From NCBI RefSeq assembly GCF_024171815.1, contig NZ_JAMTCJ010000001.1, positions 496,001 to 560,000 on the forward strand: a DNA stretch of 64,000 nucleotides, written 5' to 3'. This DNA comes from Williamsia maris. GTDB taxonomy: Bacteria > Actinomycetota > Actinomycetes > Mycobacteriales > Mycobacteriaceae. Of the stretch, positions 1 through 64,000 are shown piece after piece; the stretch's first letter is position 1, and the number at the start of each line of letters is the position of its first letter. Position numbers and translations under genes: made by a program. The notes beneath the pieces were generated by a model. That model saw nothing but the letters and a program-made list of their open reading frames with translations. It was not told the origin of the DNA and made no database searches.

Positions 1-80
1 AGGTGACCATCCCTACGAGGGTGACATCGACGGGCCTTCCGGGTGGTCAGGCGCGCCGCAGGCACCGGAGAAGCGCACAG

Positions 81-118
81 CACGACACCCCGCCGGCGAG
101 TGCCGACGGGGTGTCGTG
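81..118 (-). terminator. Hairpin downstream of the 34-kDa-antigen-like gene
   Basis: A perfect 12-bp stem (CACGACACCCCG at 81-92, complement at 107-118) with a 14-nt loop lies 26 nt past the stop codon of the minus-strand gene. No T-tract follows, which is common for actinobacterial terminators. The first 46 bases of the window hold nothing that can be assigned. Confidence 0.6.
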
Positions 119-143
119 GTGGTGACTCTTCGCGTGCCGAGGG

Positions 144-2931
<2,788 letters not shown>

Positions 2932-2999
2932 CAGACCAGCCGGGACCGCTCCTGTGACCCCTTGGAAGCACCGTGGTTTGAAGGGCCCGATCCGGCCTG

Positions 3000-5006
3000 T
3001 CACCAGCGGTGCGCGACGCCCTGCTCCCGATACCAGTCGATCAGCGCCGGGTCGTCGACCGACCGGGGATCGAGCGCGACATCCGTGCGGCCGGCGAGGA
3101 TCCCGGTCACCGGCACCTCGAGCTTTTTACCGGTGCGGGTGTGCGGGATACCGGGTGCGAGCAGGACCTCGTCGGGGACGTGCCGCGGCGACAGGCGCCG
3201 TCGGACGTCGGAGGCGATCCGTGCGCGCAGCTCGTCGTCGAGCGACGCCCCGGGGATCAGGGTGACGAACAGCGGCATCCAGTACGCGCCGTCCGGACCG
3301 TCGACGCCGACGACGAAGCCCTCGGCGATCTCACCGATTGCCTCGACGACCTCGTAGATGTCGGCCGAGCCCATCCGGATGCCGTGCCGGTTCAGTGTCG
3401 CGTCGCTCCGACCGTGGATGACCATCGAGCCTCGGTCGGTGATCGTGACCCAGTCCCCGTGCCGCCAGGTCCCGGGCGTGAGTCCCTGGGTCCACTCGTG
3501 TTCGAAGTACGCGGCGCGGTACCGACTGCCGTCGTCGTCGCGCCAGAACCCGACGGGCATCGACGGCATCGGGGCGGTGATGACCATCTCCCCCACCTCG
3601 TCGATCAGCTCTCGGCGATCCGGCGACCAACTGTGCAGGGACACACCGAGATAGCGCACCGACAGCTCCCCGGGGACGACCGGGATGCCGATCGAGCCGC
3701 CGGCGAACGCCGTCACGACGTCGGTGCCACCGCTGACCGACGACACCGGCACCTGCGCGCCGACGTGCTCGTCGACCCAGACGAAGAGGTCGGCGGCCAG
3801 GGTGGAGCCGGTGCTGCCCAGGGTTCGTAGCCGCGAGAGGTCGTGGTCGGAGCCCGGACTCAGGTCGGCCTTGCGCGAGGCCTGCAGCTGGCCGGGACTC
3901 GTGCCGAAGTACGTCACGCCCTCCCGCTCGAGCAACTCCCACAACCGGTCGGCGTCGGGGAACAGGGGGCTGCCGGTGTAGCAGATCGTCGTTGCGCCGC
4001 AGAGCAATCCGGCCAACCGGTAGTTCCACATCATCCAGCTCAACGCGGTCTGCCAGAAGAAGACGTCGTCGACGCCGAGGTCGGAGTGCAGTCCGGCGAC
4101 CTTGAGGTGTTCGAGCACGACCCCGCCGTGCCCGTGCACGATGCCCTTCGGCCGGCCCGTGGTACCGGAGCTGAACAACACCCACAGGGGGTGGTCGAAG
4201 GGCACCGCCTCGACAGCGGGGTCCCGCGGCGCGGCGACGAGTTCGTGGTGCGCGAGCAGCGTGGGGCCGGTGTGGGCGTCGCGGTCGAACTCGGGCCCGT
4301 CGGGTGAGTCGACGACGAAAACTGCGGCGAGGTCGGGAAGGGCGGCGATCAGCTCGACGCCGTGCGCGCGTTTGTCGATCCACTTGCCGTTGTACTGATA
4401 GCCGTTGCTCAGGTACAGGACTCGCGGATCGAGCTGGCCGAGACGGGCGGCGGCACCGTCGGGCGCGTAATCGGCGCCACACCCCGACCACACGGCCCCG
4501 ATCGAGGCGGTGGCGAGGAACGCGATCATGGCCTCGGCGACGTCGGGGAGGTAGGCCGCCACCACGTCGCCGCGTCCGACCCCGGCGTCACGCAACGCCT
4601 GTGCGACGGCTCCGATCTGCCCGGGGAGCTGTGCCCAGGTGATCTCGGTTCGCCCACCGAGTTCGCCGATGCCGACGATCGCGGCGCGGGCGGGATCGGT
4701 GTGCGTCCGTGCGTGCCGCAGGATCTGGTCGACGTAGTTCAGCTCGACGCCCGGGAACCACTGTGCGCCCGGCATCGTCGCGTCGGCGAGAACTGCGGCG
4801 TCACCGTCGGCGAGCGGCGTAGCGGTGACGCCGTCGAGGTCGAAGAAGTCCCACAGCGCGCGCCAGAATCGGGCGGGATGGTCGACCGACCACCGCCACA
4901 GGGCGTCGTAGTCGGCGGTGGGGTCGTCGGTCGGGGCAGCGCCCACCTCGGACGGCAACCCGGCGACGAAGCGCTCCATCGCGGTGCCGGTGATCGAACT
5001 GTTCAT
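3000..5006 (-). CDS. aacS: Acetoacetyl-CoA synthetase
   Basis: 668 residues, the usual length for acetoacetate-CoA ligase (ANL superfamily), which makes acetoacetyl-CoA from acetoacetate, ATP and CoA in the cytoplasm. The N-terminal cap (FWRALWDFFDL, PGAQWFPGVELNYVDQIL) is typical of the AacS/Acs group. The ATP loop is VLFSSGTTGRPKGIVHGHGG (around residue 280) and the C-terminal catalytic-lysine region is HTRTGKKLEVPV. Its ATG directly abuts the TAG of the upstream FadD gene, so the two are probably cotranscribed and perhaps coupled in translation. Together they suggest use of ketone bodies or acyl chains as carbon. A propionyl/acetyl-CoA synthetase is less likely given the cap and length. 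Confidence 0.9.
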   Translation of the reverse strand: MNSSITGTAMERFVAGLPSEVGAAPTDDPTADYDALWRWSVDHPARFWRALWDFFDLDGVTATPLADGDAAVLADATMPGAQWFPGVELNYVDQILRHARTHTDPARAAIVGIGELGGRTEITWAQLPGQIGAVAQALRDAGVGRGDVVAAYLPDVAEAMIAFLATASIGAVWSGCGADYAPDGAAARLGQLDPRVLYLSNGYQYNGKWIDKRAHGVELIAALPDLAAVFVVDSPDGPEFDRDAHTGPTLLAHHELVAAPRDPAVEAVPFDHPLWVLFSSGTTGRPKGIVHGHGGVVLEHLKVAGLHSDLGVDDVFFWQTALSWMMWNYRLAGLLCGATTICYTGSPLFPDADRLWELLEREGVTYFGTSPGQLQASRKADLSPGSDHDLSRLRTLGSTGSTLAADLFVWVDEHVGAQVPVSSVSGGTDVVTAFAGGSIGIPVVPGELSVRYLGVSLHSWSPDRRELIDEVGEMVITAPMPSMPVGFWRDDDGSRYRAAYFEHEWTQGLTPGTWRHGDWVTITDRGSMVIHGRSDATLNRHGIRMGSADIYEVVEAIGEIAEGFVVGVDGPDGAYWMPLFVTLIPGASLDDELRARIASDVRRRLSPRHVPDEVLLAPGIPHTRTGKKLEVPVTGILAGRTDVALDPRSVDDPALIDWYREQGVAHRW

Positions 5007-6638
5007 CTAGAGGCCGAGGATCTCGGTCGCATCCGCACGCATCTGCACCTTGCGGACCTTACCGGTCACGGTCATCGGGAACTCGTCGGTGACGTGCACG
5101 TATCGCGGGATCTTGTGTTTCGCGATGACCCCGGCGGCGAACGCCCGCACCGATTCCGGGTCGAAATCGGTGACACCCTCGCGCAATCGGACCCACGCCA
5201 TCAGCTCCTCGCCGTACCTGTCGTCCGGCACGCCGATCACCTGGGCATCGAGGATGTCGGGGTGCGTGTAGAGGAACTCTTCGATCTCGCGGGGATAGAT
5301 GTTCTCCCCGCCCCGGATCACCATGTCCTTGATGCGGCCGGTGATCTGCACGTATCCGTCGGCGTCCATCATGGCGAGGTCGCCGGTGTGCATCCAGCCG
5401 TCGTCGCCGAGCACCTCGGCGGTCTTGTCCGGCTCGTCCCAGTAGCCGCTCATCACGCTGTATCCCCGCGTGCACAACTCGCCGGTGACCCCGCGCTCGA
5501 CGGTTGCGTCGTCCCCGTCGACGACCTTGATCTCGAGGTGCGGGCCCACCCGACCGACGGTGCCGACCCGGCGTTCGAGGGTGTCGTCGACACGGGTCTG
5601 CGTCGACACCGGGGAGGTCTCGGTCATGCCGTAACAGATCGACACCTCGGTCATGTGCATGCGATCGACGACCTGGCGCATCACCTCGGCCGGACACGGC
5701 GAGCCGGCCATGATGCCCGTCCGCAGGCTCGACAAGTCGAACTCACCGAAGTTCGACAGTGCGAGTTCGGCGATGAACATGGTCGGGACGCCGTAGAGGC
5801 TGGTGCACCGGTGTTCGGTGACGGCGCGCAACGTGGCGACCGGGTCGAACGCGGGTGCCGGGATGACGATGGTCGCGCCGTGGCAGGTGGCCGCGAGGTT
5901 GCCCATCACCATGCCGAAGCAGTGATAGAACGGCACCGGGATGCAGATCCGGTCGGTGTCGGTGATCGAACACAGCGCGCCGACGAAGTACCCGTTGTTG
6001 CAGATGTTTCGGTGCGACAGGGTCGCGCCCTTGGGGAATCCGGTTGTGCCCGAGGTGTACTGGATGTTGACCGGGTCGTCGGGCGACAACCCGGCGGCCA
6101 CGTCGGCCACGGCCGCCAACTCGTCCTCGGTCGGGTCGCCGGTCAGCTCCGCCCACGCGGGGTCGCCGAAGACGATGACGTCGTGCAGCGTCGCGCAGTT
6201 CTGCTGCGCCACAGCCAGCATCGCCGGGTAGTCGGAATCGCGGAACTCGGGCGAGGCCACCACCATCGACACCCGACCGTGGTCGAGGGCGAACTCCAGC
6301 TCGCGCTGACGGTAGGACGGGTTCAGGTTGACCAGGATCGCGCCGATCTCCGCGGTCGCGTACTGCGTGACCACCCATTCCCACCGGTTCGGCGACCACA
6401 GTCCGACGCGATCACCGGGTCGCACACCGCGTCGCAACAGACCCGCCGCGACAGCGAGGACCACGGCCCGCAACTCGCGGTAGGTCCACTGCCGACCCGA
6501 CGCGCAGTCGATCAACGCGTCGTTGTCGGGGACGCGCGCCGCGGTCTGCGCCAACGAGCGTCCGATCGTGGTCTCGAGCAACGGCGGGGCGCTCTCGCCG
6601 CGGTCGTAGGAGAGCTGTCGTGCAGTGGTGTCGTCCAT
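5007..6638 (-). CDS. Fatty-acid/acyl-CoA ligase (FadD35-like)
   Basis: 543 residues with all ANL ligase landmarks: A3 loop [20 protein letters not shown] (around residue 195), A5 [11 protein letters not shown]7/A8 [20 protein letters not shown], the hinge [23 protein letters not shown], and the C-terminal catalytic lysine in MTVTGKVRK. The family activates carboxylic acids to acyl-CoA through acyl-AMP; it resembles mycobacterial FadD35 and medium-chain ligases. It is the first gene of the minus-strand run with acetoacetyl-CoA synthetase directly downstream, and is divergent from the indolepyruvate oxidoreductase gene across a 225-bp spacer with a GGTTAA/TTAACC dyad. The ribosome site is weak, so the start is moderately certain. 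Confidence 0.88.
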
Positions 6639-6679
6639 CGGTGGAGTTCATCCCGTCCGGCGGTGCGCCGCGTCGCTTT

Positions 6680-6697
6680 GGTTAAGGACCGTTAACC
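6680..6697. promoter_or_regulatory. Candidate operator dyad in divergent fadD/ior promoter region
   Basis: GGTTAA-N6-TTAACC is a perfect 6+6 inverted repeat, unusually AT-rich for its surroundings, 42 nt upstream of the FadD start and 167 nt upstream of the indolepyruvate oxidoreductase start. It resembles a dimeric repressor site; the regulator is unknown, though the TetR gene just past the oxidoreductase is a candidate. Confidence 0.45.
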
Positions 6698-6863
6698 GAC
6701 GCCAGGGTAGGCCCGGAAATCGGACGTTGTCCAGACCACACTTGCAGGGTCGAGTGATCGGCGTCACGCGGTTGGTACGGTTGGGTCACCGACACAACCC
6801 TCCGGCCCTCCCACCACCCCCGGGAACCGACCGGATACATACCGAAGGCCCAGGTGACCCCCT

Positions 6864-9800
6864 ATGACCCTCACATCCGACCGTCGCAACGACGACCTCA
6901 GCCACACCGGCTCCACCGCCGCGTCCGACCCGCAGACGTTCTCCCTCGAGGACCGCTACACCCGTGACGACGGCACCATCTACCTCAGCGGCATCCAGGC
7001 GCTGGTCCGCATGGTCCGCGACCGCGCCCGACTCGACCGCCGCACCGGACTCCGCACCGCCTCGTTCATCTCCGGCTACGAGGGTTCACCCCTCGCCGGC
7101 TACGACCTCGAGATCGCCCGGCGGAAGAACCACCTTTCACCGTTCGACATCACCCATCGGCCCGCGCTCAACGAGGAACTCGCCGCCACATCGGTGATGG
7201 GCTCGCAGGTCGCCGCGCGCGTCGGCCACCTCGCCGCCGACGCCGACGGGCAGATGCGTGACGGCGTCGTCGGCTACTGGTACGGCAAAGCGCCCGGCCT
7301 CGACCGTGCGTCGGACGCCCTGCGCCACGCCAATCTCATCGGCACCCACCACCGTGGTGGCGCGGTCGCGTTGGTCGGCGACGATCCCGGCGCGAAGAGC
7401 TCCACCGTCCCCTGCGCGTCGGAGATGGCACTCGCCGATCTCTACATGCCGATCCTGTACCCGGCCGACTCACAGGACATCCTCGACATGGGCATCCACG
7501 CGGCGATGATGTCGCGGGTGTCCGGCCTGTGGACCTCGATGAAGATCTCGGCACACGTGGCCGACGGCGCGTCGACCGCGATCGTGTCGCCCGACCGGAT
7601 CGTGCCCGTCTACGGCGACCTCGGCGACAGTCCGCACATCCCGAGCGGAAAACTGTTGGGGGCCAACCTGATGGAGCTCGAACAGAATCAGCTCACCATC
7701 CGCAAACCACGCGCCGAGGAGTACGCCCGCCTCAACCGGTTGAACCGGATCGTCGCGCGGACCGGCGACGACCGCATCGGCATCGTCGCCGCGGGCAAGA
7801 CCTACCTCGACGTCCGGGAGGCGTTGCGGCTCATCGGGATCGGCGACGACGAGCTCGGCGCCCTCGGCATCCGGATCCTCAAGCTGGGCATGGTCTACCC
7901 GTTCGAGCGCCAGATCCTCGACACCTTCATCGAAGGTCTGGACGAGGTCATCGTCGTCGAGGAGAAGCGCGACTTCATCGAGACGATGATGCGCGACATC
8001 CTCTTCCGACGAGCGGATGCGCCCGCCATTGTCGGCAAGACGAACGAGGACGGCTCGACGCTCTTCTCGCGGTTCGGTGAACTCGACATCGACGCGGTGA
8101 CCCGTGGCCTCGCGGGTCGTCTCGCCCGTCACCACGCCGTGCCCGCCGCCACCGACTGGCTGGACCGGATGAGCCGCCGCCGCACCCGCATCGAACTCCC
8201 CCTGGCGGTGCGCAGTCCGTACTTCTGCTCCGGGTGTCCGCACAACAGCTCCACCAAGGTCGCCGACGACACCCTCGTCGGTGCCGGGATTGGTTGTCAC
8301 GCCATGGTGTTGCTGATGGATCCCGCGCAGGTCGGCGACGTGACCGGTGTGACGCAGATGGGCGGCGAGGGTGCGCAGTGGCTCGGGATGGCACCCTTCC
8401 TCACCGAGAAGCACTTCGTGCAGAACGTCGGCGACGGCACCTTCATGCACTCGGCCTCGCTCGCACTGCGGTACGCCGTGGCCTCCGGCGAGAACCTCAC
8501 CTACAAGCTGCTGTTCAACGGCACGGTCGCGATGACGGGCGGACAGGACGCGGTCGGCGGACGCGGACTCGTCGACCTCACGAAGCTCCTGCTCGCCGAG
8601 GGCGTCTCACGCGTCGTGGTCACCACCGACGATCCGGGCCGCACCAAGGGCCTCGGTCTGCCCGGCGGGGTGTCGGTGCGCCACCGCGACGACACCCTCG
8701 ACGTGCAGACCGAACTCGCGGCCGTCCCCGGCGTCACCGTCCTGGTGCACGACCAGTTCTGCGCGGCCGAGAAGCGACGCAAACGCAAGCGCGGTGCGTA
8801 TCCCGTCCCGACACAACGGGTGATGATCAACGAGCGCATCTGCGAGGGATGCGGCGACTGCGGCGAGAAGTCCAACTGCCTGTCGGTGCACCCGGTGGAC
8901 ACCGAGTTCGGCCGCAAGACGCGCATCGACCAGAGTTCGTGCAACCTCGACTTCTCCTGCCTGAAGGGCGATTGCCCGTCGTTCGTGACGGTCACCCCGG
9001 GGACGGGCACGAAGGTCCGACGCGTGGTCGCCGACATCGACGCCGACGCACTCGCCGAACCGGCACACCGTCGCGACGCGGCAAACGGGTTCAGCCTGCG
9101 CGTCACCGGCATCGGCGGTACCGGCGTGGTGACGGTCTCGCAGGTGATCGCCACCGCAGCAGTACTCGACGGCAACGACGCGCGCACCGTCGACATGACC
9201 GGTATGGCCCAGAAGGGCGGGGCCGTGGTCAGCGACGTCAAGGTGGCGTCGGCGCGGACCGGATCCGGCGGCGTCGAGCAGGCGGCCAAGGTCGCGGCCG
9301 GCGACTGCGACCTGTACCTGTCGTGTGATCCGTTGGTGGGTGCCGATCCGGTGAACCTGAAGGTGGCCAGTCCGGAGAAGACCACGGCGGTCGTGTCCAC
9401 CAGCGCCATCCCCACCGGGGCCATGGTGGTCGACACCTCGGTCGGCTTCCCGTCCCAGGAGCAGATCCACGACGCCGTCGACCACGCGACCCAACGGACG
9501 ATCTACCTGGATCCGGCGGCGTTGTCGACGCGCCTGTTCGGCGACGAACAGTACGCGAACATGCTGATGGTCGGTGCCGCGTATCAGACCGGAGCACTGG
9601 CGATCTCGGCCGAATCCCTCGAACGCGCCATCGACCTCAACGGCGTCGCCGTACAGGCGAATCTGCAGGCGCTCCGTCGTGGACGTCAGGTGATCGCCGA
9701 CGCCGACGCGGTCGACCAGGCGATCGGAGAGGTGCATGCTCCGGTGGTGTCCGCCGAGCCGTCGGCGATCGCCCAGTCGATGATCGCGCCCCTCGGAAAG

Positions 9801-10439
9801 CTCGACGACGACCTGCGCGCGGTGTTGCTGCGTCGTGTCGACGAGCTCATCGCGTATCAGGACCAGCGGTACGCCTCGCGGTACCTCGACGACGTCGCCG
9901 CCGTGCACGTGGCCGAGAAGCGGCTCGGGTCGACGAGTCTGACCACGGCCGCCGCGCAGTACCTGTTCAAGCTGATGGCCTACAAGGACGAGTACGAGGT
10001 GGCGCGACTGTCCGGTGATGAGCGGTTCGCCGCGGAGGTCGCCGATCAGTTCGGTGCCGACGCGTCGGTCGCGATCCGGCTGCACCCGCCGGCGCTGCGG
10101 TCGATGGGGATGACGAACAAGATCTCCCTGGGCGAGTGGGTCCGACCCGGAATGGCCGGTCTGGCGCGGATGAAGCGTCTGCGCGGAACACGTCTCGACC
10201 CGTTCGGTCGGGCGGAGGTCCGCCGGACCGAACGGGCACTGATCGTCGAGTACCGCGCGGTGCTGTCCGCGCTGGTCAACGCCCTGCGCTCCGGTGCGCT
10301 GGGTGCCGACCGATTGGATGCCGCGGTGGCGGTGGCCGAGCTGCCCGACATGGTGCGCGGCTACGAGGGCATCAAGATGGCCAACGTCGAGCGCTACCGG
10401 CGGGAATTGGCGAGCAGACGAGTCGGCCTCGGCATCTGA
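6864..10439 (+). CDS. Fused indolepyruvate ferredoxin oxidoreductase
   Basis: 1191 residues combining the usual IorA and IorB activities in one chain. Such enzymes decarboxylate aryl- or branched-chain 2-oxoacids (from Trp, Phe, Tyr or Leu transamination) to acyl-CoA, passing electrons to ferredoxin. Visible parts: an N-terminal pyrimidine-binding domain, a thiamine-diphosphate region around residues 470-515 (GIGCHAMVLLMD, MGGEGAQW), a cysteine cluster CEGCGDCGEKSNC near residues 658-670, CxxDFSCLKGDC just after, and a gamma domain starting VTGIGGTGVVTVSQ near 747. A GGTGA-type ribosome site precedes the ATG. It sits opposite acyl-CoA ligases, so amino-acid-derived acids could feed the same pool. 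A TetR gene follows. Confidence 0.9.
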   Translation: MTLTSDRRNDDLSHTGSTAASDPQTFSLEDRYTRDDGTIYLSGIQALVRMVRDRARLDRRTGLRTASFISGYEGSPLAGYDLEIARRKNHLSPFDITHRPALNEELAATSVMGSQVAARVGHLAADADGQMRDGVVGYWYGKAPGLDRASDALRHANLIGTHHRGGAVALVGDDPGAKSSTVPCASEMALADLYMPILYPADSQDILDMGIHAAMMSRVSGLWTSMKISAHVADGASTAIVSPDRIVPVYGDLGDSPHIPSGKLLGANLMELEQNQLTIRKPRAEEYARLNRLNRIVARTGDDRIGIVAAGKTYLDVREALRLIGIGDDELGALGIRILKLGMVYPFERQILDTFIEGLDEVIVVEEKRDFIETMMRDILFRRADAPAIVGKTNEDGSTLFSRFGELDIDAVTRGLAGRLARHHAVPAATDWLDRMSRRRTRIELPLAVRSPYFCSGCPHNSSTKVADDTLVGAGIGCHAMVLLMDPAQVGDVTGVTQMGGEGAQWLGMAPFLTEKHFVQNVGDGTFMHSASLALRYAVASGENLTYKLLFNGTVAMTGGQDAVGGRGLVDLTKLLLAEGVSRVVVTTDDPGRTKGLGLPGGVSVRHRDDTLDVQTELAAVPGVTVLVHDQFCAAEKRRKRKRGAYPVPTQRVMINERICEGCGDCGEKSNCLSVHPVDTEFGRKTRIDQSSCNLDFSCLKGDCPSFVTVTPGTGTKVRRVVADIDADALAEPAHRRDAANGFSLRVTGIGGTGVVTVSQVIATAAVLDGNDARTVDMTGMAQKGGAVVSDVKVASARTGSGGVEQAAKVAAGDCDLYLSCDPLVGADPVNLKVASPEKTTAVVSTSAIPTGAMVVDTSVGFPSQEQIHDAVDHATQRTIYLDPAALSTRLFGDEQYANMLMVGAAYQTGALAISAESLERAIDLNGVAVQANLQALRRGRQVIADADAVDQAIGEVHAPVVSAEPSAIAQSMIAPLGKLDDDLRAVLLRRVDELIAYQDQRYASRYLDDVAAVHVAEKRLGSTSLTTAAAQYLFKLMAYKDEYEVARLSGDERFAAEVADQFGADASVAIRLHPPALRSMGMTNKISLGEWVRPGMAGLARMKRLRGTRLDPFGRAEVRRTERALIVEYRAVLSALVNALRSGALGADRLDAAVAVAELPDMVRGYEGIKMANVERYRRELASRRVGLGI

Positions 10440-10496
10440 CCAGGCGTCGACTGGGCGGTTACGGCCACCACCCGGCCGCCCGGTCGATGTTTCTGA

Positions 10497-10524
10497 CACC
10501 ACTGACATATTTCTGACACTGGTG
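10497..10524. promoter_or_regulatory. Candidate TetR operator upstream of the TetR gene
   Basis: CACCACTGAC and GACACTGGTG form an imperfect inverted repeat (8 of 10 pairs, 8-nt spacer) ending 14 nt before the TetR start. The sequence TTTCTGACAC also repeats directly at 10490 and 10510, exactly 20 bp apart. Autoregulation by the TetR protein is the simplest reading. Confidence 0.45.
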
Positions 10525-10538
10525 CTAAATTAACTGGC

Positions 10539-11147
10539 ATGCCTACGCCATCGGCCTCCGAGCAGGCTGACACCTTCATCCGGGAGAAGCGTCGACAGCA
10601 ACTGATCGACGCGACCATCGCCGTCATCGCCGACGACGGCGTCGCGCGCGCCACGTTCGTCGCGATCGCGGCGCGTGCCGGGGTGAGTCGTGGGGTGATC
10701 AACTATCACTTCGCCGACCGGTCCGCCCTTCTCGACGCCGTGGTCGCACACATCTACGCGCTCGGTCGCGGCATGGTCGAGCACCCGGTCGAGGCGTCGA
10801 CCACCGCGACCGATGCGATCAGCGCGATGATCGTCGGCAGCATCGACTTCTACGCCGTCCACATCCGCGAGATGACGGCGCTGTCGTCGATCTTTCGCTC
10901 CGGTGACGCCGACGCGTCCACACGCGATGCGCGCGCCGAGCACACCACCGAACTGGCGAAGCTGACCGCGGTCTTCCGGCGCGGTCAGGAGTCCGGTGAG
11001 TTCCGCGCCTTCGACCCCGACGTCATGGCGACCGCGATCCGCGCCACCCTCGACGCGACGATCGTCCAGATTGCCGCGGGAACCGACCCCGACCTCCTCG
11101 CCCGCGAGATCGACGACCTGTTCCGCGCCGCAACACAATCGGAGTAA
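10539..11147 (+). CDS. TetR/AcrR family transcriptional regulator
   Basis: 202 residues with an N-terminal helix-turn-helix: KRRQQLIDATIAVIADDGV, then FVAIAARAGVSRGVINYHF around residues 42-60, the characteristic TetR DNA-reading helix. The C-terminal region is an all-helical ligand/dimer domain (IDFYAVHIREMTALSSIF, DVMATAIRATLDATIVQIA). No ribosome site is seen; the AT-rich stretch TAAATTAA lies directly upstream. A two-base gap separates it from the esterase gene, implying one transcript, and a dyad lies just upstream. Likely targets: itself, the esterase, and possibly the downstream membrane protein or the upstream oxidoreductase. The ligand is unknown. Confidence 0.85.
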   Translation: MPTPSASEQADTFIREKRRQQLIDATIAVIADDGVARATFVAIAARAGVSRGVINYHFADRSALLDAVVAHIYALGRGMVEHPVEASTTATDAISAMIVGSIDFYAVHIREMTALSSIFRSGDADASTRDARAEHTTELAKLTAVFRRGQESGEFRAFDPDVMATAIRATLDATIVQIAAGTDPDLLAREIDDLFRAATQSE

Positions 11148-11149
11148 CG

Positions 11150-12751
11150 ATGAAGAAGACCCTCTGCACTGTTGCCGTCCTGGCCCTGCTCGCCGGTGCT
11201 GCGTGCACCGACTCACGGGACGACTCCACCCCGGTGGACGCGCCGCTGACCGTCTCCACCACCAGCGGCGTGCTGCACGGTAAGGCCGTCGGCAGCACGC
11301 GGCGGTTCACCGCGATCCGGTACGCGCAACCGCCGGTCGGGTCCCGGCGATGGACTCTCCCGCAGGCGATCTCGGCTCGCGGGACGCAGGTCGACGCGAC
11401 CGGCCTGGGACACCCGTGTGAGCAGAACAGCGGACCGGCGTCCGGGACGACCGCGGCACCGAGCGAGAACTGCCTGTACCTGAACGTGACGACGCCGCGT
11501 CGACAATCCGCCGACGACCGGCTGCCGATGATGGTGTGGTGGCACGGCGGCGGTTACACCACCGGGTCGGGCATCGGCTACGACGCCCAGCGACTGGCCG
11601 ACACCGGGAACGTCATCGTCGTCACGGTGAACTACCGCCTCGGCATGTTCGGGTATCTCGCGCTCCCCGGGCTCGAGGGCGGCGGAGATTTCGGTTTCGC
11701 CGATCAGCTCGAGTCGCTGCGCTGGGTGCAGCGCAATGCCGCGGCCTTCGGCGGCGATCCCGACAACGTCACGGTGTTCGGCGAGTCGGCGGGCGGGATG
11801 TCGACGTGCGCGGCGCTCACCTCGCCCGCGGCACGGGGCCTGATCGACAAGGCGATCGTGTCTTCGGGTTCGTGCGCCCTGGTGTTCCCGACCAATGCGC
11901 TCTATCCGGGCGTACCTGCGCAACGCCCCTATGCGTCCGTGGCACAGGCGATGTCAACCGGCACCGACGCCGCACGCGCGCTGCGATGCGGCGGAAACCT
12001 CGCGCTGGAGTGCCTGCGCAGATTGCCGTCGTCGGCCCTTCTCACGCAGAACGAGAACTTCAGCAACACTCTCGCGTACGGGACTCCCCTGCTGCCACGA
12101 GATCCGCGTGACGCGGTCGCCACCGGCGCGACGCTGCGCATCCCGATGATCTCCGGCGGTAACCGGGAGGAGAACTCCGCCTTCGTGGCGGGAGCGCTGG
12201 CGGTGAACCCGAGCGCGTTCACCGCGCAGGGGTACGACGGCGATCTCCGGGCCGCCTACGGGGATCGCGCAGGTGACGTGGCGCAACGGTATCCCCCGTC
12301 GCGCTTCGCCTCGGCCGGTGCTGCGCTGGCCAGAACGTTCACCGATGCCGGATGGGCATGTCCGACGGTGCGATCAGCTCGCCAATACGCCGAGCACGCC
12401 AAGGTCTACAGCTACGAGTTCTCCGACGACACGGGGCCGAACGTGAGCGGCGGGTCGTCACCTCAGGTCCCGAAGGCGGCGTTTCACGCGAACGACCTCC
12501 CCTACGTCTTCGACCTGCAGGGCCGGGACCTCGTGCCGAGCGGGCCACAGGCGGAGCTGTCGAAGCAGATGATCGGGTACTGGTCGTCATTCGCCCACAC
12601 CGGGACACCGTCGGCCGCGAACGCCCCGGTCTGGCCGGCAACGACACCCGACAGTGCTCCCGTACTCGGGTTCACGTCGTCGGGGATCCGCATGGTCGAC
12701 CACTCCACCGACCACCAGTGCGCGTTCTGGGACACCGTCACACTGCCCTGA
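11150..12751 (+). CDS. Type B carboxylesterase, predicted lipoprotein
   Basis: 533 residues. An N-terminal Lys-Lys signal peptide ends in LLAGAAC (C19), an imperfect lipobox, so surface anchoring is likely but not certain. The body is an alpha/beta-hydrolase of the carboxylesterase/para-nitrobenzyl-esterase family: FTAIRYAQPPVG near the start, SENCLYLNV, the oxyanion segment WWHGGGYTTGSG, nucleophile elbow FGESAGG (S213) and a late FHANDLPYVF holding the probable catalytic His. Esters of unknown identity would be hydrolysed outside the cell. It begins 2 nt after the TetR stop with GGAGTAACG as ribosome site, so it is the likely TetR target. Confidence 0.88.
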   Translation: MKKTLCTVAVLALLAGAACTDSRDDSTPVDAPLTVSTTSGVLHGKAVGSTRRFTAIRYAQPPVGSRRWTLPQAISARGTQVDATGLGHPCEQNSGPASGTTAAPSENCLYLNVTTPRRQSADDRLPMMVWWHGGGYTTGSGIGYDAQRLADTGNVIVVTVNYRLGMFGYLALPGLEGGGDFGFADQLESLRWVQRNAAAFGGDPDNVTVFGESAGGMSTCAALTSPAARGLIDKAIVSSGSCALVFPTNALYPGVPAQRPYASVAQAMSTGTDAARALRCGGNLALECLRRLPSSALLTQNENFSNTLAYGTPLLPRDPRDAVATGATLRIPMISGGNREENSAFVAGALAVNPSAFTAQGYDGDLRAAYGDRAGDVAQRYPPSRFASAGAALARTFTDAGWACPTVRSARQYAEHAKVYSYEFSDDTGPNVSGGSSPQVPKAAFHANDLPYVFDLQGRDLVPSGPQAELSKQMIGYWSSFAHTGTPSAANAPVWPATTPDSAPVLGFTSSGIRMVDHSTDHQCAFWDTVTLP

Positions 12752-12857
12752 CCAGCGACTCGTGACCGATTTCGGCCGACCGGGAATCAGACACCACCTG
12801 ATGATAGTTGTGCTATACATCTAATTGGTCTGAAACGATTTCTCGAGGGGACGTGTG

Positions 12858-14279
12858 ATGAAGACATTCACGGGATGGTGGCGCAAGAAATACAGCTCGA
12901 TGCCACCGGCACTGCAGATGATCGGACTACAGCTCTGGCTGCCGGTCTTCTTCCTGTTCGCTTTCTGCTTCTGCTATCTCTGGGCGTTCCACTCGCCGCA
13001 GATCCACGACGCCCCGGTGGCCGTGGTCAACTCCCCCGCGGCGTCGACGTTCACCGATCAGTTCTCCAAGGCGCAGCCCGGGATGTTCGACTTCCGGCTC
13101 TACCAGACCGCCGACGAGGCGACCGAGGCCGTGCGTGACGGCAGCGCCGCCGCATCGCTGACCCTGCCCGCACAGGCCGGCGGACAGCCGACGGTGACGA
13201 TCGCGAGCGCGCACCAGTTCCAGGCGGCGACGCTGATGAAGACGACCTTCACCCAGACGTTCGCACAGAGCGGTACGGCCGTGCAGGTCAACGACATCGC
13301 CCCGCTGCCCAAGGGCGATTCCTACGGTCTCGGCGCGATGTACCTGATGCTGTCGTGGTGCATCGGCGGTTACATGGTCGCGATGTTCATCGGCATGATG
13401 GGCGCTCCGCTGAGCCACCGCACCCGCGTCGGCATCCTGGCCGGCGGCGCGTTGGTCGCGTCGGTCCTCACCAACGTCCTCGCGGGCCCCGTGATCGGCG
13501 TCTACGACGGACACCTGCTGCCGATGATCGGGATCTCGTTCCTGTGGATACTCGCGGTCGGCCTCGCGGTGAACGGGCTGTCGTACTTCTTCGGGCGGTT
13601 CATCACCGCCGTGGCGTTGCTGATGTTCGTCTTCCTGTCGATCCCGTCCTCGGGTGCGGCGTACCCGACGTGGATGGTCCCGCGCATCTTCGGCGACCTC
13701 AATCCCCTTGTGGTGGGCCACGGCATCACCGAGATGATCAAGCGCGTCCTCTACGGCGTCGGCGAACCGTACTGGCAGCCGTTCCTGCTGATGGGTGGTT
13801 ACGCACTGCTGGGCATCGTCACGATGATCGTGGGCAAGCGGTGGCGTGAGAGCAAGGAGTTCGACCGCATCCTCGCCGGCAAGACGACGATGATGGCCGC
13901 CGCCCAGGGCGCGATGATGCAGAAGGGAATGGCCGACCGCGAGCGCATCCTCACCGCACACGGTCTCGACTCGAACGCCAACCCGGTCGACGACGGTGCC
14001 GACGACATCGATTCCGATGGTCAGCAGACCGACGCGGTCGATGAGACCCCTTCGGAGACCGAGGATCAACGCCAGTTGGTCGGGAGCGGCGCACCAACAT
14101 CGACGTCCGCGTCGGGCAACCGGCCCGACTACCACTACACCGTCGAGGACATGGAGACGTCGTTCCCCGGCGACCCACTGTTCAACGGCAACGGACTCGG
14201 TGGGGGCTTCGCCGACGAGGAGCGTGAGTACGAGATCCGCGAGTCGATGCACCACCCGCGCCACCAGGCGCCGCGGTAG
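12858..14279 (+). CDS. YhgE/Pip-like (DUF3533-type) ABC-2 permease-fold membrane protein
   Basis: 473 residues: one membrane segment near the N-terminus (LQLWLPVFFLFAFCFCYLWAF), a ~150-residue extracytoplasmic domain (APVAVVNSPAASTFTDQF, VTIASAHQFQAATLM), five further hydrophobic segments (about 165-345), and an acidic disordered cytoplasmic tail. This topology matches YhgE/Pip and DUF3533 proteins, which share the ABC-2 permease fold but need not carry an ATPase; no ATPase gene is adjacent. The start at ATG 12858 follows GAGGGG by 7 nt. The 106-bp gap before it is AT-rich for this genome (TATACA-like element at 12814), so it may have its own promoter. Exact transport role unknown. Confidence 0.72.
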   Translation: MKTFTGWWRKKYSSMPPALQMIGLQLWLPVFFLFAFCFCYLWAFHSPQIHDAPVAVVNSPAASTFTDQFSKAQPGMFDFRLYQTADEATEAVRDGSAAASLTLPAQAGGQPTVTIASAHQFQAATLMKTTFTQTFAQSGTAVQVNDIAPLPKGDSYGLGAMYLMLSWCIGGYMVAMFIGMMGAPLSHRTRVGILAGGALVASVLTNVLAGPVIGVYDGHLLPMIGISFLWILAVGLAVNGLSYFFGRFITAVALLMFVFLSIPSSGAAYPTWMVPRIFGDLNPLVVGHGITEMIKRVLYGVGEPYWQPFLLMGGYALLGIVTMIVGKRWRESKEFDRILAGKTTMMAAAQGAMMQKGMADRERILTAHGLDSNANPVDDGADDIDSDGQQTDAVDETPSETEDQRQLVGSGAPTSTSASGNRPDYHYTVEDMETSFPGDPLFNGNGLGGGFADEEREYEIRESMHHPRHQAPR

Positions 14280-14290
14280 ACCGATCCGTG

Positions 14291-14363
14291 ACGGACATCG
14301 TCCGGCAGGAGCGTCATCAAGGGCATAGTGCCCTCGAAGGCCCTCCAGTCGGACGATGTCCGT
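14291..14363 (+). terminator. Long structured hairpin after the YhgE-like gene
   Basis: A perfect 14-bp stem (ACGGACATCGTCCG at 14291-14304, complement at 14350-14363) encloses a second perfect hairpin, AGGGCA-TAG-TGCCCT (14320-14334). It starts 12 nt after the stop codon. It may act as terminator or RNA-stabilising structure between convergent genes; it is longer and more elaborate than usual terminators. Confidence 0.5.
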
Positions 14364-14429
14364 GCGCGGGCGGAAACCCCACCCACTGTGGACGACGTAT
14401 CTCCACCTGCTGCGTGAGCTCAAACGACA

Positions 14430-14455
14430 ACGGCCCCGCCATGAGGCGGGGCCGT
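14430..14455 (-). terminator. Terminator of sucCD
   Basis: A perfect 11-bp GC-rich stem (ACGGCCCCGCC / GGCGGGGCCGT) with a 4-nt loop lies 18 nt downstream of the sucD stop and is followed on the minus strand by TTGTCGTTTGAG, a T-rich run. Confidence 0.75.
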
Positions 14456-14473
14456 CGAGGAACAGCTGTGGAC

Positions 14474-15364
14474 TCAGAGGCCCTTGTAGATCTCGCGTGC
14501 GAGGTCGGCGGTCTCGGACGGCGTCTTGCCGACCTTGACGCCTGCGGCCTCGAGCGCGTCCTTCTTGGCCTGGGCGGTGCCCGAGCTGCCGGACACGATC
14601 GCGCCGGCGTGGCCCATGGTCTTGCCCTCGGGGGCGGTGAAGCCCGCGACGTAGCCGACGACGGGCTTGGTGACGTTGGCCTTGATGTAGTCGGCCGCAC
14701 GCTCCTCGGCGTCGCCGCCGATCTCACCGATCATCACGATGACCTTGGTGTCGGGATCCTTCTCGAACGCCTCGATGGCATCGATGTGGGTGGTCCCGAT
14801 GACCGGGTCGCCGCCGATGCCGATGGCGGTCGAGAAACCGATGTCACGCAGCTCGTACATCATCTGGTAGGTCAGGGTGCCCGACTTCGACACCAGACCG
14901 ATCTCACCCTTGCCCGCGATGTTGGCAGGCGTGATCCCGACCAGCGACTCGCCGGGGGTGATGATGCCGGGACAGTTCGGCCCGATGATCCGGGTCTTCT
15001 CGCCCTTGGACTTGTTGTAGGCCCAGGCATACGCGCTGTCCTGCACCGGGATGCCCTCGGTGATGACGACCAACAGCGGAATCTCCGCGTCGATCGCCTC
15101 GATGATGGCGTCCTTGGCGAACTTCGGCGGCACGAACGCGATGGAGACGTCCGCGCCGGTCTTCTCGATGGCCTCGGAGACGGTCCCGAAGACCGGCAGC
15201 TCGACGCCGCCGTCATGGCTGACCGTGGTGCCGGCCTTGCGGGCGTTCACGCCGCCGACGACCTGGGTACCGGCCTTGAGCATCAGCGCGGTGTGCTTGG
15301 TGCCCTCGCCGCCGGTGATGCCCTGGACGATGACCTTGGAGTCCTTGTTCAGAAAAATCGACAT
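14474..15364 (-). CDS. sucD: Succinate-CoA ligase, alpha subunit
   Basis: 296 residues, normal length. The N-terminal CoA-binding Rossmann domain shows [19 protein letters not shown] and GGVNARKAG. The ligase domain shows [15 protein letters not shown] and, near residue 258, the phosphohistidine loop [14 protein letters not shown], whose His carries the phosphate. With SucC it interconverts succinyl-CoA and succinate in the TCA cycle with formation of ATP or GTP. It is translated from AGGAGCTGAACACATG, 11 nt after sucC, as one operon, and is followed by a strong hairpin. Order and orientation relative to the M23 gene and pcrA match M. tuberculosis. Confidence 0.97.
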
Positions 15365-15375
15365 GTGTTCAGCTC

Positions 15376-16539
15376 CTACTTGCTCGCCAGTTCGGCGGCC
15401 TTGTCGGCGCCGGAGTCCATGGTCTCGGCGAGCGTCACCAGCGGGTGGTTGGCGTCGGCGAGGATCGCGCGGCCTTCGTCGACCTTGTTGCCGTCGAGTC
15501 GCACCACGAGCGGCTTGTTCGCATCGTCGCCCAGCTTCTTCAGCGCGCCGACGATGCCGTTGGCCACCGCGTCACACGAGGTGATGCCACCGAAGACGTT
15601 GACGAAGACGCTCTTGACCTGATCGTCGCCGAGGATGACGTCGAGACCGGCGGCCATGACCTCGGCCGAGGCGCCGCCTCCGATGTCGAGGAAGTTGGCG
15701 GGCTTGACGCCACCGTGCGCCTCACCGGCGTACGCGACGACGTCGAGGGTCGACATGACCAGACCGGCACCGTTTCCGATGATCCCGACCTGTCCGTCGA
15801 GCTTGACGTAGTTGAGGTCGTTCTCCTTGGCCTTCTGCTCCAGAGGATCGGTCGCGTCCTTGTCCTCGAACTCGGCGTGATCGGGCTGACGGAAGTCGGC
15901 GTTCGCGTCGAGCGTGACCTTGCCGTCGAGCGCCAGGATCTGATCGTCGGGCGTGCGAACCAGCGGGTTCACCTCGACCAGGAGAGCGTCTTCGTTGATG
16001 AAGACCTCCCACAGCTTCTGGATGGTGTTGGCCGCGGCGTCGAGGACCTCGGCGGGCAGCTTGCCTGCCTCGGCGATCTCGCGCGCGAAGGCGAGGTCGA
16101 CACCCTTGACGGCGTCGACGGGGATGCGGGCGAGCGCGTCCGGGTTCTCCTCGGCGGTCACCTCGATCTCGACGCCACCCTCGACCGAGCACATGGCGAG
16201 GTAGGTGCGGTTGGTGCGGTCGAGCAGGAAGGAGATGTAGTACTCCTCCGCGATGTCGCTGGCCTCGGCGACGAGAAGCTTCTTGACGACATGGCCCTTG
16301 ATGTCGAGTCCGAGGATCGCCTCGGCGTTGGCGGTGGCCTCCGCGACGTCCTTGGAGTACTTGACGCCGCCGGCCTTGCCGCGGCCGCCGACCTTGACCT
16401 GAGCCTTGACCATCACCGGCTTGCCGATTTCCTCGGCGATCTGCGTTGCCCCGGCAACCGTGTCGGTAACACGGCCGGCCGATGTGGGAACTTCGTGCTT
16501 GGCGAAGAGTTCCTTCGCCTGGTATTCGAAGAGATCCAT
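15376..16539 (-). CDS. sucC: Succinate-CoA ligase, beta subunit
   Basis: 387 residues. It begins [15 protein letters not shown], the standard ATP-grasp start of SucC, and continues with [19 protein letters not shown] (nucleotide-binding) and [19 protein letters not shown] and [12 protein letters not shown], which are subunit-interface and CoA-ligase signatures. It partners the sucD product immediately downstream. Divergent from the M23 peptidase gene; the shared ~400-bp region contains a perfect CRP-type palindrome 189 nt upstream of this start. ATG at 16539 is preceded by GATGGTGAGCTGA as ribosome site. Confidence 0.97.
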
Positions 16540-16727
16540 TCAGCTCACCATCTCGTAGGTTTGCCCGCGGTATCGTCTGTTTCTCGCACGGGCCACATCG
16601 GACTTTAACGCTGGTCACAACGGCCACCGAAAGCACACCCGGTGCTTGTGCCCCAGATCACTGACGACCGGCACGGACGAACCGCCCGAGTGATCGTTCT
16701 GGGATGGGCACCACTGACCGTTTTGTC

Positions 16728-16743
16728 TGTGATCCAGCTCACA
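16728..16743. promoter_or_regulatory. CRP/GlxR-type binding site
   Basis: TGTGATCCAGCTCACA fits the TGTGA-N6-TCACA consensus of CRP-family cAMP receptors with no mismatch. It lies roughly midway between sucC (189 nt) and the M23 peptidase gene (~200 nt), so it could control either or both. CRP-family control of TCA genes and of cell-wall peptidases is known in related actinobacteria. Confidence 0.78.
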
Positions 16744-16768
16744 ATGCCACATAGATGTTCGCGCGCGG

Positions 16769-16783
16769 TTGCACACGCTGCAA
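16769..16783. promoter_or_regulatory. TTGCA-N5-TGCAA dyad in the M23 leader region
   Basis: Perfect 5+5 inverted repeat TTGCACACGCTGCAA, 25 nt after the CRP-type site. It could be an operator or a short RNA hairpin; no regulator can be named. Confidence 0.35.
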
Positions 16784-16945
16784 TCATTTCGTTACCGTCG
16801 CCAGGGCAGTCGGTCACGGCTACATCACACGCGGCGGATCCTTCATCTGGTCCCCGACGTGCGAGCCGGGCTCGATTTCCACCACCAGCCCACGTCAGGC
16901 GCGTGAACACGGCCGTGACGTGAGTCGAATCGGAAGGTGCATCTC

Positions 16946-17989
16946 TTGGCAGTACGCGGGAATTCGAGCGCGGCCCCGGCCGCGTTCGACGCAGCGGAGA
17001 TCACCTCGATCATTCCCATCGACTGGGATTTCGCCGAGTGGAACGACGCGCCCGTCGACGCACCGCACGATCCGACCCCCACGCGCAGCACTCCTCGCCG
17101 CGCCCCGTTGCCTGCCGAGGTCACGCAGGACATCCTCATCGCCGAGTACGAATTCGACGAGACCGCGCACGAACACCCCTTCGCAGTCCGCGGCGCCGAG
17201 TTCGACGACTTCGATTTCGTCCCCGGGCCGACACCCGCTCCCCGCAAGTCCGGCGGTCGCCACCGCATCGCCGCGCCGCCGCACGCCCTCAAGGGCCGCG
17301 CCGCGTTGCTGGCCGTCGCCGCGGGCGCCGCTGTGGTCGCCGCCACCGGCCAGTTGCAGTCCGGGTCCGCCACCGAGACCAACCAGTCCGCCGAGCCCGC
17401 CACCGACGCCGTCAGCCCCGCTGCCGCGGTCGGTCCGGTCGCACCCTCCGCCGGTGACGCCGGGGTGGTCGAGTCCGCTCCCCCGTCGGACATGCGCAAC
17501 TTCACCGACCAGCTGCAGGCCGGCGACAAACTCGCCCGCGATGCCGCGGCCGCCGATGCCGCCTCGCGCAAGCCGCTGTTCGCCTCGCCGGTCAACATGG
17601 GCGCCTACCAGTTCACGTCCTGCTTCTGCGGTCGCTGGGGCACGTTCCACGGTGGCATCGACTTCGCCGCCCCCCTGGGCACCCCGATCCACGCCGCCAC
17701 CGACGGCGAGATCGTCGAAGCCGGTCCTGCGTCGGGCTTCGGCAACTGGATCCAGGTCAAGTCCGCCGACGGCACCATCACGATGTACGGCCACATGGCC
17801 TCGAGCGGCGTGCTCGTCAGCAAGGGCCAGAAGGTCACCGCGGGCGACATCATCGGGCTGGTGGGGAACGAGGGGTTCTCCACCGGACCGCACGTGCATG
17901 TCGAGGTCTGGAAGAACGGGACGACCAAGATCGACCCGATGCCGTGGTTCGCCGAGCACGGCGTGCGGCTCTCCGCCTACACCGGCTGA
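16946..17989 (+). CDS. M23 (LytM/LysM-type) metallopeptidase, membrane-anchored
   Basis: About 347 residues. An acidic cytoplasmic-like N-terminal 110 residues precede one hydrophobic segment (GRAALLAVAAGAAVVAATG), a linker, and a C-terminal M23 domain. The zinc ligands are visible in FHGGIDFAAPLGTPI (His and Asp of HxxxD) and GPHVHVEVW (HxH). M23 enzymes cut peptidoglycan peptide cross-bridges. The orthologue in M. tuberculosis is Rv0950c, also between uvrD1 and sucC. TTG at 16946 is chosen because GGAAGG lies 8 nt upstream; a GTG at 16937 in the same frame would overlap that site. The CRP site upstream suggests nutrient-linked control. It converges on pcrA with only 11 nt between stops. Confidence 0.88.
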   Translation: MAVRGNSSAAPAAFDAAEITSIIPIDWDFAEWNDAPVDAPHDPTPTRSTPRRAPLPAEVTQDILIAEYEFDETAHEHPFAVRGAEFDDFDFVPGPTPAPRKSGGRHRIAAPPHALKGRAALLAVAAGAAVVAATGQLQSGSATETNQSAEPATDAVSPAAAVGPVAPSAGDAGVVESAPPSDMRNFTDQLQAGDKLARDAAAADAASRKPLFASPVNMGAYQFTSCFCGRWGTFHGGIDFAAPLGTPIHAATDGEIVEAGPASGFGNWIQVKSADGTITMYGHMASSGVLVSKGQKVTAGDIIGLVGNEGFSTGPHVHVEVWKNGTTKIDPMPWFAEHGVRLSAYTG

Positions 17990-18000
17990 GTACTCCCCCG

Positions 18001-20484
18001 CTAGAGCTTCTCGATCGGCAGGCCGCCCAGCGACATCAGGGTGATCCGTCCGCCGCTGCCGAAGTCGAACGTCACGCGCTCGGTCGCGCCGGACCCCTCC
18101 TTCGCGACGACCTTGCCCATCCCGTATTTGGCGTGGTTGACCCGATCGCCCACCGCCACCGACACCTGACTGTTGCGCCCACGGGTGGGGCTGGCCGAGT
18201 ACGAGCTACGCCCGCGCTGCGACTCTCCGCCGCCGTCGTCCGACCGGTACGACCCGGCACCGAAGAACCCACCCGAACTGCCGAACGACCGCTCACGACG
18301 ACGCGGCTCGGTGCGCCGCCAGTCGATGAGGTGCTGCGGGATCTCCTGCAAGAAGCGCGATTCCGGGTTCGACACCGGCTGACCCCACGCCGAGCGGACC
18401 ATCGACCGGGTGAGGTAGAGCCGCTTGCGCGCGCGGGTGATCCCCACGTAGGCCAACCGTCGTTCCTCGCTGAGCTCCTGCGGGTCACCCAGTGAGCGCA
18501 GATGCGGGAACTGGCCGTCCTCCCAGCCGGTGACGAACACGACCGGGAACTCGAGTCCCTTCGCGGTGTGCAGCGTCATCATGGTCACCAGACCGGCCGT
18601 GCTGTCGGGGACCTGGTCGGCGTCGGCGACGAGGGACACCCGCTCGAGGAACGCCGCGAGCGACCCCGGCTCGGGCAGACCGTCCTCCGGGTCGGGACGG
18701 TCCTCTTCGGGAATGCCGGCCGCGTCGGCGCTGAATTCCCTTGCCACCGAGATCAACTCGTTGACGTTGTCCAGGCGTGCGCCGTCCTGAGGGTCGCTCG
18801 ACGCCTCGAGCTCGTCGCGGTAGCCCGAACGGTGCGCGATGGCCTCGACGAGCTCACCGATGTCGGCCGCCTCGTTGCCCGCGTCGACCGAGGCGACGTC
18901 GGAGTCAGGACCGTCCGAGGCACCGAAGACGGTGAGGAAGTCCGCGCGCAGGTTCTCGATGAGGTCGATGAACCCGGCGATCTGTTTGTTGGCCCGTGTC
19001 TGCAGCAGCGGCACCTTGCCCGCGGCGGCGTCGAGGAGCGACTCGTAGAAACTGAGGCCGGAGTTCTCCGAATGCACTGCGACACAGGCCTGTGCGCGAT
19101 CCCCGATCCCCCGTCGCGGGGTGTTCAGGATGCGTCGCAGGCTCACCGTGTCGTCCGGGTTGGCGACCACGCGCAGGTAGGCGACGATGTCGCGGACCTC
19201 CTTGCGCTCGTAGAAGCGCACGCCGCCGACGACCTTGTAGGCGATGCCGAGCCGGATGAAGATCTCCTCGAGCGATCGCGATCCGGTGTTGGTCCGATAG
19301 AACACGGCGACGTCGGAATAGTTGAACTCGCCGGTGTCGCTGAGGGAATCGATCTCCCCGGCGATGAACGACGCCTCCTCGTGCTCGTTGTCGGCGACGT
19401 ATCCGACGATGAGCTCGCCGTCGCCGGCGTCGGTCCACAGTTTCTTCTCGCGCCGGTTGGTGTTGCGGGCGATGACCGCGTTCGCCGCCGACAGGATGGT
19501 CTGGGTGGAGCGGTAATTCTGCTCCAGCAGCACGGTTTCGGTGTTCGGGAAGTCGCGCTCGAACTCCTCGATGTTGCGGATGGTCGCACCGCGGAACGCA
19601 TAGATCGACTGGTCGGCGTCACCGACCACACACAGCTCCGACGGGCTCACGCCGCCCTCGCCGGTGCCCACCAGTTCGCGCACGAGGACGTACTGGGCGT
19701 GGTTGGTGTCCTGGTACTCGTCGACGAGGACGTGCCGGAACCGGCGGCGGTAGTACTCGGCGATCTCCGGGTGGGCCTGCAGCAGCGCCACGGTCTCACC
19801 GATGAGGTCATCGAAGTCGAACGCGTTCGCCGAACTCAGCCGACGTTGGTACTGGGTGTAGATGTCGGCGAGCGTGGTCGAGGTGTCGTCGTCGGCCTCG
19901 GACGCCTGGGCCATCGCCGTCTCCGGCGTGATGAGCTCGTTCTTCAGGTTCGAGATGTGGATGCCCGCACCGCGGGGGCTGAACTTCTTCGGGTCGAGGT
20001 CGAGATCACGGACGATCATGGCCAGCAGGCGTTTCGAGTCGTCGGCGTCGTAGATGGAGAAGTTCGAGTTGCGGCTGGCGATGAGTCCGGCCTGAGCCCG
20101 CAGGATGCGCACACAGGTCGAGTGGAACGTCGAGACCCACATCCGGTTCGCGCGTGGCCCCACCAGGTCGATGACGCGTTCGCGCATCTCGGCGGCGGCC
20201 TTGTTGGTGAAGGTGATCGCGAGGACCTCACCGGGCGAGACGTCGCGCTGCGCCAACAGGTAGGCGATCCGACGTGTCAGCACGGCCGTCTTGCCGGAAC
20301 CGGCGCCGGCGACGATCAGCAACGGCCCACCGGTGTGCATCACGGCACGACGCTGCGGCGGGTTCAGGCCGTCGAGCAGTTCCTGGGCGCGGGCGCTGAT
20401 CTGCTCGCTCCCGGCGTCACCGGACGAGCCCGGGCGGTGGGCGATCGGCAGCGCGGTCTGGTCCGCGGAGGTGGGGGTTTTCAT
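18001..20484 (-). CDS. pcrA: ATP-dependent DNA helicase UvrD/PcrA
   Basis: 827 residues, superfamily 1A. Motifs in order: Q-motif LNPPQRRAV, Walker A VAGAGSGKTAVLTRR, Ia ITFTNKAAAEMRERV, II VLVDEYQDTN, III VVGDADQSIYAFRGA, IV LEQNYRSTQ, V MTLHTAKGLEFPVVFVTG, VI AYVGITRARKRLYLT. The C-terminal tail ends in a short Tudor-like segment (SVAVGDRVNHAKYGMGKVV, VTFDFGSGGRI) typical of PcrA/UvrD1, which contacts RNA polymerase in relatives. It unwinds DNA 3'-5' in excision repair and replication-conflict resolution. Position next to the M23 gene and sucCD matches mycobacterial uvrD1. Confidence 0.95.
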   Translation of the reverse strand: MKTPTSADQTALPIAHRPGSSGDAGSEQISARAQELLDGLNPPQRRAVMHTGGPLLIVAGAGSGKTAVLTRRIAYLLAQRDVSPGEVLAITFTNKAAAEMRERVIDLVGPRANRMWVSTFHSTCVRILRAQAGLIASRNSNFSIYDADDSKRLLAMIVRDLDLDPKKFSPRGAGIHISNLKNELITPETAMAQASEADDDTSTTLADIYTQYQRRLSSANAFDFDDLIGETVALLQAHPEIAEYYRRRFRHVLVDEYQDTNHAQYVLVRELVGTGEGGVSPSELCVVGDADQSIYAFRGATIRNIEEFERDFPNTETVLLEQNYRSTQTILSAANAVIARNTNRREKKLWTDAGDGELIVGYVADNEHEEASFIAGEIDSLSDTGEFNYSDVAVFYRTNTGSRSLEEIFIRLGIAYKVVGGVRFYERKEVRDIVAYLRVVANPDDTVSLRRILNTPRRGIGDRAQACVAVHSENSGLSFYESLLDAAAGKVPLLQTRANKQIAGFIDLIENLRADFLTVFGASDGPDSDVASVDAGNEAADIGELVEAIAHRSGYRDELEASSDPQDGARLDNVNELISVAREFSADAAGIPEEDRPDPEDGLPEPGSLAAFLERVSLVADADQVPDSTAGLVTMMTLHTAKGLEFPVVFVTGWEDGQFPHLRSLGDPQELSEERRLAYVGITRARKRLYLTRSMVRSAWGQPVSNPESRFLQEIPQHLIDWRRTEPRRRERSFGSSGGFFGAGSYRSDDGGGESQRGRSSYSASPTRGRNSQVSVAVGDRVNHAKYGMGKVVAKEGSGATERVTFDFGSGGRITLMSLGGLPIEKL

Positions 20485-20612
20485 CGGTGTTCGACGTTAC
20501 TCCGGTTGTCGGACACCGACCTGTGCGCTCTGTGTGTCGTCGGTCCCGGGTACGATTTGCCGCGATCTGCCGGTCGGGGTTGCCGGTGGACTCGTCGCCG
20601 GGGGCAGGAGCC

Positions 20613-22151
20613 ATGAGGACCATCGACCGCAGGTACGCCAGGCCGGTCGCGTTCACCGCGGCCGCCGTCGTCGCGCTGGTCGCCCTCGTCGTCGTGATCG
20701 CGCTGCCCGACCACACGTCGGGGTCGGCCGAGTCGAGTTCCGCCTTCGCCGCCACCCGTGCGCTGGACCGGTCGACCGGGCCGTTCGCAGTCGCCAACGC
20801 CGCCGGTTACAACGGGACCGTGACCGCCGGGGACCTGCGGATCGGTCTGGACGGCCTCGTCGTCTCGGCCGCCGGCGACGCCGCGGGCACGATCAGCGTC
20901 GCCGACACCACTGCCGACTACCGCCAGGTGGGGTCGAGCGCCATCGCCCGCGGCGGGGAGAAGTTCTGGCGTGGGGTGCTCGGCGACGCGGCCACGACGG
21001 TCCCGAGGTCCACGGACTGGGCGCATCTGGACCTCACCCGCTTCCCCGACCTCGCCGGCCTGCTGACCCCCGCGCGGCTCGCCGCGACGCTGAGCGGTGA
21101 GCAGCGTGGCGCGCCGAACGGCTCCGACGCCACCCCGGACGCCCGCTCGCCTGCCATCACCGATCCGGTGGTGCGCCGGACCGCGGACGCCACCCTTGTC
21201 AGCGGGGACACCACCGTCAGCACCGACGACGCCGGTACCGGGCTCGTGGGTGTGCGGGGTCGAATCGGCGCCGTCACCGCCGGGACGACGCAGACACCGG
21301 TCGTCGCCGATGTCCGTGTCGTCGCCCGCGACGCGTCGGCCGCGGATGCGCTCTACCGCGACCTGTCGGCGCAGTCGGGTGAGCTCGCTCGGTCGATCGC
21401 GCCGGGAACCGCGTTGTCGTTGTCGCGCAGCACCGCGCGTCCGGCCCCCGGAGCCTGCACGCCCCCCACCTGCGACGCCGACGTCTCGATCGTGGCGACC
21501 GCCACGGACCCGATCGGCTCACTGAGCATCGTCGCCACCGCGACGGTCGGCTTCGAGTCACGGGGCCGGGCGGTCGGTCGCCCGTGCGTCCGGACCGTCA
21601 CCCTCGGACGCTCCGGGACCGCACGGTTCCGCTGCTCGGTGACCGCGTTGCCCCGGCCCAACGGCCCGTTCGCGGTCCGCGGCAAGTTCTCGGCCGCCGT
21701 GTTCGCCGAGACCCCGCCCGCGACGATCACCGACCGCGTGACGGCCGGGCGCGCGATGTCGACCGCCACGGCCACCGGGAGGTTCCGACGCGCCGGGGTC
21801 AAGACCAACGCCGCCGCGGCCCGGTACGGGACCCAGATCACCGGACTGCCCTCGACCGTCGTCTACGAGGTCGGCGACCAGTCGTTCGACGGCCGCGCCG
21901 ACGACGGGGTGCTGCTGGTGACGCGGGGCCCCGGGTATTCGGAACACCTCGACTCCGGTGGAGCGCTCGAGTCGACGTGGCCCGGCTATCAGCAGCTGCT
22001 GACCCAGGCGCGCGCACAGAAGTCCGCAGCCGGATCGACTCCGGTGCGGTGGGTGTTCGCCGAGAAGGACGCCGCGGCGGCGACCACCGCCGCACTGGGC
22101 GCCAACGAGATCACCGGCATCGAGGTCGTGACCGTCCCGGCGGCCGGCTGA
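20613..22151 (+). CDS. Membrane-anchored protein with C-terminal Tox-REase-5-like domain (catalytic motif lost)
   Basis: 512 residues. A single N-terminal membrane segment (VAFTAAAVVALVALVVVIAL) is followed by ~370 residues of unrecognised Thr/Ala/Asp-rich extracytoplasmic sequence. The last ~110 residues (about 400-510) read AARYGTQITGLP, FDGRADDGVLLVTRGPGY, QARAQKSAAGSTPVRWVFAE, ITGIEVVTVP, which follows the pattern of the restriction-endonuclease-fold toxin 5 family known from polymorphic toxins. In that family the strand carries D/E-x-K before GPGY; here it is V-T-R, so nuclease activity is doubtful. No immunity gene follows; the next gene is convergent. Start chosen at ATG 20613 behind GGGGCAGGAG. 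Family assignment is from memory of the motif pattern. Confidence 0.62.
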   Translation: MRTIDRRYARPVAFTAAAVVALVALVVVIALPDHTSGSAESSSAFAATRALDRSTGPFAVANAAGYNGTVTAGDLRIGLDGLVVSAAGDAAGTISVADTTADYRQVGSSAIARGGEKFWRGVLGDAATTVPRSTDWAHLDLTRFPDLAGLLTPARLAATLSGEQRGAPNGSDATPDARSPAITDPVVRRTADATLVSGDTTVSTDDAGTGLVGVRGRIGAVTAGTTQTPVVADVRVVARDASAADALYRDLSAQSGELARSIAPGTALSLSRSTARPAPGACTPPTCDADVSIVATATDPIGSLSIVATATVGFESRGRAVGRPCVRTVTLGRSGTARFRCSVTALPRPNGPFAVRGKFSAAVFAETPPATITDRVTAGRAMSTATATGRFRRAGVKTNAAAARYGTQITGLPSTVVYEVGDQSFDGRADDGVLLVTRGPGYSEHLDSGGALESTWPGYQQLLTQARAQKSAAGSTPVRWVFAEKDAAAATTAALGANEITGIEVVTVPAAG

Positions 22152-22166
22152 CATCCGACCGCCGGG

Positions 22167-22196
22167 GTCAGAACAAGGCGGGTCAGAACAAGGCGG
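22167..22196. repeat. Exact 15-bp tandem duplication at a gene end
   Basis: GTCAGAACAAGGCGG occurs twice back to back (22167-22181, 22182-22196). The right copy encodes the last residues and stop of the minus-strand membrane protein; the left copy would encode the same PALF-stop again, downstream of the first stop and in frame. Confidence 0.85.
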
Positions 22197-24084
22197 GGTC
22201 GAACACCTGGCCCACCTGGCCGGCCGCGACGTGCAGCGCGAGTCCGGCGGTGAGTGGTCGGACGACGATGTCGGTGCCGGTGCCGGACGCCTGGACCCAG
22301 AGCGGATGCAGACCGGAGCGCACGGGGGCGGTCACCGGCGCCCCGTTGCCGACGCTGACCTCGACGGTGCCGTCCGATGTCGCGCAGTACGGGATCTGCA
22401 CCGTCCACCGCCATCCGATGAGCGGGCCGTCGAGCGGCAGGGCGGTACGTGCGGTGATCTCGGGGCGGTCGCACGCGCCGGATCCACCCGCGAACGATCG
22501 CGTGCGGGTCACTGCTCCGGGCGTCATCGTGCCCGTCGGGCTGAGGACCTGCAGCCGGTCGGTCCAGTCGCCGAACCGCGGTCGTTGCGGCAGCCGCGCG
22601 AAGACCTGGCTGATCAGGTTGTTCGGATAGGCGACGGGGAGCAGCACCTCGAGCGGCACCGCCTGGTCGAACATCGGGGTGTCGGCGTTGGCCGCCAGCG
22701 CGGAGCGCGCGTTGGCCAGGTACGACGCCGTCGGACCCTCGTGCCAGCGGTCGGTGAACACGACCGTGGACACCACCGCACTGGCCGTCACCGCGACCAT
22801 CCCGGCGGCGACCCCGATCCGTACCGGGCGCCGGGCGAACACGCGTCGGAACCGCTCGCGGTCCCGAGACGGCGCCGACATGACGAGGGCGGCCGCGAGA
22901 GCGAGCACGACTGCGGCGTCGGGGAGGTAGCGCAGCGTCTGCGAGAGCTCGAGGGCGGTGTCGGTGCTGCTGCGATTCCAGCTGACCAGGGCCTGCGCGA
23001 GCACCACGTATCCGATCGCGACCACGACGATCGCGCCCGCACCACGTCGCGACCACAGTGCGGTTCCGACGAGTCCGACGACCACGATCCAACCGAGGAC
23101 GATCCAGCCGGGCGCGGGAACCGCGAACGGCGGACTGGGGATCCAGCGATCCCACGTCCACGGCCCGCCCACGATGCCGGGGACGACGCCGCTGTCGATG
23201 GCCCGCCACGTCAGCCGGGCTGCCTGACCGAGGGAGTGTTCGCCGGCGCCCGGTCGGGCGACGACACCGAAGATCACCGCCCACACCGCCGTCACCCCCA
23301 GCAGCGACAACCACAGCGCCTTCCCGCGGCGCAGCACCTCGGGTAGGGCGCGCGTGGGTTCGTCGGGCCGCCGCGCGAGCTGGGTGAGGCGGACGCAGAG
23401 GATCGCCGCGGCGAACGCGATCGGCAGGATCAGTGCCGACTTCTCGAAGAAGGCCAACGCGACAGCGCAGACGATCGCAGAACGGATGACGATCGTGCGG
23501 GGACGGGTGGTCGGCCGGTCGGGGTCGAGCGGTCCGCGCACCAGCAGGATCGCGTCGGCCACGACCCACGCCATCGCCGCCTGCAGCGGCAGCGTGTTCA
23601 GCCCCGACGCCCACCACGCGAACGACGGCACGGTCAGCGGGGTGAAGAGATAGAAGGCCAGGGCCGCGAGCGTCGCGACCCGCGCTCCGGTGACGACCAG
23701 CAGCATCCGCGCGACCGCCACCGAGGCGATGAGTTGGCCGACGAGCAATGTCGCCGCGGCCACCGGCCAGCTCAGCGGCGCGAGGACGGTCGCGATGCCG
23801 GCGACCGCGAACGCCGCGGGCATGAAGTGACCGTCGTGGTTGTGACCCAGGAACGCCCACGAGCCGATGGGGTCGGAACCGGCCCGTCCGATGAGGACGA
23901 GGTCGTCCCAGTAGAAGTCGCCGCGGGCGGCCACCCAGGTCCGGAGCGCCAGCTGGGCGACGATCAGGACCGCCACCGCGACACCGATCCTGCGACGTCG
24001 CGACCACCCCGCCGGACCGGCGGCGTCGGTGTCGGGGACGTCGGTGCCGGGAGCCGACCGCAGGAGTGCGGTGGAAAGCGCCAT
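22183..24084 (-). CDS. Polytopic membrane protein, GT-C glycosyltransferase-like
   Basis: About 633 residues with roughly ten hydrophobic segments in the first 450, then a soluble C-terminal domain rich in beta-type sequence. After the first membrane helix comes ARGDFYWDDLVLIGRAG, with acidic residues in the first external loop as in GT-C enzymes using polyprenyl-phosphate sugars, and a further external motif GHNHDGHFMPAAFAVAG. No family can be named with confidence. Start: ATG 24084 is favoured because an upstream extension (to 24501) runs through the chorismate mutase gene on the other strand. The stop lies in a 15-bp tandem duplication. Role inferred: cell-envelope glycan assembly. Confidence 0.6.
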   Translation of the reverse strand: MALSTALLRSAPGTDVPDTDAAGPAGWSRRRRIGVAVAVLIVAQLALRTWVAARGDFYWDDLVLIGRAGSDPIGSWAFLGHNHDGHFMPAAFAVAGIATVLAPLSWPVAAATLLVGQLIASVAVARMLLVVTGARVATLAALAFYLFTPLTVPSFAWWASGLNTLPLQAAMAWVVADAILLVRGPLDPDRPTTRPRTIVIRSAIVCAVALAFFEKSALILPIAFAAAILCVRLTQLARRPDEPTRALPEVLRRGKALWLSLLGVTAVWAVIFGVVARPGAGEHSLGQAARLTWRAIDSGVVPGIVGGPWTWDRWIPSPPFAVPAPGWIVLGWIVVVGLVGTALWSRRGAGAIVVVAIGYVVLAQALVSWNRSSTDTALELSQTLRYLPDAAVVLALAAALVMSAPSRDRERFRRVFARRPVRIGVAAGMVAVTASAVVSTVVFTDRWHEGPTASYLANARSALAANADTPMFDQAVPLEVLLPVAYPNNLISQVFARLPQRPRFGDWTDRLQVLSPTGTMTPGAVTRTRSFAGGSGACDRPEITARTALPLDGPLIGWRWTVQIPYCATSDGTVEVSVGNGAPVTAPVRSGLHPLWVQASGTGTDIVVRPLTAGLALHVAAGQVGQVFDPALF

Positions 24085-24162
24085 GGCCCAGTAGTACCAG
24101 TTCGCGCGCGGTGTTCGACATGGTGACCGGCACGTAGCCCCGGTCATGGCAAGATCGGCCGG

Positions 24163-24477
24163 GTGGAGCACCCCGACGCCGATCAGCCGATCGACCTGAG
24201 CCAGTACAACCTGTCGTCCGAGGTCGACGACCTCCCGGACGAGATCGACGATCTCCGCAGCGAGATCGATCGGCTCGACGCGATCATCCTCGGCGCCATC
24301 AAACGGCGCACCGCAGTGTCGAAGAAGGTGGGGCGCACGCGGATGGCCTCTGGCGGACCGCGCCTGGTCCACAGCCGCGAGATGAAGGTCCTGCAGCGCT
24401 TCTCCGAACTCGGCCAGGAGGGCCACACCCTCGCGATGCTCCTGCTCCGACTGGGCCGCGGACCACTCGGTCGATGA
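24163..24477 (+). CDS. Intracellular AroQ-type chorismate mutase
   Basis: 104 residues of the short all-helical AroQ-delta type. DEIDDLRSEIDRLDAIILGAIKRRTAVSKKVGRTRMASGG-type helix 1 and loop are followed by RLVHSREMK and a C-terminal LLLRLGRGPLGR, close to M. tuberculosis Rv0948c. It turns chorismate into prephenate for Phe/Tyr. The mycobacterial enzyme is weak alone and is activated by binding DAHP synthase through its C-terminal RLGRG tail, which is preserved here. Start is GTG 24163; no clear ribosome site. The sulfatase ATG overlaps its stop (ATGA), so the sulfatase is probably cotranscribed. Confidence 0.93.
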   Translation: MEHPDADQPIDLSQYNLSSEVDDLPDEIDDLRSEIDRLDAIILGAIKRRTAVSKKVGRTRMASGGPRLVHSREMKVLQRFSELGQEGHTLAMLLLRLGRGPLGR

Positions 24478-25787
24478 CCTCGTCGGACGATGCCCGGGCA
24501 CCCCGACGCGAGAACGTCGTGTTAGTCCACTGGCACGACCTCGGCAGGCACCTGGCCTGTTACGGCGCGCAGGGTGTCACGAGCCCGCACCTCGACGCGC
24601 TCGCCGCGCAGGGCATCCGACTCACCGACGCCCACGCCGCCGCCCCGCTGTGCTCACCGGCGCGCGGTGCGTTGTTCAGTGGCCGCTACCCGCATTCGAA
24701 CGGTCTGGTCGGCCTGGCCCACCACGGTTTCGAGTACCACGACGACGTGCGCACACTGCCGCAGCTCCTGACCGAATCCGGTTGGCAGACCGCGCTGTTC
24801 GGGATGCAGCACGAGAGCAGTGACCCGTACCGTCTCGGGTTCGAGGAGTTCGACGTCTCGGACTCGTTGTGCGACCACGTCGTCGAGCAGTCGCAGCGCT
24901 GGCTACGGGATCGCACCGATGACCGCCCGTTTTTGCTGACCGCGGGCTTCTTCGAGACCCACCGGCCCTACCCTGCCTCGGACTACCAGCCGGACGATCC
25001 GGAGTCGGTGACCGTCCCCGGGTTCCTGCCGGACGCGTGGCCGGTGCGCGAGGACATCGCCGGCCTCCAGGGGTCGATCACCAAGGCCGACGCCGCGGTT
25101 GGACGTCTGCTCGCGACCGTGCACGAACTGGGACTCGACGACTCGACGTGGATCGTGTTCATCACCGACCACGGGGTGGCCTTCCCGCGTGCGAAATCCA
25201 CGCTGTACCAGGAGGGCACGGGCGTCGCGTGCATCATCCGGCCACCCGCCGGACGTGGTGTCGCGCCCCGTGAGTACGACGATCTGTTCAGCGGCGTCGA
25301 CGTCACCCCGACGCTCCTCGACCTGCTCGGTGTCGACGTTCCCGAGGCGATGGAGGGGTTCTCCCACGCCGACGAGCTCATCGCCGCCGACGCCGCGCCG
25401 GTACGCGCGGAGTTGTTCACCGAGAAGACCTATCACGACAATTTCGACCCGATCCGGGCCGTGCGGACCACTCGCTACAGCTACATCGAGAACTACGCCC
25501 GCCGGCCCGCGCTGAGCCTGCCGCTCGACATCCTGGACAGCCCCTCTGCGCGCGCGCTGGACGGTTCGCAGGACTTCCCGCGGGCCGAGCGCGAACTCTA
25601 CGATCTCGACACCGACCCCTACGAGCGGACGAACCTCGCCGAGGATGCCGCGTACGCCGAGATCGTGGCCGATCTGTCGGATCGGTTGCACCGGTGGCGC
25701 ACCGACACCGGTGACGATCTGCCCGCCGAGGAGGTCGGCAACCGGATCGCCCACGAGTTCATGGCGCGTCATCACCAGCAGTTGTGA
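24474..25787 (+). CDS. Type I sulfatase (formylglycine-dependent)
   Basis: 437 residues of the alkaline-phosphatase/sulfatase superfamily, closest in layout to N-sulfoglucosamine sulfohydrolase-like bacterial sulfatases. The signature PLCSPARGALFSGRYPHSNG places C60 in the CxPxR motif that is oxidised to formylglycine. Later landmarks are VFITDHGVAFPRAKSTLYQEG (metal-binding Asp-His), SGVDVTPTLLDLLGV and ELYDLDTDPYERTNL. No signal peptide is visible, so it should act in the cytoplasm. A formylglycine-generating enzyme lies 650 bp away, facing it. The first metal-site sequence is VHWHDLGRHL rather than the usual DDxR, so the substrate range may differ. It overlaps chorismate mutase by 4 bp. 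Confidence 0.88.
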   Translation: MTSSDDARAPRRENVVLVHWHDLGRHLACYGAQGVTSPHLDALAAQGIRLTDAHAAAPLCSPARGALFSGRYPHSNGLVGLAHHGFEYHDDVRTLPQLLTESGWQTALFGMQHESSDPYRLGFEEFDVSDSLCDHVVEQSQRWLRDRTDDRPFLLTAGFFETHRPYPASDYQPDDPESVTVPGFLPDAWPVREDIAGLQGSITKADAAVGRLLATVHELGLDDSTWIVFITDHGVAFPRAKSTLYQEGTGVACIIRPPAGRGVAPREYDDLFSGVDVTPTLLDLLGVDVPEAMEGFSHADELIAADAAPVRAELFTEKTYHDNFDPIRAVRTTRYSYIENYARRPALSLPLDILDSPSARALDGSQDFPRAERELYDLDTDPYERTNLAEDAAYAEIVADLSDRLHRWRTDTGDDLPAEEVGNRIAHEFMARHHQQL

Positions 25788-26434
25788 ACCGATCCGGCGC
25801 GCCAGGACCAGAGGTCACTGCCCTCACGCCGCCCTCGAGGCGAACAACGCGAGCTCCGAGAGCACAGCACCGACAACTGACGGTGCCGACTGCGTCGACA
25901 ACACCCACTGGCGCCATGGGTTGCGCGTAACCACATGCCGACTGTGTGGAAACGGGTTATCGAGTGTGCTCACCACCCGAGGTGACCTCACCCCAAAAAC
26001 AACGCACACTCGATGACACGGTTCCGCACCGTCGGCGTCCTCAAGTCCACCACCACGCACGTCGAAAGCCGCCGACAGTGCGGAAAGCACGCATCGAGTG
26101 TGCGCTCTGTTCACAACACAACTCACGCCGCGCCGCCAGCACACTCGATGGCGCTTTCCACCCAGTCAGCCCGAGGGTGCCGACTGTGTGGAAACGGGGC
26201 ATCGAGTGTGCTCACCACCTGACGCACGGCTCACCCACAAACAACGCACACTCGATGACACGGTTCCGCACCGTCGGCGGCTTTAGGACCGCCACCACAC
26301 CAGACGAAAGCCGCCGACAGTGCGGAAAGCACGCATCGAGTGTGCGTTGTTTGCAACAGAACTCACGCCACGCTTCAAGCACACTCGATGGCGCTTTCCA
26401 CACAGTCAGCGCGTGGGTTGCGCTGTTGAAGGGG
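25788..26434. other. Non-coding region between convergent sulfatase and FGE genes
   Basis: This 647-bp gap contains no credible gene. Short open frames cross it, but their translations are repeats of the palindromes. From 25938 to 26410 it is filled by four long imperfect palindromes (see the repeat entry). The first 150 bp are unique sequence in which nothing was recognised. Confidence 0.8.
25938..26410. repeat. Tandem array of four ~98-bp palindromes, 242-bp period
   Basis: Four hairpins alternate in two types. Type A: arms 25938-25969 / 26004-26035 and 26180-26211 / 26246-26277. Type B: arms 26072-26103 / 26139-26170 and 26314-26345 / 26379-26410. Each arm is 32 bp and shares the apical core ATCGAGTGTGC (its complement on the right arm) and a GTGYGGAAA-type block. 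Type A arms pair at 27 of 32 positions; type B pair with a 1-nt bulge. Both types recur exactly 242 bp later, so an AB unit was duplicated. Loops are ~34 nt and less conserved. The arrangement recalls extragenic palindrome clusters (BIME-like), but no known family is recognised. Confidence 0.9.
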
Positions 26435-27400
26435 TCAGCGTGACCGGGCGACTGTGCGAAAACCTGTGTTGCCTGAGGATGATTCGACCGTGTTGTGGGA
26501 GCGTGCCGCCACTCGGTATCTCGAGCAGTACGAGTCGTCGCACAGGTACGACCCTCCCCGCAGCACGCGGGACGCCCCGCGGTCGGGGCCGGTCGGATCC
26601 TGGCGCGGTGAGTGGCGGTAGTACCGCGGATCGTAGCGATCGGCACACCACTCCCACACGTTGCCGACCGTCTGCCACAACCCGAAACCGTTGGGCGCGA
26701 ACGATCGGACCGGCATGGTCGGGATGACCCCGACACCGATCCCCTGTTCGGCCGGGAACGGTGCGCCCCAGAGGTCGGGAGCGTAGATGGCACACCGCCG
26801 GACGCCGGACGCATCGACGAGCTCGTCGCCCCACGGGAACCGTGCCCCGTGCAGACCGCCGCGCGCGGCGTACTCCCACTGCGCCTCGGTCGGCAGCGAC
26901 CGCCCCGCCCAGTCGCAGTAGGCCTGCGCGTCGACGAACGACACGTGCACCACCGGATGATCGGCACGCGTGGCGATGTCGGAACCGGGGCCCTCCGGGT
27001 GCGCCCAGTCCGCGCCGCGCACCTCGACCCACCACGGGGCGGTGGGCGCACGTCCGACCACGGTCGAGTCATCGGCCACCAGGGCACCGAACACCGCGGA
27101 GGTCCCTGCCCGTTCGGCCGACGTGCGATACCCGGTGGCATCAACGAACGCGGCGAAGTCCGTGGTGGTCACCGCGGTCTCGTCGATGACGAAACCGCTC
27201 AATTCAACGACGTGCAAGGGCAACTCGCCGTCGGCGCGCAGGCCATCGCCGTGTGCGTCGCCCATGACGAACGTGCCGGCGGCGACAGGACGTTGGTCGA
27301 CCTTGTGGAGACGACCCGTGTCGACCCCGCGACCGGTCGCCGCGCCGACATCGTCCGGCGGCAGCGACCCGCGTCCGGGCATGCAACACGCGTCGCTCAT
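26435..27400 (-). CDS. Formylglycine-generating enzyme (SUMF1/FGE family)
   Basis: 321 residues. FGE oxidises the CxPxR cysteine of sulfatases to formylglycine using copper and O2. The core runs from FVMGDAHGDGLRADGELP through HPVVHVSFVDAQAYCDWAGRSLPTEAQWEYAARGG, GNVWEWCADRY and RVLRGGSYLCDDSYCSRYRVAARS. The last block holds C287 and C292, the active-site pair that distinguishes true FGE from other SUMF1-domain proteins, which lack them. It starts 7 nt after the stop of the sulfotransferase gene, hence one operon, and faces the sulfatase across the palindrome array. Its own ribosome site is weak, so translation may be coupled. Confidence 0.93.
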   Translation of the reverse strand: MSDACCMPGRGSLPPDDVGAATGRGVDTGRLHKVDQRPVAAGTFVMGDAHGDGLRADGELPLHVVELSGFVIDETAVTTTDFAAFVDATGYRTSAERAGTSAVFGALVADDSTVVGRAPTAPWWVEVRGADWAHPEGPGSDIATRADHPVVHVSFVDAQAYCDWAGRSLPTEAQWEYAARGGLHGARFPWGDELVDASGVRRCAIYAPDLWGAPFPAEQGIGVGVIPTMPVRSFAPNGFGLWQTVGNVWEWCADRYDPRYYRHSPRQDPTGPDRGASRVLRGGSYLCDDSYCSRYRVAARSHNTVESSSGNTGFRTVARSR

Positions 27401-27407
27401 CGCGGGG

Positions 27408-28250
27408 TCAGTTCCGGGTCAGGGGGTAGCCGTAGGCCTCGGCATCGGCCCGGTACCGCCGCACCCATTCCGCCGACCGCCCGTCGCCCTGACGTTTGAG
27501 CGGCGGAGGCGGCGCCAGATCCGGATCGAGACCCAACGCGGTGAGCACCGAGGCGGTCGTCGCCTGCGGCGCCCGTACCAGCTCGGCGAACTCGACACGG
27601 ATCGGATCGATGGCCTCGTCGCGGAACCAGCGGTCCCAGGCCTGTTGCTGCGCAGCCAGTTCCGCGGCGAGATGGGCGATCGCGCCGGCGTGATACCGCG
27701 CGGCGTCGTCCCGATCGGCGCCGGCGGTCACCGTCGGACTGCCACCGGACGGGTCGTCGACCCACGTCTGGGTCTGGACCGCACGCCACATCGACACCGC
27801 CTGTTCGGCCACGTCATCGCGATTGACCAGAATGTAGGTCGGTTCGACGCCGAGCAGGGCCCGGATGGCGGTGCGCAGGCCACCGTTGGCGTCGAGTCCG
27901 CTCGCGTGCTCGATCAACAGCGGGGTCTGGTTCCACATCAGCTTGCCGCCCCACACACCGTTGGGTGTCGTACCCGCGTCCAGTATGTCGTCGCGCCACC
28001 GCTGCGCCGACCGCTCGTCGGGACGGCCCGCGACCGCCGGGTGCAGCAGTGCGCGCACACCATCGGGATCGGGGCCGGCGTAGTCGGAGAACCAGTCCTG
28101 CGACTGGGGCGGCAGACCGGTGTCGGGCAGGTCCTCGAAATACTCGGCCGGACGACCCGCGACCCCGGTCGCGGCCAGCGACGCCACCAGCAGGGTGCTG
28201 CCGCTGCGTTGGCTCGCGCACACCAGATAGGCCTGGTTCACAGCGGTCAT
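27408..28250 (-). CDS. Stf0-type sulfotransferase (trehalose 2-sulfotransferase-like)
   Basis: 280 residues. The N-terminal [23 protein letters not shown] is the 5'-phosphosulfate loop, and [18 protein letters not shown] fits the 3'-phosphate site of PAPS-dependent sulfotransferases. PAEYFEDLP and the length match Stf0, which in mycobacteria sulfates trehalose as the first step of sulfolipid synthesis. Products here are unproven. TATATT sits 6 nt before ATG 28250, suggesting a leaderless transcript that continues into the FGE gene. The start chosen removes an N-terminal extension with no family match. PAP, the by-product, could be hydrolysed by CysQ at 37436. Confidence 0.85.
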
Positions 28251-28402
28251 GCGCCCAATATATGGACTCTGCGTCGGTGTGTTCGTCTCGGCAGGCGGTA
28301 CTGCGCAGCGTGGTTCGAACTCGCCGCCCTCGCGCCGGGACCGGCCCACTAGTGTTGAAAGCGACAGCCACGAGCCGCACGCGCTTCACGAAGGGTCCAT
28401 CC

Positions 28403-30112
28403 ATGACCAGCGACACCGAGCACGGCCACGACAACCACGCCGCGACCGACATCACCGGCACCCATGCCTGGCAGGAACTGTCGGCTCACCAGGGTCACGT
28501 CTACGCGATGCACCTGCGCGAGGTCTTCGCCGTCGACCCCAAGCGCGGCCGCGACCTCGTCATCGACGTCGGCGACCTGCACATCGACTACTCCAAGCAC
28601 CGCGTGCTGCGCGAGACCATCGACCTGCTGCTCTCGCTGGCCCGCGAGGTCGACCTCGAGGGCAAGCGCGACGCGATGTTCTGGGGCGAGCACATCAACA
28701 CCTCCGAGGACCGCGCCGTCCTGCACACCGCGCTGCGCCTGCCCGCCGAGGCGACGCTGAAGGTCGACGGCCAGGACGTCGCCGCCGACGTGCACGGCGT
28801 GCTCGACGCGATGGGCACCTTCACCGACTCGCTGCGCAGCGGCGAGTGGAAGGGGCACACCGGCAAGGCGATCCGCACCGTCGTCAACATCGGTATCGGT
28901 GGCTCGGATCTGGGCCCGGCGATGGTCTACCAGGCGCTGCGCCATTACGTCGACACCGACATCCACTGTCGCTTCGTGTCCAACGTCGATCCGGCCGATC
29001 TCGTCGGCACCCTCGCTGACCTCGACGCCGAGACCACGCTGTTCATCATCGCGTCGAAGACGTTCTCCACCCTGGAGACCCTCACCAACGCGACCGCGGC
29101 CCGTAGCTGGCTGCTCCGCGAACTCGGCATCGACGCCACCGACTCGAACAACCCCGCGGTGGCCAAGCACTTCGTCGCAGTGAGCACCAACGCCGAGAAG
29201 GTCTCCGCCTTCGGCATCGACACCGACAACATGTTCGGCTTCTGGGACTGGGTCGGCGGACGCTACTCGGTCGACTCCGCCATCGGGCTGTCGGTGATGG
29301 CGGCGATCGGCAAGGAGGCGTTCGGCGAGTTCCTGCACGGGTTCAACGTGATGGACAAGCACTTCCGCTCGGCGCCGCTGCATCAGAACGCACCGGTCAT
29401 CCTCGGTCTGATCGGGCTCTGGTACAACAACTTCTGGGGCGCCCAGTCGCGCGTCGTGCTGCCGTACTCCAACGACATGGCCCGCTTCGCCGCCTACCTG
29501 CAGCAACTGACCATGGAGTCCAACGGCAAGTCGGTGGACTCGGCCGGTCACCACGTCACCACCGACACCGGCGCCATCTACTGGGGCGAGCCGGGCACCA
29601 ACGGCCAGCACGCCTTCTATCAGCTGCTGCACCAGGGCACGCGCCTCGTGCCCGCCGACTTCATCGGGTTCGGATCGCCCACCGACGACCTGCCGGTGGA
29701 CGCCGACGGTTCGGGGTCGATGCACGACCTGCTGATGAGCAACTTCTTCGCACAGACCAAGGTGCTCGCGTTCGGCAAGACCGCCGACGAGATCGCCGAC
29801 GAGGGCGTCGACCCGCATGTGGTGGCGCACAAGGTGATGCCCGGCAACCGTCCGTCGACGTCGATCCTCGCCCCGGAGCTGACCCCGTCCGTGCTCGGCC
29901 AGCTGATCGCGCTATACGAACACCAGGTGTTCGTCGAGGGTGCCATCTGGGGCATCAACTCCTTCGACCAGTGGGGCGTCGAGCTGGGCAAGACCCAAGC
30001 CAAGGAACTGCTCGCCGTCATCGTCGACGCGGCCGCACCCGCCCCGCAGGACGACTCGTCGACCGACGCGCTGGTCCGCTGGTACCGGGAGCAGCGCGGA
30101 CGCGACGCGTAA
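28403..30112 (+). CDS. pgi: Glucose-6-phosphate isomerase
   Basis: 569 residues, typical PGI. Landmarks are [96 protein letters not shown] (signature with the catalytic Glu and His) and the late WGVELGK containing the catalytic Lys. It interconverts glucose-6-P and fructose-6-P in the cytoplasm. GAAGG precedes ATG 28403 by 8 nt; a 146-residue upstream extension lacks homology. It is divergent from the sulfotransferase gene. It marks one end of the block shared with M. tuberculosis Rv0946c-Rv0954. Confidence 0.97.
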
Positions 30113-30120
30113 CACCCCTC

Positions 30121-31449
30121 ATGACGCCTGCCCGGTTGTCGGTGGTCGACGACATGTTCTACCGCGGCCATCACGGTCGCGGGGTCGAGGTGGTCATGCA
30201 GGGCATGTGGCGGTTCGACGACCGCCTCGAGCCCGCTGAACTGGTCGATTTCCACACGATGCTTGCCGCGAGTCCCCTCACCCGTCGGGTCATCTCCCCC
30301 CGGGTGCCGTGGGCACGTCGGTACTTCGTCGACGGCGCGGTGGTCGCCCCCCTGCGATTCGACCCCACCCCGATCGCCGCGGACGGGATCGTGGCGTGGT
30401 CCGACGAGCACGCCGAGGCACGCCTCGACGTCGACACCGGTCCGGCCTGGGACCTCGCGCTGACGCACGTCGAGGGCGGCGGGTCGGTGGTGAGTCTGAC
30501 CTGTTCGCACCTGGTCTCCGATGGGCTGGGGTTGGTGTCGGAGGCCGACACCGCCTCCGGCGGGCCCGCACGCCCGGCGCCGAGACGGCAGCGTCCCGTC
30601 ACGACCAGAGCGCCGCGTCTGTCCGACGACATCGCCGACGCCGTGTGGCTGTGGGTCCACGTGATCACCGGCATCCTGCGCGCGCTCCTGCGCGGGTGCG
30701 TCGATCCGCGGGTGCGCGCCGAGCTGATCGGCGCGCTCCGACCCGACCCGGCGCGTCCCGCCACCCCGTCCAGCACCACCCCGTCGGCCACCACGGCGAT
30801 GCGGACCGGTCGGCAGGCGACCGCCGTGGTCGATGTCGACGCGGCCGAGTGGGATCGCTACCTCACCGACACCGGGGCGACCTCGACGGCCGTGGTCGCG
30901 GCACTCGCCGCGGACATCGTCGGGGAACTGCGCGGGCCGGGACGTGTCGACACCGTCGTACCGATGGCCGACGGATCCGGTCAAGGCCTGACCGTGGCCG
31001 AGGTCGCCGTCGACGTGGGCGCCGACCCGGCGACCTGTGCCGCCGACCTGCGGGCCGCCTACGCCCGTGCCGGATCGGGTCGCGGGCTCGGCCCGCCCGG
31101 CGGCATGCCCGCCGAACTCCTGCAGCTGCTCGGTGACCGTCTCGCGCACGCGCTGGTGCCCGATCCCGGAGGTCGCGACGCGCTGGTGTCGCCGTTGGGT
31201 GACCTCGGTACCGGCTTCGACGAACTCGCCGGTCATCGGTCGCGCGGACTGGCCGTGCGCTCGGCCTATCCACGATCCGACGACGCGGGGGCGGCGCAGT
31301 CGTCGACGCTGCTCGGCATCTGGTCGGCCCGCAACTGCGGACGTGTCGTGCTGTCGCTGGTCGCCAGGACCGACCCCTCCGGACGGTCCCCCGCTGACCT
31401 GGCGCGCAGCGCTCTGGCTCACCGGGGACTGACCGCCACCATCTGGTGA
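30121..31449 (+). CDS. Acyltransferase of the condensation/WS-DGAT fold
   Basis: 442 residues. MTPARLSVVDDMFYRGHHGRGVEVVMQGMWRF resembles the start of wax-ester-synthase/PapA-like acyltransferases, and TCSHLVSDGLGLVSEAD (around residues 127-143) holds HxxxDG, the catalytic signature of CoA- or carrier-dependent acyl transfer. The second half (VVDVDAAEWDRYL, VVAALAADIVGEL, VVPMADG) fits the C-terminal lobe. The DFGWG motif of PapA and NRPS C domains was not found. It starts 8 nt after pgi and is probably cotranscribed. Because trehalose-2-sulfate is acylated by PapA-type enzymes in mycobacteria, a role with the nearby sulfotransferase is possible but unproven. Confidence 0.65.
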   Translation: MTPARLSVVDDMFYRGHHGRGVEVVMQGMWRFDDRLEPAELVDFHTMLAASPLTRRVISPRVPWARRYFVDGAVVAPLRFDPTPIAADGIVAWSDEHAEARLDVDTGPAWDLALTHVEGGGSVVSLTCSHLVSDGLGLVSEADTASGGPARPAPRRQRPVTTRAPRLSDDIADAVWLWVHVITGILRALLRGCVDPRVRAELIGALRPDPARPATPSSTTPSATTAMRTGRQATAVVDVDAAEWDRYLTDTGATSTAVVAALAADIVGELRGPGRVDTVVPMADGSGQGLTVAEVAVDVGADPATCAADLRAAYARAGSGRGLGPPGGMPAELLQLLGDRLAHALVPDPGGRDALVSPLGDLGTGFDELAGHRSRGLAVRSAYPRSDDAGAAQSSTLLGIWSARNCGRVVLSLVARTDPSGRSPADLARSALAHRGLTATIW

Positions 31450-31524
31450 GACACGCCACGCATCGCGGGCGGTGGGCCTCGGTCTCGGCTCGACATCACA
31501 GACGAAATCCGTATCGTCGGGCAG

Positions 31525-32469
31525 ATGACCTCGACCGCACTCGCCTTCGAATGGACCGAAACAAACCGAATGTGGCTGATAGAGAACCCGATCCGCATCG
31601 TCGCCTATGTCGTCGCGGGCCTGGTGGTCCGCTTCTTCCTGCACCGGGTGATCGACCGGGCGACCCGCCGACCGGTCAGCGCCGGGACCGACGACCCGGG
31701 CGCGTCACCGGCGTTGATCCGTCACCTACGCGACCGCACGCCCAAGGCGCTGCGCGACCCGAAGGTCATCGAACGACGGCAGCAACGCGCCGAGACCATC
31801 GGATCGGTCCTGAAGTCCTGCGTGTCGATCGTCCTGCTGCTGTGGGTCGTGCTCTCGATCCTGAGCGTGTTGGGCGTCAACATCGCGCCGTTCATCGCCT
31901 CGGCCGGACTCGTCGGCCTCGCGATCGGTTTCGGCGCCCAGAACCTCGTCAAGGATTTCGTGTCCGGGGTGTTCATGCTGCTCGAGGACCAGTACGGCGT
32001 CGGTGACATGGTCGACCTCGGTGAGGCGTCCGGTGAGGTCGAAAGCGTCGGGCTGCGGGTCACCACGATCCGCGACGTCGACGGGACCGTCTGGTACGTC
32101 CGCAACGGCGAGATCATCCGGGTCGGCAACATGAGCCAGGACTACGCCGTCGCGCGGGTCGAGATCCCGGTCGCGCCCAACACCGACATCGACCAGGCCC
32201 AGCGCGTCGCGCTCACCGCGGCCCAGGATGCGGTCTCGACCGCCCCGACCTCGACGTCGGTGCTCGGAGAACCCGAGATGCTCGGCGTGCAGGAGGTGTC
32301 CGCGTCGATGATCACGCTGCGGATGCTGATCAAGACCCAGCCGAACGCCCAGTGGGCGGTCGCGCGAGTGGTCCGCAAGAAGGTCCTCGAGGCCTACGAC
32401 TCCAACGGGATCGTCATGCCCGCATTGGCCGGGGCGGTCGGCGTGGGCGGACCCGGCGGGGCCGAATAA
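31525..32469 (+). CDS. MscS-family mechanosensitive channel
   Basis: 314 residues with three membrane segments. The pore helix region GLVGLAIGFGAQNLVKDFVSGVFMLLEDQYGVGDMVDLG is the diagnostic MscS TM3/beta-domain signature. The following beta and alpha/beta domains (VESVGLRVTTIRDVDGTVWYVRNGEI) are intact. Such channels open under membrane tension to release osmolytes during hypo-osmotic shock. TATCGT lies 7 nt before the ATG with no ribosome site, suggesting a leaderless mRNA. It follows the acyltransferase gene by 75 nt. Confidence 0.92.
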   Translation: MTSTALAFEWTETNRMWLIENPIRIVAYVVAGLVVRFFLHRVIDRATRRPVSAGTDDPGASPALIRHLRDRTPKALRDPKVIERRQQRAETIGSVLKSCVSIVLLLWVVLSILSVLGVNIAPFIASAGLVGLAIGFGAQNLVKDFVSGVFMLLEDQYGVGDMVDLGEASGEVESVGLRVTTIRDVDGTVWYVRNGEIIRVGNMSQDYAVARVEIPVAPNTDIDQAQRVALTAAQDAVSTAPTSTSVLGEPEMLGVQEVSASMITLRMLIKTQPNAQWAVARVVRKKVLEAYDSNGIVMPALAGAVGVGGPGGAE

Positions 32470-32504
32470 CCCGACACCGGGCGGTGACCGCTTACGCTGC
32501 TCCC

Positions 32505-33203
32505 ATGACGATGACGGTGAGAGCGGCCACCTCCCGGACCGCGCTGGTCGCGACGGTGCTCGCGGTGACCGCACTGGCGGCGGCGTGCACATCAGGTTCG
32601 GGGTCCTCGGACCCGACGACCTCGGCCCGGCCGAGCACGTCGGTGCCGGTGTCGGCGGCGGTGGTCGCACCCACCGGACCGGCCCAGCGGACCGCGGCCG
32701 CCACCGCGCTGAAGTTCGGCGAGAGCGCATTCCTGCCCGCCGACGCGTTCCGCCCCAACGGCCAGCTCGCGATGTTCACCGTCACCGGGATCGAGCCGGG
32801 CGTGGCCGGGGAGCTACCGGAGTCGGTGACCCACGGTGGCGTCCCGTTCTACGTCCACGTCACGGTCACCCAGCTGGGGACGCGGCAGCTCGACGTCCCG
32901 TCGACCGTCGGGTTGGCAGGCAGCGCGGACGGTCGCACCGCGACGTTGACCGAGACACCGCCGGACGGCTTCGGCAAGTGCGTCGCCGCCACCGCACCGA
33001 AGGACCTGGGCCGCGGCAACTCGTATGCGACGTGTTTCGTCGCGGTCGCCGACCCGGACACCGACCTCACCCGCGTCGTCTACTGGGCGCAGACCACCAC
33101 CGATCCCGAGTTCGACTACAAGGCCGCCCCGGTGGTCTGGTCGGACGGGTCACCCGCACCGGTCGCGTCGTCCTCGGCGCCGGCGCCCGCACCCACCAGC
33201 TGA
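32505..33203 (+). CDS. Predicted lipoprotein of unknown function
   Basis: 232 residues. Signal peptide TALVATVLAVTALAAAC ends in a good lipobox (LAAAC, C28), followed by a Ser/Thr/Pro-rich linker. The ~150-residue globular part has GQLAMFTVTGIEPGV, VPFYVHVTVTQLGTRQLD and two Cys (KCVAAT, ATCFVAV) that could form a disulfide outside the membrane; its layout resembles immunoglobulin-like secreted domains, but no family is recognised. The tail is Pro/Ala/Ser-rich. The ATG lies 6 nt after TACGCT (leaderless type). It converges with the diguanylate cyclase gene, stops 1 nt apart. Confidence 0.7.
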   Translation: MTMTVRAATSRTALVATVLAVTALAAACTSGSGSSDPTTSARPSTSVPVSAAVVAPTGPAQRTAAATALKFGESAFLPADAFRPNGQLAMFTVTGIEPGVAGELPESVTHGGVPFYVHVTVTQLGTRQLDVPSTVGLAGSADGRTATLTETPPDGFGKCVAATAPKDLGRGNSYATCFVAVADPDTDLTRVVYWAQTTTDPEFDYKAAPVVWSDGSPAPVASSSAPAPAPTS

Positions 33204-33204
33204 G

Positions 33205-34326
33205 TCAGCTGTAGTGGTGTGAGCGGGTCCGGACGGTGTTGCCGCCCGAGCGTTTCGCCTCGTACATCGCGGCGTCGGCGAGGTCGGTGAACAACACCGT
33301 CGACATCACCGACTGACGGCCGGGGATCCGGCCGGAGAAGTGCACCACCCCGACGCTGGCGGTGACCGGTGGGTCGCTGACCGCGGAGATGGTGTGCAGT
33401 ACATGGTTGGCCAGCCGGGTCGGTTCGGTCCAGCGCAAACTGTCGGCCACCACGAACTCGTCGCCGCCGATGCGTGCGACGACCCCGCTCGCCCCGACCG
33501 CGACGCGGAGCCTGGCGGCGATCTCGGCCAGCACACGGTCGCCGTAACGGTGCCCGTACTGGTCGTTGATCTCCTTGAAGTTGTCGAGGTCGGCCACCAA
33601 CACCGCGAGCCCGTGGGAGTTCTGCCGGTCCATCGTGCTGATGCGCTCGAGTGCCCGCTCCAGGCCGCGGCGGTTGAGGACGCCGGTCAGCGTGTCGACC
33701 TCCGACGCCGCGGCGTCCGAGGCGAGCACCTCGAGCATGAACTGCGTCGCGATCGGGATGGCGATGCCGACGAGGACGGCCTGGATCACCGCGATGGCCA
33801 CGCTCGACACGGTCCCCTGGTCGTCGCCGAGCATCAAACCCGACAACGTCCCGGCGACGACCAAGGTGAACGCGATGTGTGCGGTGAGCATCCTCGCCCC
33901 GTGGAAGAAGGCGATGTACCCGCCGACGAGTCCGAACAGCGCGCAACCGTTGAGTCCGCCGATCCGTTCCTCCTGCGCCAGACACCCGAGCGCGATGGCG
34001 ACGTCGGAGACGACCACCCACCAGCGCGAACGGCTCACCGACGGCCACGGCAGGAACAGCCACATCATCGACAACGCGATACCCAGGATCGAGGCGACGA
34101 CCGCGGCGACGACGTAGCCGGTCTCGGGCCGGGTGGTGGCGTCGATGAGGGTGACGACCGGGACGAGCGTGACCGTCCCGGCGGAGATCGCGAGCAGGAC
34201 CCGGGTCGGCTCGACCAATTGCCGGTCGGCGAGATAGCTGCCGAACCAGTCGAACTGGTCCTGACGGTTCCACCAGTGCGAGAGGGCCCACCCCAGCTGG
34301 GCCAGTCCCACCCCGAAACGGATCAC
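33205..34326 (-). CDS. Membrane-bound diguanylate cyclase (GGDEF)
   Basis: 373 residues. Five or six membrane segments fill the first ~190 residues (VLLAISAGTVTLVPVVTLI, YVVAAVVASILGIALSMMWLFL, AIALGCLAQ and others). The GGDEF domain follows: DTLTGVLNRRGLERAL, VLVADLDNFKEINDQYGHRYGD, and the active-site loop RIGGDEFVV near residue 285, intact, so c-di-GMP synthesis from two GTP is expected. No RxxD inhibitory site was seen just before the loop. The membrane part resembles no sensor that can be named. GTG start with GGAG 6 nt upstream. Monocistronic by position. Confidence 0.92.
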   Translation of the reverse strand: MIRFGVGLAQLGWALSHWWNRQDQFDWFGSYLADRQLVEPTRVLLAISAGTVTLVPVVTLIDATTRPETGYVVAAVVASILGIALSMMWLFLPWPSVSRSRWWVVVSDVAIALGCLAQEERIGGLNGCALFGLVGGYIAFFHGARMLTAHIAFTLVVAGTLSGLMLGDDQGTVSSVAIAVIQAVLVGIAIPIATQFMLEVLASDAAASEVDTLTGVLNRRGLERALERISTMDRQNSHGLAVLVADLDNFKEINDQYGHRYGDRVLAEIAARLRVAVGASGVVARIGGDEFVVADSLRWTEPTRLANHVLHTISAVSDPPVTASVGVVHFSGRIPGRQSVMSTVLFTDLADAAMYEAKRSGGNTVRTRSHHYS

Positions 34327-34451
34327 GCCCGGCTCCGAACGGCTGATCGCGAGTCACTCCCCCTCTGTCCCGGCGGAGGCCCCACCCCCCACAGGCTGCA
34401 CGAACTGCAGTGATGTGCCACAAAAATACACTGTCGCCCCGCTGACCGGGC

Positions 34452-35192
34452 TCAGACCAGACGACGCGCCAGCGATGCGGGCAGATGACGCAGCGCCGCG
34501 TCGATACCGATCCACGGCCAGGTGGGGACGACGGCACGCGCGGGTTCGCGTTCGATGGCCGACACCAGGGCTGCGACGCCCTTGGCCTGACTCGTCATCA
34601 GGGCGGTCTTCACACCGGCGTTGATGTCGGTCTGGATGTAGCCGGGCAGGATGACGCTGACCGTGATCGGTGACGAGGCCAGTTCTGCCTGCAGCCCCTC
34701 GCCGAGCGCCGAGAGCCCTGCCTTCGACGCCGAGTACGCCGCCTGGGCCTTCGGGAGTCCGCGGACCGCGCTCATCGAGCTGATCAGCACCAGATGCCCG
34801 TGCTCCTGCGCCCGGAAGATCTCCATGGCCGCCTCGATCTGGGCGAGCGCCCCGATGAGGTTGGTGGTGATGGTCTCGATGTTCGCGTCGGCGCGGCCGG
34901 TGCCCAGCGGGGCACCCTTGCCGAGGCCGGCGTTGACGACGACCCGGTCGAGCCCGCCGAGTTCGTCGTGCAACGCGCGGAAGACGGTGGGCACCGCGGC
35001 GGTGTCGGTGACGTCGAGCGCGGCGGTCGCCACCTGGGCGGCCGTCGGGCGTAGCTCGTCGGCGAGCGCGTCGAGCCGGTCGGCCCGTCGGGCACAGAGC
35101 GCGAGTGACCGTCCCTTGTCCGCGAAGGCCCGGGCCATCCCCTCGCCCAGTCCGGAGCTCGCACCGCTGATCAGGATTCTCGATCTCGTCAC
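34452..35192 (-). CDS. Short-chain dehydrogenase/reductase (SDR)
   Basis: 246 residues of the classical SDR family: nucleotide loop ILISGASSGLGEGMA (TGxxxGxG variant SGASSGLG), VVVNAGLG (NAG), catalytic SSMSAVRG with Ser and YSASK with Tyr and Lys. The basic residues after beta-2 (CARRADR) favour NADP(H). Substrate unknown. GTG 35192 is chosen as start: TAGATT lies 7 nt upstream, as in other likely leaderless genes here, and the fold begins immediately. Lies 34 nt downstream of the phospholipase gene on the same strand. Confidence 0.88.
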   Translation of the reverse strand: MTRSRILISGASSGLGEGMARAFADKGRSLALCARRADRLDALADELRPTAAQVATAALDVTDTAAVPTVFRALHDELGGLDRVVVNAGLGKGAPLGTGRADANIETITTNLIGALAQIEAAMEIFRAQEHGHLVLISSMSAVRGLPKAQAAYSASKAGLSALGEGLQAELASSPITVSVILPGYIQTDINAGVKTALMTSQAKGVAALVSAIEREPARAVVPTWPWIGIDAALRHLPASLARRLV

Positions 35193-35226
35193 GTCGGTGA
35201 ATCTACCGGGGCCATCCGACGTGGGT

Positions 35227-36396
35227 TCACCGCGCGCTGATCGGGTTCGACCGCACGACGCCGGTACCGGGGAGTTGCGCGACGAAGGTGCCGTCGCCCC
35301 ACCGCGACGCCACGCCGGGGACCGGGAAGTCGGTGGTGACGTCCTGGGCACCCGAGGCCAGTGCCACCGCGACCCGACTGTGCTCGTCGTTCTTCACCGT
35401 CGACATCGGCTCGTCGGCACGTGTCCGCACCAGATACCCCGCCGCCACCAACCGGCGGATCTCGTCGAGGTGTGGCCCGCGCGGGTCGTTGACCATGGTG
35501 ACGGCCGCGTCCGGCTGACCGACCGCGCCGCGGGTGAACACCGGCGCCGTCCGCAGTCCCGGGTGCAGGCGCAGGTACTCCGCCCGTAACCGCGACGGGG
35601 CTCCCGGCTCGCTCGACGCGTTGTCGAAGAAGAACATGACCCGCCCGCGCGCGCTGCCCAGCGTCGGCCACCCACCGGCCCGGACCGACTGTTCGACCGT
35701 TCGGCCCGGCTGCCGGATCGAGTCGGGGGTGATCAGGTCCTGGGGTCGAAACGTCTCGGCGATCTCCCGGTCGAGTTCGGTGAGCTGCGTGCGGTCCCAT
35801 GCGGGGACGTCGACCCCGCCGAGGCGTCGGGCGGTCGCGTCGGTCGACTTGAGCTCGAGCTGGATCAGGATCGGGGTGTGTCGGGGGTGCGAGTCGGAGA
35901 ACGCACGGATCTCACCCAGGCAGCGGCGCAGGCTGATGCAGCTGGTCCGGTAGTCGACGTCGGCGCTGTGCAGCACCTTGATCCCCGGGCGGCCGTACTC
36001 GGGGTCGGTGAGCGGGCCGTGCCCGGCGAGTCTGCGTACCAGCGGGTATCGGTAGCGGCCGCCGGTCGGATCGGGATCGAGGTCGAGCTCCACGGCGCGG
36101 ATCCGCTGGTCGCCGAGCTGGTCGGTGAGGCTCGCGTGCTGGTAGCGGAACCCGTCGGCGGACGACCCCGCCAGCGACGTCGGGAGCTCATCGGTGGCGG
36201 GCATCTGGTGATAGCTGTTGTGCGTGCCGATGAACTGGATCTGGTTCAGCCGCAGGGCGTCGGTGACCGGCGGGAGATCACGCGCGACGGCCGGACCGGT
36301 GGTCGCGGCGAGGCCGGTACCGAGCAGGGCGGAGACCAGGAGCAGGACGGCACGACGTCTGATGGCAGGCACCCGTCCATCTCGACGCCCGCACAT
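35227..36396 (-). CDS. Secreted phosphoinositide phospholipase C-like protein
   Basis: 389 residues. A basic start (IRRRAVLLLVSALLGTGLAATTGPAVA) gives a Sec-type signal peptide. The mature part has FIGTHNSYHQMP, IRAVELDLDPDP and later HTPILIQLELKS, a pattern of calcium-dependent bacterial PI-PLC-like enzymes with catalytic His and metal-binding Glu/Asp. GRVMFFFDN and the region after it complete the barrel. It would cut phosphatidylinositol or related glycolipids outside the cell. No strong ribosome site precedes ATG 36396; a GTG at 36372 is an alternative. Stand-alone or with the downstream SDR gene. Confidence 0.8.
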   Translation of the reverse strand: MCGRRDGRVPAIRRRAVLLLVSALLGTGLAATTGPAVARDLPPVTDALRLNQIQFIGTHNSYHQMPATDELPTSLAGSSADGFRYQHASLTDQLGDQRIRAVELDLDPDPTGGRYRYPLVRRLAGHGPLTDPEYGRPGIKVLHSADVDYRTSCISLRRCLGEIRAFSDSHPRHTPILIQLELKSTDATARRLGGVDVPAWDRTQLTELDREIAETFRPQDLITPDSIRQPGRTVEQSVRAGGWPTLGSARGRVMFFFDNASSEPGAPSRLRAEYLRLHPGLRTAPVFTRGAVGQPDAAVTMVNDPRGPHLDEIRRLVAAGYLVRTRADEPMSTVKNDEHSRVAVALASGAQDVTTDFPVPGVASRWGDGTFVAQLPGTGVVRSNPISAR

Positions 36397-36491
36397 GAGG
36401 TGACGGGATCATCGACGCGGCGCGCGCCTGACAAGTTAGTGACCTTTGCGAACCTTGTTGGTCGTACGGCGACCTCCGGGTCGGACGGTGT

Positions 36492-37388
36492 TCACTTCAA
36501 CAGCTTCGACATCCGACGGTCGGCGAGGATCTTGCCGCCGGTCTGGCACGTCGGGCAGTACTGGAAGGACCGGTCGGTGAACGAGACCTCGCGGACGGTG
36601 TCGCCGCACACCGGGCACGGCATGCCGGTGCGCGCGTGCACCCGTAGACCCGATCGCTTCTCCCCCTTCATCGTCGCCACCTCCTGCCCCTCGAGGCGGA
36701 CGGTGGCGTCGGTCAGGACGCCGTGCATGGAGACGAACAGCAGGTCGACCTGCTCGTCGGTCAATGCCTTCGCCGACGCGAACGGCGACAGTTTGGCGGT
36801 GTGCAGGATCTCGTCGCTGTAGGCGTTGCCGATCCCACTGATGGTCCGCTGGTCGGTGAGGACGGTCTTGATGCGCGCCGAGGTCCCCTTCAGCACCCCG
36901 CCGAATTCGTCGCGCGTCAACGTCATCACGTCGGGTCCGAGCGTCGCGATGCGTTCGACCTCCATCGTGTCGCGCACGATCCAGACGGCGAGCCGTTTCT
37001 GGGTGCCCGCCTCGGTGACGTCGAAGCCCTCGCCAGGCAGACCGCAGTGCACCCGCAGCGCGATGGGCCCCTTGCCGCCAGGCCGCGGCGGCGTCGGCGA
37101 CAGGTTCGACGACCAGCGCAACCAGCCCGCGCGTGAGAGATGGATGACCAGGTGGATCACGTCGACCGTGCCGTCGGTCGGTGGCCCGTCGGCGGGATCG
37201 GTGCTGATCACCAGGTACTTGCCGATGCGGGTGACCCCGACGACGACCCGCCCGGCCAGCGCCGAGTACGGCGGGTCGGCGGTCTTGAGCACCGCCAGCG
37301 ACGCGACGTCCACGCGACGGATCGGCAACCCCGCCGCACGTCCGTCGACGTAGTCGGCGATGGCCTGTACCTCGGGCAACTCCGGCAT
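36492..37388 (-). CDS. Fpg/Nei-family DNA glycosylase/AP lyase
   Basis: 298 residues. It begins MPELPEVQAIADY: Pro2 is the nucleophile and Glu3 the catalytic acid of the family. The helix-two-turn-helix is seen around RTISGIGNAYSDEIL, and the C-terminal zinc finger is CPVCG...YCPTCQ. It removes oxidised bases and nicks the site by beta,delta-elimination. The long insertion DPADGPPTDGTVDVIH and RPGGKGPIALRVH differ from canonical MutM, so this is more likely a Nei-type or secondary Fpg paralogue. Divergent from cysQ over a 47-bp spacer. Confidence 0.9.
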   Translation of the reverse strand: MPELPEVQAIADYVDGRAAGLPIRRVDVASLAVLKTADPPYSALAGRVVVGVTRIGKYLVISTDPADGPPTDGTVDVIHLVIHLSRAGWLRWSSNLSPTPPRPGGKGPIALRVHCGLPGEGFDVTEAGTQKRLAVWIVRDTMEVERIATLGPDVMTLTRDEFGGVLKGTSARIKTVLTDQRTISGIGNAYSDEILHTAKLSPFASAKALTDEQVDLLFVSMHGVLTDATVRLEGQEVATMKGEKRSGLRVHARTGMPCPVCGDTVREVSFTDRSFQYCPTCQTGGKILADRRMSKLLK

Positions 37389-37435
37389 GGGCTCTAGTCT
37401 GCTCTAGTACCTCGCACGCGGAAAGGGATTGATCA

Positions 37436-38212
37436 ATGGGTCCTGCGCGTCGTGAGCCGATCGAGGGTGCCTCGTCGCCGGGCGGTCTCTCCGATGCCGA
37501 GCTCGCCGCCCAGATCGCCGAGGGGGCCGGCCGCATCCTGGTGGCGGCGCGTCACGAGTCGCTGCTGCACGGTCGCCTGCTCGGCGACGTCGGCGACGGC
37601 GTCGCGCAGGCCTGGATCGCGTCGGTGCTGCGGACGCACCGACCCGCCGACGCGGTGCTGTCGGAGGAGGCGCCCGACTCCCGCGACCGGCTGGGGTCCT
37701 CGCGCGTCTGGATCATCGACCCGCTCGACGGGACCCGCGAATACGCCGCCGGCCGCGACGACTGGGCGGTGCACGTGGCGCTGACGGTCGACGGCGAGCC
37801 CGCCGACTGCGCGGTGTCGTTGCCGGCGACCGGGGAGGTGTTCCGCACCGACACCGTCGTCGCACCGGCGACACCGTCGGGCCGGCTGGTGACGTCGCGG
37901 TACGGCGGCTCGTACGAGGCGGCGTTGGTGGCGAATCGCCTGTCGCTCAGCGCGTACTCGGTCGGTTCCGCCGGCGCGAAGGCCATGGAGGTGGTCCGTG
38001 GCGACGCCGACGTATACGTGCACGCGACCGGGCAGTACGAGTGGGACAACTGCGCGCCGGTCGGTGTCGCACTGGCCGCCGGTCTGCACTGCAGTCGTAT
38101 CGATGGTTCACCCCTGATCTACAACCAGCGCAGCTCGTACATGTCGGACTTCCTGATCTGCCGCCCCGAACTCGCCGCCGACATCATCGAGATGCTCGCC
38201 TTCGTGTTCTGA
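37436..38212 (+). CDS. cysQ: 3'(2'),5'-bisphosphate nucleotidase CysQ
   Basis: 258 residues of the inositol-monophosphatase superfamily. The metal-binding motifs are LSEEAPDS (E77/E78), WIIDPLDGTREYA (residues 92-103) and the late GQYEWDNCAP (WD). CysQ removes the 3'-phosphate of PAP left by sulfotransferases and of PAPS, controlling sulfate flux. In mycobacteria its loss affects sulfolipid formation. It lies about 9 kb from the Stf0-type sulfotransferase. GGAAAGGG precedes the ATG. The distinct CysQ-like sequence argues against a simple inositol phosphatase. Confidence 0.88.
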   Translation: MGPARREPIEGASSPGGLSDAELAAQIAEGAGRILVAARHESLLHGRLLGDVGDGVAQAWIASVLRTHRPADAVLSEEAPDSRDRLGSSRVWIIDPLDGTREYAAGRDDWAVHVALTVDGEPADCAVSLPATGEVFRTDTVVAPATPSGRLVTSRYGGSYEAALVANRLSLSAYSVGSAGAKAMEVVRGDADVYVHATGQYEWDNCAPVGVALAAGLHCSRIDGSPLIYNQRSSYMSDFLICRPELAADIIEMLAFVF

Positions 38213-38307
38213 GGTGGCGACTCACACTGTGAAGTTGTCAAGGTGCTGATGCGGTCCCGCCGGGGCGGGTGCACGTATTCGGGTGGTCTGGGTTGCGGCT
38301 CTGGGGT

Positions 38308-39528
38308 TCAGGCGGCGATGGGGTCGTCGAGTCGCATGGTTCGTCGGTTGTAGCTCGGCAGCGGTCGTCGTTGTGGGTCGACGGTGGCGGGTGGGATGAG
38401 CCAGGGGTGTCGGTCGGCGCCCATGACGATCTCCCAGCCGGCGTGGTGGACGTCGCACCAGGAGGCGGGTGCTCCGCATTTGATGCAGCCGCGGTCCCGC
38501 AGGAGGACGACTTTGCGGGCGGCCCCGGTGAACAGGCGTGGTTCGGGCGCGGCAACGGAGACCGGTGCTCCGTTGAGGTCGAGGCCGACGCCGGCCAGCC
38601 GTGCGTCGCACGAGAGGAGTTTCGCGGACAGTTGCGTGATCGGCCCCATCCACGTCAGCGACGCAGTGCCGGCGGTGAGGGTGGTGGTGTCGACCTCGAC
38701 GGGGATGGTCACCAGGATCTCGGTGCGCGGCGGCCCCGACAGCGCATCGGGAGCCAGTCCGCGAGAGCCGACTTCCAGTAGCTGCGCGAATGCGTCCGCG
38801 CGGCGGCGAGTGGCGGGCCGAAGGTCGTCGGAGCCGTCGGGCTCAGGTCGTGGGCGCGATGCGGTGTCGAGTGCGGTGATCAGGCGTTCGCCGGTCAGTG
38901 CGTCGAGCTCGAAGGTCCCCCGGAGTCGTCCGTCATCACCGGCCCGCCAGTCCAATTCGTTGAGTGTCGAGTCCTCAGCCGGGGGTACGCGGTCCGCATC
39001 GCCACCGTCGCCGGGGTTGTCCACGGTCACGTCGATCGCGACTGCGCGTGCCCGCTCGACGATCTCCGCGGGCGCGGTCCCGGCGACCGCGTGGCCGATC
39101 AAACTGCCCTCCAGCGCGGCGATCGCCTCAGAGTCGACAGACTCTCCGGTCCGCCGCACGACATGGTCCACACCGCGAGCTACAGCATCGAGGTGCTCAG
39201 CCGACACCGACCCGTTGCGACTGTGGCGCGCCAACCGCGGTAACACCTGGATCGCCCGCCCGAGCCGGATCAACCTGGACGCGACAGCGGGAGCCAGACC
39301 GTTGGCACACAACAACTCCCGCAACGACATGCCCGACCGCTTCGCGGTACCGACGCGCTCGGCCTGCGCCGTCAACCGCGCCAACACATCATCAGCCACC
39401 GCCCGCAACGCAACAGCACCTCGGATCGCCTCGACGATCTTCTCATCGACATCGTCGACAACTGTGTTCCTGCAACTGTATTGATCGACCAACTCGTTGG
39501 CGATCTCGATCAGCGTCCCCCGACTCAT
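38308..39528 (-). CDS. DUF222/13E12-type protein with truncated HNH domain
   Basis: About 406 residues. The N-terminal two thirds is the DUF222 (13E12 repeat) domain: VADDVLARLTAQAERV, SLRELLCANGLAPAVASRLIRLG, SAEHLDAVARGVD. The C-terminal HNH start CIKCGAPASWCDVHHAGWEIVMG holds the zinc Cys pair and DVHH, but the usual middle stretch (W.. GG.T...N...LC..HH) is missing, and the sequence jumps to GWEIVMGADRHPWLIPPATVDP, which normally follows the second His pair. The protein is probably not an active nuclease. Near-consensus SOS box just upstream. ATG 39528 preferred over GTG 39543. Confidence 0.85.
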   Translation of the reverse strand: MSRGTLIEIANELVDQYSCRNTVVDDVDEKIVEAIRGAVALRAVADDVLARLTAQAERVGTAKRSGMSLRELLCANGLAPAVASRLIRLGRAIQVLPRLARHSRNGSVSAEHLDAVARGVDHVVRRTGESVDSEAIAALEGSLIGHAVAGTAPAEIVERARAVAIDVTVDNPGDGGDADRVPPAEDSTLNELDWRAGDDGRLRGTFELDALTGERLITALDTASRPRPEPDGSDDLRPATRRRADAFAQLLEVGSRGLAPDALSGPPRTEILVTIPVEVDTTTLTAGTASLTWMGPITQLSAKLLSCDARLAGVGLDLNGAPVSVAAPEPRLFTGAARKVVLLRDRGCIKCGAPASWCDVHHAGWEIVMGADRHPWLIPPATVDPQRRPLPSYNRRTMRLDDPIAA

Positions 39529-39535
39529 GACTCCA

Positions 39536-39551
39536 TCGTACACATGTTCGA
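39536..39551. promoter_or_regulatory. Candidate LexA (SOS) box at the DUF222-HNH gene
   Basis: TCGTACACATGTTCGA matches the mycobacterial SOS consensus TCGAAC-N4-GTTCGA at 11 of 12 defined positions. It ends 8 nt upstream of the chosen start. Several 13E12-type genes in M. tuberculosis are DNA-damage inducible, which fits. Confidence 0.6.
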
Positions 39552-39685
39552 ACGAAGCGCAACGGTTGAATACGGTGAATGTTGTTGAACTACAGCGGAT
39601 TCAGATTATCCACAGATCATGGAACGTCCACAGGTGCGTCCGTCGCGGACGCCCGAGCCACGCGCCGATTTCCTCCGCACTCGGG

Positions 39686-40060
39686 TCAGCCGGCCAACTG
39701 CTGATCACCGTTCGCCTCGATGTTCGCGCGCACGTCGTCCATGACGGCCTCGAGGTGGCTGCGCGTCACGAGCAGCTCGTCGATCTGTTGCGTCAGTCGC
39801 CGGTGTGCGTCGGACAACCGGTCCATCGTCGTGGGCGTGGTGACACCGGTGTGCACGCACGGCAGCATCTCCTCGATGTCGCGTGTCGGGACACCGGCGT
39901 CGAGGAGACAGCGAATGGTCTCCACCCGCTGCTGCGCCACGGTGTCGAACTCGCGATGCCCGCCACCGGTCCGACGTGAGGCGATCAGGCCGCGCTCCTC
40001 GTAGTACCGCAGTGACCGCACCGACGATCCGGTGCGCGTGGACAATTCACCGATCCGCAT
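39686..40060 (-). CDS. MerR-family transcriptional regulator
   Basis: 124 residues. MRIGELSTRTGSSVRSLRYYEERGLI is the winged-helix DNA-binding start of MerR proteins, with RRTGGGHREFD as wing, followed by a dimerisation coiled coil (RLSDAHRRLTQQIDELLVTRSHLEAVMDDV). The only Cys after the DNA-binding part are single (CLLDAG, LPCVHTG), so a metal-binding pair is not obvious; a redox or small-molecule signal is possible. Divergent from the SDR gene at 40135 with 74 bp between, the usual MerR-target layout. Confidence 0.88.
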   Translation of the reverse strand: MRIGELSTRTGSSVRSLRYYEERGLIASRRTGGGHREFDTVAQQRVETIRCLLDAGVPTRDIEEMLPCVHTGVTTPTTMDRLSDAHRRLTQQIDELLVTRSHLEAVMDDVRANIEANGDQQLAG

Positions 40061-40096
40061 TCCGACTCCCTGTTATCTAGATCACAGCCTGAGGAC

Positions 40097-40128
40097 TTGA
40101 ACCTCACATCGATGTCAGATCCTACGCT
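40097..40128 (+). promoter_or_regulatory. MerR-type promoter with 20-bp spacer and central palindrome
   Basis: TTGAAC (40097-40102) and TACGCT (40123-40128) are separated by 20 bp, longer than the normal 17, with the perfect palindrome ACATCGATGT (40106-40115) in the spacer. Overlong spacers with a central dyad are the hallmark of MerR-activated promoters. The SDR ATG lies 6 nt past TACGCT, so the transcript would be leaderless. Confidence 0.7.
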
Positions 40129-40134
40129 CGAGCC

Positions 40135-40854
40135 ATGAACCTACAGAACTCGACAATCCTGATCACCGGAGCCAACCGCGGAATCGGCGCCGCACTCGTC
40201 CACGCCGCACTCGACGCCGGAGCCCGACGGGTCTACGCCACCTCCCGATCCGGCCGCCCGCCCGTGGACGACGACCGCGTCGTGGGCCTGGCCCTCGACG
40301 TCACCGACCCCGCATCCGTCGCCGCGGCGTCCGAGAAGGCCACCGACGTGTCCGTGATCGTGAACAACGCGGGTGTCGCTGCGCGGCAGCAGTTGCTGAC
40401 CGGCGACCTCGAGAAGATGCGGCTGGAGATGGAGACCAACTTCTGGGGCCCGCTTCTCGTGACCCGCGCTTTCGCCCCGGCGCTCGCGCGTGCCGGCGGC
40501 GGCGCGGTGGTCACCGTCGCCTCCGTGTTGGCGATGACCGCGTTCGAGGGGGCCGGCTCGTACGCCGCGTCCAAGGCCGCCGCGTGGTCGGCGAACGACG
40601 GCATCCGGCTGGAACTGGCGGGGCAGGGGACCCAGGTGCTCACCGCGTTCCTCGCCTCCACCGACACCGACATGATGTCGGGATGGGACGTGTTCAAGAA
40701 CGATCCCGCCGACGTGGCCGCGGCGATCCTCACCGCCGTTGCCGAGGGCGCCGACGAGGTGTTCGTCGACGACGACTCCCGGACGACCAAGGAGAACCTG
40801 GCGTCCCCGGTCGCGATCCGCTATCCCGACCTGGCGGCCGCGCGAGCCCGGTGA
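40135..40854 (+). CDS. SDR-family oxidoreductase, MerR-linked
   Basis: 239 residues. TILITGANRGIGAALV is the cofactor loop, VSVIVNNAGVA the NNAG motif, ASVLAMTAFEG and YAASKAA hold the catalytic Ser, Tyr and Lys. YATSRSGRP after beta-2 suggests NADPH. Substrate unknown; the MerR partner makes an electrophile or xenobiotic-aldehyde response plausible. The start is fixed by the leaderless-type promoter. The stop is 31 nt from the convergent cobF stop. Confidence 0.9.
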   Translation: MNLQNSTILITGANRGIGAALVHAALDAGARRVYATSRSGRPPVDDDRVVGLALDVTDPASVAAASEKATDVSVIVNNAGVAARQQLLTGDLEKMRLEMETNFWGPLLVTRAFAPALARAGGGAVVTVASVLAMTAFEGAGSYAASKAAAWSANDGIRLELAGQGTQVLTAFLASTDTDMMSGWDVFKNDPADVAAAILTAVAEGADEVFVDDDSRTTKENLASPVAIRYPDLAAARAR

Positions 40855-40885
40855 GGCCCGGACCCGGCGCGGTGAGCGGCGACGA

Positions 40886-41668
40886 TCAGGGCTTACGGAC
40901 CAGGTAGATGTCCATGATCCAGCCGTGCCGCGCACGGGCCTGTGCCCGCGTCGTCGCGATCTGCTCCCCCACCTCACCGACCGTGCCGCTGAGCAGGATC
41001 TCGTCGGGTGTGCCGAGATAGGCGCCCCACCAGATGAAGTCGCCCGGGTCTGCGGTGTGGCGGAAGGTGCAGTCGGCGTCGAGCATGACGATCTGGTTGC
41101 TGTCCACGCCCGACGGTGTCTCGCCGAGGCGACGGCCGGTGGTGATGAGGATCGGTTCGCCGATGCGGTTCATCAGGATCCGGTGTGCGGCGGTCAGCGC
41201 CGACGCACTCGTGACCCCGGCGACCACCTCGACGGCCAGCGGCAGCCGACCGCGGTCGACGATCGCGTCGGCGATGCGCAGGGTGCTGTCGTAGAGGCCC
41301 GGGTCGCCCCACACCAGGATCCCCCCGACACCGTCGTCGGACAGTTCATCGGTGAGGGCCGCCTCGATGCGGGTGGCGCGGGTGTCGTGCCAGCGCCGCA
41401 CCTCGGCGTCGTAGTCGGTGGGATTCCGGTCGCGCGGCGGGTCCTCGATCTCGACGAACCGGTAGTTCCCCGCACCCAGGTGTCGGTCGCAGATCTGTTC
41501 GCGGACGGCGACCAACGACTCCTTGGTCGCGCCCTTGTCGAGGACGAAGAAGGTGTCGACACCGCGCATCGCGTCGATGGCCTCGATGGTGACCTGACGC
41601 GGATCGCCCGGCCCGATGCCGATTATGCGCAGGGTGCGGGTGGTCGCACGGTCGGGCGTGGTCGTCAT
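40886..41668 (-). CDS. cobF: Precorrin-6A synthase (deacetylating)
   Basis: 260 residues of the tetrapyrrole methylase fold: LRIIGIGPGDPRQVTIEAIDAM near the N-terminus, ILVWGDPGLYDSTLRI and VAGVTSASALTAAHR for SAM binding, IWWGAYLGTPDEILLSG late. CobF methylates C-1 of precorrin-5 with release of acetate in the oxygen-dependent cobalamin pathway. No other cob gene is near; in this order cobF is often isolated. Its ATG overlaps the stop of the upstream SDR gene by 4 bp, so they are cotranscribed. The N-terminus extends into the SDR if a longer frame is taken, which was rejected. Confidence 0.93.
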   Translation of the reverse strand: MTTTPDRATTRTLRIIGIGPGDPRQVTIEAIDAMRGVDTFFVLDKGATKESLVAVREQICDRHLGAGNYRFVEIEDPPRDRNPTDYDAEVRRWHDTRATRIEAALTDELSDDGVGGILVWGDPGLYDSTLRIADAIVDRGRLPLAVEVVAGVTSASALTAAHRILMNRIGEPILITTGRRLGETPSGVDSNQIVMLDADCTFRHTADPGDFIWWGAYLGTPDEILLSGTVGEVGEQIATTRAQARARHGWIMDIYLVRKP

Positions 41669-42525
41669 GGGCGGGCGCGACGCAGTCCGTGGAACCGGGC
41701 GGTGACGTCGAGCATCACCGCTCGCGGCAGGACGCGTCGCAGCGCGAACACCACGGGCGCGCGGTTGCCCAACGCGTACAGCGGCTTCGGGTTCGACGAC
41801 AGCGCCGCGGTGACGATCAGCTCGGCGATCGGGCCGACGTCGAGACCACGCTGCTCGTTGCGACGCGTGGCCGCGGCGACCTTGGCGTAGTCCTCGCGGT
41901 AGGGCGAGTCGTCGGCCAGGTGGTAGCTGCGGCGGTCCCCGATGCCGGTGGCGATGGTCCCCGGTTCGACGGTGAGCATCGCGATGCCGAACGGCGCGAG
42001 CTCGCGACGCGACGCGTCCGCGAAACCCTTCATCGCGCTCTTGGCCGCGGAGTAGGTGGAACGGAACGCGATCGGGAAGCTCGACAGCATCGACCCCACC
42101 ATCACCACCACGCCGTACTGCCGTGACCGCATGCCGGGCAGTAGGGCCTTGGTCAGCGCGATGGGCCCGAAGACGTTCGTGGCGAACAACTCCTCGATCG
42201 CCGACATCGGCGTGTCCTCGAGCGAGCCCATCAGGCTCGCGCCCGCGTTGTTGATCAGGATGTCGACGTCGCCGGCCTCGCGAGCGCACCGCTCGATGCC
42301 GGCGGCGTCGGTCTGCTCGAGCGCGATGTAGCGCACGCCGGTGATGCGGTCCTCCGCAGCGATGCGATCGGGGTGACGGCTCGTCCCGATGACCGTGTGC
42401 CCGCGGGCCACGAACTTCTCCGCGACCGCGGCACCGATGCCGCTGGAGGCCCCGGTCACCAGGACCGTCCTCGATCGATCCGTCCGACGGTTGGGCGATG
42501 CTCCCGATGCGCTCACGCCGATCAC
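41665..42525 (-). CDS. SDR-family oxidoreductase upstream of cobF
   Basis: 286 residues. TVLVTGASSGIGAAVAEKF, ILINNAGAS, VGSMLSSFP and YSAAKSA give the classical SDR cofactor and Ser-Tyr-Lys sites. The C-terminal part (VARARRNEQ-like AATRRNEQRGLDVGPIAELI and ARFHGLRRARP) resembles SDRs acting on lipid or ketone substrates. The role with CobF is not clear; linkage may only be transcriptional. Two start codons fit (GTG 42525 or GTG 42516). Confidence 0.85.
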   Translation of the reverse strand: MIGVSASGASPNRRTDRSRTVLVTGASSGIGAAVAEKFVARGHTVIGTSRHPDRIAAEDRITGVRYIALEQTDAAGIERCAREAGDVDILINNAGASLMGSLEDTPMSAIEELFATNVFGPIALTKALLPGMRSRQYGVVVMVGSMLSSFPIAFRSTYSAAKSAMKGFADASRRELAPFGIAMLTVEPGTIATGIGDRRSYHLADDSPYREDYAKVAAATRRNEQRGLDVGPIAELIVTAALSSNPKPLYALGNRAPVVFALRRVLPRAVMLDVTARFHGLRRARP

Positions 42526-42644
42526 TGTAGGGGCCCGCTGATCCCCACCCGAAAAGAAGTGGCGATCACAGGAATTATCAGGAGATCCTCAGGGTTGGAC
42601 ATGCTCGGTGCGGTTGTTCGTTTCGGTGGGGAAGAAGGTGCGCG

Positions 42645-43610
42645 ATGCTGATCGGGATCGGTCTCGCCGTCCTCGCCGCACTCGGTTACGGACTGTCGTC
42701 GGTGATGCAGGCCCTGGGCGCGCGCCAGGCCGCCGCACAGTCCACCGGTGACGGATGGACCACCGAATCGGGCGGTCCCACACTCAAGTCGACGATGGCC
42801 GCGGCGCTCACCGGGGTGTTCATCGTCGGCGCGGTCATGGACGTCCTCGGTTTCGCCGCCGGTGCGGGCGCGGCCCGCATGCTGCCGCTGTTCCTCTCGC
42901 AGACCATCGTCGCCGGCAACCTGGTGATCACCGCCATCCTGGGGATGTTCGCCCTCGGCATCCGGCTACACCCCCGCGACTGGGCCGCCATGGCGCTCGT
43001 CATCGTGTCCCTGTGCCTGTTGGGTACGGCCTCGCACAGTCACGGCGCGACGCAAGCGAGTTTCACCTTCCGGTCCGGTCTCCTCGCCGCGACCCTCGCC
43101 ATCATCGTCATCTCGCTTCTGGCCGTGCGTCGGATGGGTCGCGCGGGGTCGATCGCGGCGGGCATGGCCGCCGGTCTGCTGTTCGGTGCCATCGCCATGG
43201 CCGTCCGGGTGCTCGGTGGCCTGCACCCGTTCTCGGTCGGCACCATCGCGACCGACCCGGCCGCATGGACGATCGCCATCGCCGGTGCGTTCGGCTTCTA
43301 CCTGCACACCGTCGCGCTGCAGCTGGGCGCGGTCAACGGGTCAACCGCCGCCATGGTGGTCGGCGAGACCGCGGTGCCCGGCATCCTCGGCGTGTGGCTG
43401 CTCGGCGACACCACCGTGTCCGGACTCGAATGGCTCGCCGTGGCCGGGTTCGTGCTCGCCATCGTCGGCGCCGTCCTGGTGGCGCTGTTCGGATCGGGCG
43501 AGGCGCAACGTTCGGCGGAAGAGAACGAGATCAATGCCGTCGGCGAGGTCATCGCCGCGCCGATCGCACATCGTCACTACAGTTCGTCCGGACGTGGAGC
43601 CGACGGTTGA
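42645..43610 (+). CDS. EamA/NIPA-like integral membrane transporter (DMT superfamily)
   Basis: 321 residues with nine or ten membrane segments in two halves, e.g. IGIGLAVLAALGYGLSSVMQALGA, LVITAILGMFALGIRL, AMALVIVSLCLLGTAS, LLAATLAIIVISLLAV, WLAVAGFVLAIVGAVLVALFG. The Gly/Ala-rich small-residue helices and late MVVGETAVPGILGVWLLGD match DMT-type permeases (drug, metabolite or Mg2+ transport). Substrate unknown. Start ATG behind GAAGGTGCGCG. The 119-bp upstream gap holds no recognised riboswitch. Confidence 0.8.
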   Translation: MLIGIGLAVLAALGYGLSSVMQALGARQAAAQSTGDGWTTESGGPTLKSTMAAALTGVFIVGAVMDVLGFAAGAGAARMLPLFLSQTIVAGNLVITAILGMFALGIRLHPRDWAAMALVIVSLCLLGTASHSHGATQASFTFRSGLLAATLAIIVISLLAVRRMGRAGSIAAGMAAGLLFGAIAMAVRVLGGLHPFSVGTIATDPAAWTIAIAGAFGFYLHTVALQLGAVNGSTAAMVVGETAVPGILGVWLLGDTTVSGLEWLAVAGFVLAIVGAVLVALFGSGEAQRSAEENEINAVGEVIAAPIAHRHYSSSGRGADG

Positions 43611-43665
43611 CGCCGACGCCGGGCCCGACCGCCATCCATCCACCACCCCGCTACGAAGGACACCC

Positions 43666-44142
43666 ATGACCACCGCGTACGACTTCACCGCCACGAACAT
43701 CGATGGCGAAGAGATCGATCTCAGCCAGTACCGAGGCAAGCCGCTGCTGATCGTCAACACCGCGTCGCAGTGCGGGTTCACGCCGCAGTACACCGGCCTC
43801 GAGGAGCTCAGCAAGACCTATGGCGAGAAGGGCCTCGTCGTTCTCGGGTTCCCGTGCAACCAGTTCGGTCACCAGGAGCCCGGCGACGCCGAGGAGATCA
43901 AGAACTTCTGCAACCTGACCTACGACGTCAGCTTCCCGATGTTCAGCAAGGTGGACGTCAACGGCAAGGACGCGCATCCGCTGTTCGCATGGTTGCGGTC
44001 GGAGAAATCCACCGTGCTGGGCAGCCGCATCAAGTGGAACTTCACCAAGTTCCTGGTCAACAAAGAGGGTCAGGTCGTCGACCGGTTCCCGCCGACCGCC
44101 AAGCCCGCGTCGCTGTCGGGAAAGATCGAAAAGCTCCTCTGA
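43666..44142 (+). CDS. Glutathione-peroxidase-family (thioredoxin-dependent) peroxidase
   Basis: 158 residues. LLIVNTASQCGFTPQY holds peroxidatic C36; FPCNQFG supplies the active-site Gln, and KWNFTKF the Trp and Asn. C82 (KNFCNLTYD) sits where the resolving Cys of atypical 2-Cys GPx occurs. Mycolic actinobacteria use mycothiol and thioredoxin rather than glutathione, so peroxide reduction through thioredoxin is the more likely activity. GAAGG lies ahead of ATG 43666; the upstream extension overlaps the transporter gene and was rejected. The 55-nt gap suggests cotranscription with the transporter. Confidence 0.92.
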   Translation: MTTAYDFTATNIDGEEIDLSQYRGKPLLIVNTASQCGFTPQYTGLEELSKTYGEKGLVVLGFPCNQFGHQEPGDAEEIKNFCNLTYDVSFPMFSKVDVNGKDAHPLFAWLRSEKSTVLGSRIKWNFTKFLVNKEGQVVDRFPPTAKPASLSGKIEKLL

Positions 44143-44184
44143 CGGACCATTCTCGCTGTCTGCCCTCCTCGATACGGTGAGCGC

Positions 44185-44478
44185 ATGAGCGACCGGTTCC
44201 CTGACGACTGCCCCACCCTCACCCGGGACGGCCAGACCGCCGGGTTCAGTCCGTCACCGGACGGGATGGCGTTGTTCGCCTGGTGGCGTGACACCACCGG
44301 TGATCACACCGACAGCGAGATGATCGGCGTCTACCCGAGCTACGAAGCCGGGGTCATCGGCGTCCTGCGGGCCATCGCGGCCGACGGGATGGATCCCGAT
44401 CCCGACGAGGTCACCGTCGAGGCAAAAGCCCTCGAACGCGACTTCACCGCCACGGACTGGATGGGCCTCGGGTTCTGA
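44185..44478 (+). CDS. Small protein of unknown function
   Basis: 97 residues, acidic, no signal peptide or membrane segment. MSDRFPDDCPTLTRDGQTAGFSPSPDGMALFAWW, MIGVYPSYEAGVIGVLRAIAADGMDPDP and a FTATDWMGLGF end are the visible features; no family is recognised. TACGGT lies 6 nt before ATG, a leaderless-type arrangement, and GC-codon use is as in its neighbours, so it is likely real. Confidence 0.6.
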   Translation: MSDRFPDDCPTLTRDGQTAGFSPSPDGMALFAWWRDTTGDHTDSEMIGVYPSYEAGVIGVLRAIAADGMDPDPDEVTVEAKALERDFTATDWMGLGF

Positions 44479-44508
44479 GTGGATCCGGCCGCGGCCTGTT
44501 CTATCAGG

Positions 44509-46122
44509 TCAGCTGACCGCTCCGGCGGTCGCGACCGGTCGAGCCTCGTCGGCCGTCGACGGGGTGTCCGCGATCGACTGCGGTGATGTCGGGGCCGGCC
44601 CGGTCGATGTGCTCGCGGTGGTCGTGGGTGTCGTGGTTGTCGAGGTCGGTGTCGTGCTGGACGGCGTCGATGTGGTCGACCGAGTGCTCGTCGTCGAGCT
44701 CGGGGCGGCGGTCGACGTCTGCTCGGTCGACGCGGCGGCATCGGATCGCGGTGTCGACGATGCCGGCGCCTCGGCGGTCGTCGTCTCGGTCGCGGCGACC
44801 TGAGAGCTGGTCGGGGCGGGCGACGTGGTCGGCACCGACCGCGCCGCCGCGAGAGCGATCGTGGTCACCGTCCGCGGTGCCGGCGGCGCGAACACCGCGG
44901 TGATGGCGGCGACGAGAGAACGCACGAACTGCTGCACCGTCACGGCGAAGGACTGCATCAGGCGTGTCATGGAACGGATGACCAGTTCGACGAGGTTCGG
45001 TGTCGGCGACGGGGCGATCTGCGGGTGCGCGGCGATGAAGTCCTTGATGACCTGCGCCGCCGGCTTCGCGGTCCAATCCTCGCGGAACACACCGAAGTTC
45101 AGGGTCGACTCGAACTCTCCGCTCGCGTCGCGGGTGGTGTAGACGAACATCGGCCCGGCGTATCCCTGCGCGCTCCACCCGGCGAGGAAATCCTTGATGT
45201 AGGCCGCCTGCTGCGCCTCGCTGACGACCGAGGTGGGCAGCCCGTACTCCGACGCCCAGATCAGCTTGGCCGCGTCACCCTGCGACACCATCAGCGCACG
45301 CATCTCGCGGACCTCGTTGATCGGCGATCCGGTGAGCGACGGGCCCTGTGAATACGGCGTCGAGTACTGGTACGGGTGGAACGAGATGGCGTCGAAGTAG
45401 TCCTTCGCACCCGCCTCGTACATCGCCTCGAGGAAACTCGGCGAGTCGACCGTGCCCTCCTCCGGCCTGGTGGGGACGGCACCGAGCACTCCGGCGATCA
45501 CGGTCACCGACGGGTCGACGGCCTTGATCTTCGTGTACGCGTCCTTCAGCAGCGCGGTGTAGCGCACCGGATCCGGGGCCGGATAGAACGACGACGCACC
45601 GTTGGGCTCGTTCCAGATCTCGTACGCCGAGATCCGACCGGAGTACCGCTGCGCGACCAGCGCGGTGAAGTCACCGAAGTCGGCCTCGCGCGCCGGCGGG
45701 CTGATGACCGGGGTGTCGCCGGGGGTGACCGCCCAGTCGGGCGAGTGTGTGATGACGGCGAGGACGCCCATGTTCCGGGCCTGAGCGGCGGCGATGACCC
45801 GGTCGATCTTGCTCCAGTCGTACACGCCGGGATCGGGATTGACGTCGTACCAGGGGATCAGCACCCGCACGTTCGTCACCCCGAGGGACTGCATGGCGTC
45901 GAGCGTCCGCTGGACCTGCTCGGGTGAGGCGAAGTAGAGATCGCTGTCGGCGATACCAACCGTGTCCGGCGCCACCGTGATCGCGGCGGCGTTGACGATG
46001 TCGTACACCGGGCGGACGTGCGGGACGAGAGCCTGCCCGGCCACGGTGGCGAACACGGTCACCGCCGTGAGCGAGACGACGGTCTTGGCGAACGGGAACG
46101 GGCGGGACGGTCGATTCGACAC
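44509..46122 (-). CDS. Secreted clan-A glycoside hydrolase (GH39/GH5-like)
   Basis: 537 residues. A signal anchor (KTVVSLTAVTVFATVAGQALV) is followed by a TIM barrel: DLYFASPEQVQRTLDAMQSLGVTNVRVLIPWYDV, SAYEIWNEPNGAS with acid/base E172, ISFHPY, and LIWASEYGLPTS with nucleophile E292, the 120-residue spacing expected for clan A. The end is ~140 residues rich in Ser, Thr and Pro (TSTPSSTTPTSTTTTPT), possibly a wall-spanning linker. It would cleave a polysaccharide or glycolipid outside the membrane. GTG 46122 is chosen because GGAGATCCATC stands before it; an upstream extension to 46224 lacks such support. Confidence 0.85.
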   Translation of the reverse strand: MSNRPSRPFPFAKTVVSLTAVTVFATVAGQALVPHVRPVYDIVNAAAITVAPDTVGIADSDLYFASPEQVQRTLDAMQSLGVTNVRVLIPWYDVNPDPGVYDWSKIDRVIAAAQARNMGVLAVITHSPDWAVTPGDTPVISPPAREADFGDFTALVAQRYSGRISAYEIWNEPNGASSFYPAPDPVRYTALLKDAYTKIKAVDPSVTVIAGVLGAVPTRPEEGTVDSPSFLEAMYEAGAKDYFDAISFHPYQYSTPYSQGPSLTGSPINEVREMRALMVSQGDAAKLIWASEYGLPTSVVSEAQQAAYIKDFLAGWSAQGYAGPMFVYTTRDASGEFESTLNFGVFREDWTAKPAAQVIKDFIAAHPQIAPSPTPNLVELVIRSMTRLMQSFAVTVQQFVRSLVAAITAVFAPPAPRTVTTIALAAARSVPTTSPAPTSSQVAATETTTAEAPASSTPRSDAAASTEQTSTAAPSSTTSTRSTTSTPSSTTPTSTTTTPTTTASTSTGPAPTSPQSIADTPSTADEARPVATAGAVS

Positions 46123-46330
46123 GATGGATCTCCATGGCTCACACGGGTCCGCACGGGGAGAAGTCCTCGGCGTATGGAGCATCTTTACCATCAGAAACGC
46201 CCGATTCCGGATCGAAACGGACAACGGGCCGTGGATGCGTCCGAACGGACTACACCATCGAAGTTACTGTCGCTCAACAACATTTGACGTTCTCGGCCGG
46301 ATGGCGGGCGGTGACGACACGCCCCCGATG

Positions 46331-46403
46331 TGCCCTCGGCAGGATTCGAACCTGCGACCTACCCTTTAGGAGAGGGTTGCTCTATCCCCTGAGCTACGAA
46401 GGC
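46331..46403 (-). tRNA. tRNA-Arg (anticodon CCU)
   Basis: 73 nt. Acceptor stem GCCTTCG/CGAGGGC, D-arm GCTCAGGGGATAGAGC, anticodon stem ACCCT/AGGGT around loop CTCCTAA (anticodon CCT), T-arm GCAGGTTCGAATCCTGC, discriminator A. CCA is not encoded. It reads AGG codons, rare in this GC-rich genome. Confidence 0.95.
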
Positions 46404-46453
46404 ATCTGCGTCGATCACCCGATCGCCACGCGTGGCGAGTCTAACCGACCCCG

Positions 46454-47629
46454 TCAGGCCCCAACCAGCTCCCGCCGTCGCGGCATGGTGCGTGCCACAC
46501 CGAACGCGGCGAGCGCCGCGAGCAGCAGGACGACCGTCGCGATGACGAAGGCCAGCGTGTACGACGACCCCAGCACCGGCGTGACGACCAGCGGACCGAG
46601 CACCTGACCCACCCCGTAGACCGCGGTCAGGATGGCCGCGGTCCGCGCCACCGGCAGCGCGGCACCCACGGACATGGTCACGGCCGTGATCCCGATGAAC
46701 GTGCCGCCGAAGAGCACCGCGGCGACCACGGCGGCAGCGGTCGACGAGGCGACCGCGGGCAGCAGGGCCGCGCACGCCTGCACCAGCAGCGCGATGCCCA
46801 ACGCCCGGTGCCCGCCGATCCGACGGGCGATCGCCGTCCACACCACCACCGACGGGACGACGGCCAGTCCGACCACGATCCACACGATCGGACCGACCGT
46901 CGAGGCAGCGGACCCGGAATGTCCGCCCACCGCGGCCACCAGGAACGTGCCGATGACGATGTACCCCAGGCCCTCGAGGAAGTAGGCGCCGAGCAGGAAC
47001 CGCCACGCGATGTGATGGGGCCGATCCGTCTCGGTCGCGGCCGACGTGACCGTCCCCGCCTCGGGATGGATACGCATCGACGCAATCGGCACCAGCAGCA
47101 ACCCGGTGACCACCGCCGAGATCAACCAGAGCTGCTGCCAACTCAGGTGCGGTCCGGCGAGCAGCGTGACCAGGCCGCTGACGGCGATGCCCGTGCCGAC
47201 TCCCGCGAACGCCAGGCTCGTCGACGCACCGGCGTGCCGCGCGCGGGCGACGGTACTGACGCATCCGACGAATATGACCGCGCTGGCCGCGCCGGCCACG
47301 AAACGAAGGATCGACAACCACACGACGCCTGCGCCCACCGCCATCAGGGCCTCGCTGGCGACCAGCGCCACCGCCCAGATCCGCAGGTGGGCGGCAGTGT
47401 TGATCCGTGGGCGGACCGACAAGGCGACCGCGCCGGCAAGGTATCCCGCGTAGTTCGCGGTCGCGATTGCCGCACCGGAGGTCGTGCTGATCGCGTGGTC
47501 GCTGATCATCAGTGGCAACAGCGGCGTGAACACGAACCGGCCGACCCCCATCGAGGCCGCCAGTCCGGCCGCACCGGCCAACGCCACACCCTGCCCGGCC
47601 GCCCACCGACCCCGCACCACATCAGTCAT
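46454..47629 (-). CDS. YbfB/YjiJ-family MFS transporter
   Basis: 391 residues with 12 predicted membrane helices. GVALAGAAGLAASMGVGRFVFTPLLPLMI is the diagnostic first helix (GxGRFxxTPLLPxM) of YbfB/YjiJ MFS proteins; YLAGAVALSVRPR is the cytoplasmic A-motif region. Substrate unknown. It is divergent from a LysR gene across a 69-bp spacer, so the LysR protein is the likely regulator. ATG 47629 was chosen because the longer frame runs into the LysR coding start. Confidence 0.87.
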   Translation of the reverse strand: MTDVVRGRWAAGQGVALAGAAGLAASMGVGRFVFTPLLPLMISDHAISTTSGAAIATANYAGYLAGAVALSVRPRINTAAHLRIWAVALVASEALMAVGAGVVWLSILRFVAGAASAVIFVGCVSTVARARHAGASTSLAFAGVGTGIAVSGLVTLLAGPHLSWQQLWLISAVVTGLLLVPIASMRIHPEAGTVTSAATETDRPHHIAWRFLLGAYFLEGLGYIVIGTFLVAAVGGHSGSAASTVGPIVWIVVGLAVVPSVVVWTAIARRIGGHRALGIALLVQACAALLPAVASSTAAAVVAAVLFGGTFIGITAVTMSVGAALPVARTAAILTAVYGVGQVLGPLVVTPVLGSSYTLAFVIATVVLLLAALAAFGVARTMPRRRELVGA

Positions 47630-47698
47630 GAGCGCCACGGTATTGGTCGCCGTGGTCGATCGGAAATGCCTGGTGAACATCGCCGATAACCTGGACGC

Positions 47699-48547
47699 AT
47701 GGATCTCGAGATGCGTCACATGCGGGCATTCGTCGCGCTAGCCGACGAGATGAACTACACCCGCGCCGCCGCCGGACTCCACGTCAGCCAACCCGCCCTG
47801 ACGCGGACCATCCAACAACTCGAACGCATCCTGGAGTGCGAGCTGCTCACCCGCACGTCACGCACGTTGACCATCACCGACGCCGGCCGCACGTTCGCCG
47901 ATCACGCCCGTCGCATCGTGACCGACGTCGACGCGGTGCACGACGAGATGCGGATGTCGGCGACGGTGCGGGTCGGCTTCGCGTGGCTGCTGCCGGAGTG
48001 GTTCGGCGAGACCACCAAGGGTGTCGAGGCACGCGGCGGACGAATCAGCCTGCACCGCACCGACGATCCGATCCGCGCGCTCACGCGCGGTGACGTGGAC
48101 GTGGCGATCACCCGCCGCCCGCCCGCTGACCACTCAGGCGCCGACGCATCCATTCGGTATCGGGCCGCGGGGTCCGAGCACCGCCTGCTCGCCGTGGCCA
48201 CCGCGTCGGAGCTGGCCACCCGGGAAGATCTGCACTGGGACGACCTCGCTTCAGAACCGCTCATCATCAACGTGCTGTCGGGGACCACCACCGAGGACTC
48301 ATGGGTGCACTCCGACCCCAACCGCGTGATCGTCCGGTGCAACAACTTCGACGAGTGGATCGAGCTGACGGCAGCGGGCCGCGGCATCAGCGCGGTACCC
48401 GATGTGGTGCGCGCCCGTGCCCAGCACCCGGCCGTCACCTTCCGCGACATCCCCGGCATCCCCGCCTCGACGGTCCACGTCGCGTGGCGGGATCGGACTC
48501 CCCCGCTGCGGTCGGTGGAGCTGTTCCTCGACGTCGCCGTCGGGTGA
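47699..48547 (+). CDS. LysR-family transcriptional regulator
   Basis: 282 residues. MRHMRAFVALADEMNYTRAAAGLHVSQPALTRTIQQLE is a textbook LysR helix-turn-helix, followed by the linker helix and a periplasmic-binding-like effector domain (VRVGFAWLLPEWFG, DVDVAITRRPP, ELTAAGRGISAVPDVV). Likely controls the divergent MFS gene. TAACCT ends 6 nt before ATG, giving a leaderless-type start. Effector unknown. Confidence 0.93.
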   Translation: MDLEMRHMRAFVALADEMNYTRAAAGLHVSQPALTRTIQQLERILECELLTRTSRTLTITDAGRTFADHARRIVTDVDAVHDEMRMSATVRVGFAWLLPEWFGETTKGVEARGGRISLHRTDDPIRALTRGDVDVAITRRPPADHSGADASIRYRAAGSEHRLLAVATASELATREDLHWDDLASEPLIINVLSGTTTEDSWVHSDPNRVIVRCNNFDEWIELTAAGRGISAVPDVVRARAQHPAVTFRDIPGIPASTVHVAWRDRTPPLRSVELFLDVAVG

Positions 48548-48656
48548 CGCCGCGACACTTCGTCCGCTAGGCTCACGAACTACTTCCGAACCCGAACTCG
48601 GCGAACTGGGCTCAGATCGCCCTCCCGAGGCCTTCGCACACCCCTCGTACTGCTGT

Positions 48657-48683
48657 GTTTCATGGGCGTCACATACCGGAAAC
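48657..48683. promoter_or_regulatory. Two overlapping GlnR boxes upstream of glnN
   Basis: GTTTC-N6-GTCAC-N6-GAAAC. On the plus strand 48668-48683 reads GTCAC-ATACCG-GAAAC; on the minus strand 48657-48672 reads GTGAC-GCCCAT-GAAAC. Both match the actinobacterial GlnR consensus gTnAC-n6-GaAAC and share the central half-site. They lie 92-118 nt upstream of the glnN start. Confidence 0.8.
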
Positions 48684-48715
48684 GCACTGGCGATCTGTCG
48701 CCCCTACCGTCACCA

Positions 48716-48739
48716 GAGATTTCACTTGACGAGAATCTC
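48716..48739. promoter_or_regulatory. GAGATT/AATCTC dyad with TTGAC element before glnN
   Basis: GAGATT and AATCTC form a 6+6 inverted repeat (12-nt spacer) that encloses TTGAC at 48726-48730, a possible -35 element. The position between the GlnR boxes and the gene suggests the core promoter or a second operator. Confidence 0.4.
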
Positions 48740-48774
48740 GCCCATCCGGGGGGATCGGAATCCAGGAGTTACGC

Positions 48775-50949
48775 ATGAGTGGCAGCATTTCCCGCCGTGA
48801 GGCGATCAAGGCCGTGACGGCCCACAGCACGCCGGAGTGCGCCACGGCGCAGGCGCCGCTCGCCGACCTCTTCGGAGTCAACGTCTTCAGCAAGTCGGCC
48901 ATGAAGGACCGACTGCCCAAGAGTGTGTTCAAGAAGGTCTCGGCCACGATCGACGAGGGCATCGCCCTCGACCCGACCATCGCCGACGTCGTCGCCAACG
49001 CGATGAAGGACTGGGCCATCGAGAAGGGCGCGTCGCACTACGCGCACGTCTTCTACCCGCTGACCGGTTTCACCGCCGAGAAGCACGACTCGTTCCTCGA
49101 GCCCGACGCGTCCGGCGCATCGCTCGCCGAGTTCCAGGGCAAGACCCTGCTGCAGGGCGAGCCCGACGCGTCGAGCTTCCCCAACGGTGGTCTGCGCGGC
49201 ACGTTCGAGGCCCGCGGATACACCGGCTGGGACGTCACCAGCCCCGCGTACATCCTGGAGAACCCGGCGGGCAACACACTGTGCATCCCGACGGTGTTCA
49301 TCTCGTGGACCGGTGAGGCCCTCGACAAGAAGACCCCGTTGCTGCGCAGCCAGCAGGCGATGAGCAAGCAGGCCATGCGTCTGCTGAAGCTGTTCGGCCA
49401 CAACGACGTCGACACCGTCGTGTCCTACGCGGGTGCCGAGCAGGAGTATTTCCTGATCGACGAGCATTTCTACTACGCGCGCCCCGACATCATGACCACC
49501 TCGCGAACCCTGTTCGGCGCCAAGCCGTCCAAGGGCCAGGAGTTCGACGACCACTACTTCGGAGCGATCCCCGACCGGGTGCTGGGCTTCATGATCGACC
49601 TGGACCGTGAGCTGTTCAAGCACGGCATCCCGTCGAAGACCCGCCACAACGAGGTCGCCCCCGGCCAGTTCGAGTTGGCCCCGGTCTTCGAACGTTCGGT
49701 GCTCGCCCACGACCACCAGCAGCTGATGATGACCATCATGAAGAAGGTCGCCGAGAACCACGGCATGACCTGTCTGCTGCACGAGAAGCCGTTCGCCGGC
49801 GTCAACGGCTCGGGTAAGCACGTCAACTTCTCGCTGGGCAACAGCAACCAGGGCAACCTGCTCAACCCGGGTGACACCCCGCACGAGAACGTCCAGTTCC
49901 TGGTGTTCTGCGCGGCCATCATCCGCGGCGTGCACAAGTACGGTGGCCTGCTGCGTGCCTCGGTCGCCTCGGCGAGCAACGATCACCGCCTCGGCGCCAA
50001 CGAGGCTCCCCCCGCGATCATCTCGATCTTCCTGGGCGAGCAGCTGATGGACGTGTTCGACCAGATCGCCAAGGGCGGCGCCACCGAGTCGAAGGAATCG
50101 GGCGTGCTCGAGCTCGGCGTCGACAGCCTGCCGCCGCTCAAGGCCGATCCCGGCGACCGCAACCGCACCAGCCCGTTCGCGTTCACCGGCAACCGGTTCG
50201 AGTTCCGCGCGCCCGGTTCCAACCAGTCGATCTCCGACCCCATGGTCGCGATCAACACGATCCTGGCCGACTCGATCGACTTCCTGGCCACCGAGCTGGA
50301 GACGCTGACCGCCGACGGCACCGAGTTCAACGCCGCCGTGCAGACCGTCCTGCAGAAGGTCATCACCGATCACGGCGCGGTCATCTTCAACGGCGACGGT
50401 TACGCCGACGCGTGGCAGGAGGAGGCGGCCTCCCGCGGTCTGAAGAACCTGCGGACCACCGTCGACGCCGTCCCGTTCATGGCCGAGAAGGAGAACGAGG
50501 ACCTCTTCGAGAAGTACGGCGTCCTCTCCGCCCGTGAGCTCGAGGCCCGCAAGGACGTCATCCTCGAGCAGTACGCGCTGACGATCCTGGTCGAGGCCAA
50601 GGAGACCGCCGAGATCGCCAAGACCATGATCCTGCCGACCGCCCTGCGTTACCAGGGTGAGCTGGCGGGTATCGCGGTCAACGTGAAGGCGGCCGGACTC
50701 GACGCCACCAACCCGCTGCTGACCGATCTCAGCACCGCGGTCACCGCTCTGGGCACCTCACTGGCGAGCCTGGAGAAGGGCATCGAGGCGTTCCACGGGG
50801 ACTCCGAGCTCGAGGAGTCGACCTATGCGCTGGAGACGTTGATCCCGGCCATGGCCGAGGTCCGCGTCGCGGCCGACACGTTGGAGTCGCTGGTCGCCGA
50901 CGATCTGTGGCCGCTGCCGACCTACAACGAGATGCTCACCATCCTCTGA
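48775..50949 (+). CDS. glnN: Glutamine synthetase type III
   Basis: 724 residues, the length of GSIII (about 730), well above GSI. It starts with [20 protein letters not shown], and carries the GSIII-type catalytic regions [76 protein letters not shown] and [24 protein letters not shown] (ATP/Glu-binding Arg). It condenses NH3 and glutamate with ATP; GSIII is a dodecamer without GlnE-type adenylylation in known cases. CAGGAG precedes the ATG. Upstream GlnR boxes imply nitrogen control. A structured hairpin follows at 50965-51016. Confidence 0.95.
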
Positions 50950-50964
50950 TCGACGCGACATCGC

Positions 50965-51016
50965 CGACGGCGGTGGTCGGACGCAGCCCAACTGCGTACG
51001 GCCGCCGCCGTTGTCG
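50965..51016. terminator. Bidirectional terminator-like structure after glnN
   Basis: CGACGGCGG near 50965 can pair with CCGCCGCCG near 51003, enclosing the perfect inner hairpin ACGCAG-CCCAA-CTGCGT (50981-50997). It lies between the convergent stops of glnN and the NRPS-like gene and could serve both. Confidence 0.5.
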
Positions 51017-51051
51017 TCGGTCGGGAAGGTCACCGGGGTGAGAAGGGTGTT

Positions 51052-54000
51052 TCAGGCGAAGCTGTCGCTGCGACCGAGATAGGTCAGGTGACCGTCCGGC
51101 GACATCGTGACGATGTCACCGGTCCGGTAGAGGATCGACCCGGCGCGGTCGGTCCCGAGATGTGCGGGGTTGGCCACGAAGCGTGTGGCGGTCAGCGCGG
51201 CGCTGCCCAGAAAGCCCCGCGCGAGAGCGGGTCCGGTGACGTACAGCTCGCCGGGCGTGCCCGCGGTGACCTCGCGCAGGTCGCGGTCGAGGACGACGAG
51301 TCCGGTCGACGCGTCGGAGTCGCCCAGTGCGCCGAGCACCCGTCGATCCGGGGCGGTCCACCGATCGATCAGCTCAGGGGTGCTCCGCCCCTGCCCGGCC
51401 ACCAGCACCCGCAGATCCGGTAACCCGTTCGGCGACAGCGACTCCGCCATCGCGACGTCGAGGAACGCGTGGGTGACGGCATCGCCGCGCAGCACACGGA
51501 CGAGGTCGTCGGCGCGGTCGCGGGCTGCGTCGGTCGCGATGATCATCCGCGCGCCGGTCGAGATGGCCAGCAGCACCTCGAGAACCGGGATCGGTCCGTC
51601 GCCCGAGGTCGCGTGCAGCATGCGTGAACACTGGTCGACACCGCAGCGCTTTCGTTGCTCGTCGGCGACCATCGACAGCACACGGTTCGACACCGCGACG
51701 GCGCGTACGGGTGCGCCGTCGGCGGCGCTGTAGGCGACGTACGCGAGGTGGTCGAGGTCGAGTCGGGCGTGCCTGGCGGTGTCGCGGATCGGCCGGACGC
51801 TGAGGCACGCGACGACGGTGCGGTATCCCGTGCCGTCGATCGACATCCATCGGACTGCGCCCGGAGCACCCGGCATGTCCTGTGTGGTCGCCGCGGTGAC
51901 GAATCCGAATCGGACCCGCGAGTCGGTGAGCACCTGGTGCACGACCGGGTCGGCGGCCCCGTGATCGGCCACCGTGCGGGGATCGACCGTCACGAAGGCG
52001 GCACCACTCTTCACGACGGCCCAGATGGCGATCAGTGCGTCGAGGCCACGCGGCAACGCCACGGCAACAACGTCTTCGGGGCCGACATCGCAGGCCATGA
52101 GCAACCGGGCCCACTGGTTCGACCGCTGGTCGAGCTCCCGGAACGTGATGGACATCCGGTCCGCGCCGTCGTCGACGGTCGCGGCCACGGCATCGGGATC
52201 GGCGCTCGCCACGACGGCGACCATCTCGGCCAGCGTGCGCGGGGTCGTGGGCACCGAGGCCTCGACGACCACCTGCGACGAGACACGGTCGGTGACGACG
52301 TGTTCGATGCTGCCGTCCGGTCGCCGGAACGCCGCGACACCGGTGCGGACCATGCGGGTGCCGGGACGGAACGGGTTGGCCACGAAGCGATCCGACGTCG
52401 CGGCGGGGTCGGAGGCATATCCGCGGGCGACCTGGTCGCCGGCGACGTAGACCTCGCCGACCGCGCCGACCGGAAGCGGACGCAGGAACGCGTCGAGAAC
52501 GTAGACAGCGGAGTTCCACACCGGCCGTCCGGCGGTGGGATCCGACGCGCCGTCGCCGGTGTGGCCGGGCAGTACCCCGAACGCGGCCTCGGCCGGTCCG
52601 GACAACACGGACTCGGCGACCGGTGCGCAGGTGAGATCGATGGTCGCGCCGACGATCAACGGCAGCAACGAGTTCCACAGCCGGTCGTCGAAGCGGCCAT
52701 CGCCGACACACATCTGCTCGGTGGCCGTCGGCGAGCGGTGCGCCTGCAGCCACTGGAGACGGTTGGCGACCGCGCGGTGGGTGAGCACGACCCCGTCGCC
52801 GTCGGCGTCGTCGCCGAAGGCGATCCAGACGGGGTTGCCGAGGTGGCCGGGTGAGTGGAGTTCGCTCGGAGAGATCGGGTCGTCGGGTACCTCGTCGAGC
52901 TCGGCGGCGTCGAACGGGATCGCCTCGACCCACGGCGGGATCGCGTCGTAGCCGGTGGCCGAGGTGGGTTCGGCGGGCCGCGCGGCATCGTCGGGATCGA
53001 GCGCGACGTCGTCGAGGACGCGGTCGGTCACCACGCAGGTGGGCCGCGCGCGGGCGATCCGGTGCGCGATGGTGGTCGCGGGGTCCGTGGGGTCGAGGGG
53101 CAGGACCGCGCCACCGGCACGCAGGACCGCGAGCATCGCGGTGATCCCGGCGACGTGGTCGGCGGTCATCACACCGACGACGCTCTCCGGTCCCACGCCG
53201 GCGGCGAGCAGGACACGCGTCAGTTGGTTTGCACGACAGTCGAGTTCACCGTGGCTGAGGGCATCGACGGGTGCGCCGTCGCCGGTGACGGCCGCATGAT
53301 CGTGGTCGCGGGCCATCCCCATCTCGATGAGTTCGGTGACCGTCGCCGGTGGCATCAGGACGTCGGTCGCGTTGGGTTCGTCGACGACCTCGATGTGCTC
53401 GGCCACGCTGATGACGTCGAGCGTGGCGAGTCGGGTCGTGGCCGATGCCGCGACGAACCGGGAGAGGTAGTCGAGGAAACGGGCGTGGTGCGCGCGCAGT
53501 TCGGTGCGGAGGTAGCGGTCGGGATGGGCCTCGAGGTCGACCCGGATCCGGCGCTCGCGCGCGTCGTAGACGTTGACGCGCAGGTCGTCGACCGGTCCGC
53601 CGCACAGGACGAACACGTCGCCGTCGACGTCGGCGAAACGCACCGGACCGAGGAACGGGATCACGTTGACGACCGGTCCCTGACCGGCGGGGGCGGAGGC
53701 GAGATGATCGCGCAGCGGGTGGGCAGGCCATCCGGCGCTGTGTGCGAGGACGGCGGCGATGCGCGCGTCGGTCGCGGCGACGGCGTCGGCGACGGTGGTG
53801 TGCGAGGTGGTGGTCAGACGCAGCGGCAGCGTCGTGGCCGTGGGCACGTGATCGGACTCCGGCGCGACGATGGCCGGTAGCCCGATAAGCACCTCGTCCG
53901 AGCGGCACAGTCCGGCGATGTAGCCGGCAACCGCGGCGACGACGACGGTCTCGACCCGGGTGCCCGCGACCGCGGCAGCCGATCGCAGGGCGTCGGAGGC

Positions 54001-54585
54001 CGACACCGACATGGTGCGCGACTCGGTCAGGACGGACGGCGATCCTGCGGTCGACGCTGCGGGATGCGGCCGATGCGACAGACTCGTCGCCGCCGGGACG
54101 GGGTCGAGGTCTGTGTCCCAGAAGCCGATGTCGGCAGCGGCGACGTCGCGGCCGGTGCGGTGACGGGGAGGGGCCACGCGACGCGGCGTCTCGACCCGGC
54201 CGTGCACCCGCGCGCTGTAGGCGACGGCGAGGTGGTGCAGGAGCGTCGCGCCTGCGGATCCGTCGGCGGCGGTGGGTCGGCCGCTCAGGTGCAGGATCTG
54301 GACGCCGGCGCCGATGTCGATCAGGTGACCGGCGATGGCCGGGGCGCCCGCGACGACGTGGTCGAACGACTCCATCCACCGGAGGGCGGCGGCGCGCGGA
54401 CGGTCCTGACCGCTCAGGTCGAGGGTGTCGAGGGTGATGGTCGGCGCGGTGTCGCCGGACACGGGGGTCGCACCGAACCGTGCGACCACGTCGTTCAGGG
54501 CCGCGGTGAGCGTGTCCCGGTCGAGCGCGCCGTCGAGTTCGACGTAGACGGCGACGGGAGCGGTGTCTGCAGCCAGGGTGGGCAC
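51052..54585 (-). CDS. NRPS-like protein with degenerate condensation and two truncated adenylation domains
   Basis: 1177 residues. Residues ~1-395 follow a condensation-domain plan, but the HHxxxDG site reads LSGRPTAADG, without the catalytic His. Two adenylation-like regions follow (~430-790 and ~800-1177). Each keeps structural landmarks (LAAGVGPESVVGVM, RAGGAVLPLDPTDP; ARLLMACDVGPEDVVAVALPRG, GELYVTGPALARGFLG) yet the ATP-loop motifs YTSGTTGxPKG are replaced (WIAFGDDADGDGVVLTH and VAYSAADGAPVRAVAVSN). The protein ends right after YRTGD...YLGRSD, before the catalytic-lysine subdomain, and has no carrier domain. It probably cannot activate amino acids. GTG start behind a strong GAGGAGGG. 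Confidence 0.75.
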   Translation of the reverse strand: MPTLAADTAPVAVYVELDGALDRDTLTAALNDVVARFGATPVSGDTAPTITLDTLDLSGQDRPRAAALRWMESFDHVVAGAPAIAGHLIDIGAGVQILHLSGRPTAADGSAGATLLHHLAVAYSARVHGRVETPRRVAPPRHRTGRDVAAADIGFWDTDLDPVPAATSLSHRPHPAASTAGSPSVLTESRTMSVSASDALRSAAAVAGTRVETVVVAAVAGYIAGLCRSDEVLIGLPAIVAPESDHVPTATTLPLRLTTTSHTTVADAVAATDARIAAVLAHSAGWPAHPLRDHLASAPAGQGPVVNVIPFLGPVRFADVDGDVFVLCGGPVDDLRVNVYDARERRIRVDLEAHPDRYLRTELRAHHARFLDYLSRFVAASATTRLATLDVISVAEHIEVVDEPNATDVLMPPATVTELIEMGMARDHDHAAVTGDGAPVDALSHGELDCRANQLTRVLLAAGVGPESVVGVMTADHVAGITAMLAVLRAGGAVLPLDPTDPATTIAHRIARARPTCVVTDRVLDDVALDPDDAARPAEPTSATGYDAIPPWVEAIPFDAAELDEVPDDPISPSELHSPGHLGNPVWIAFGDDADGDGVVLTHRAVANRLQWLQAHRSPTATEQMCVGDGRFDDRLWNSLLPLIVGATIDLTCAPVAESVLSGPAEAAFGVLPGHTGDGASDPTAGRPVWNSAVYVLDAFLRPLPVGAVGEVYVAGDQVARGYASDPAATSDRFVANPFRPGTRMVRTGVAAFRRPDGSIEHVVTDRVSSQVVVEASVPTTPRTLAEMVAVVASADPDAVAATVDDGADRMSITFRELDQRSNQWARLLMACDVGPEDVVAVALPRGLDALIAIWAVVKSGAAFVTVDPRTVADHGAADPVVHQVLTDSRVRFGFVTAATTQDMPGAPGAVRWMSIDGTGYRTVVACLSVRPIRDTARHARLDLDHLAYVAYSAADGAPVRAVAVSNRVLSMVADEQRKRCGVDQCSRMLHATSGDGPIPVLEVLLAISTGARMIIATDAARDRADDLVRVLRGDAVTHAFLDVAMAESLSPNGLPDLRVLVAGQGRSTPELIDRWTAPDRRVLGALGDSDASTGLVVLDRDLREVTAGTPGELYVTGPALARGFLGSAALTATRFVANPAHLGTDRAGSILYRTGDIVTMSPDGHLTYLGRSDSFA

Positions 54586-54709
54586 GCGTTTCCCTCCTCG
54601 TCGGCACTCGATCGGTATCGGTTGTTCGCTCGATTGCGAGAACCTGTTACCGGTGAGTGCTTCGTAGTGGGACGACGCGTGGATTGGTCGGTTCGGTGAG
54701 GCGGGCCGG

Positions 54710-56398
54710 TCACCGCCCCGCCGCGGCGACGCGGGCTTGGACGGCGTCGATCAGCACGGTCGGGATGTCACGCGGATCCTGTGCGACGTAGCTGGTCCCG
54801 CCGGGTGTGGCGTCGGCGATCTGCTTGAGTGCGGCGGTGTCGGCGTCGTCGGAGATGCCGATGGTCAGGATCAGCACCGGGCGGGCCGGGTCCTGCAGTT
54901 CCTGGATGCGACCGAGCAGGGTCTGCAGGCTGATGCTGTCCGGGTCCTCGTTGCGTCCGTCGGTGAGGATGATGACGCTGTTCGAGTAGTTCGGGTCATA
55001 GCTCTCCTGCACCTTCTGGAACGCGGCCAGGGTGGTGTCGTAGAGCCCGGTGCCGCCGCCGACGTACTGGCGGTAGTCGTCGGCACGCTGGTTGAGGAAG
55101 GCGCGCTGCGTCGTGCCGTCCGGCCGGACGGAGTCCTCGCGGGCGATCGGGGCGATCTCCACCCAGTCCTGGCCGGGGCCGCCCTTGTCGATGGAGAAGT
55201 ACCACATCCCTATCTCGGTGTTGTTCGGGAACAGCTTGTTGCCGGTGAGCGCAGCCTGCACCAGCAGGTCGGCGCGCGTGGTGTCGCCGACCGCCTCGTC
55301 CATCGACCCCGACACGTCCATCGCGACGAGCGTGCGGATCGGCACGGCGAGCACCGACCACTGCCGCAGCGTCTTCTCCTCCTGCGACGGATCCTTGAGC
55401 GCGATCCTGCTCACCTGGCCCACCCCGACACCGGTCAGCGGGGTGGCCGCAGGGTCGCGGTAGCCGGCGGCGTTGAGCGCGGTGGTCCCGGCCTGCGAGC
55501 GCAGCGCCCGGGCGAACTCCTCCCCCGCGGTGCGGGCGACGTCGCGACGGGCGGCGGGTGCGGTGACGAGCATCGGGTAGTCGAGCATCGTCGTCCCCGC
55601 GCTCGGGATGGAGGCCTTGAGCTTCGTCGTCGGGTTCGCCCGCGTGAACGCCACGAACTCCTGCTCGGTGGTGACCACCGGGGTGGCCGAGGCGTTGGCC
55701 AGTGCGAGCCGGTTGGCCTCGCTGTCGTCGTCGGCGCGCAGGTTGCCCTGCTGGATCGCGAGGATCGTCATCGCGTCGCTCATCTCCTTGTCGGTGAGCG
55801 TGCCCTTCTCCACCGCCGCCAGTGCGCCGACGATCGGGGCGTCACCGGTACTGGAGTCCAGGGGGCTGCCGATGCGCAGGTCGGGCAGCTTCATCACCTC
55901 GACCCAGTTCGCGAGTGCGGGTACGGCGGTCCCGGCGACCACGGCCGGCGACGCCGCGACCGACGGGACGACGATGTCGGTGGGCACACCGACCTGCTTG
56001 GTGACGGTGGTGGCGCGACCGGTCGAATCGGCCACCCACAGGTCCGGCGCCTGATCCCCGCGGGTCAGCTCGCCGGGGATGCGCGCGCCCGAGGCGGCCG
56101 CGATGGCGAAGTCGTAGCAGGAGTCCGCCGACGCCTGGGGCGCAACGGCTTTGAGCGCCGAGGTCATGGACGGGTCGGCGGCGATGGAGATGTCGGTGCG
56201 CGTGGGGCAGTCCGGTCCGGAGTCCCGCAGGACCGTCGCCCACACGACTCCGCCTGCGACGAGCGCCGCGACCACCACCAGCGTGAGCAGCACCCAGCCG
56301 CGGCGGCGTGGACGTCGTGTGTCGGCCCGGGCGGTGTCGTGGCGAGCGCCCGACGGGGCTCCGTCGGCGGACGATCCGTCGGCGGTGTGGCGTCCCAT
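54710..56398 (-). CDS. Substrate-binding / von Willebrand A fusion membrane protein
   Basis: 562 residues. One membrane segment (GWVLLTLVVVAALVAGGVVWATVL) is followed by a solute-binding-like domain (~60-340: ISIAADPSMTSALKAVAP, DLWVADSTGRATTV, IVVPSVAASPAVV) and a C-terminal VWA domain from ~350. The VWA metal site is intact: VAMDVSGSMDE (DxSxS), GGGTGLYDTT (Thr) and VIILTDGRNED (Asp). Similar proteins occur in actinobacteria and may bind a ligand or partner at the cell surface. AGGGGAG lies ahead of ATG 56398. The NRPS-like gene follows at 124 nt, so they may be functionally linked. Confidence 0.75.
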   Translation of the reverse strand: MGRHTADGSSADGAPSGARHDTARADTRRPRRRGWVLLTLVVVAALVAGGVVWATVLRDSGPDCPTRTDISIAADPSMTSALKAVAPQASADSCYDFAIAAASGARIPGELTRGDQAPDLWVADSTGRATTVTKQVGVPTDIVVPSVAASPAVVAGTAVPALANWVEVMKLPDLRIGSPLDSSTGDAPIVGALAAVEKGTLTDKEMSDAMTILAIQQGNLRADDDSEANRLALANASATPVVTTEQEFVAFTRANPTTKLKASIPSAGTTMLDYPMLVTAPAARRDVARTAGEEFARALRSQAGTTALNAAGYRDPAATPLTGVGVGQVSRIALKDPSQEEKTLRQWSVLAVPIRTLVAMDVSGSMDEAVGDTTRADLLVQAALTGNKLFPNNTEIGMWYFSIDKGGPGQDWVEIAPIAREDSVRPDGTTQRAFLNQRADDYRQYVGGGTGLYDTTLAAFQKVQESYDPNYSNSVIILTDGRNEDPDSISLQTLLGRIQELQDPARPVLILTIGISDDADTAALKQIADATPGGTSYVAQDPRDIPTVLIDAVQARVAAAGR

Positions 56399-56463
56399 GT
56401 CTCCCCTGTCGTCGTCGCACCGGAATTCTGTGCGGTATCGACCGGGATCCTAATGCAGGGAGG

Positions 56464-56904
56464 TCACTCGGCGAAGACCTGAGTGAACTTCGCCAGCGAC
56501 GCATGCAGGTCCGAATGGACCAGTTTCGCGGCGGCCTTGCCCGCGGGGCCGATCATCGGCAGACCGCCGAGGTCGAGGTCGAACTTGACCGTCGACCCGT
56601 CGCCCGACGCGGTGACCGCCAGGGTCAGGTCGACCTTGACCCCGCCCTTCCCCTTGCCCTTCAGGCTCACCTTCTTCGGCGGATCGAACTTGTCGACGGT
56701 CCACTCGAAGCGGACACGGGTCCCCTTGACCGCCACGACCGACGAGATCTTGAGGCCCTTCTTCAGGTCCTCGGACTTCGGGACGTCGCTGCGCCATCCG
56801 TCGTGGATGGTCAGCCACTCGTCGAAGCGGGAGAGGTCGGACACGTACTTCCACGCGACGTCGGGGGTAAGGGGGACGTCGACACTGTCGCTCACTGAGG
56901 CCAT
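56464..56904 (-). CDS. SRPBCC (START-like/polyketide cyclase-type) protein
   Basis: 146 residues. Beta-rich: SDSVDVPLTPDVAWKYVSDLSRFDEWL starts the fold (SRPBCC proteins often start V.I.A....V...V.D...WPEW), VRFEWTVDKFDPPKKVSLKGKGKGGVKVDLTLAV is a basic middle sheet, and the long C-terminal helix is LVHSDLHASLAKFTQVFAE. The family binds hydrophobic ligands. The role here is unknown, but it ends the catabolic operon. The start is ATG 56904 or 56916 (4 residues longer). Confidence 0.75.
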   Translation of the reverse strand: MASVSDSVDVPLTPDVAWKYVSDLSRFDEWLTIHDGWRSDVPKSEDLKKGLKISSVVAVKGTRVRFEWTVDKFDPPKKVSLKGKGKGGVKVDLTLAVTASGDGSTVKFDLDLGGLPMIGPAGKAAAKLVHSDLHASLAKFTQVFAE

Positions 56905-56950
56905 GGGAGCCACCATATTGGGTTGACTGCCATCGGTCGGTGGCGGGATC

Positions 56951-57880
56951 TCAGCGCGTCGTCGAATCCTCGTCGGTGTCGGCGAGCGCGGCCAGCACCG
57001 CGCGGGTCCGGCGGTCGCGACGGGCGCTGAGTGCGTCGTACACCTCCGCGCCGGTCCCGTAGGTCGACTCGACCGCGTCGATGAGTCGTTCCATGGAATC
57101 CGGGTCGGTGGACGGGACGCCCGGTTCGATGCCGCCGGTCTGCGCCCCGACGCCCGCGAGCAGGTGTCGGATGCCGCCCGGCCCGCCACCGAGGACGTTG
57201 CCCTCGAACAGGCCGATGGTCGCCCACCGCAGACCGAGCGAGTTGCGCAGGATCGTGTCGAGATCCGCCGGTGAGACCACCCCGGCCTGAACCAGGTAGC
57301 GCGCCTCGCGGGAGATGGACGCCTGCAGTCGGTTCGCGACGAATCCGGGCAGCTCGGTGCCGATGACGACGGGCTCCCGGTCGAGCGCGCGATAGAGCGC
57401 GACGGCGGTGTCGGTGGTCGTCGACGCCGTCCGGCTCCCGGGCAGCACCTCCACCAGCGGCATCAGCTCGGGCGGGTTGAAGGGATGTCCGACGAGCACC
57501 CGCGCCGCGACGTCGGTGTCGAGGTCCACGGCGATCTCCGAGGCGGTGATCGACGAACTCGAGGTCGCCAGCACGGCGTCGGCACGTGCGGCCGCGCCGA
57601 TGTCGGCGAACAGCTGCTGCTTCATCGGCAGCCGTTCGGGACCGTTCTCCTGCACCAGATCGGCGTCCGCGACGGCGTCGGCGAGATCGCTCGCAGCGCG
57701 CACGGTCGTCGAATCGGGGAAGGCGGTGGCCACGATCTCGGCCAGGTCGGGGCGGGGGTCGGTGATCGCCACGGTCCAGCCGTGCGCGTCGGCCAGACGG
57801 GCCCAGGACAACCCGATGACGCCGGCCCCGACGATGGCAAGGGTCGGTGTGCGGTCCCTGTCGGTGGTGCTGCTGCTCAT
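56951..57880 (-). CDS. 3-hydroxyacyl-CoA dehydrogenase-family enzyme (L-carnitine dehydrogenase / lambda-crystallin-like)
   Basis: 309 residues. LAIVGAGVIGLSWARLADAHGWTVAITD is the NAD loop (GxGxxG), VQENGPERLPMKQQLFADIG and ATSSSSITASEI hold substrate-binding elements, and GHPFNPPELMPLVEVLPG contains the catalytic His. FVANRLQASISREARYLVQAGV begins the C-terminal domain. In sequence plan it is closest to carnitine 3-dehydrogenase and L-gulonate dehydrogenase. ATG 57880 overlaps the upstream stop by 4 bp; a 160-residue N-terminal extension is rejected. Part of the 62.5-56.5 kb operon. Confidence 0.87.
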   Translation of the reverse strand: MSSSTTDRDRTPTLAIVGAGVIGLSWARLADAHGWTVAITDPRPDLAEIVATAFPDSTTVRAASDLADAVADADLVQENGPERLPMKQQLFADIGAAARADAVLATSSSSITASEIAVDLDTDVAARVLVGHPFNPPELMPLVEVLPGSRTASTTTDTAVALYRALDREPVVIGTELPGFVANRLQASISREARYLVQAGVVSPADLDTILRNSLGLRWATIGLFEGNVLGGGPGGIRHLLAGVGAQTGGIEPGVPSTDPDSMERLIDAVESTYGTGAEVYDALSARRDRRTRAVLAALADTDEDSTTR

Positions 57881-58788
57881 GATCCGATCCCCACGATCCC
57901 GGTGAAGGCGCTGCCGGGCACCGATGCGACGACACGCTCTGTCGGCGCGTCGGAGCGGGTGGGCACGGCGCGAACGGTCCCGTCGAGGGCGGTCACGTAG
58001 CCGATCCCGGCGTCGGTGTCGACGGCGAGTCCGATGGCCTCGGCGAAACCGTCGGCCAGGATCGTCGGTGTGCGCGTGGCGGTCCCGGACGCGGGGACCT
58101 GTGCGGAGTTGAGGGTGTTGCCGCGCGGGGCGGCGCCACGGTCGGTCCAGAAAAGGGTGTCCGACGCGGCGTCGATCCAGAGATCGATCGGCTCGGGCAA
58201 CCCCGACCACAACGTCTCGATGTCGGTGCGGGACTCGGCGGTCTCGCCGTCGGGGATGTCGATGCCCGCACGGAAGATCCGCCCGGCGTCGCCCTTCGAC
58301 GGCCCCTTCTGCGTCCAGTAGAGCAGACCGGCGGCGGAGTCGACCGCGATGCCGACGCACTGGTCGTCGATCGCCACGAGCCCGGTCGCCGGATCACGCT
58401 TGGTGACGATCAGATCGGTGAGATCGGTTCCGTCGAAACGTGATCGGCTGACGCGTCCGCCCTCGCGGTCACACCAGTAGAGGAATCCGTCGGCGATCGC
58501 GAGTTGCTTGCCGGTCGTGATGTCGCCGTCGGCGACGACGGTGGTGACGTCGGCGCCGTCGACGCGGGCCGATCGCAGACCGCCGTTGCGCTCGGTGAAA
58601 TCCGCTTCCGATTCGCCGCGACGGGGACGACCCATCAGGGTCCAGTAGATGCGGTCACCCGCGGGGTCGTGCACGATGCCGTCGGGGGCCGAACCGGTCT
58701 CGGCGACAACGGTGCTCACCGTGCCGTCGAGATCGATGCGACGGACCGCGCCGCCCGCGATGTCGAGAACCAACAGATGGTTGAACAT
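57877..58788 (-). CDS. YWTD-type beta-propeller protein (SMP-30/NHL-like)
   Basis: 303 residues with propeller repeats marked by IYWT, LYWC, LYWT and LFWTD at ~45-residue intervals, as in LDL-receptor YWTD repeats and SMP-30-type lactonases. GIVHDPAGDRIYWTLMG and LWIDAASDTLFWTDRG show the blades. No signal peptide, so cytoplasmic. A lactonase or hydrolase step in the pathway is possible; key metal residues of SMP-30 cannot be confirmed. It overlaps the dehydrogenase gene and lies 12 nt after the acyl-CoA dehydrogenase. Confidence 0.75.
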   Translation of the reverse strand: MFNHLLVLDIAGGAVRRIDLDGTVSTVVAETGSAPDGIVHDPAGDRIYWTLMGRPRRGESEADFTERNGGLRSARVDGADVTTVVADGDITTGKQLAIADGFLYWCDREGGRVSRSRFDGTDLTDLIVTKRDPATGLVAIDDQCVGIAVDSAAGLLYWTQKGPSKGDAGRIFRAGIDIPDGETAESRTDIETLWSGLPEPIDLWIDAASDTLFWTDRGAAPRGNTLNSAQVPASGTATRTPTILADGFAEAIGLAVDTDAGIGYVTALDGTVRAVPTRSDAPTERVVASVPGSAFTGIVGIGS

Positions 58789-58800
58789 GATCGACCTCTC

Positions 58801-59988
58801 TCAGGCGTGGACTGCATCGGCGTTGTTGAGCAGGGCGCTCGGTGCCCGCAGGACCGCTTCGGAGGCGATGGCGCGTCGGCGTGCGGCCGACACCCCGCCG
58901 TAGCTGGCGGTGAGGCCGATGAGACGCGCCGCGTGGTGGCCGGCCTCGGACTCGTAGGTCATGCCGATGCCGCCGTGCAGCTGGATGATCTCCTCGGCGA
59001 CCGTGGTGGCCGCGTCGCAGACGTAGACGAATGCGTCGTCGGCGGTCTCACGGAGATCGACTCCGTCGGGATTCGATTCCGTGACCGCCTCGGCGACGGC
59101 GGTGGCCCGCAGCGCCATCGACCGGGCGAGTTCGACCTGTGCGTACAGATCGGCGGCACGGTGCACGAGCGCCTGGAACGACGAGAGCGGGACGCCGAAC
59201 TGCTTGCGGCTCTTGAGATAGTCGACCGTCTGGGTCAGCCCGGCCTCCATCAGTCCGATCGCCTCACCGGTGACGGCGATCCGGGCCTGCGCGAACGCGG
59301 AGTGCAGGGCGCCCACCACATCGGACTGCTCCGGGGTGTCGCCGAGCAGGACCGCGGGGGTCGAGTCGAAGGCGACCTGCGAGGCGTGGGTCCAGTCGCT
59401 CGTGCGTCCGTCGGTACGGGTGATGCCCGCGGCATCGGCGTCGACGATCACCACGTGGCCGCGGCCGTCGGTGTCGACGACGGTCACCAGCAGCTTCTGG
59501 GCCTGATCACCGTGCAGCACCGGCGATTTCACGCCGGTCACGGTGGCCGTCCCGTCGTCGTGCACGGCGAGGGAGGCCTCGGGGAGGGCGTCCCACGCAC
59601 GACCTGGTTCTGCGTGCGCGACGGCGATGGTGAACTCACCCGCGGCGAGCGCACCGAGGAGTTCCTTGGCCTGCGTGGGGGTTCCGAGTGCGGCGATGAG
59701 CCAGGCGGGCAACACGACACCGTCGAGCAGTGGCTCGGTGGCCGCGTGGCGTCCGATCGCCTCGAGGGTGGCGTAGAGCTCCACCGCGCCGGCTCCGGAG
59801 CCGCCGTGTTCGTCGGCGATGGTCAGGCCGATGAGGCCCATCTCTGCGAGGGTGTCCCAGACACGCTGGTTCCAGCCGAGTTCGGTCGACGTCGCCGCCG
59901 CGCGGCCGCCGGTGCCGTAGTCACGACCGACCGCGGCGTGCACGGTGTCGAAGAGGAGTTGTTGGTCGTCGTTCAGATCGAGGTTCAT
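58801..59988 (-). CDS. Acyl-CoA dehydrogenase (second subunit-like)
   Basis: 395 residues. The N-terminal helical domain (LDLNDDQQLLFDTVHAAVGRDY), the Ala/Gly-rich GLIGLTIADEHGGSGAG, and the C-terminal FAD/CoA block EEIIQLHGGIGMTYESEAGHHAARL are standard. No SEP-type substrate-binding loop with the usual motif was seen in the middle, so it could be the non-catalytic partner of a heteromeric FadE pair with the gene at 60056-61228, as in alpha2-beta2 FadE complexes of actinobacteria. AAGGGG lies upstream of ATG 59988; the longer frame was rejected. Confidence 0.85.
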   Translation of the reverse strand: MNLDLNDDQQLLFDTVHAAVGRDYGTGGRAAATSTELGWNQRVWDTLAEMGLIGLTIADEHGGSGAGAVELYATLEAIGRHAATEPLLDGVVLPAWLIAALGTPTQAKELLGALAAGEFTIAVAHAEPGRAWDALPEASLAVHDDGTATVTGVKSPVLHGDQAQKLLVTVVDTDGRGHVVIVDADAAGITRTDGRTSDWTHASQVAFDSTPAVLLGDTPEQSDVVGALHSAFAQARIAVTGEAIGLMEAGLTQTVDYLKSRKQFGVPLSSFQALVHRAADLYAQVELARSMALRATAVAEAVTESNPDGVDLRETADDAFVYVCDAATTVAEEIIQLHGGIGMTYESEAGHHAARLIGLTASYGGVSAARRRAIASEAVLRAPSALLNNADAVHA

Positions 59989-60055
59989 GAGGATGACCCC
60001 TTCCGTGGAGTGGGTGGAGTGGTCGTGGGCCGTGTGTTCTACGGGCCGGGGTGGT

Positions 60056-61228
60056 CTACAGGCCGAGGATGGTCTTGGCGATGACGCCGCGTTGGATCTC
60101 GTTGGAACCACCGAAGATCGACAGCTTGCGCAGGTTCATGTACTGGGTGGCCGATGCGGTCGCGGCCTCGTCGGCCTGCAGTGGACCGTCGGTGTGCACC
60201 AGTGCCGCATCGGTTCCGGCCGCGGTCATCCGCAGACGGGTCAGCTCCTGCAGCGTGCGCGTGCCCTCGAGCTTGAGCAACGACGACACCGGGCTGGCGG
60301 CACCGTTCTCCGAGGCGCCGGTCACCCGCAACTGGGTGGCCTCCAGGGCGAGCAGCGTGGTCTTTATCGCGTGCATGGAACCACGGAACGTCGCGTCCTG
60401 CGCGAGCGATCCGGTTCCGGTCGGGGTCGTCTGTGCGCTCGCCGCGAGGTCGGCGAAGATCCGCTGGGCGGTACCGACCTGCGCGATGCTGTTGCGCTCG
60501 TTGCCGAGCAGGAACTTGGCGTAGGTCCAGCCCATGTTCTCCTCGCCGACGAGGTTCTCGGCGGGGATGACGACGTTGTCGAAGAAGAATTCGTTGACCT
60601 CCGCGCTGCCGTCGACCAGGGTGATCGGTCGGCGCTCGATTCCGGGTGTGGTCAGGTCGAGGAGAAGAAACGAGATGCCCTGCTGTTTGCGGGCGGCCTC
60701 GGGGTTCGTCCGGGCGAGGACGAACATCCAGTCCCCATACTGCCCGAGAGTGGTCCAGGTCTTCTGTCCGTTGAGCACGTAGACGTCGCCGTCGCGACGC
60801 GCGGTGGTCTTGAGCGAGGCGAGGTCGGAGCCGGCCTCGGGCTCGGAAAAGCCCTGTGACCACCAGATGTCGAGGTTCGCGGTCGCGGGCAGGAACCTCT
60901 GCTTCTGTTCCTCGCTGCCGAACTCGGCGATGATCGGGCCGACCATCGAGACGTTGAACGCGAGCGGCTGCGGCACGGCCGCGCGCTGCAGTTCCGAACC
61001 GTAGATGTGCGACTGCGTGGCGCTCCAGTCCTTGCCGCCCCACTGCGCGGGCCAGTGCGGCGTCGCGAGACCGTGGCGGTTGAGGATGCGCTGGCTGGTG
61101 ACGATGTCGTCGTGGGTGGTCTGGTTCAGCGCGCTGCGGCGACGGATGTCGGCGGGTACCTCGCCGAGGAACACCTCGCGCAGGTGATCGCGGAATTCGA
61201 TGTCGGCACTCGAGAGTTCGAGGTCCAT
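60056..61228 (-). CDS. Acyl-CoA dehydrogenase (first subunit-like)
   Basis: 390 residues. PHWPAQWGGKDWSATQSHIYGSELQRA, WWSQGFSEPEAGSDLASL (substrate loop), YVLNGQKTWTTLGQYGDWMFVLAR and the end RKLSIFGGSNEIQRGVIAKTILGL are characteristic. Oxidation at C2-C3 of an acyl-CoA with FAD is expected. GAAGGAGAACCGCC precedes ATG 61228. Adjacent to a second FadE-type gene (67-bp gap) and 44 bp after the CoA-transferase gene; presumably one operon and perhaps one heteromeric enzyme. Confidence 0.9.
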   Translation of the reverse strand: MDLELSSADIEFRDHLREVFLGEVPADIRRRSALNQTTHDDIVTSQRILNRHGLATPHWPAQWGGKDWSATQSHIYGSELQRAAVPQPLAFNVSMVGPIIAEFGSEEQKQRFLPATANLDIWWSQGFSEPEAGSDLASLKTTARRDGDVYVLNGQKTWTTLGQYGDWMFVLARTNPEAARKQQGISFLLLDLTTPGIERRPITLVDGSAEVNEFFFDNVVIPAENLVGEENMGWTYAKFLLGNERNSIAQVGTAQRIFADLAASAQTTPTGTGSLAQDATFRGSMHAIKTTLLALEATQLRVTGASENGAASPVSSLLKLEGTRTLQELTRLRMTAAGTDAALVHTDGPLQADEAATASATQYMNLRKLSIFGGSNEIQRGVIAKTILGL

Positions 61229-61272
61229 GGCGGTTCTCCTTCGTGGATGAGTGATCGGGTCGACGGCGGAGC

Positions 61273-62481
61273 TCAGGCGGTCGCGGGGGTACGGACTGCG
61301 TCGAGCACCTCGTCGGTGCTGGCGCCCGCCCGCTCTGCGTGCCGGTAGAAGCCGGTCGGGGTCTGCGAGAGGTGCAGCGGGTTGGCCACCACGCGGATGG
61401 TGCCCTCGGTGGGGTGTTCCATCTCGGTGATGAGTCCGACCTCGCGGACGTACGGGTCCTGCGGCAGGTCGGCGATGTCGACCACCAGGCCGTAGGGCAT
61501 GTCGTTGGCGGTGAGGTACTCCTCCCACTCCGCGGTGGTCTTGGCGGTGGAGTGTGCGAGGACCTTCTCGATGCCCGCGGTGAACATCGGGCGGTCGATG
61601 GTCGGCGACTCCCATGCGGGGTTGGCGGCGTCCTCGGTGAGTCCGGCACCGATGAGCAGCTTGCGGACGGCGTCGTTGGTGTACGGGACCGCGGCGATGG
61701 CGCCACCGTCGGCGGTGCGCATGGCGGCGTGGGCGCCGGTGAGGCTCAGCGGGTTGCCGACCTCGCCCGCGGCGGGGACGAAAACGTCGCCGGCCATGTG
61801 CTCGACCATGTTGACCGCGATCATCGCGTCGGCCATGGCGAGCTGTACGTGCTGGCCCTCGCCGGTGCGCAGCTGGTGGTACAGCGCGGCGAGCACACCG
61901 TTGAGCAGGTAGAGGCCCGCGGTCTTGTCGGCGATGAAGGTCGGCATGAACTGCAGCGAGCCGCCGGCGCGATCCTGCAGGCTGACCAACCCGGACACGG
62001 CCTGGATGACCTCGTCGTACGCGGGACGGTTGCCCTGCGACGAGGTGGGTGCGAAGCCCTGGGCGTGCGCGTAGATCAGGTGCGGGAAGCGCTCGTGCAG
62101 AGCGTCGTAGCCGAGGCCGAGGCGGCCGAGGGCGCCGGCGCGCATGTTGGTCAGCAGGACGTCGGCGTCGGCGAGCAGCGCGAACAGGTCCTCGAGGCCC
62201 TGCGGGTCCTTGAGGTTGATCGCGACGCTGCGCTTGTTGCGGTTGACCTGCATGTACAGGGGCGCCATGCCGGGGTTGCGACCGGTGTTCGCCGGCGACT
62301 GCCGGGCGGTGTCGAAGGGCGGCTCGATACGGATCACGTCGGCGCCGAAGTCGCCGAGGATCTGGGTCGCGTACGGGCCCATCACGACCGTGGAGATGTC
62401 GATGACGGTGACGCCCGCGAGGGGGCCGGTGTTCTGCGCGGTCGTGGTGGCCGTGGTGGCGGTGTCTGCTGTGTTGCTCAT
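61273..62481 (-). CDS. CaiB/BaiF-family (type III) CoA-transferase
   Basis: 402 residues. GPLAGVTVIDISTVVMGPYATQILGDFGADVIRIEPP, NRNKRSVAINLKDPQG, LADADVLLTNMRAGALGRLGLGYD and IYAHAQGF are signature blocks of family III CoA-transferases, which move CoA between carboxylates (carnitine/crotonobetaine, bile acids, phenyllactate). The catalytic Asp is expected near DEVIQAVSGLVSL. First gene of the operon with two acyl-CoA dehydrogenases, a propeller protein and a hydroxyacyl dehydrogenase. Divergent from a LysR gene through an intergenic region with two GGTA/TACC dyads. Confidence 0.92.
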   Translation of the reverse strand: MSNTADTATTATTTAQNTGPLAGVTVIDISTVVMGPYATQILGDFGADVIRIEPPFDTARQSPANTGRNPGMAPLYMQVNRNKRSVAINLKDPQGLEDLFALLADADVLLTNMRAGALGRLGLGYDALHERFPHLIYAHAQGFAPTSSQGNRPAYDEVIQAVSGLVSLQDRAGGSLQFMPTFIADKTAGLYLLNGVLAALYHQLRTGEGQHVQLAMADAMIAVNMVEHMAGDVFVPAAGEVGNPLSLTGAHAAMRTADGGAIAAVPYTNDAVRKLLIGAGLTEDAANPAWESPTIDRPMFTAGIEKVLAHSTAKTTAEWEEYLTANDMPYGLVVDIADLPQDPYVREVGLITEMEHPTEGTIRVVANPLHLSQTPTGFYRHAERAGASTDEVLDAVRTPATA

Positions 62482-62490
62482 GTCTACGAC

Positions 62491-62522
62491 GGTAGGTCGT
62501 TACCAGAGGTAAGGGAATTACC
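62491..62522. promoter_or_regulatory. Two adjacent dyads between the CoA-transferase operon and LysR gene
   Basis: GGTA-N6-TACC (62491-62504) and GGTAA-N5-TTACC (62508-62522) stand side by side, 10 nt from the CoA-transferase start. The position and repetition fit LysR-type operator sites governing the operon. Confidence 0.6.
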
Positions 62523-62578
62523 GTCTGACTCAGATCGGTGTGTCCACAGCGATAACACCAGGGCTACGCTCCTCAGCT

Positions 62579-63475
62579 GTGGAGATGCATCACCTGCGGT
62601 ACTTCCTGGCCGTCGCCCGCGAACTGAACTTCACGCGTGCGGCGCGGTCGCTGAACATGTCGGTGCCACCGCTCAGCCAGCGCATCCGGACGCTCGAGCA
62701 CGAACTCGGAACTCCCCTGTTCGAGCGGTCGACCCACCACACCAAGCTGACCCCCGCGGGCGAGGCACTGCTGCCGCTCGCGTGGTCGGTGGTGGCCGAC
62801 TTCGACGCCATACCCACCCTCATCGGTCCGGACGTCGGGCGCGCCGACGTCCGTCTCGCCGTCCCCGACGTCCTCAACCCCCGACACCGTCGTGCGCTGA
62901 CCGAGGCGATCCGCGGCCTCGACGCGTCGTTCTCGTTCACCATCCGACAGATGCCGTCGCTGCAGATGGAGTCGGCGCTGCTCAGCAGTTCCATCGACAT
63001 CGCCATCGCGCACGTGGGCACCACGAACGAGCGGTTGTCGACCCGGGTGCTCTACAGCGAGCCGCTCGGCGCCGTCGTCGACGTAACCCGGTTCCCCGAC
63101 CGGACGTCGCTGTCGATGGGCGACCTGCGCGGGCTGCGCTACATCCAGGGCCCGCGTCACTGGGATCTGGGCGCCGGACGCACCGATCGACTGGCCGCCG
63201 CGGGCGCGGTCGTCGATGCCGACGCGAGCTTCACCGACATCAGCGGGTTGCTCTTGTTCCTGCGCAGCACAGCGGCGTTCACGATCGTGCCGTTGGAGTC
63301 GGAGGCGGTGCTGTCGGTGGACCGCACGGAGTACGCGGTGCTGCCGGTCGACGACATGGACGAGTCGTTGACGACGTATCTGGTGCGCCGTGTCGCCGAC
63401 ACCTGGCTCGATCCGGTCGTCACCGTCCTCGGTCGTACCCACCAAGACCCCGACCCCCACCAGTTGGGCACGTAA
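62579..63475 (+). CDS. LysR-family transcriptional regulator of the CoA-transferase operon
   Basis: 298 residues. MHHLRYFLAVARELNFTRAARSLNMSVPPLSQRIRTLEHELG is the LysR helix-turn-helix, followed by a substrate-binding effector domain (VRLAVPDVLNPRHRRALTEAI, DIAIAHVG, YIQGPRHWDLG). Divergent from the acyl-CoA operon, hence its probable activator. GTG 62579 is chosen: TACGCT ends 8 nt upstream. The last residues, HQLGT, and the stop lie inside the first copy of the 14-bp repeat array, so the repeat has shaped the protein end. Confidence 0.9.
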   Translation: MEMHHLRYFLAVARELNFTRAARSLNMSVPPLSQRIRTLEHELGTPLFERSTHHTKLTPAGEALLPLAWSVVADFDAIPTLIGPDVGRADVRLAVPDVLNPRHRRALTEAIRGLDASFSFTIRQMPSLQMESALLSSSIDIAIAHVGTTNERLSTRVLYSEPLGAVVDVTRFPDRTSLSMGDLRGLRYIQGPRHWDLGAGRTDRLAAAGAVVDADASFTDISGLLLFLRSTAAFTIVPLESEAVLSVDRTEYAVLPVDDMDESLTTYLVRRVADTWLDPVVTVLGRTHQDPDPHQLGT

Positions 63476-63612
63476 ACACCCCCAGTTGGGCACGTAGACA
63501 CGCCAGTTGGGCACGTAAGTCCGTTGGTTGGGCAGTTGATGCCCAATCAGCGCACTTACGTGCCCAACTGATGGAAGTACGTGCCCAACTGACGGATGTA
63601 CGTGCCCAACTG
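63461..63612. repeat. Phased inverted-repeat array (CAGTTGGGCACGTA, 8 elements)
   Basis: Three direct copies of CAGTTGGGCACGTA (63461-63474, 63483-63496, 63504-63517), a degenerate central pair TTGGGCA-GTTGA-TGCCCAA (63528-63546), then three exact complement copies (63557-63570, 63578-63591, 63599-63612). Neighbours are 21 or 22 bp apart, two helical turns, and the whole set is symmetric about ~63537. It fills the space between the LysR stop and the lipase stop. Copies are identical although the intervening bases differ, indicating selection or recent spread. No known repeat family recognised. Confidence 0.92.
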
Positions 63613-63617
63613 GGGTA

Positions 63618-64000
63618 TCAGCGCGAGCAGGTGGAGGGCGCGGGTTCGCCGGCGAAGCGGTCGCCGATCCAGGAGATCGCGCTCGGTGTCAGCCCGGTGT
63701 TGGTGTGGCCCTTGCCCTGCGCCACCGACACCGACAGCGTGTCGCCCATCGCGCAGGCCCGTCGGACGGCCGCGGCGGTCCACGCCGGGGTGATGATCTG
63801 GTCGGCGTCGCCGTACCCGACGAACAGGGGTCCGGCCGAACGCCGTTGCGGCAGTGAGTCGACGAGCAGCATGTCGTGGAGTCGTCGCAGCGCGCCGGCC
63901 GACGCGATGGTCGCGTCACCCGGCTGGACCTTGGTGATGGCGGAGAACTTGCGGAACGAGCTCCCCGGTCCGCAGGACGTCAGGTCGGATGCCCCGGCCG
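63618..64000 (-). CDS. Secretory lipase (LIP family), C-terminal part
   Basis: The 5' end lies beyond the window; the visible 126 codons stay open to position 64000. The C-terminus LFVGYGDADQIITPAWTAAAVRRACAMGDTLSVSVAQGKGHTN contains the catalytic Asp (GDAD) and His (GKGHTN) of secretory alpha/beta-hydrolase lipases. Two Cys (CAMG, PSTC) fit a secreted, disulfide-bonded protein. The stop is 6 nt from the repeat array. Substrate would be an extracellular ester or triacylglycerol. The serine nucleophile is off the end. Confidence 0.8.
   Translation of the reverse strand, partial: AGASDLTSCGPGSSFRKFSAITKVQPGDATIASAGALRRLHDMLLVDSLPQRRSAGPLFVGYGDADQIITPAWTAAAVRRACAMGDTLSVSVAQGKGHTNTGLTPSAISWIGDRFAGEPAPSTCSR

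Follow-up and report, generated by a model that had tools for sequence, protein, structure and literature searches.

Why should the junction of two convergent genes in Williamsia maris hold eight short, regularly spaced units arranged symmetrically about a centre, and where do these units come from? The block lies near one end of the window, the 64,000-nucleotide stretch analyzed here (positions 496,001 to 560,000 of contig NZ_JAMTCJ010000001.1). Its features are the following, in window coordinates.

62579..63475, + strand: LysR-family regulator gene (open reading frame table and gene caller; Pfam HTH_1, E 3.7e-24, and LysR_substrate)
63461..63612, both strands: array block between the LysR-family and lipase genes, six exact and two degenerate units
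63461..63474, + strand: unit 1, exact CAGTTGGGCACGTA
63483..63496, + strand: unit 2, exact CAGTTGGGCACGTA, 22 bp after unit 1
63504..63517, + strand: unit 3, exact CAGTTGGGCACGTA
63525..63538, + strand: central degenerate unit TGGTTGGGCAGTTG
63536..63549, - strand: central degenerate unit TGATTGGGCATCAA
63557..63570, - strand: exact CAGTTGGGCACGTA unit
63578..63591, - strand: exact CAGTTGGGCACGTA unit
63599..63612, - strand: exact CAGTTGGGCACGTA unit, 6 bp from the lipase stop codon
63618..64000, - strand: secretory lipase gene, 3' part, continuing past the window

Structure of the array in the window

The lipase gene, present as a whole at L038:4619-5854 (Pfam LIP, E 2.2e-17), is convergent with the LysR gene and has its stop codon at 63618-63620 on the minus strand. 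The first-pass annotation had described six exact 14-mers, three per strand, placed symmetrically around a degenerate central pair, and this was confirmed at the coordinates above; the central units TGGTTGGGCAGTTG and TGATTGGGCATCAA overlap by three bases. Its spacing of 21-22 bp needs a correction, since the period is 21 bp throughout and only the first interval is 22 bp. The array also encodes the end of the LysR protein, as had been noted: unit 1 holds the TAA stop codon (63473-63475) and codes for the final residues QLGT. At this site, two relatives (G003 and G005) have a TGA ahead of the array (by eye), and thus the tail encoded by the array seems to have arisen recently in the window genome, G000.

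The unit is overrepresented in the window: at three or fewer mismatches, CAGTTGGGCACGTA has 12 matches, whereas 100 shuffles gave 3.74 on average (maximum 10, none reaching 12). A motif-free scan of the whole window at lag 21 recovered both halves of the 63461-63612 array and one other stretch, 24204-24277. The latter has a lag-21 score of 31 of 42 and is not of the array type. No DNA match to positions 63440-63640 was found among plasmids or phages.

A dispersed repeat family

The genome-wide search for the 14-mer that the first-pass annotation had suggested revealed 69 exact copies of CAGTTGGGCACGTA in the 4.9-Mb genome G000, and none of the reversed control; at two or fewer mismatches, there are 143 matches versus 40. 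The exact copies fall into 27 phased loci, and relatives hold arrays at the same places, rather than the unphased or unconserved scatter that the annotation had named as its refutation. The exact 14-mer is present in 4 of the 8 Williamsia genomes and in 2 of the 143 other genomes of the family, with a single match in each of the two. In a looser test, three TGGGC cores spaced by 21 bp were sought in 301 genomes. All 8 Williamsia genomes are rich in such triples (58 to 143 matches, controls 0 to 8), and high counts were also obtained in G256 (198 versus 0 in the control), G235 (55 versus 0), G093 (24 versus 1), G227 (23 versus 0), and G120 (26 versus 1); at least one triple occurs in 113 of the 301 genomes, many of them at the control level.

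The genes that carry arrays are ordinary, including those for glutaredoxin, GMP synthase, MscL, pyruvate carboxylase, and others by Pfam. In G000 there are 37 such genes (36 scanned together and the LysR gene separately), and three of them have no Pfam family. The loci with exact copies were taken in for all of G000 and G002, for 8 of the 13 array places listed in G005, for 18 in G006, and for 22 in the Gordonia genome G256; the G003 sample comprises 12 regions of one contig among the matches listed, and the sample of the Nocardioides genome G301 comprises 20 regions, one of which (L336) is a framing locus (see below).

On contigs C27, C38, C94, C152, and C167 of G005 and on C45 of G002, arrays lie at contig ends or within a few hundred bases of them, and hence the arrays probably break short-read assemblies. 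One array (L042, 4162-4375) is open in one frame and codes for a repeated SWARKPA-like peptide; such an array could be mistaken by gene callers for a protein extension.

Spacing, orientation and helical register

Comparison of 109 half-arrays from four genomes revealed several regularities: (i) the spacing equals 21 bp in 228 of 231 cases, (ii) a stop codon of a gene in the same sense is located within 400 bp upstream of 94 half-arrays, +6 being the commonest start position of the first unit, and (iii) the next gene is convergent for 78 half-arrays. Gene limits and stops were taken from a simple gene caller and not from an annotation. As a direction control, a gene stop within 30 bp was found on the 5' side of 91 of 129 arrays and on the 3' side of 25 of 129; in G005 alone, each side gave 3 of 10. 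In Gordonia G256, for the strand homologous in sense, a stop within 400 bp accompanies 18 of 29 arrays. The unit logo has a near-invariant 14-bp core, and most positions of the 7-bp spacer are variable.

Many arrays run in one orientation only. Among 40 pairs of facing arrays, the gaps between the last and first cores take the values -15, 7, 17, 28, 39, and values nearby. The 33 gaps shorter than 60 bp are strongly phased at 10.5 bp (Rayleigh R 0.887; best period 10.75 bp), and none of 5000 uniform nulls was as high; for all 40 gaps, R is 0.791. Since the gaps are quantised at about 10.5 bp, both halves share one rotational register, for which an RNA element would have no need. Such quantisation suggests that binding takes place on a single face of the DNA. 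Elsewhere, good pairs are few: Gordonia G256 offers three, and in Nocardioides G301 the partners are mostly single degenerate units.

These data bear on the functions first proposed for the array. A phased platform for several protein molecules gains support from the near-constant 21-bp spacing, the constant core with its variable spacer, and the helical gaps between facing arrays. A large cruciform as the common function found none, as many arrays have one orientation; the paired form nonetheless folds strongly as RNA (z -13.0 and -11.2). The existence of arrays in a single orientation, and gaps between facing arrays that track the helix, led us to set aside both the RNA-element and the cruciform readings.

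Composite arrays and turnover

Other unit types, here B and C beside the CAGTTGGGCACGTA type A, occur in register within the same arrays, and 29 of 100 arrays are composite. Read outward from the gene, the order is A to B in 19 cases, A to C in 8, B to A in 2, and C to A in none; places common to several species are non-independent events in these counts, and, with types called as the nearest at four or fewer mismatches of 14, some C calls are merely degenerate A units, such as the central unit in the window. In arrays that start with type A, the mean mismatch to A rises from 0.52 in the first unit to 3.87 in the last.

Array places are shared between relatives, and the number of units at one place varies among them. 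A region aligning to a G000 array region was found for 10 of 12 regions in G003, 5 of 8 in G005, and 10 of 20 in G002, the G002 matches having 75-84% identity. The window site carries type A in G000 and G003 and type B in G005; the stretch read in G001, G004, G006, and G007 has no array, and in G002 the contig ends 107 bases past the lipase match. An oxidoreductase site similarly has type A in G000 and G002 and type B in G003, and is mostly masked in G005.

A putative nuclease gene framed by arrays

One gene of the window genome, with Pfam matches to MTES_1575 and DUF559 and a weak match to AbiEi_1, is flanked by two facing arrays, and its relatives adjoin arrays in other Williamsia and in Gordonia araii. 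Structural modelling suggests that the framed protein is a putative nuclease combining an AbiEi-like module with an EDxHD/Vsr-like homing-endonuclease fold. The putative catalytic positions of EDxHD/Vsr proteins are conserved in the framed proteins. The best Foldseek match of the predicted structure is PDB 1zel (Rv2827c of Mycobacterium tuberculosis; E 6.7e-4).

One of the proteins had no match up to E 1 among the sequences of solved structures; NCBIfam had no family for two of three proteins, and for the third gave two weak, sub-cut-off matches to large anti-phage proteins. No plasmid match was found at E 1e-20, and the one phage match is weak (30% identity over 61% of the protein). On viral contigs, none of 53 pattern matches was confirmed.

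A profile, A1, was built from eight nuclease relatives at loci found beside arrays. Of 29 genomes picked with their TGGGC counts known, 19 proved to encode a close subfamily (E 1e-80 or better), and the other 10 yielded distant paralogs alone (E 3e-33 or weaker). Lag-21 arrays flank the best subfamily locus on both sides in 16 of the 19 cases (L163-L181) and on one side in the remaining 3; nine of the ten distant loci (L182-L191) have no arrays, and one is marginal. A protein-similarity scan of a named genome collection yielded 80 loci. As A1 was drawn from array-adjacent loci, framing is given for the 74 that remain without its six sources: arrays are on both sides in 47, on one side in 15, and absent in 12; L268, where arrays are visible, is counted here as lacking them because of misplaced gene limits. 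For all 110 distinct loci, the respective numbers are 66, 22, and 22. The controls gave 1 of 33 other genes of the same loci and none of 321 Markov flanks; the nine loci with a profile score below 100 include no both-sided case and two with a one-sided signal at another lag.

All 61 loci with the same period on both sides have inverted arrays. The both-sided loci comprise 35 with periods 21/21, 25 with 22/22, one with 52/52, and five with unequal periods; a 22-bp period prevails in Nocardioides and in one clade of Williamsia. Longer-period repeats beside nuclease relatives were seen at L245 (52 bp, both sides), L288 (31 bp, upstream), and L290 (33 bp, upstream), the periods 31 and 52 being close to three and five helical turns. 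Framed cassettes are situated between convergent genes: at profile scores of at least 250, the stop codon of the neighbour is close to the upstream array in 31 of 44 cases and to the downstream array in 38 of 41, and at scores of 100 to 250 in 22 of 32 and 30 of 35 cases, respectively. In one genome, the entire array-gene-array segment is duplicated. Cassette pairs with at least 90% identity share a flanking gene in 13 of 13 cases.

Link between repeat unit and nuclease

The same arrangement with different repeat sequences is found in other actinobacteria. Within the window genome, a second nuclease copy (C1:83937) is framed by GTTGGGCCCT units, which have 41 matches in the genome versus 1 in the control, five of them at the framing locus. 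A third copy, at L194 (G000:C2:61000-68000), and its relatives at L198 and L202 have 22-bp framing arrays with CGACCGTGCCCTAATCACCCGC in the unit.

The predicted dispersal of a framing unit was upheld in Nocardioides acrostichi, where the unit has 152 matches in its own genome versus 1 in the control. In 20 regions, the framing locus included, 53 of 54 spacings equal 22 bp, and a same-sense stop codon is located within 400 bp upstream of 22 of 25 arrays, most commonly with the array at position +3. The stop-codon rule therefore holds for another motif and another period. The framing motifs diverge together with the proteins (Mantel r 0.52 and 0.48, 0/2000 each), shared descent contributing to this correlation.

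The correspondence has exceptions on both sides. G120 (genus g11) has its 26 TGGGC triples, yet its nuclease relative is distant (E 3e-33) and lies at an array-free locus; this genome may have a more divergent partner. Conversely, a close nuclease is accompanied by few or no TGGGC triples in G044 (0), G129 (1), G219 (2), G151 (3), and G108 (7), and the nuclease loci of these genomes are framed by other units.

Proposed mechanism and alternative explanations

On balance, we favour the explanation that the array in the window is one solo representative of the repeats that belong to an array-framed nuclease cassette and was spread by the nuclease. A cassette would consist of an array, a gene for an AbiEi-like/EDxHD-Vsr-like protein, and an inverted array, situated between convergent genes with the arrays at or near the stops. 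The protein would bind each asymmetric unit; with units two helical turns apart, the bound copies would be aligned on one face of the DNA and would contact each other both along the array and over its centre. The nuclease would act, presumably by cutting, at cassette and solo arrays, and break-induced copying, either as homing-like spread or as gene conversion, would follow. The arrays would thereby settle at gene ends, be renewed from the stop-codon side, and follow shifts in the specificity of the protein. The array in the window would then be a solo site of the nuclease copy at C1:1102377, about 0.54 Mb away.

The rather unlikely but most substantial alternative is a host gene-boundary element, in which a phased protein array past the stop codon blocks incoming transcription or ends the gene's own transcript, and the framed protein is a domesticated binder. 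It would account for the sense and post-stop placement in two genera despite unrelated motifs and periods, for the prevalence of convergent next genes, and for a place such as the window site carrying another array type in a relative; the long life of array places and the stability of high-identity cassette copies also speak for it. A host boundary would, however, have its exact units at only 27 loci of a 4.9-Mb genome, on ordinary genes, and would need neither putative catalytic residues that are conserved nor a duplicated array-gene-array segment; at the cassette-adjacent transporter gene, moreover, an apparent hairpin (by eye) already lies between stop and array. The repeats, their phase and polarity, the stop-codon rule, the inverted framing, the conserved putative catalytic residues, and one duplicated cassette are observed features, and it is the framing, the residues, and the duplication that lead us to favour nuclease-driven spread over a host boundary. 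Several findings oppose nuclease-driven spread: high-identity cassettes stay in place; array places are common across the large divergence between G002 and G000, which fits a host function too; array starts so near stop codons are unexplained by simple insertion; and G120 is rich in arrays without a close nuclease, with the converse in G044, G129, G219, G151, and G108.

A role in defence or conflict, with the nuclease attacking foreign DNA and the chromosomal arrays holding or inhibiting it or marking self, is improbable. The AbiEi-like and nuclease modules agree with it, as does a weak resemblance, below the cut-off, between one relative and two large anti-phage proteins, but this reading leaves the stop-codon rule and the framing unexplained. 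An ordinary transposon inserting between convergent genes, whose ends or non-autonomous copies would be the arrays and whose cargo would be the nuclease gene, seems very improbable: genes enclosed by inverted arrays, and paired arrays standing alone, do resemble an element and its deletion derivatives, but the framed gene in several genera is this nuclease, one-sided arrays are common, and no transposase family was found among the annotated array neighbours (36 array genes and 3 inner genes). Passive tandem repeats arising from slippage, in keeping with the variable unit number at one place, are hardly credible and already contradicted by the constant core and register beside variable spacers, the in-register joining of different unit types, and the framing of one protein family by inverted arrays.

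Comparison with known systems

The closest parallel to the proposed cassette is the REP/RAYT system. In that system (PMC2817692), the enzyme gene is flanked by two inverted copies of a dispersed extragenic repeat, and several repeat families are tied to several enzyme copies. Likewise, the enzyme gene here is framed by inverted repeats (66 of 110 loci both-sided; 61 of 61 inverted), and the repeat is dispersed extragenically (69 copies versus 0; 152 versus 1 in Nocardioides). The differences are that (i) the enzyme is AbiEi-like with a predicted EDxHD/Vsr-like fold and not of the IS200/IS605 tyrosine type (Pfam Transposase_17), (ii) CAGTTGGGCACGTA is no palindrome, whereas REP sequences are palindromic and have a GT(A/G)G head, and (iii) the units form helix-phased direct arrays of 21 or 22 bp, in gene sense, at stop codons. 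We read the array/nuclease system as one with REP/RAYT-like logic and unrelated parts.

Homing endonucleases, of which I-Bth0305I exemplifies the EDxHD/Vsr-like type, cut the allele that lacks the element, and the element is then copied in. The modelled nuclease fold and the conserved putative catalytic positions are common to both; here, however, the gene is free-standing, carries an AbiEi-like fusion, and is framed by multi-copy dispersed arrays. Unlike AbiEi antitoxins of type IV toxin-antitoxin systems, the framed protein has a putative nuclease domain of its own, and at the one cassette locus whose two neighbours were annotated, these encode a transporter and a peptidase rather than an AbiEii toxin. 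Mycobacteriophage stoperators are asymmetric sites of a phage repressor in one orientation relative to transcription; they resemble the units in asymmetry and orientation, but are not known to form helix-phased arrays with a framed nuclease. CRISPR arrays have long unique spacers and accompanying cas genes, a pattern that the spacers of only 7 bp seen here do not fit. Insertion sequences and MITEs have terminal inverted repeats with target-site duplications; of these features, inverted ends were observed at the cassette.

We tentatively propose a new class of actinobacterial element: a homing-endonuclease-like protein with its own sequence-specific, helix-phased array at stop codons, renewed from the stop side so that the newer unit type lies next to the gene, with a rotationally locked assembly between convergent genes, joint change of protein and unit, and paralogs each owning an array family. 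Three features would make it new: an enzyme unrelated to RAYT, arrays that are helix-phased and non-palindromic, and the stop-codon rule; on a stricter view it could be a REP/RAYT variant, the logic being alike. In the open-licence literature, no paper joining DUF559/MTES_1575 to repeat arrays was found among the matches listed.

Implications

A protein family lacking a known function (AbiEi-like with DUF559/MTES_1575) gains a DNA target, one that genome sequence reveals for many of its members. The system provides natural pairs of protein and site that vary together, a repeat spacing that the DNA helix apparently sets, and a family of repeats whose fresh end is defined and lies at the ends of genes. 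Should the nuclease indeed spread the arrays, they would represent a second, unrelated solution to the task performed by REP/RAYT; if instead the host uses them, they would be a new kind of gene boundary.
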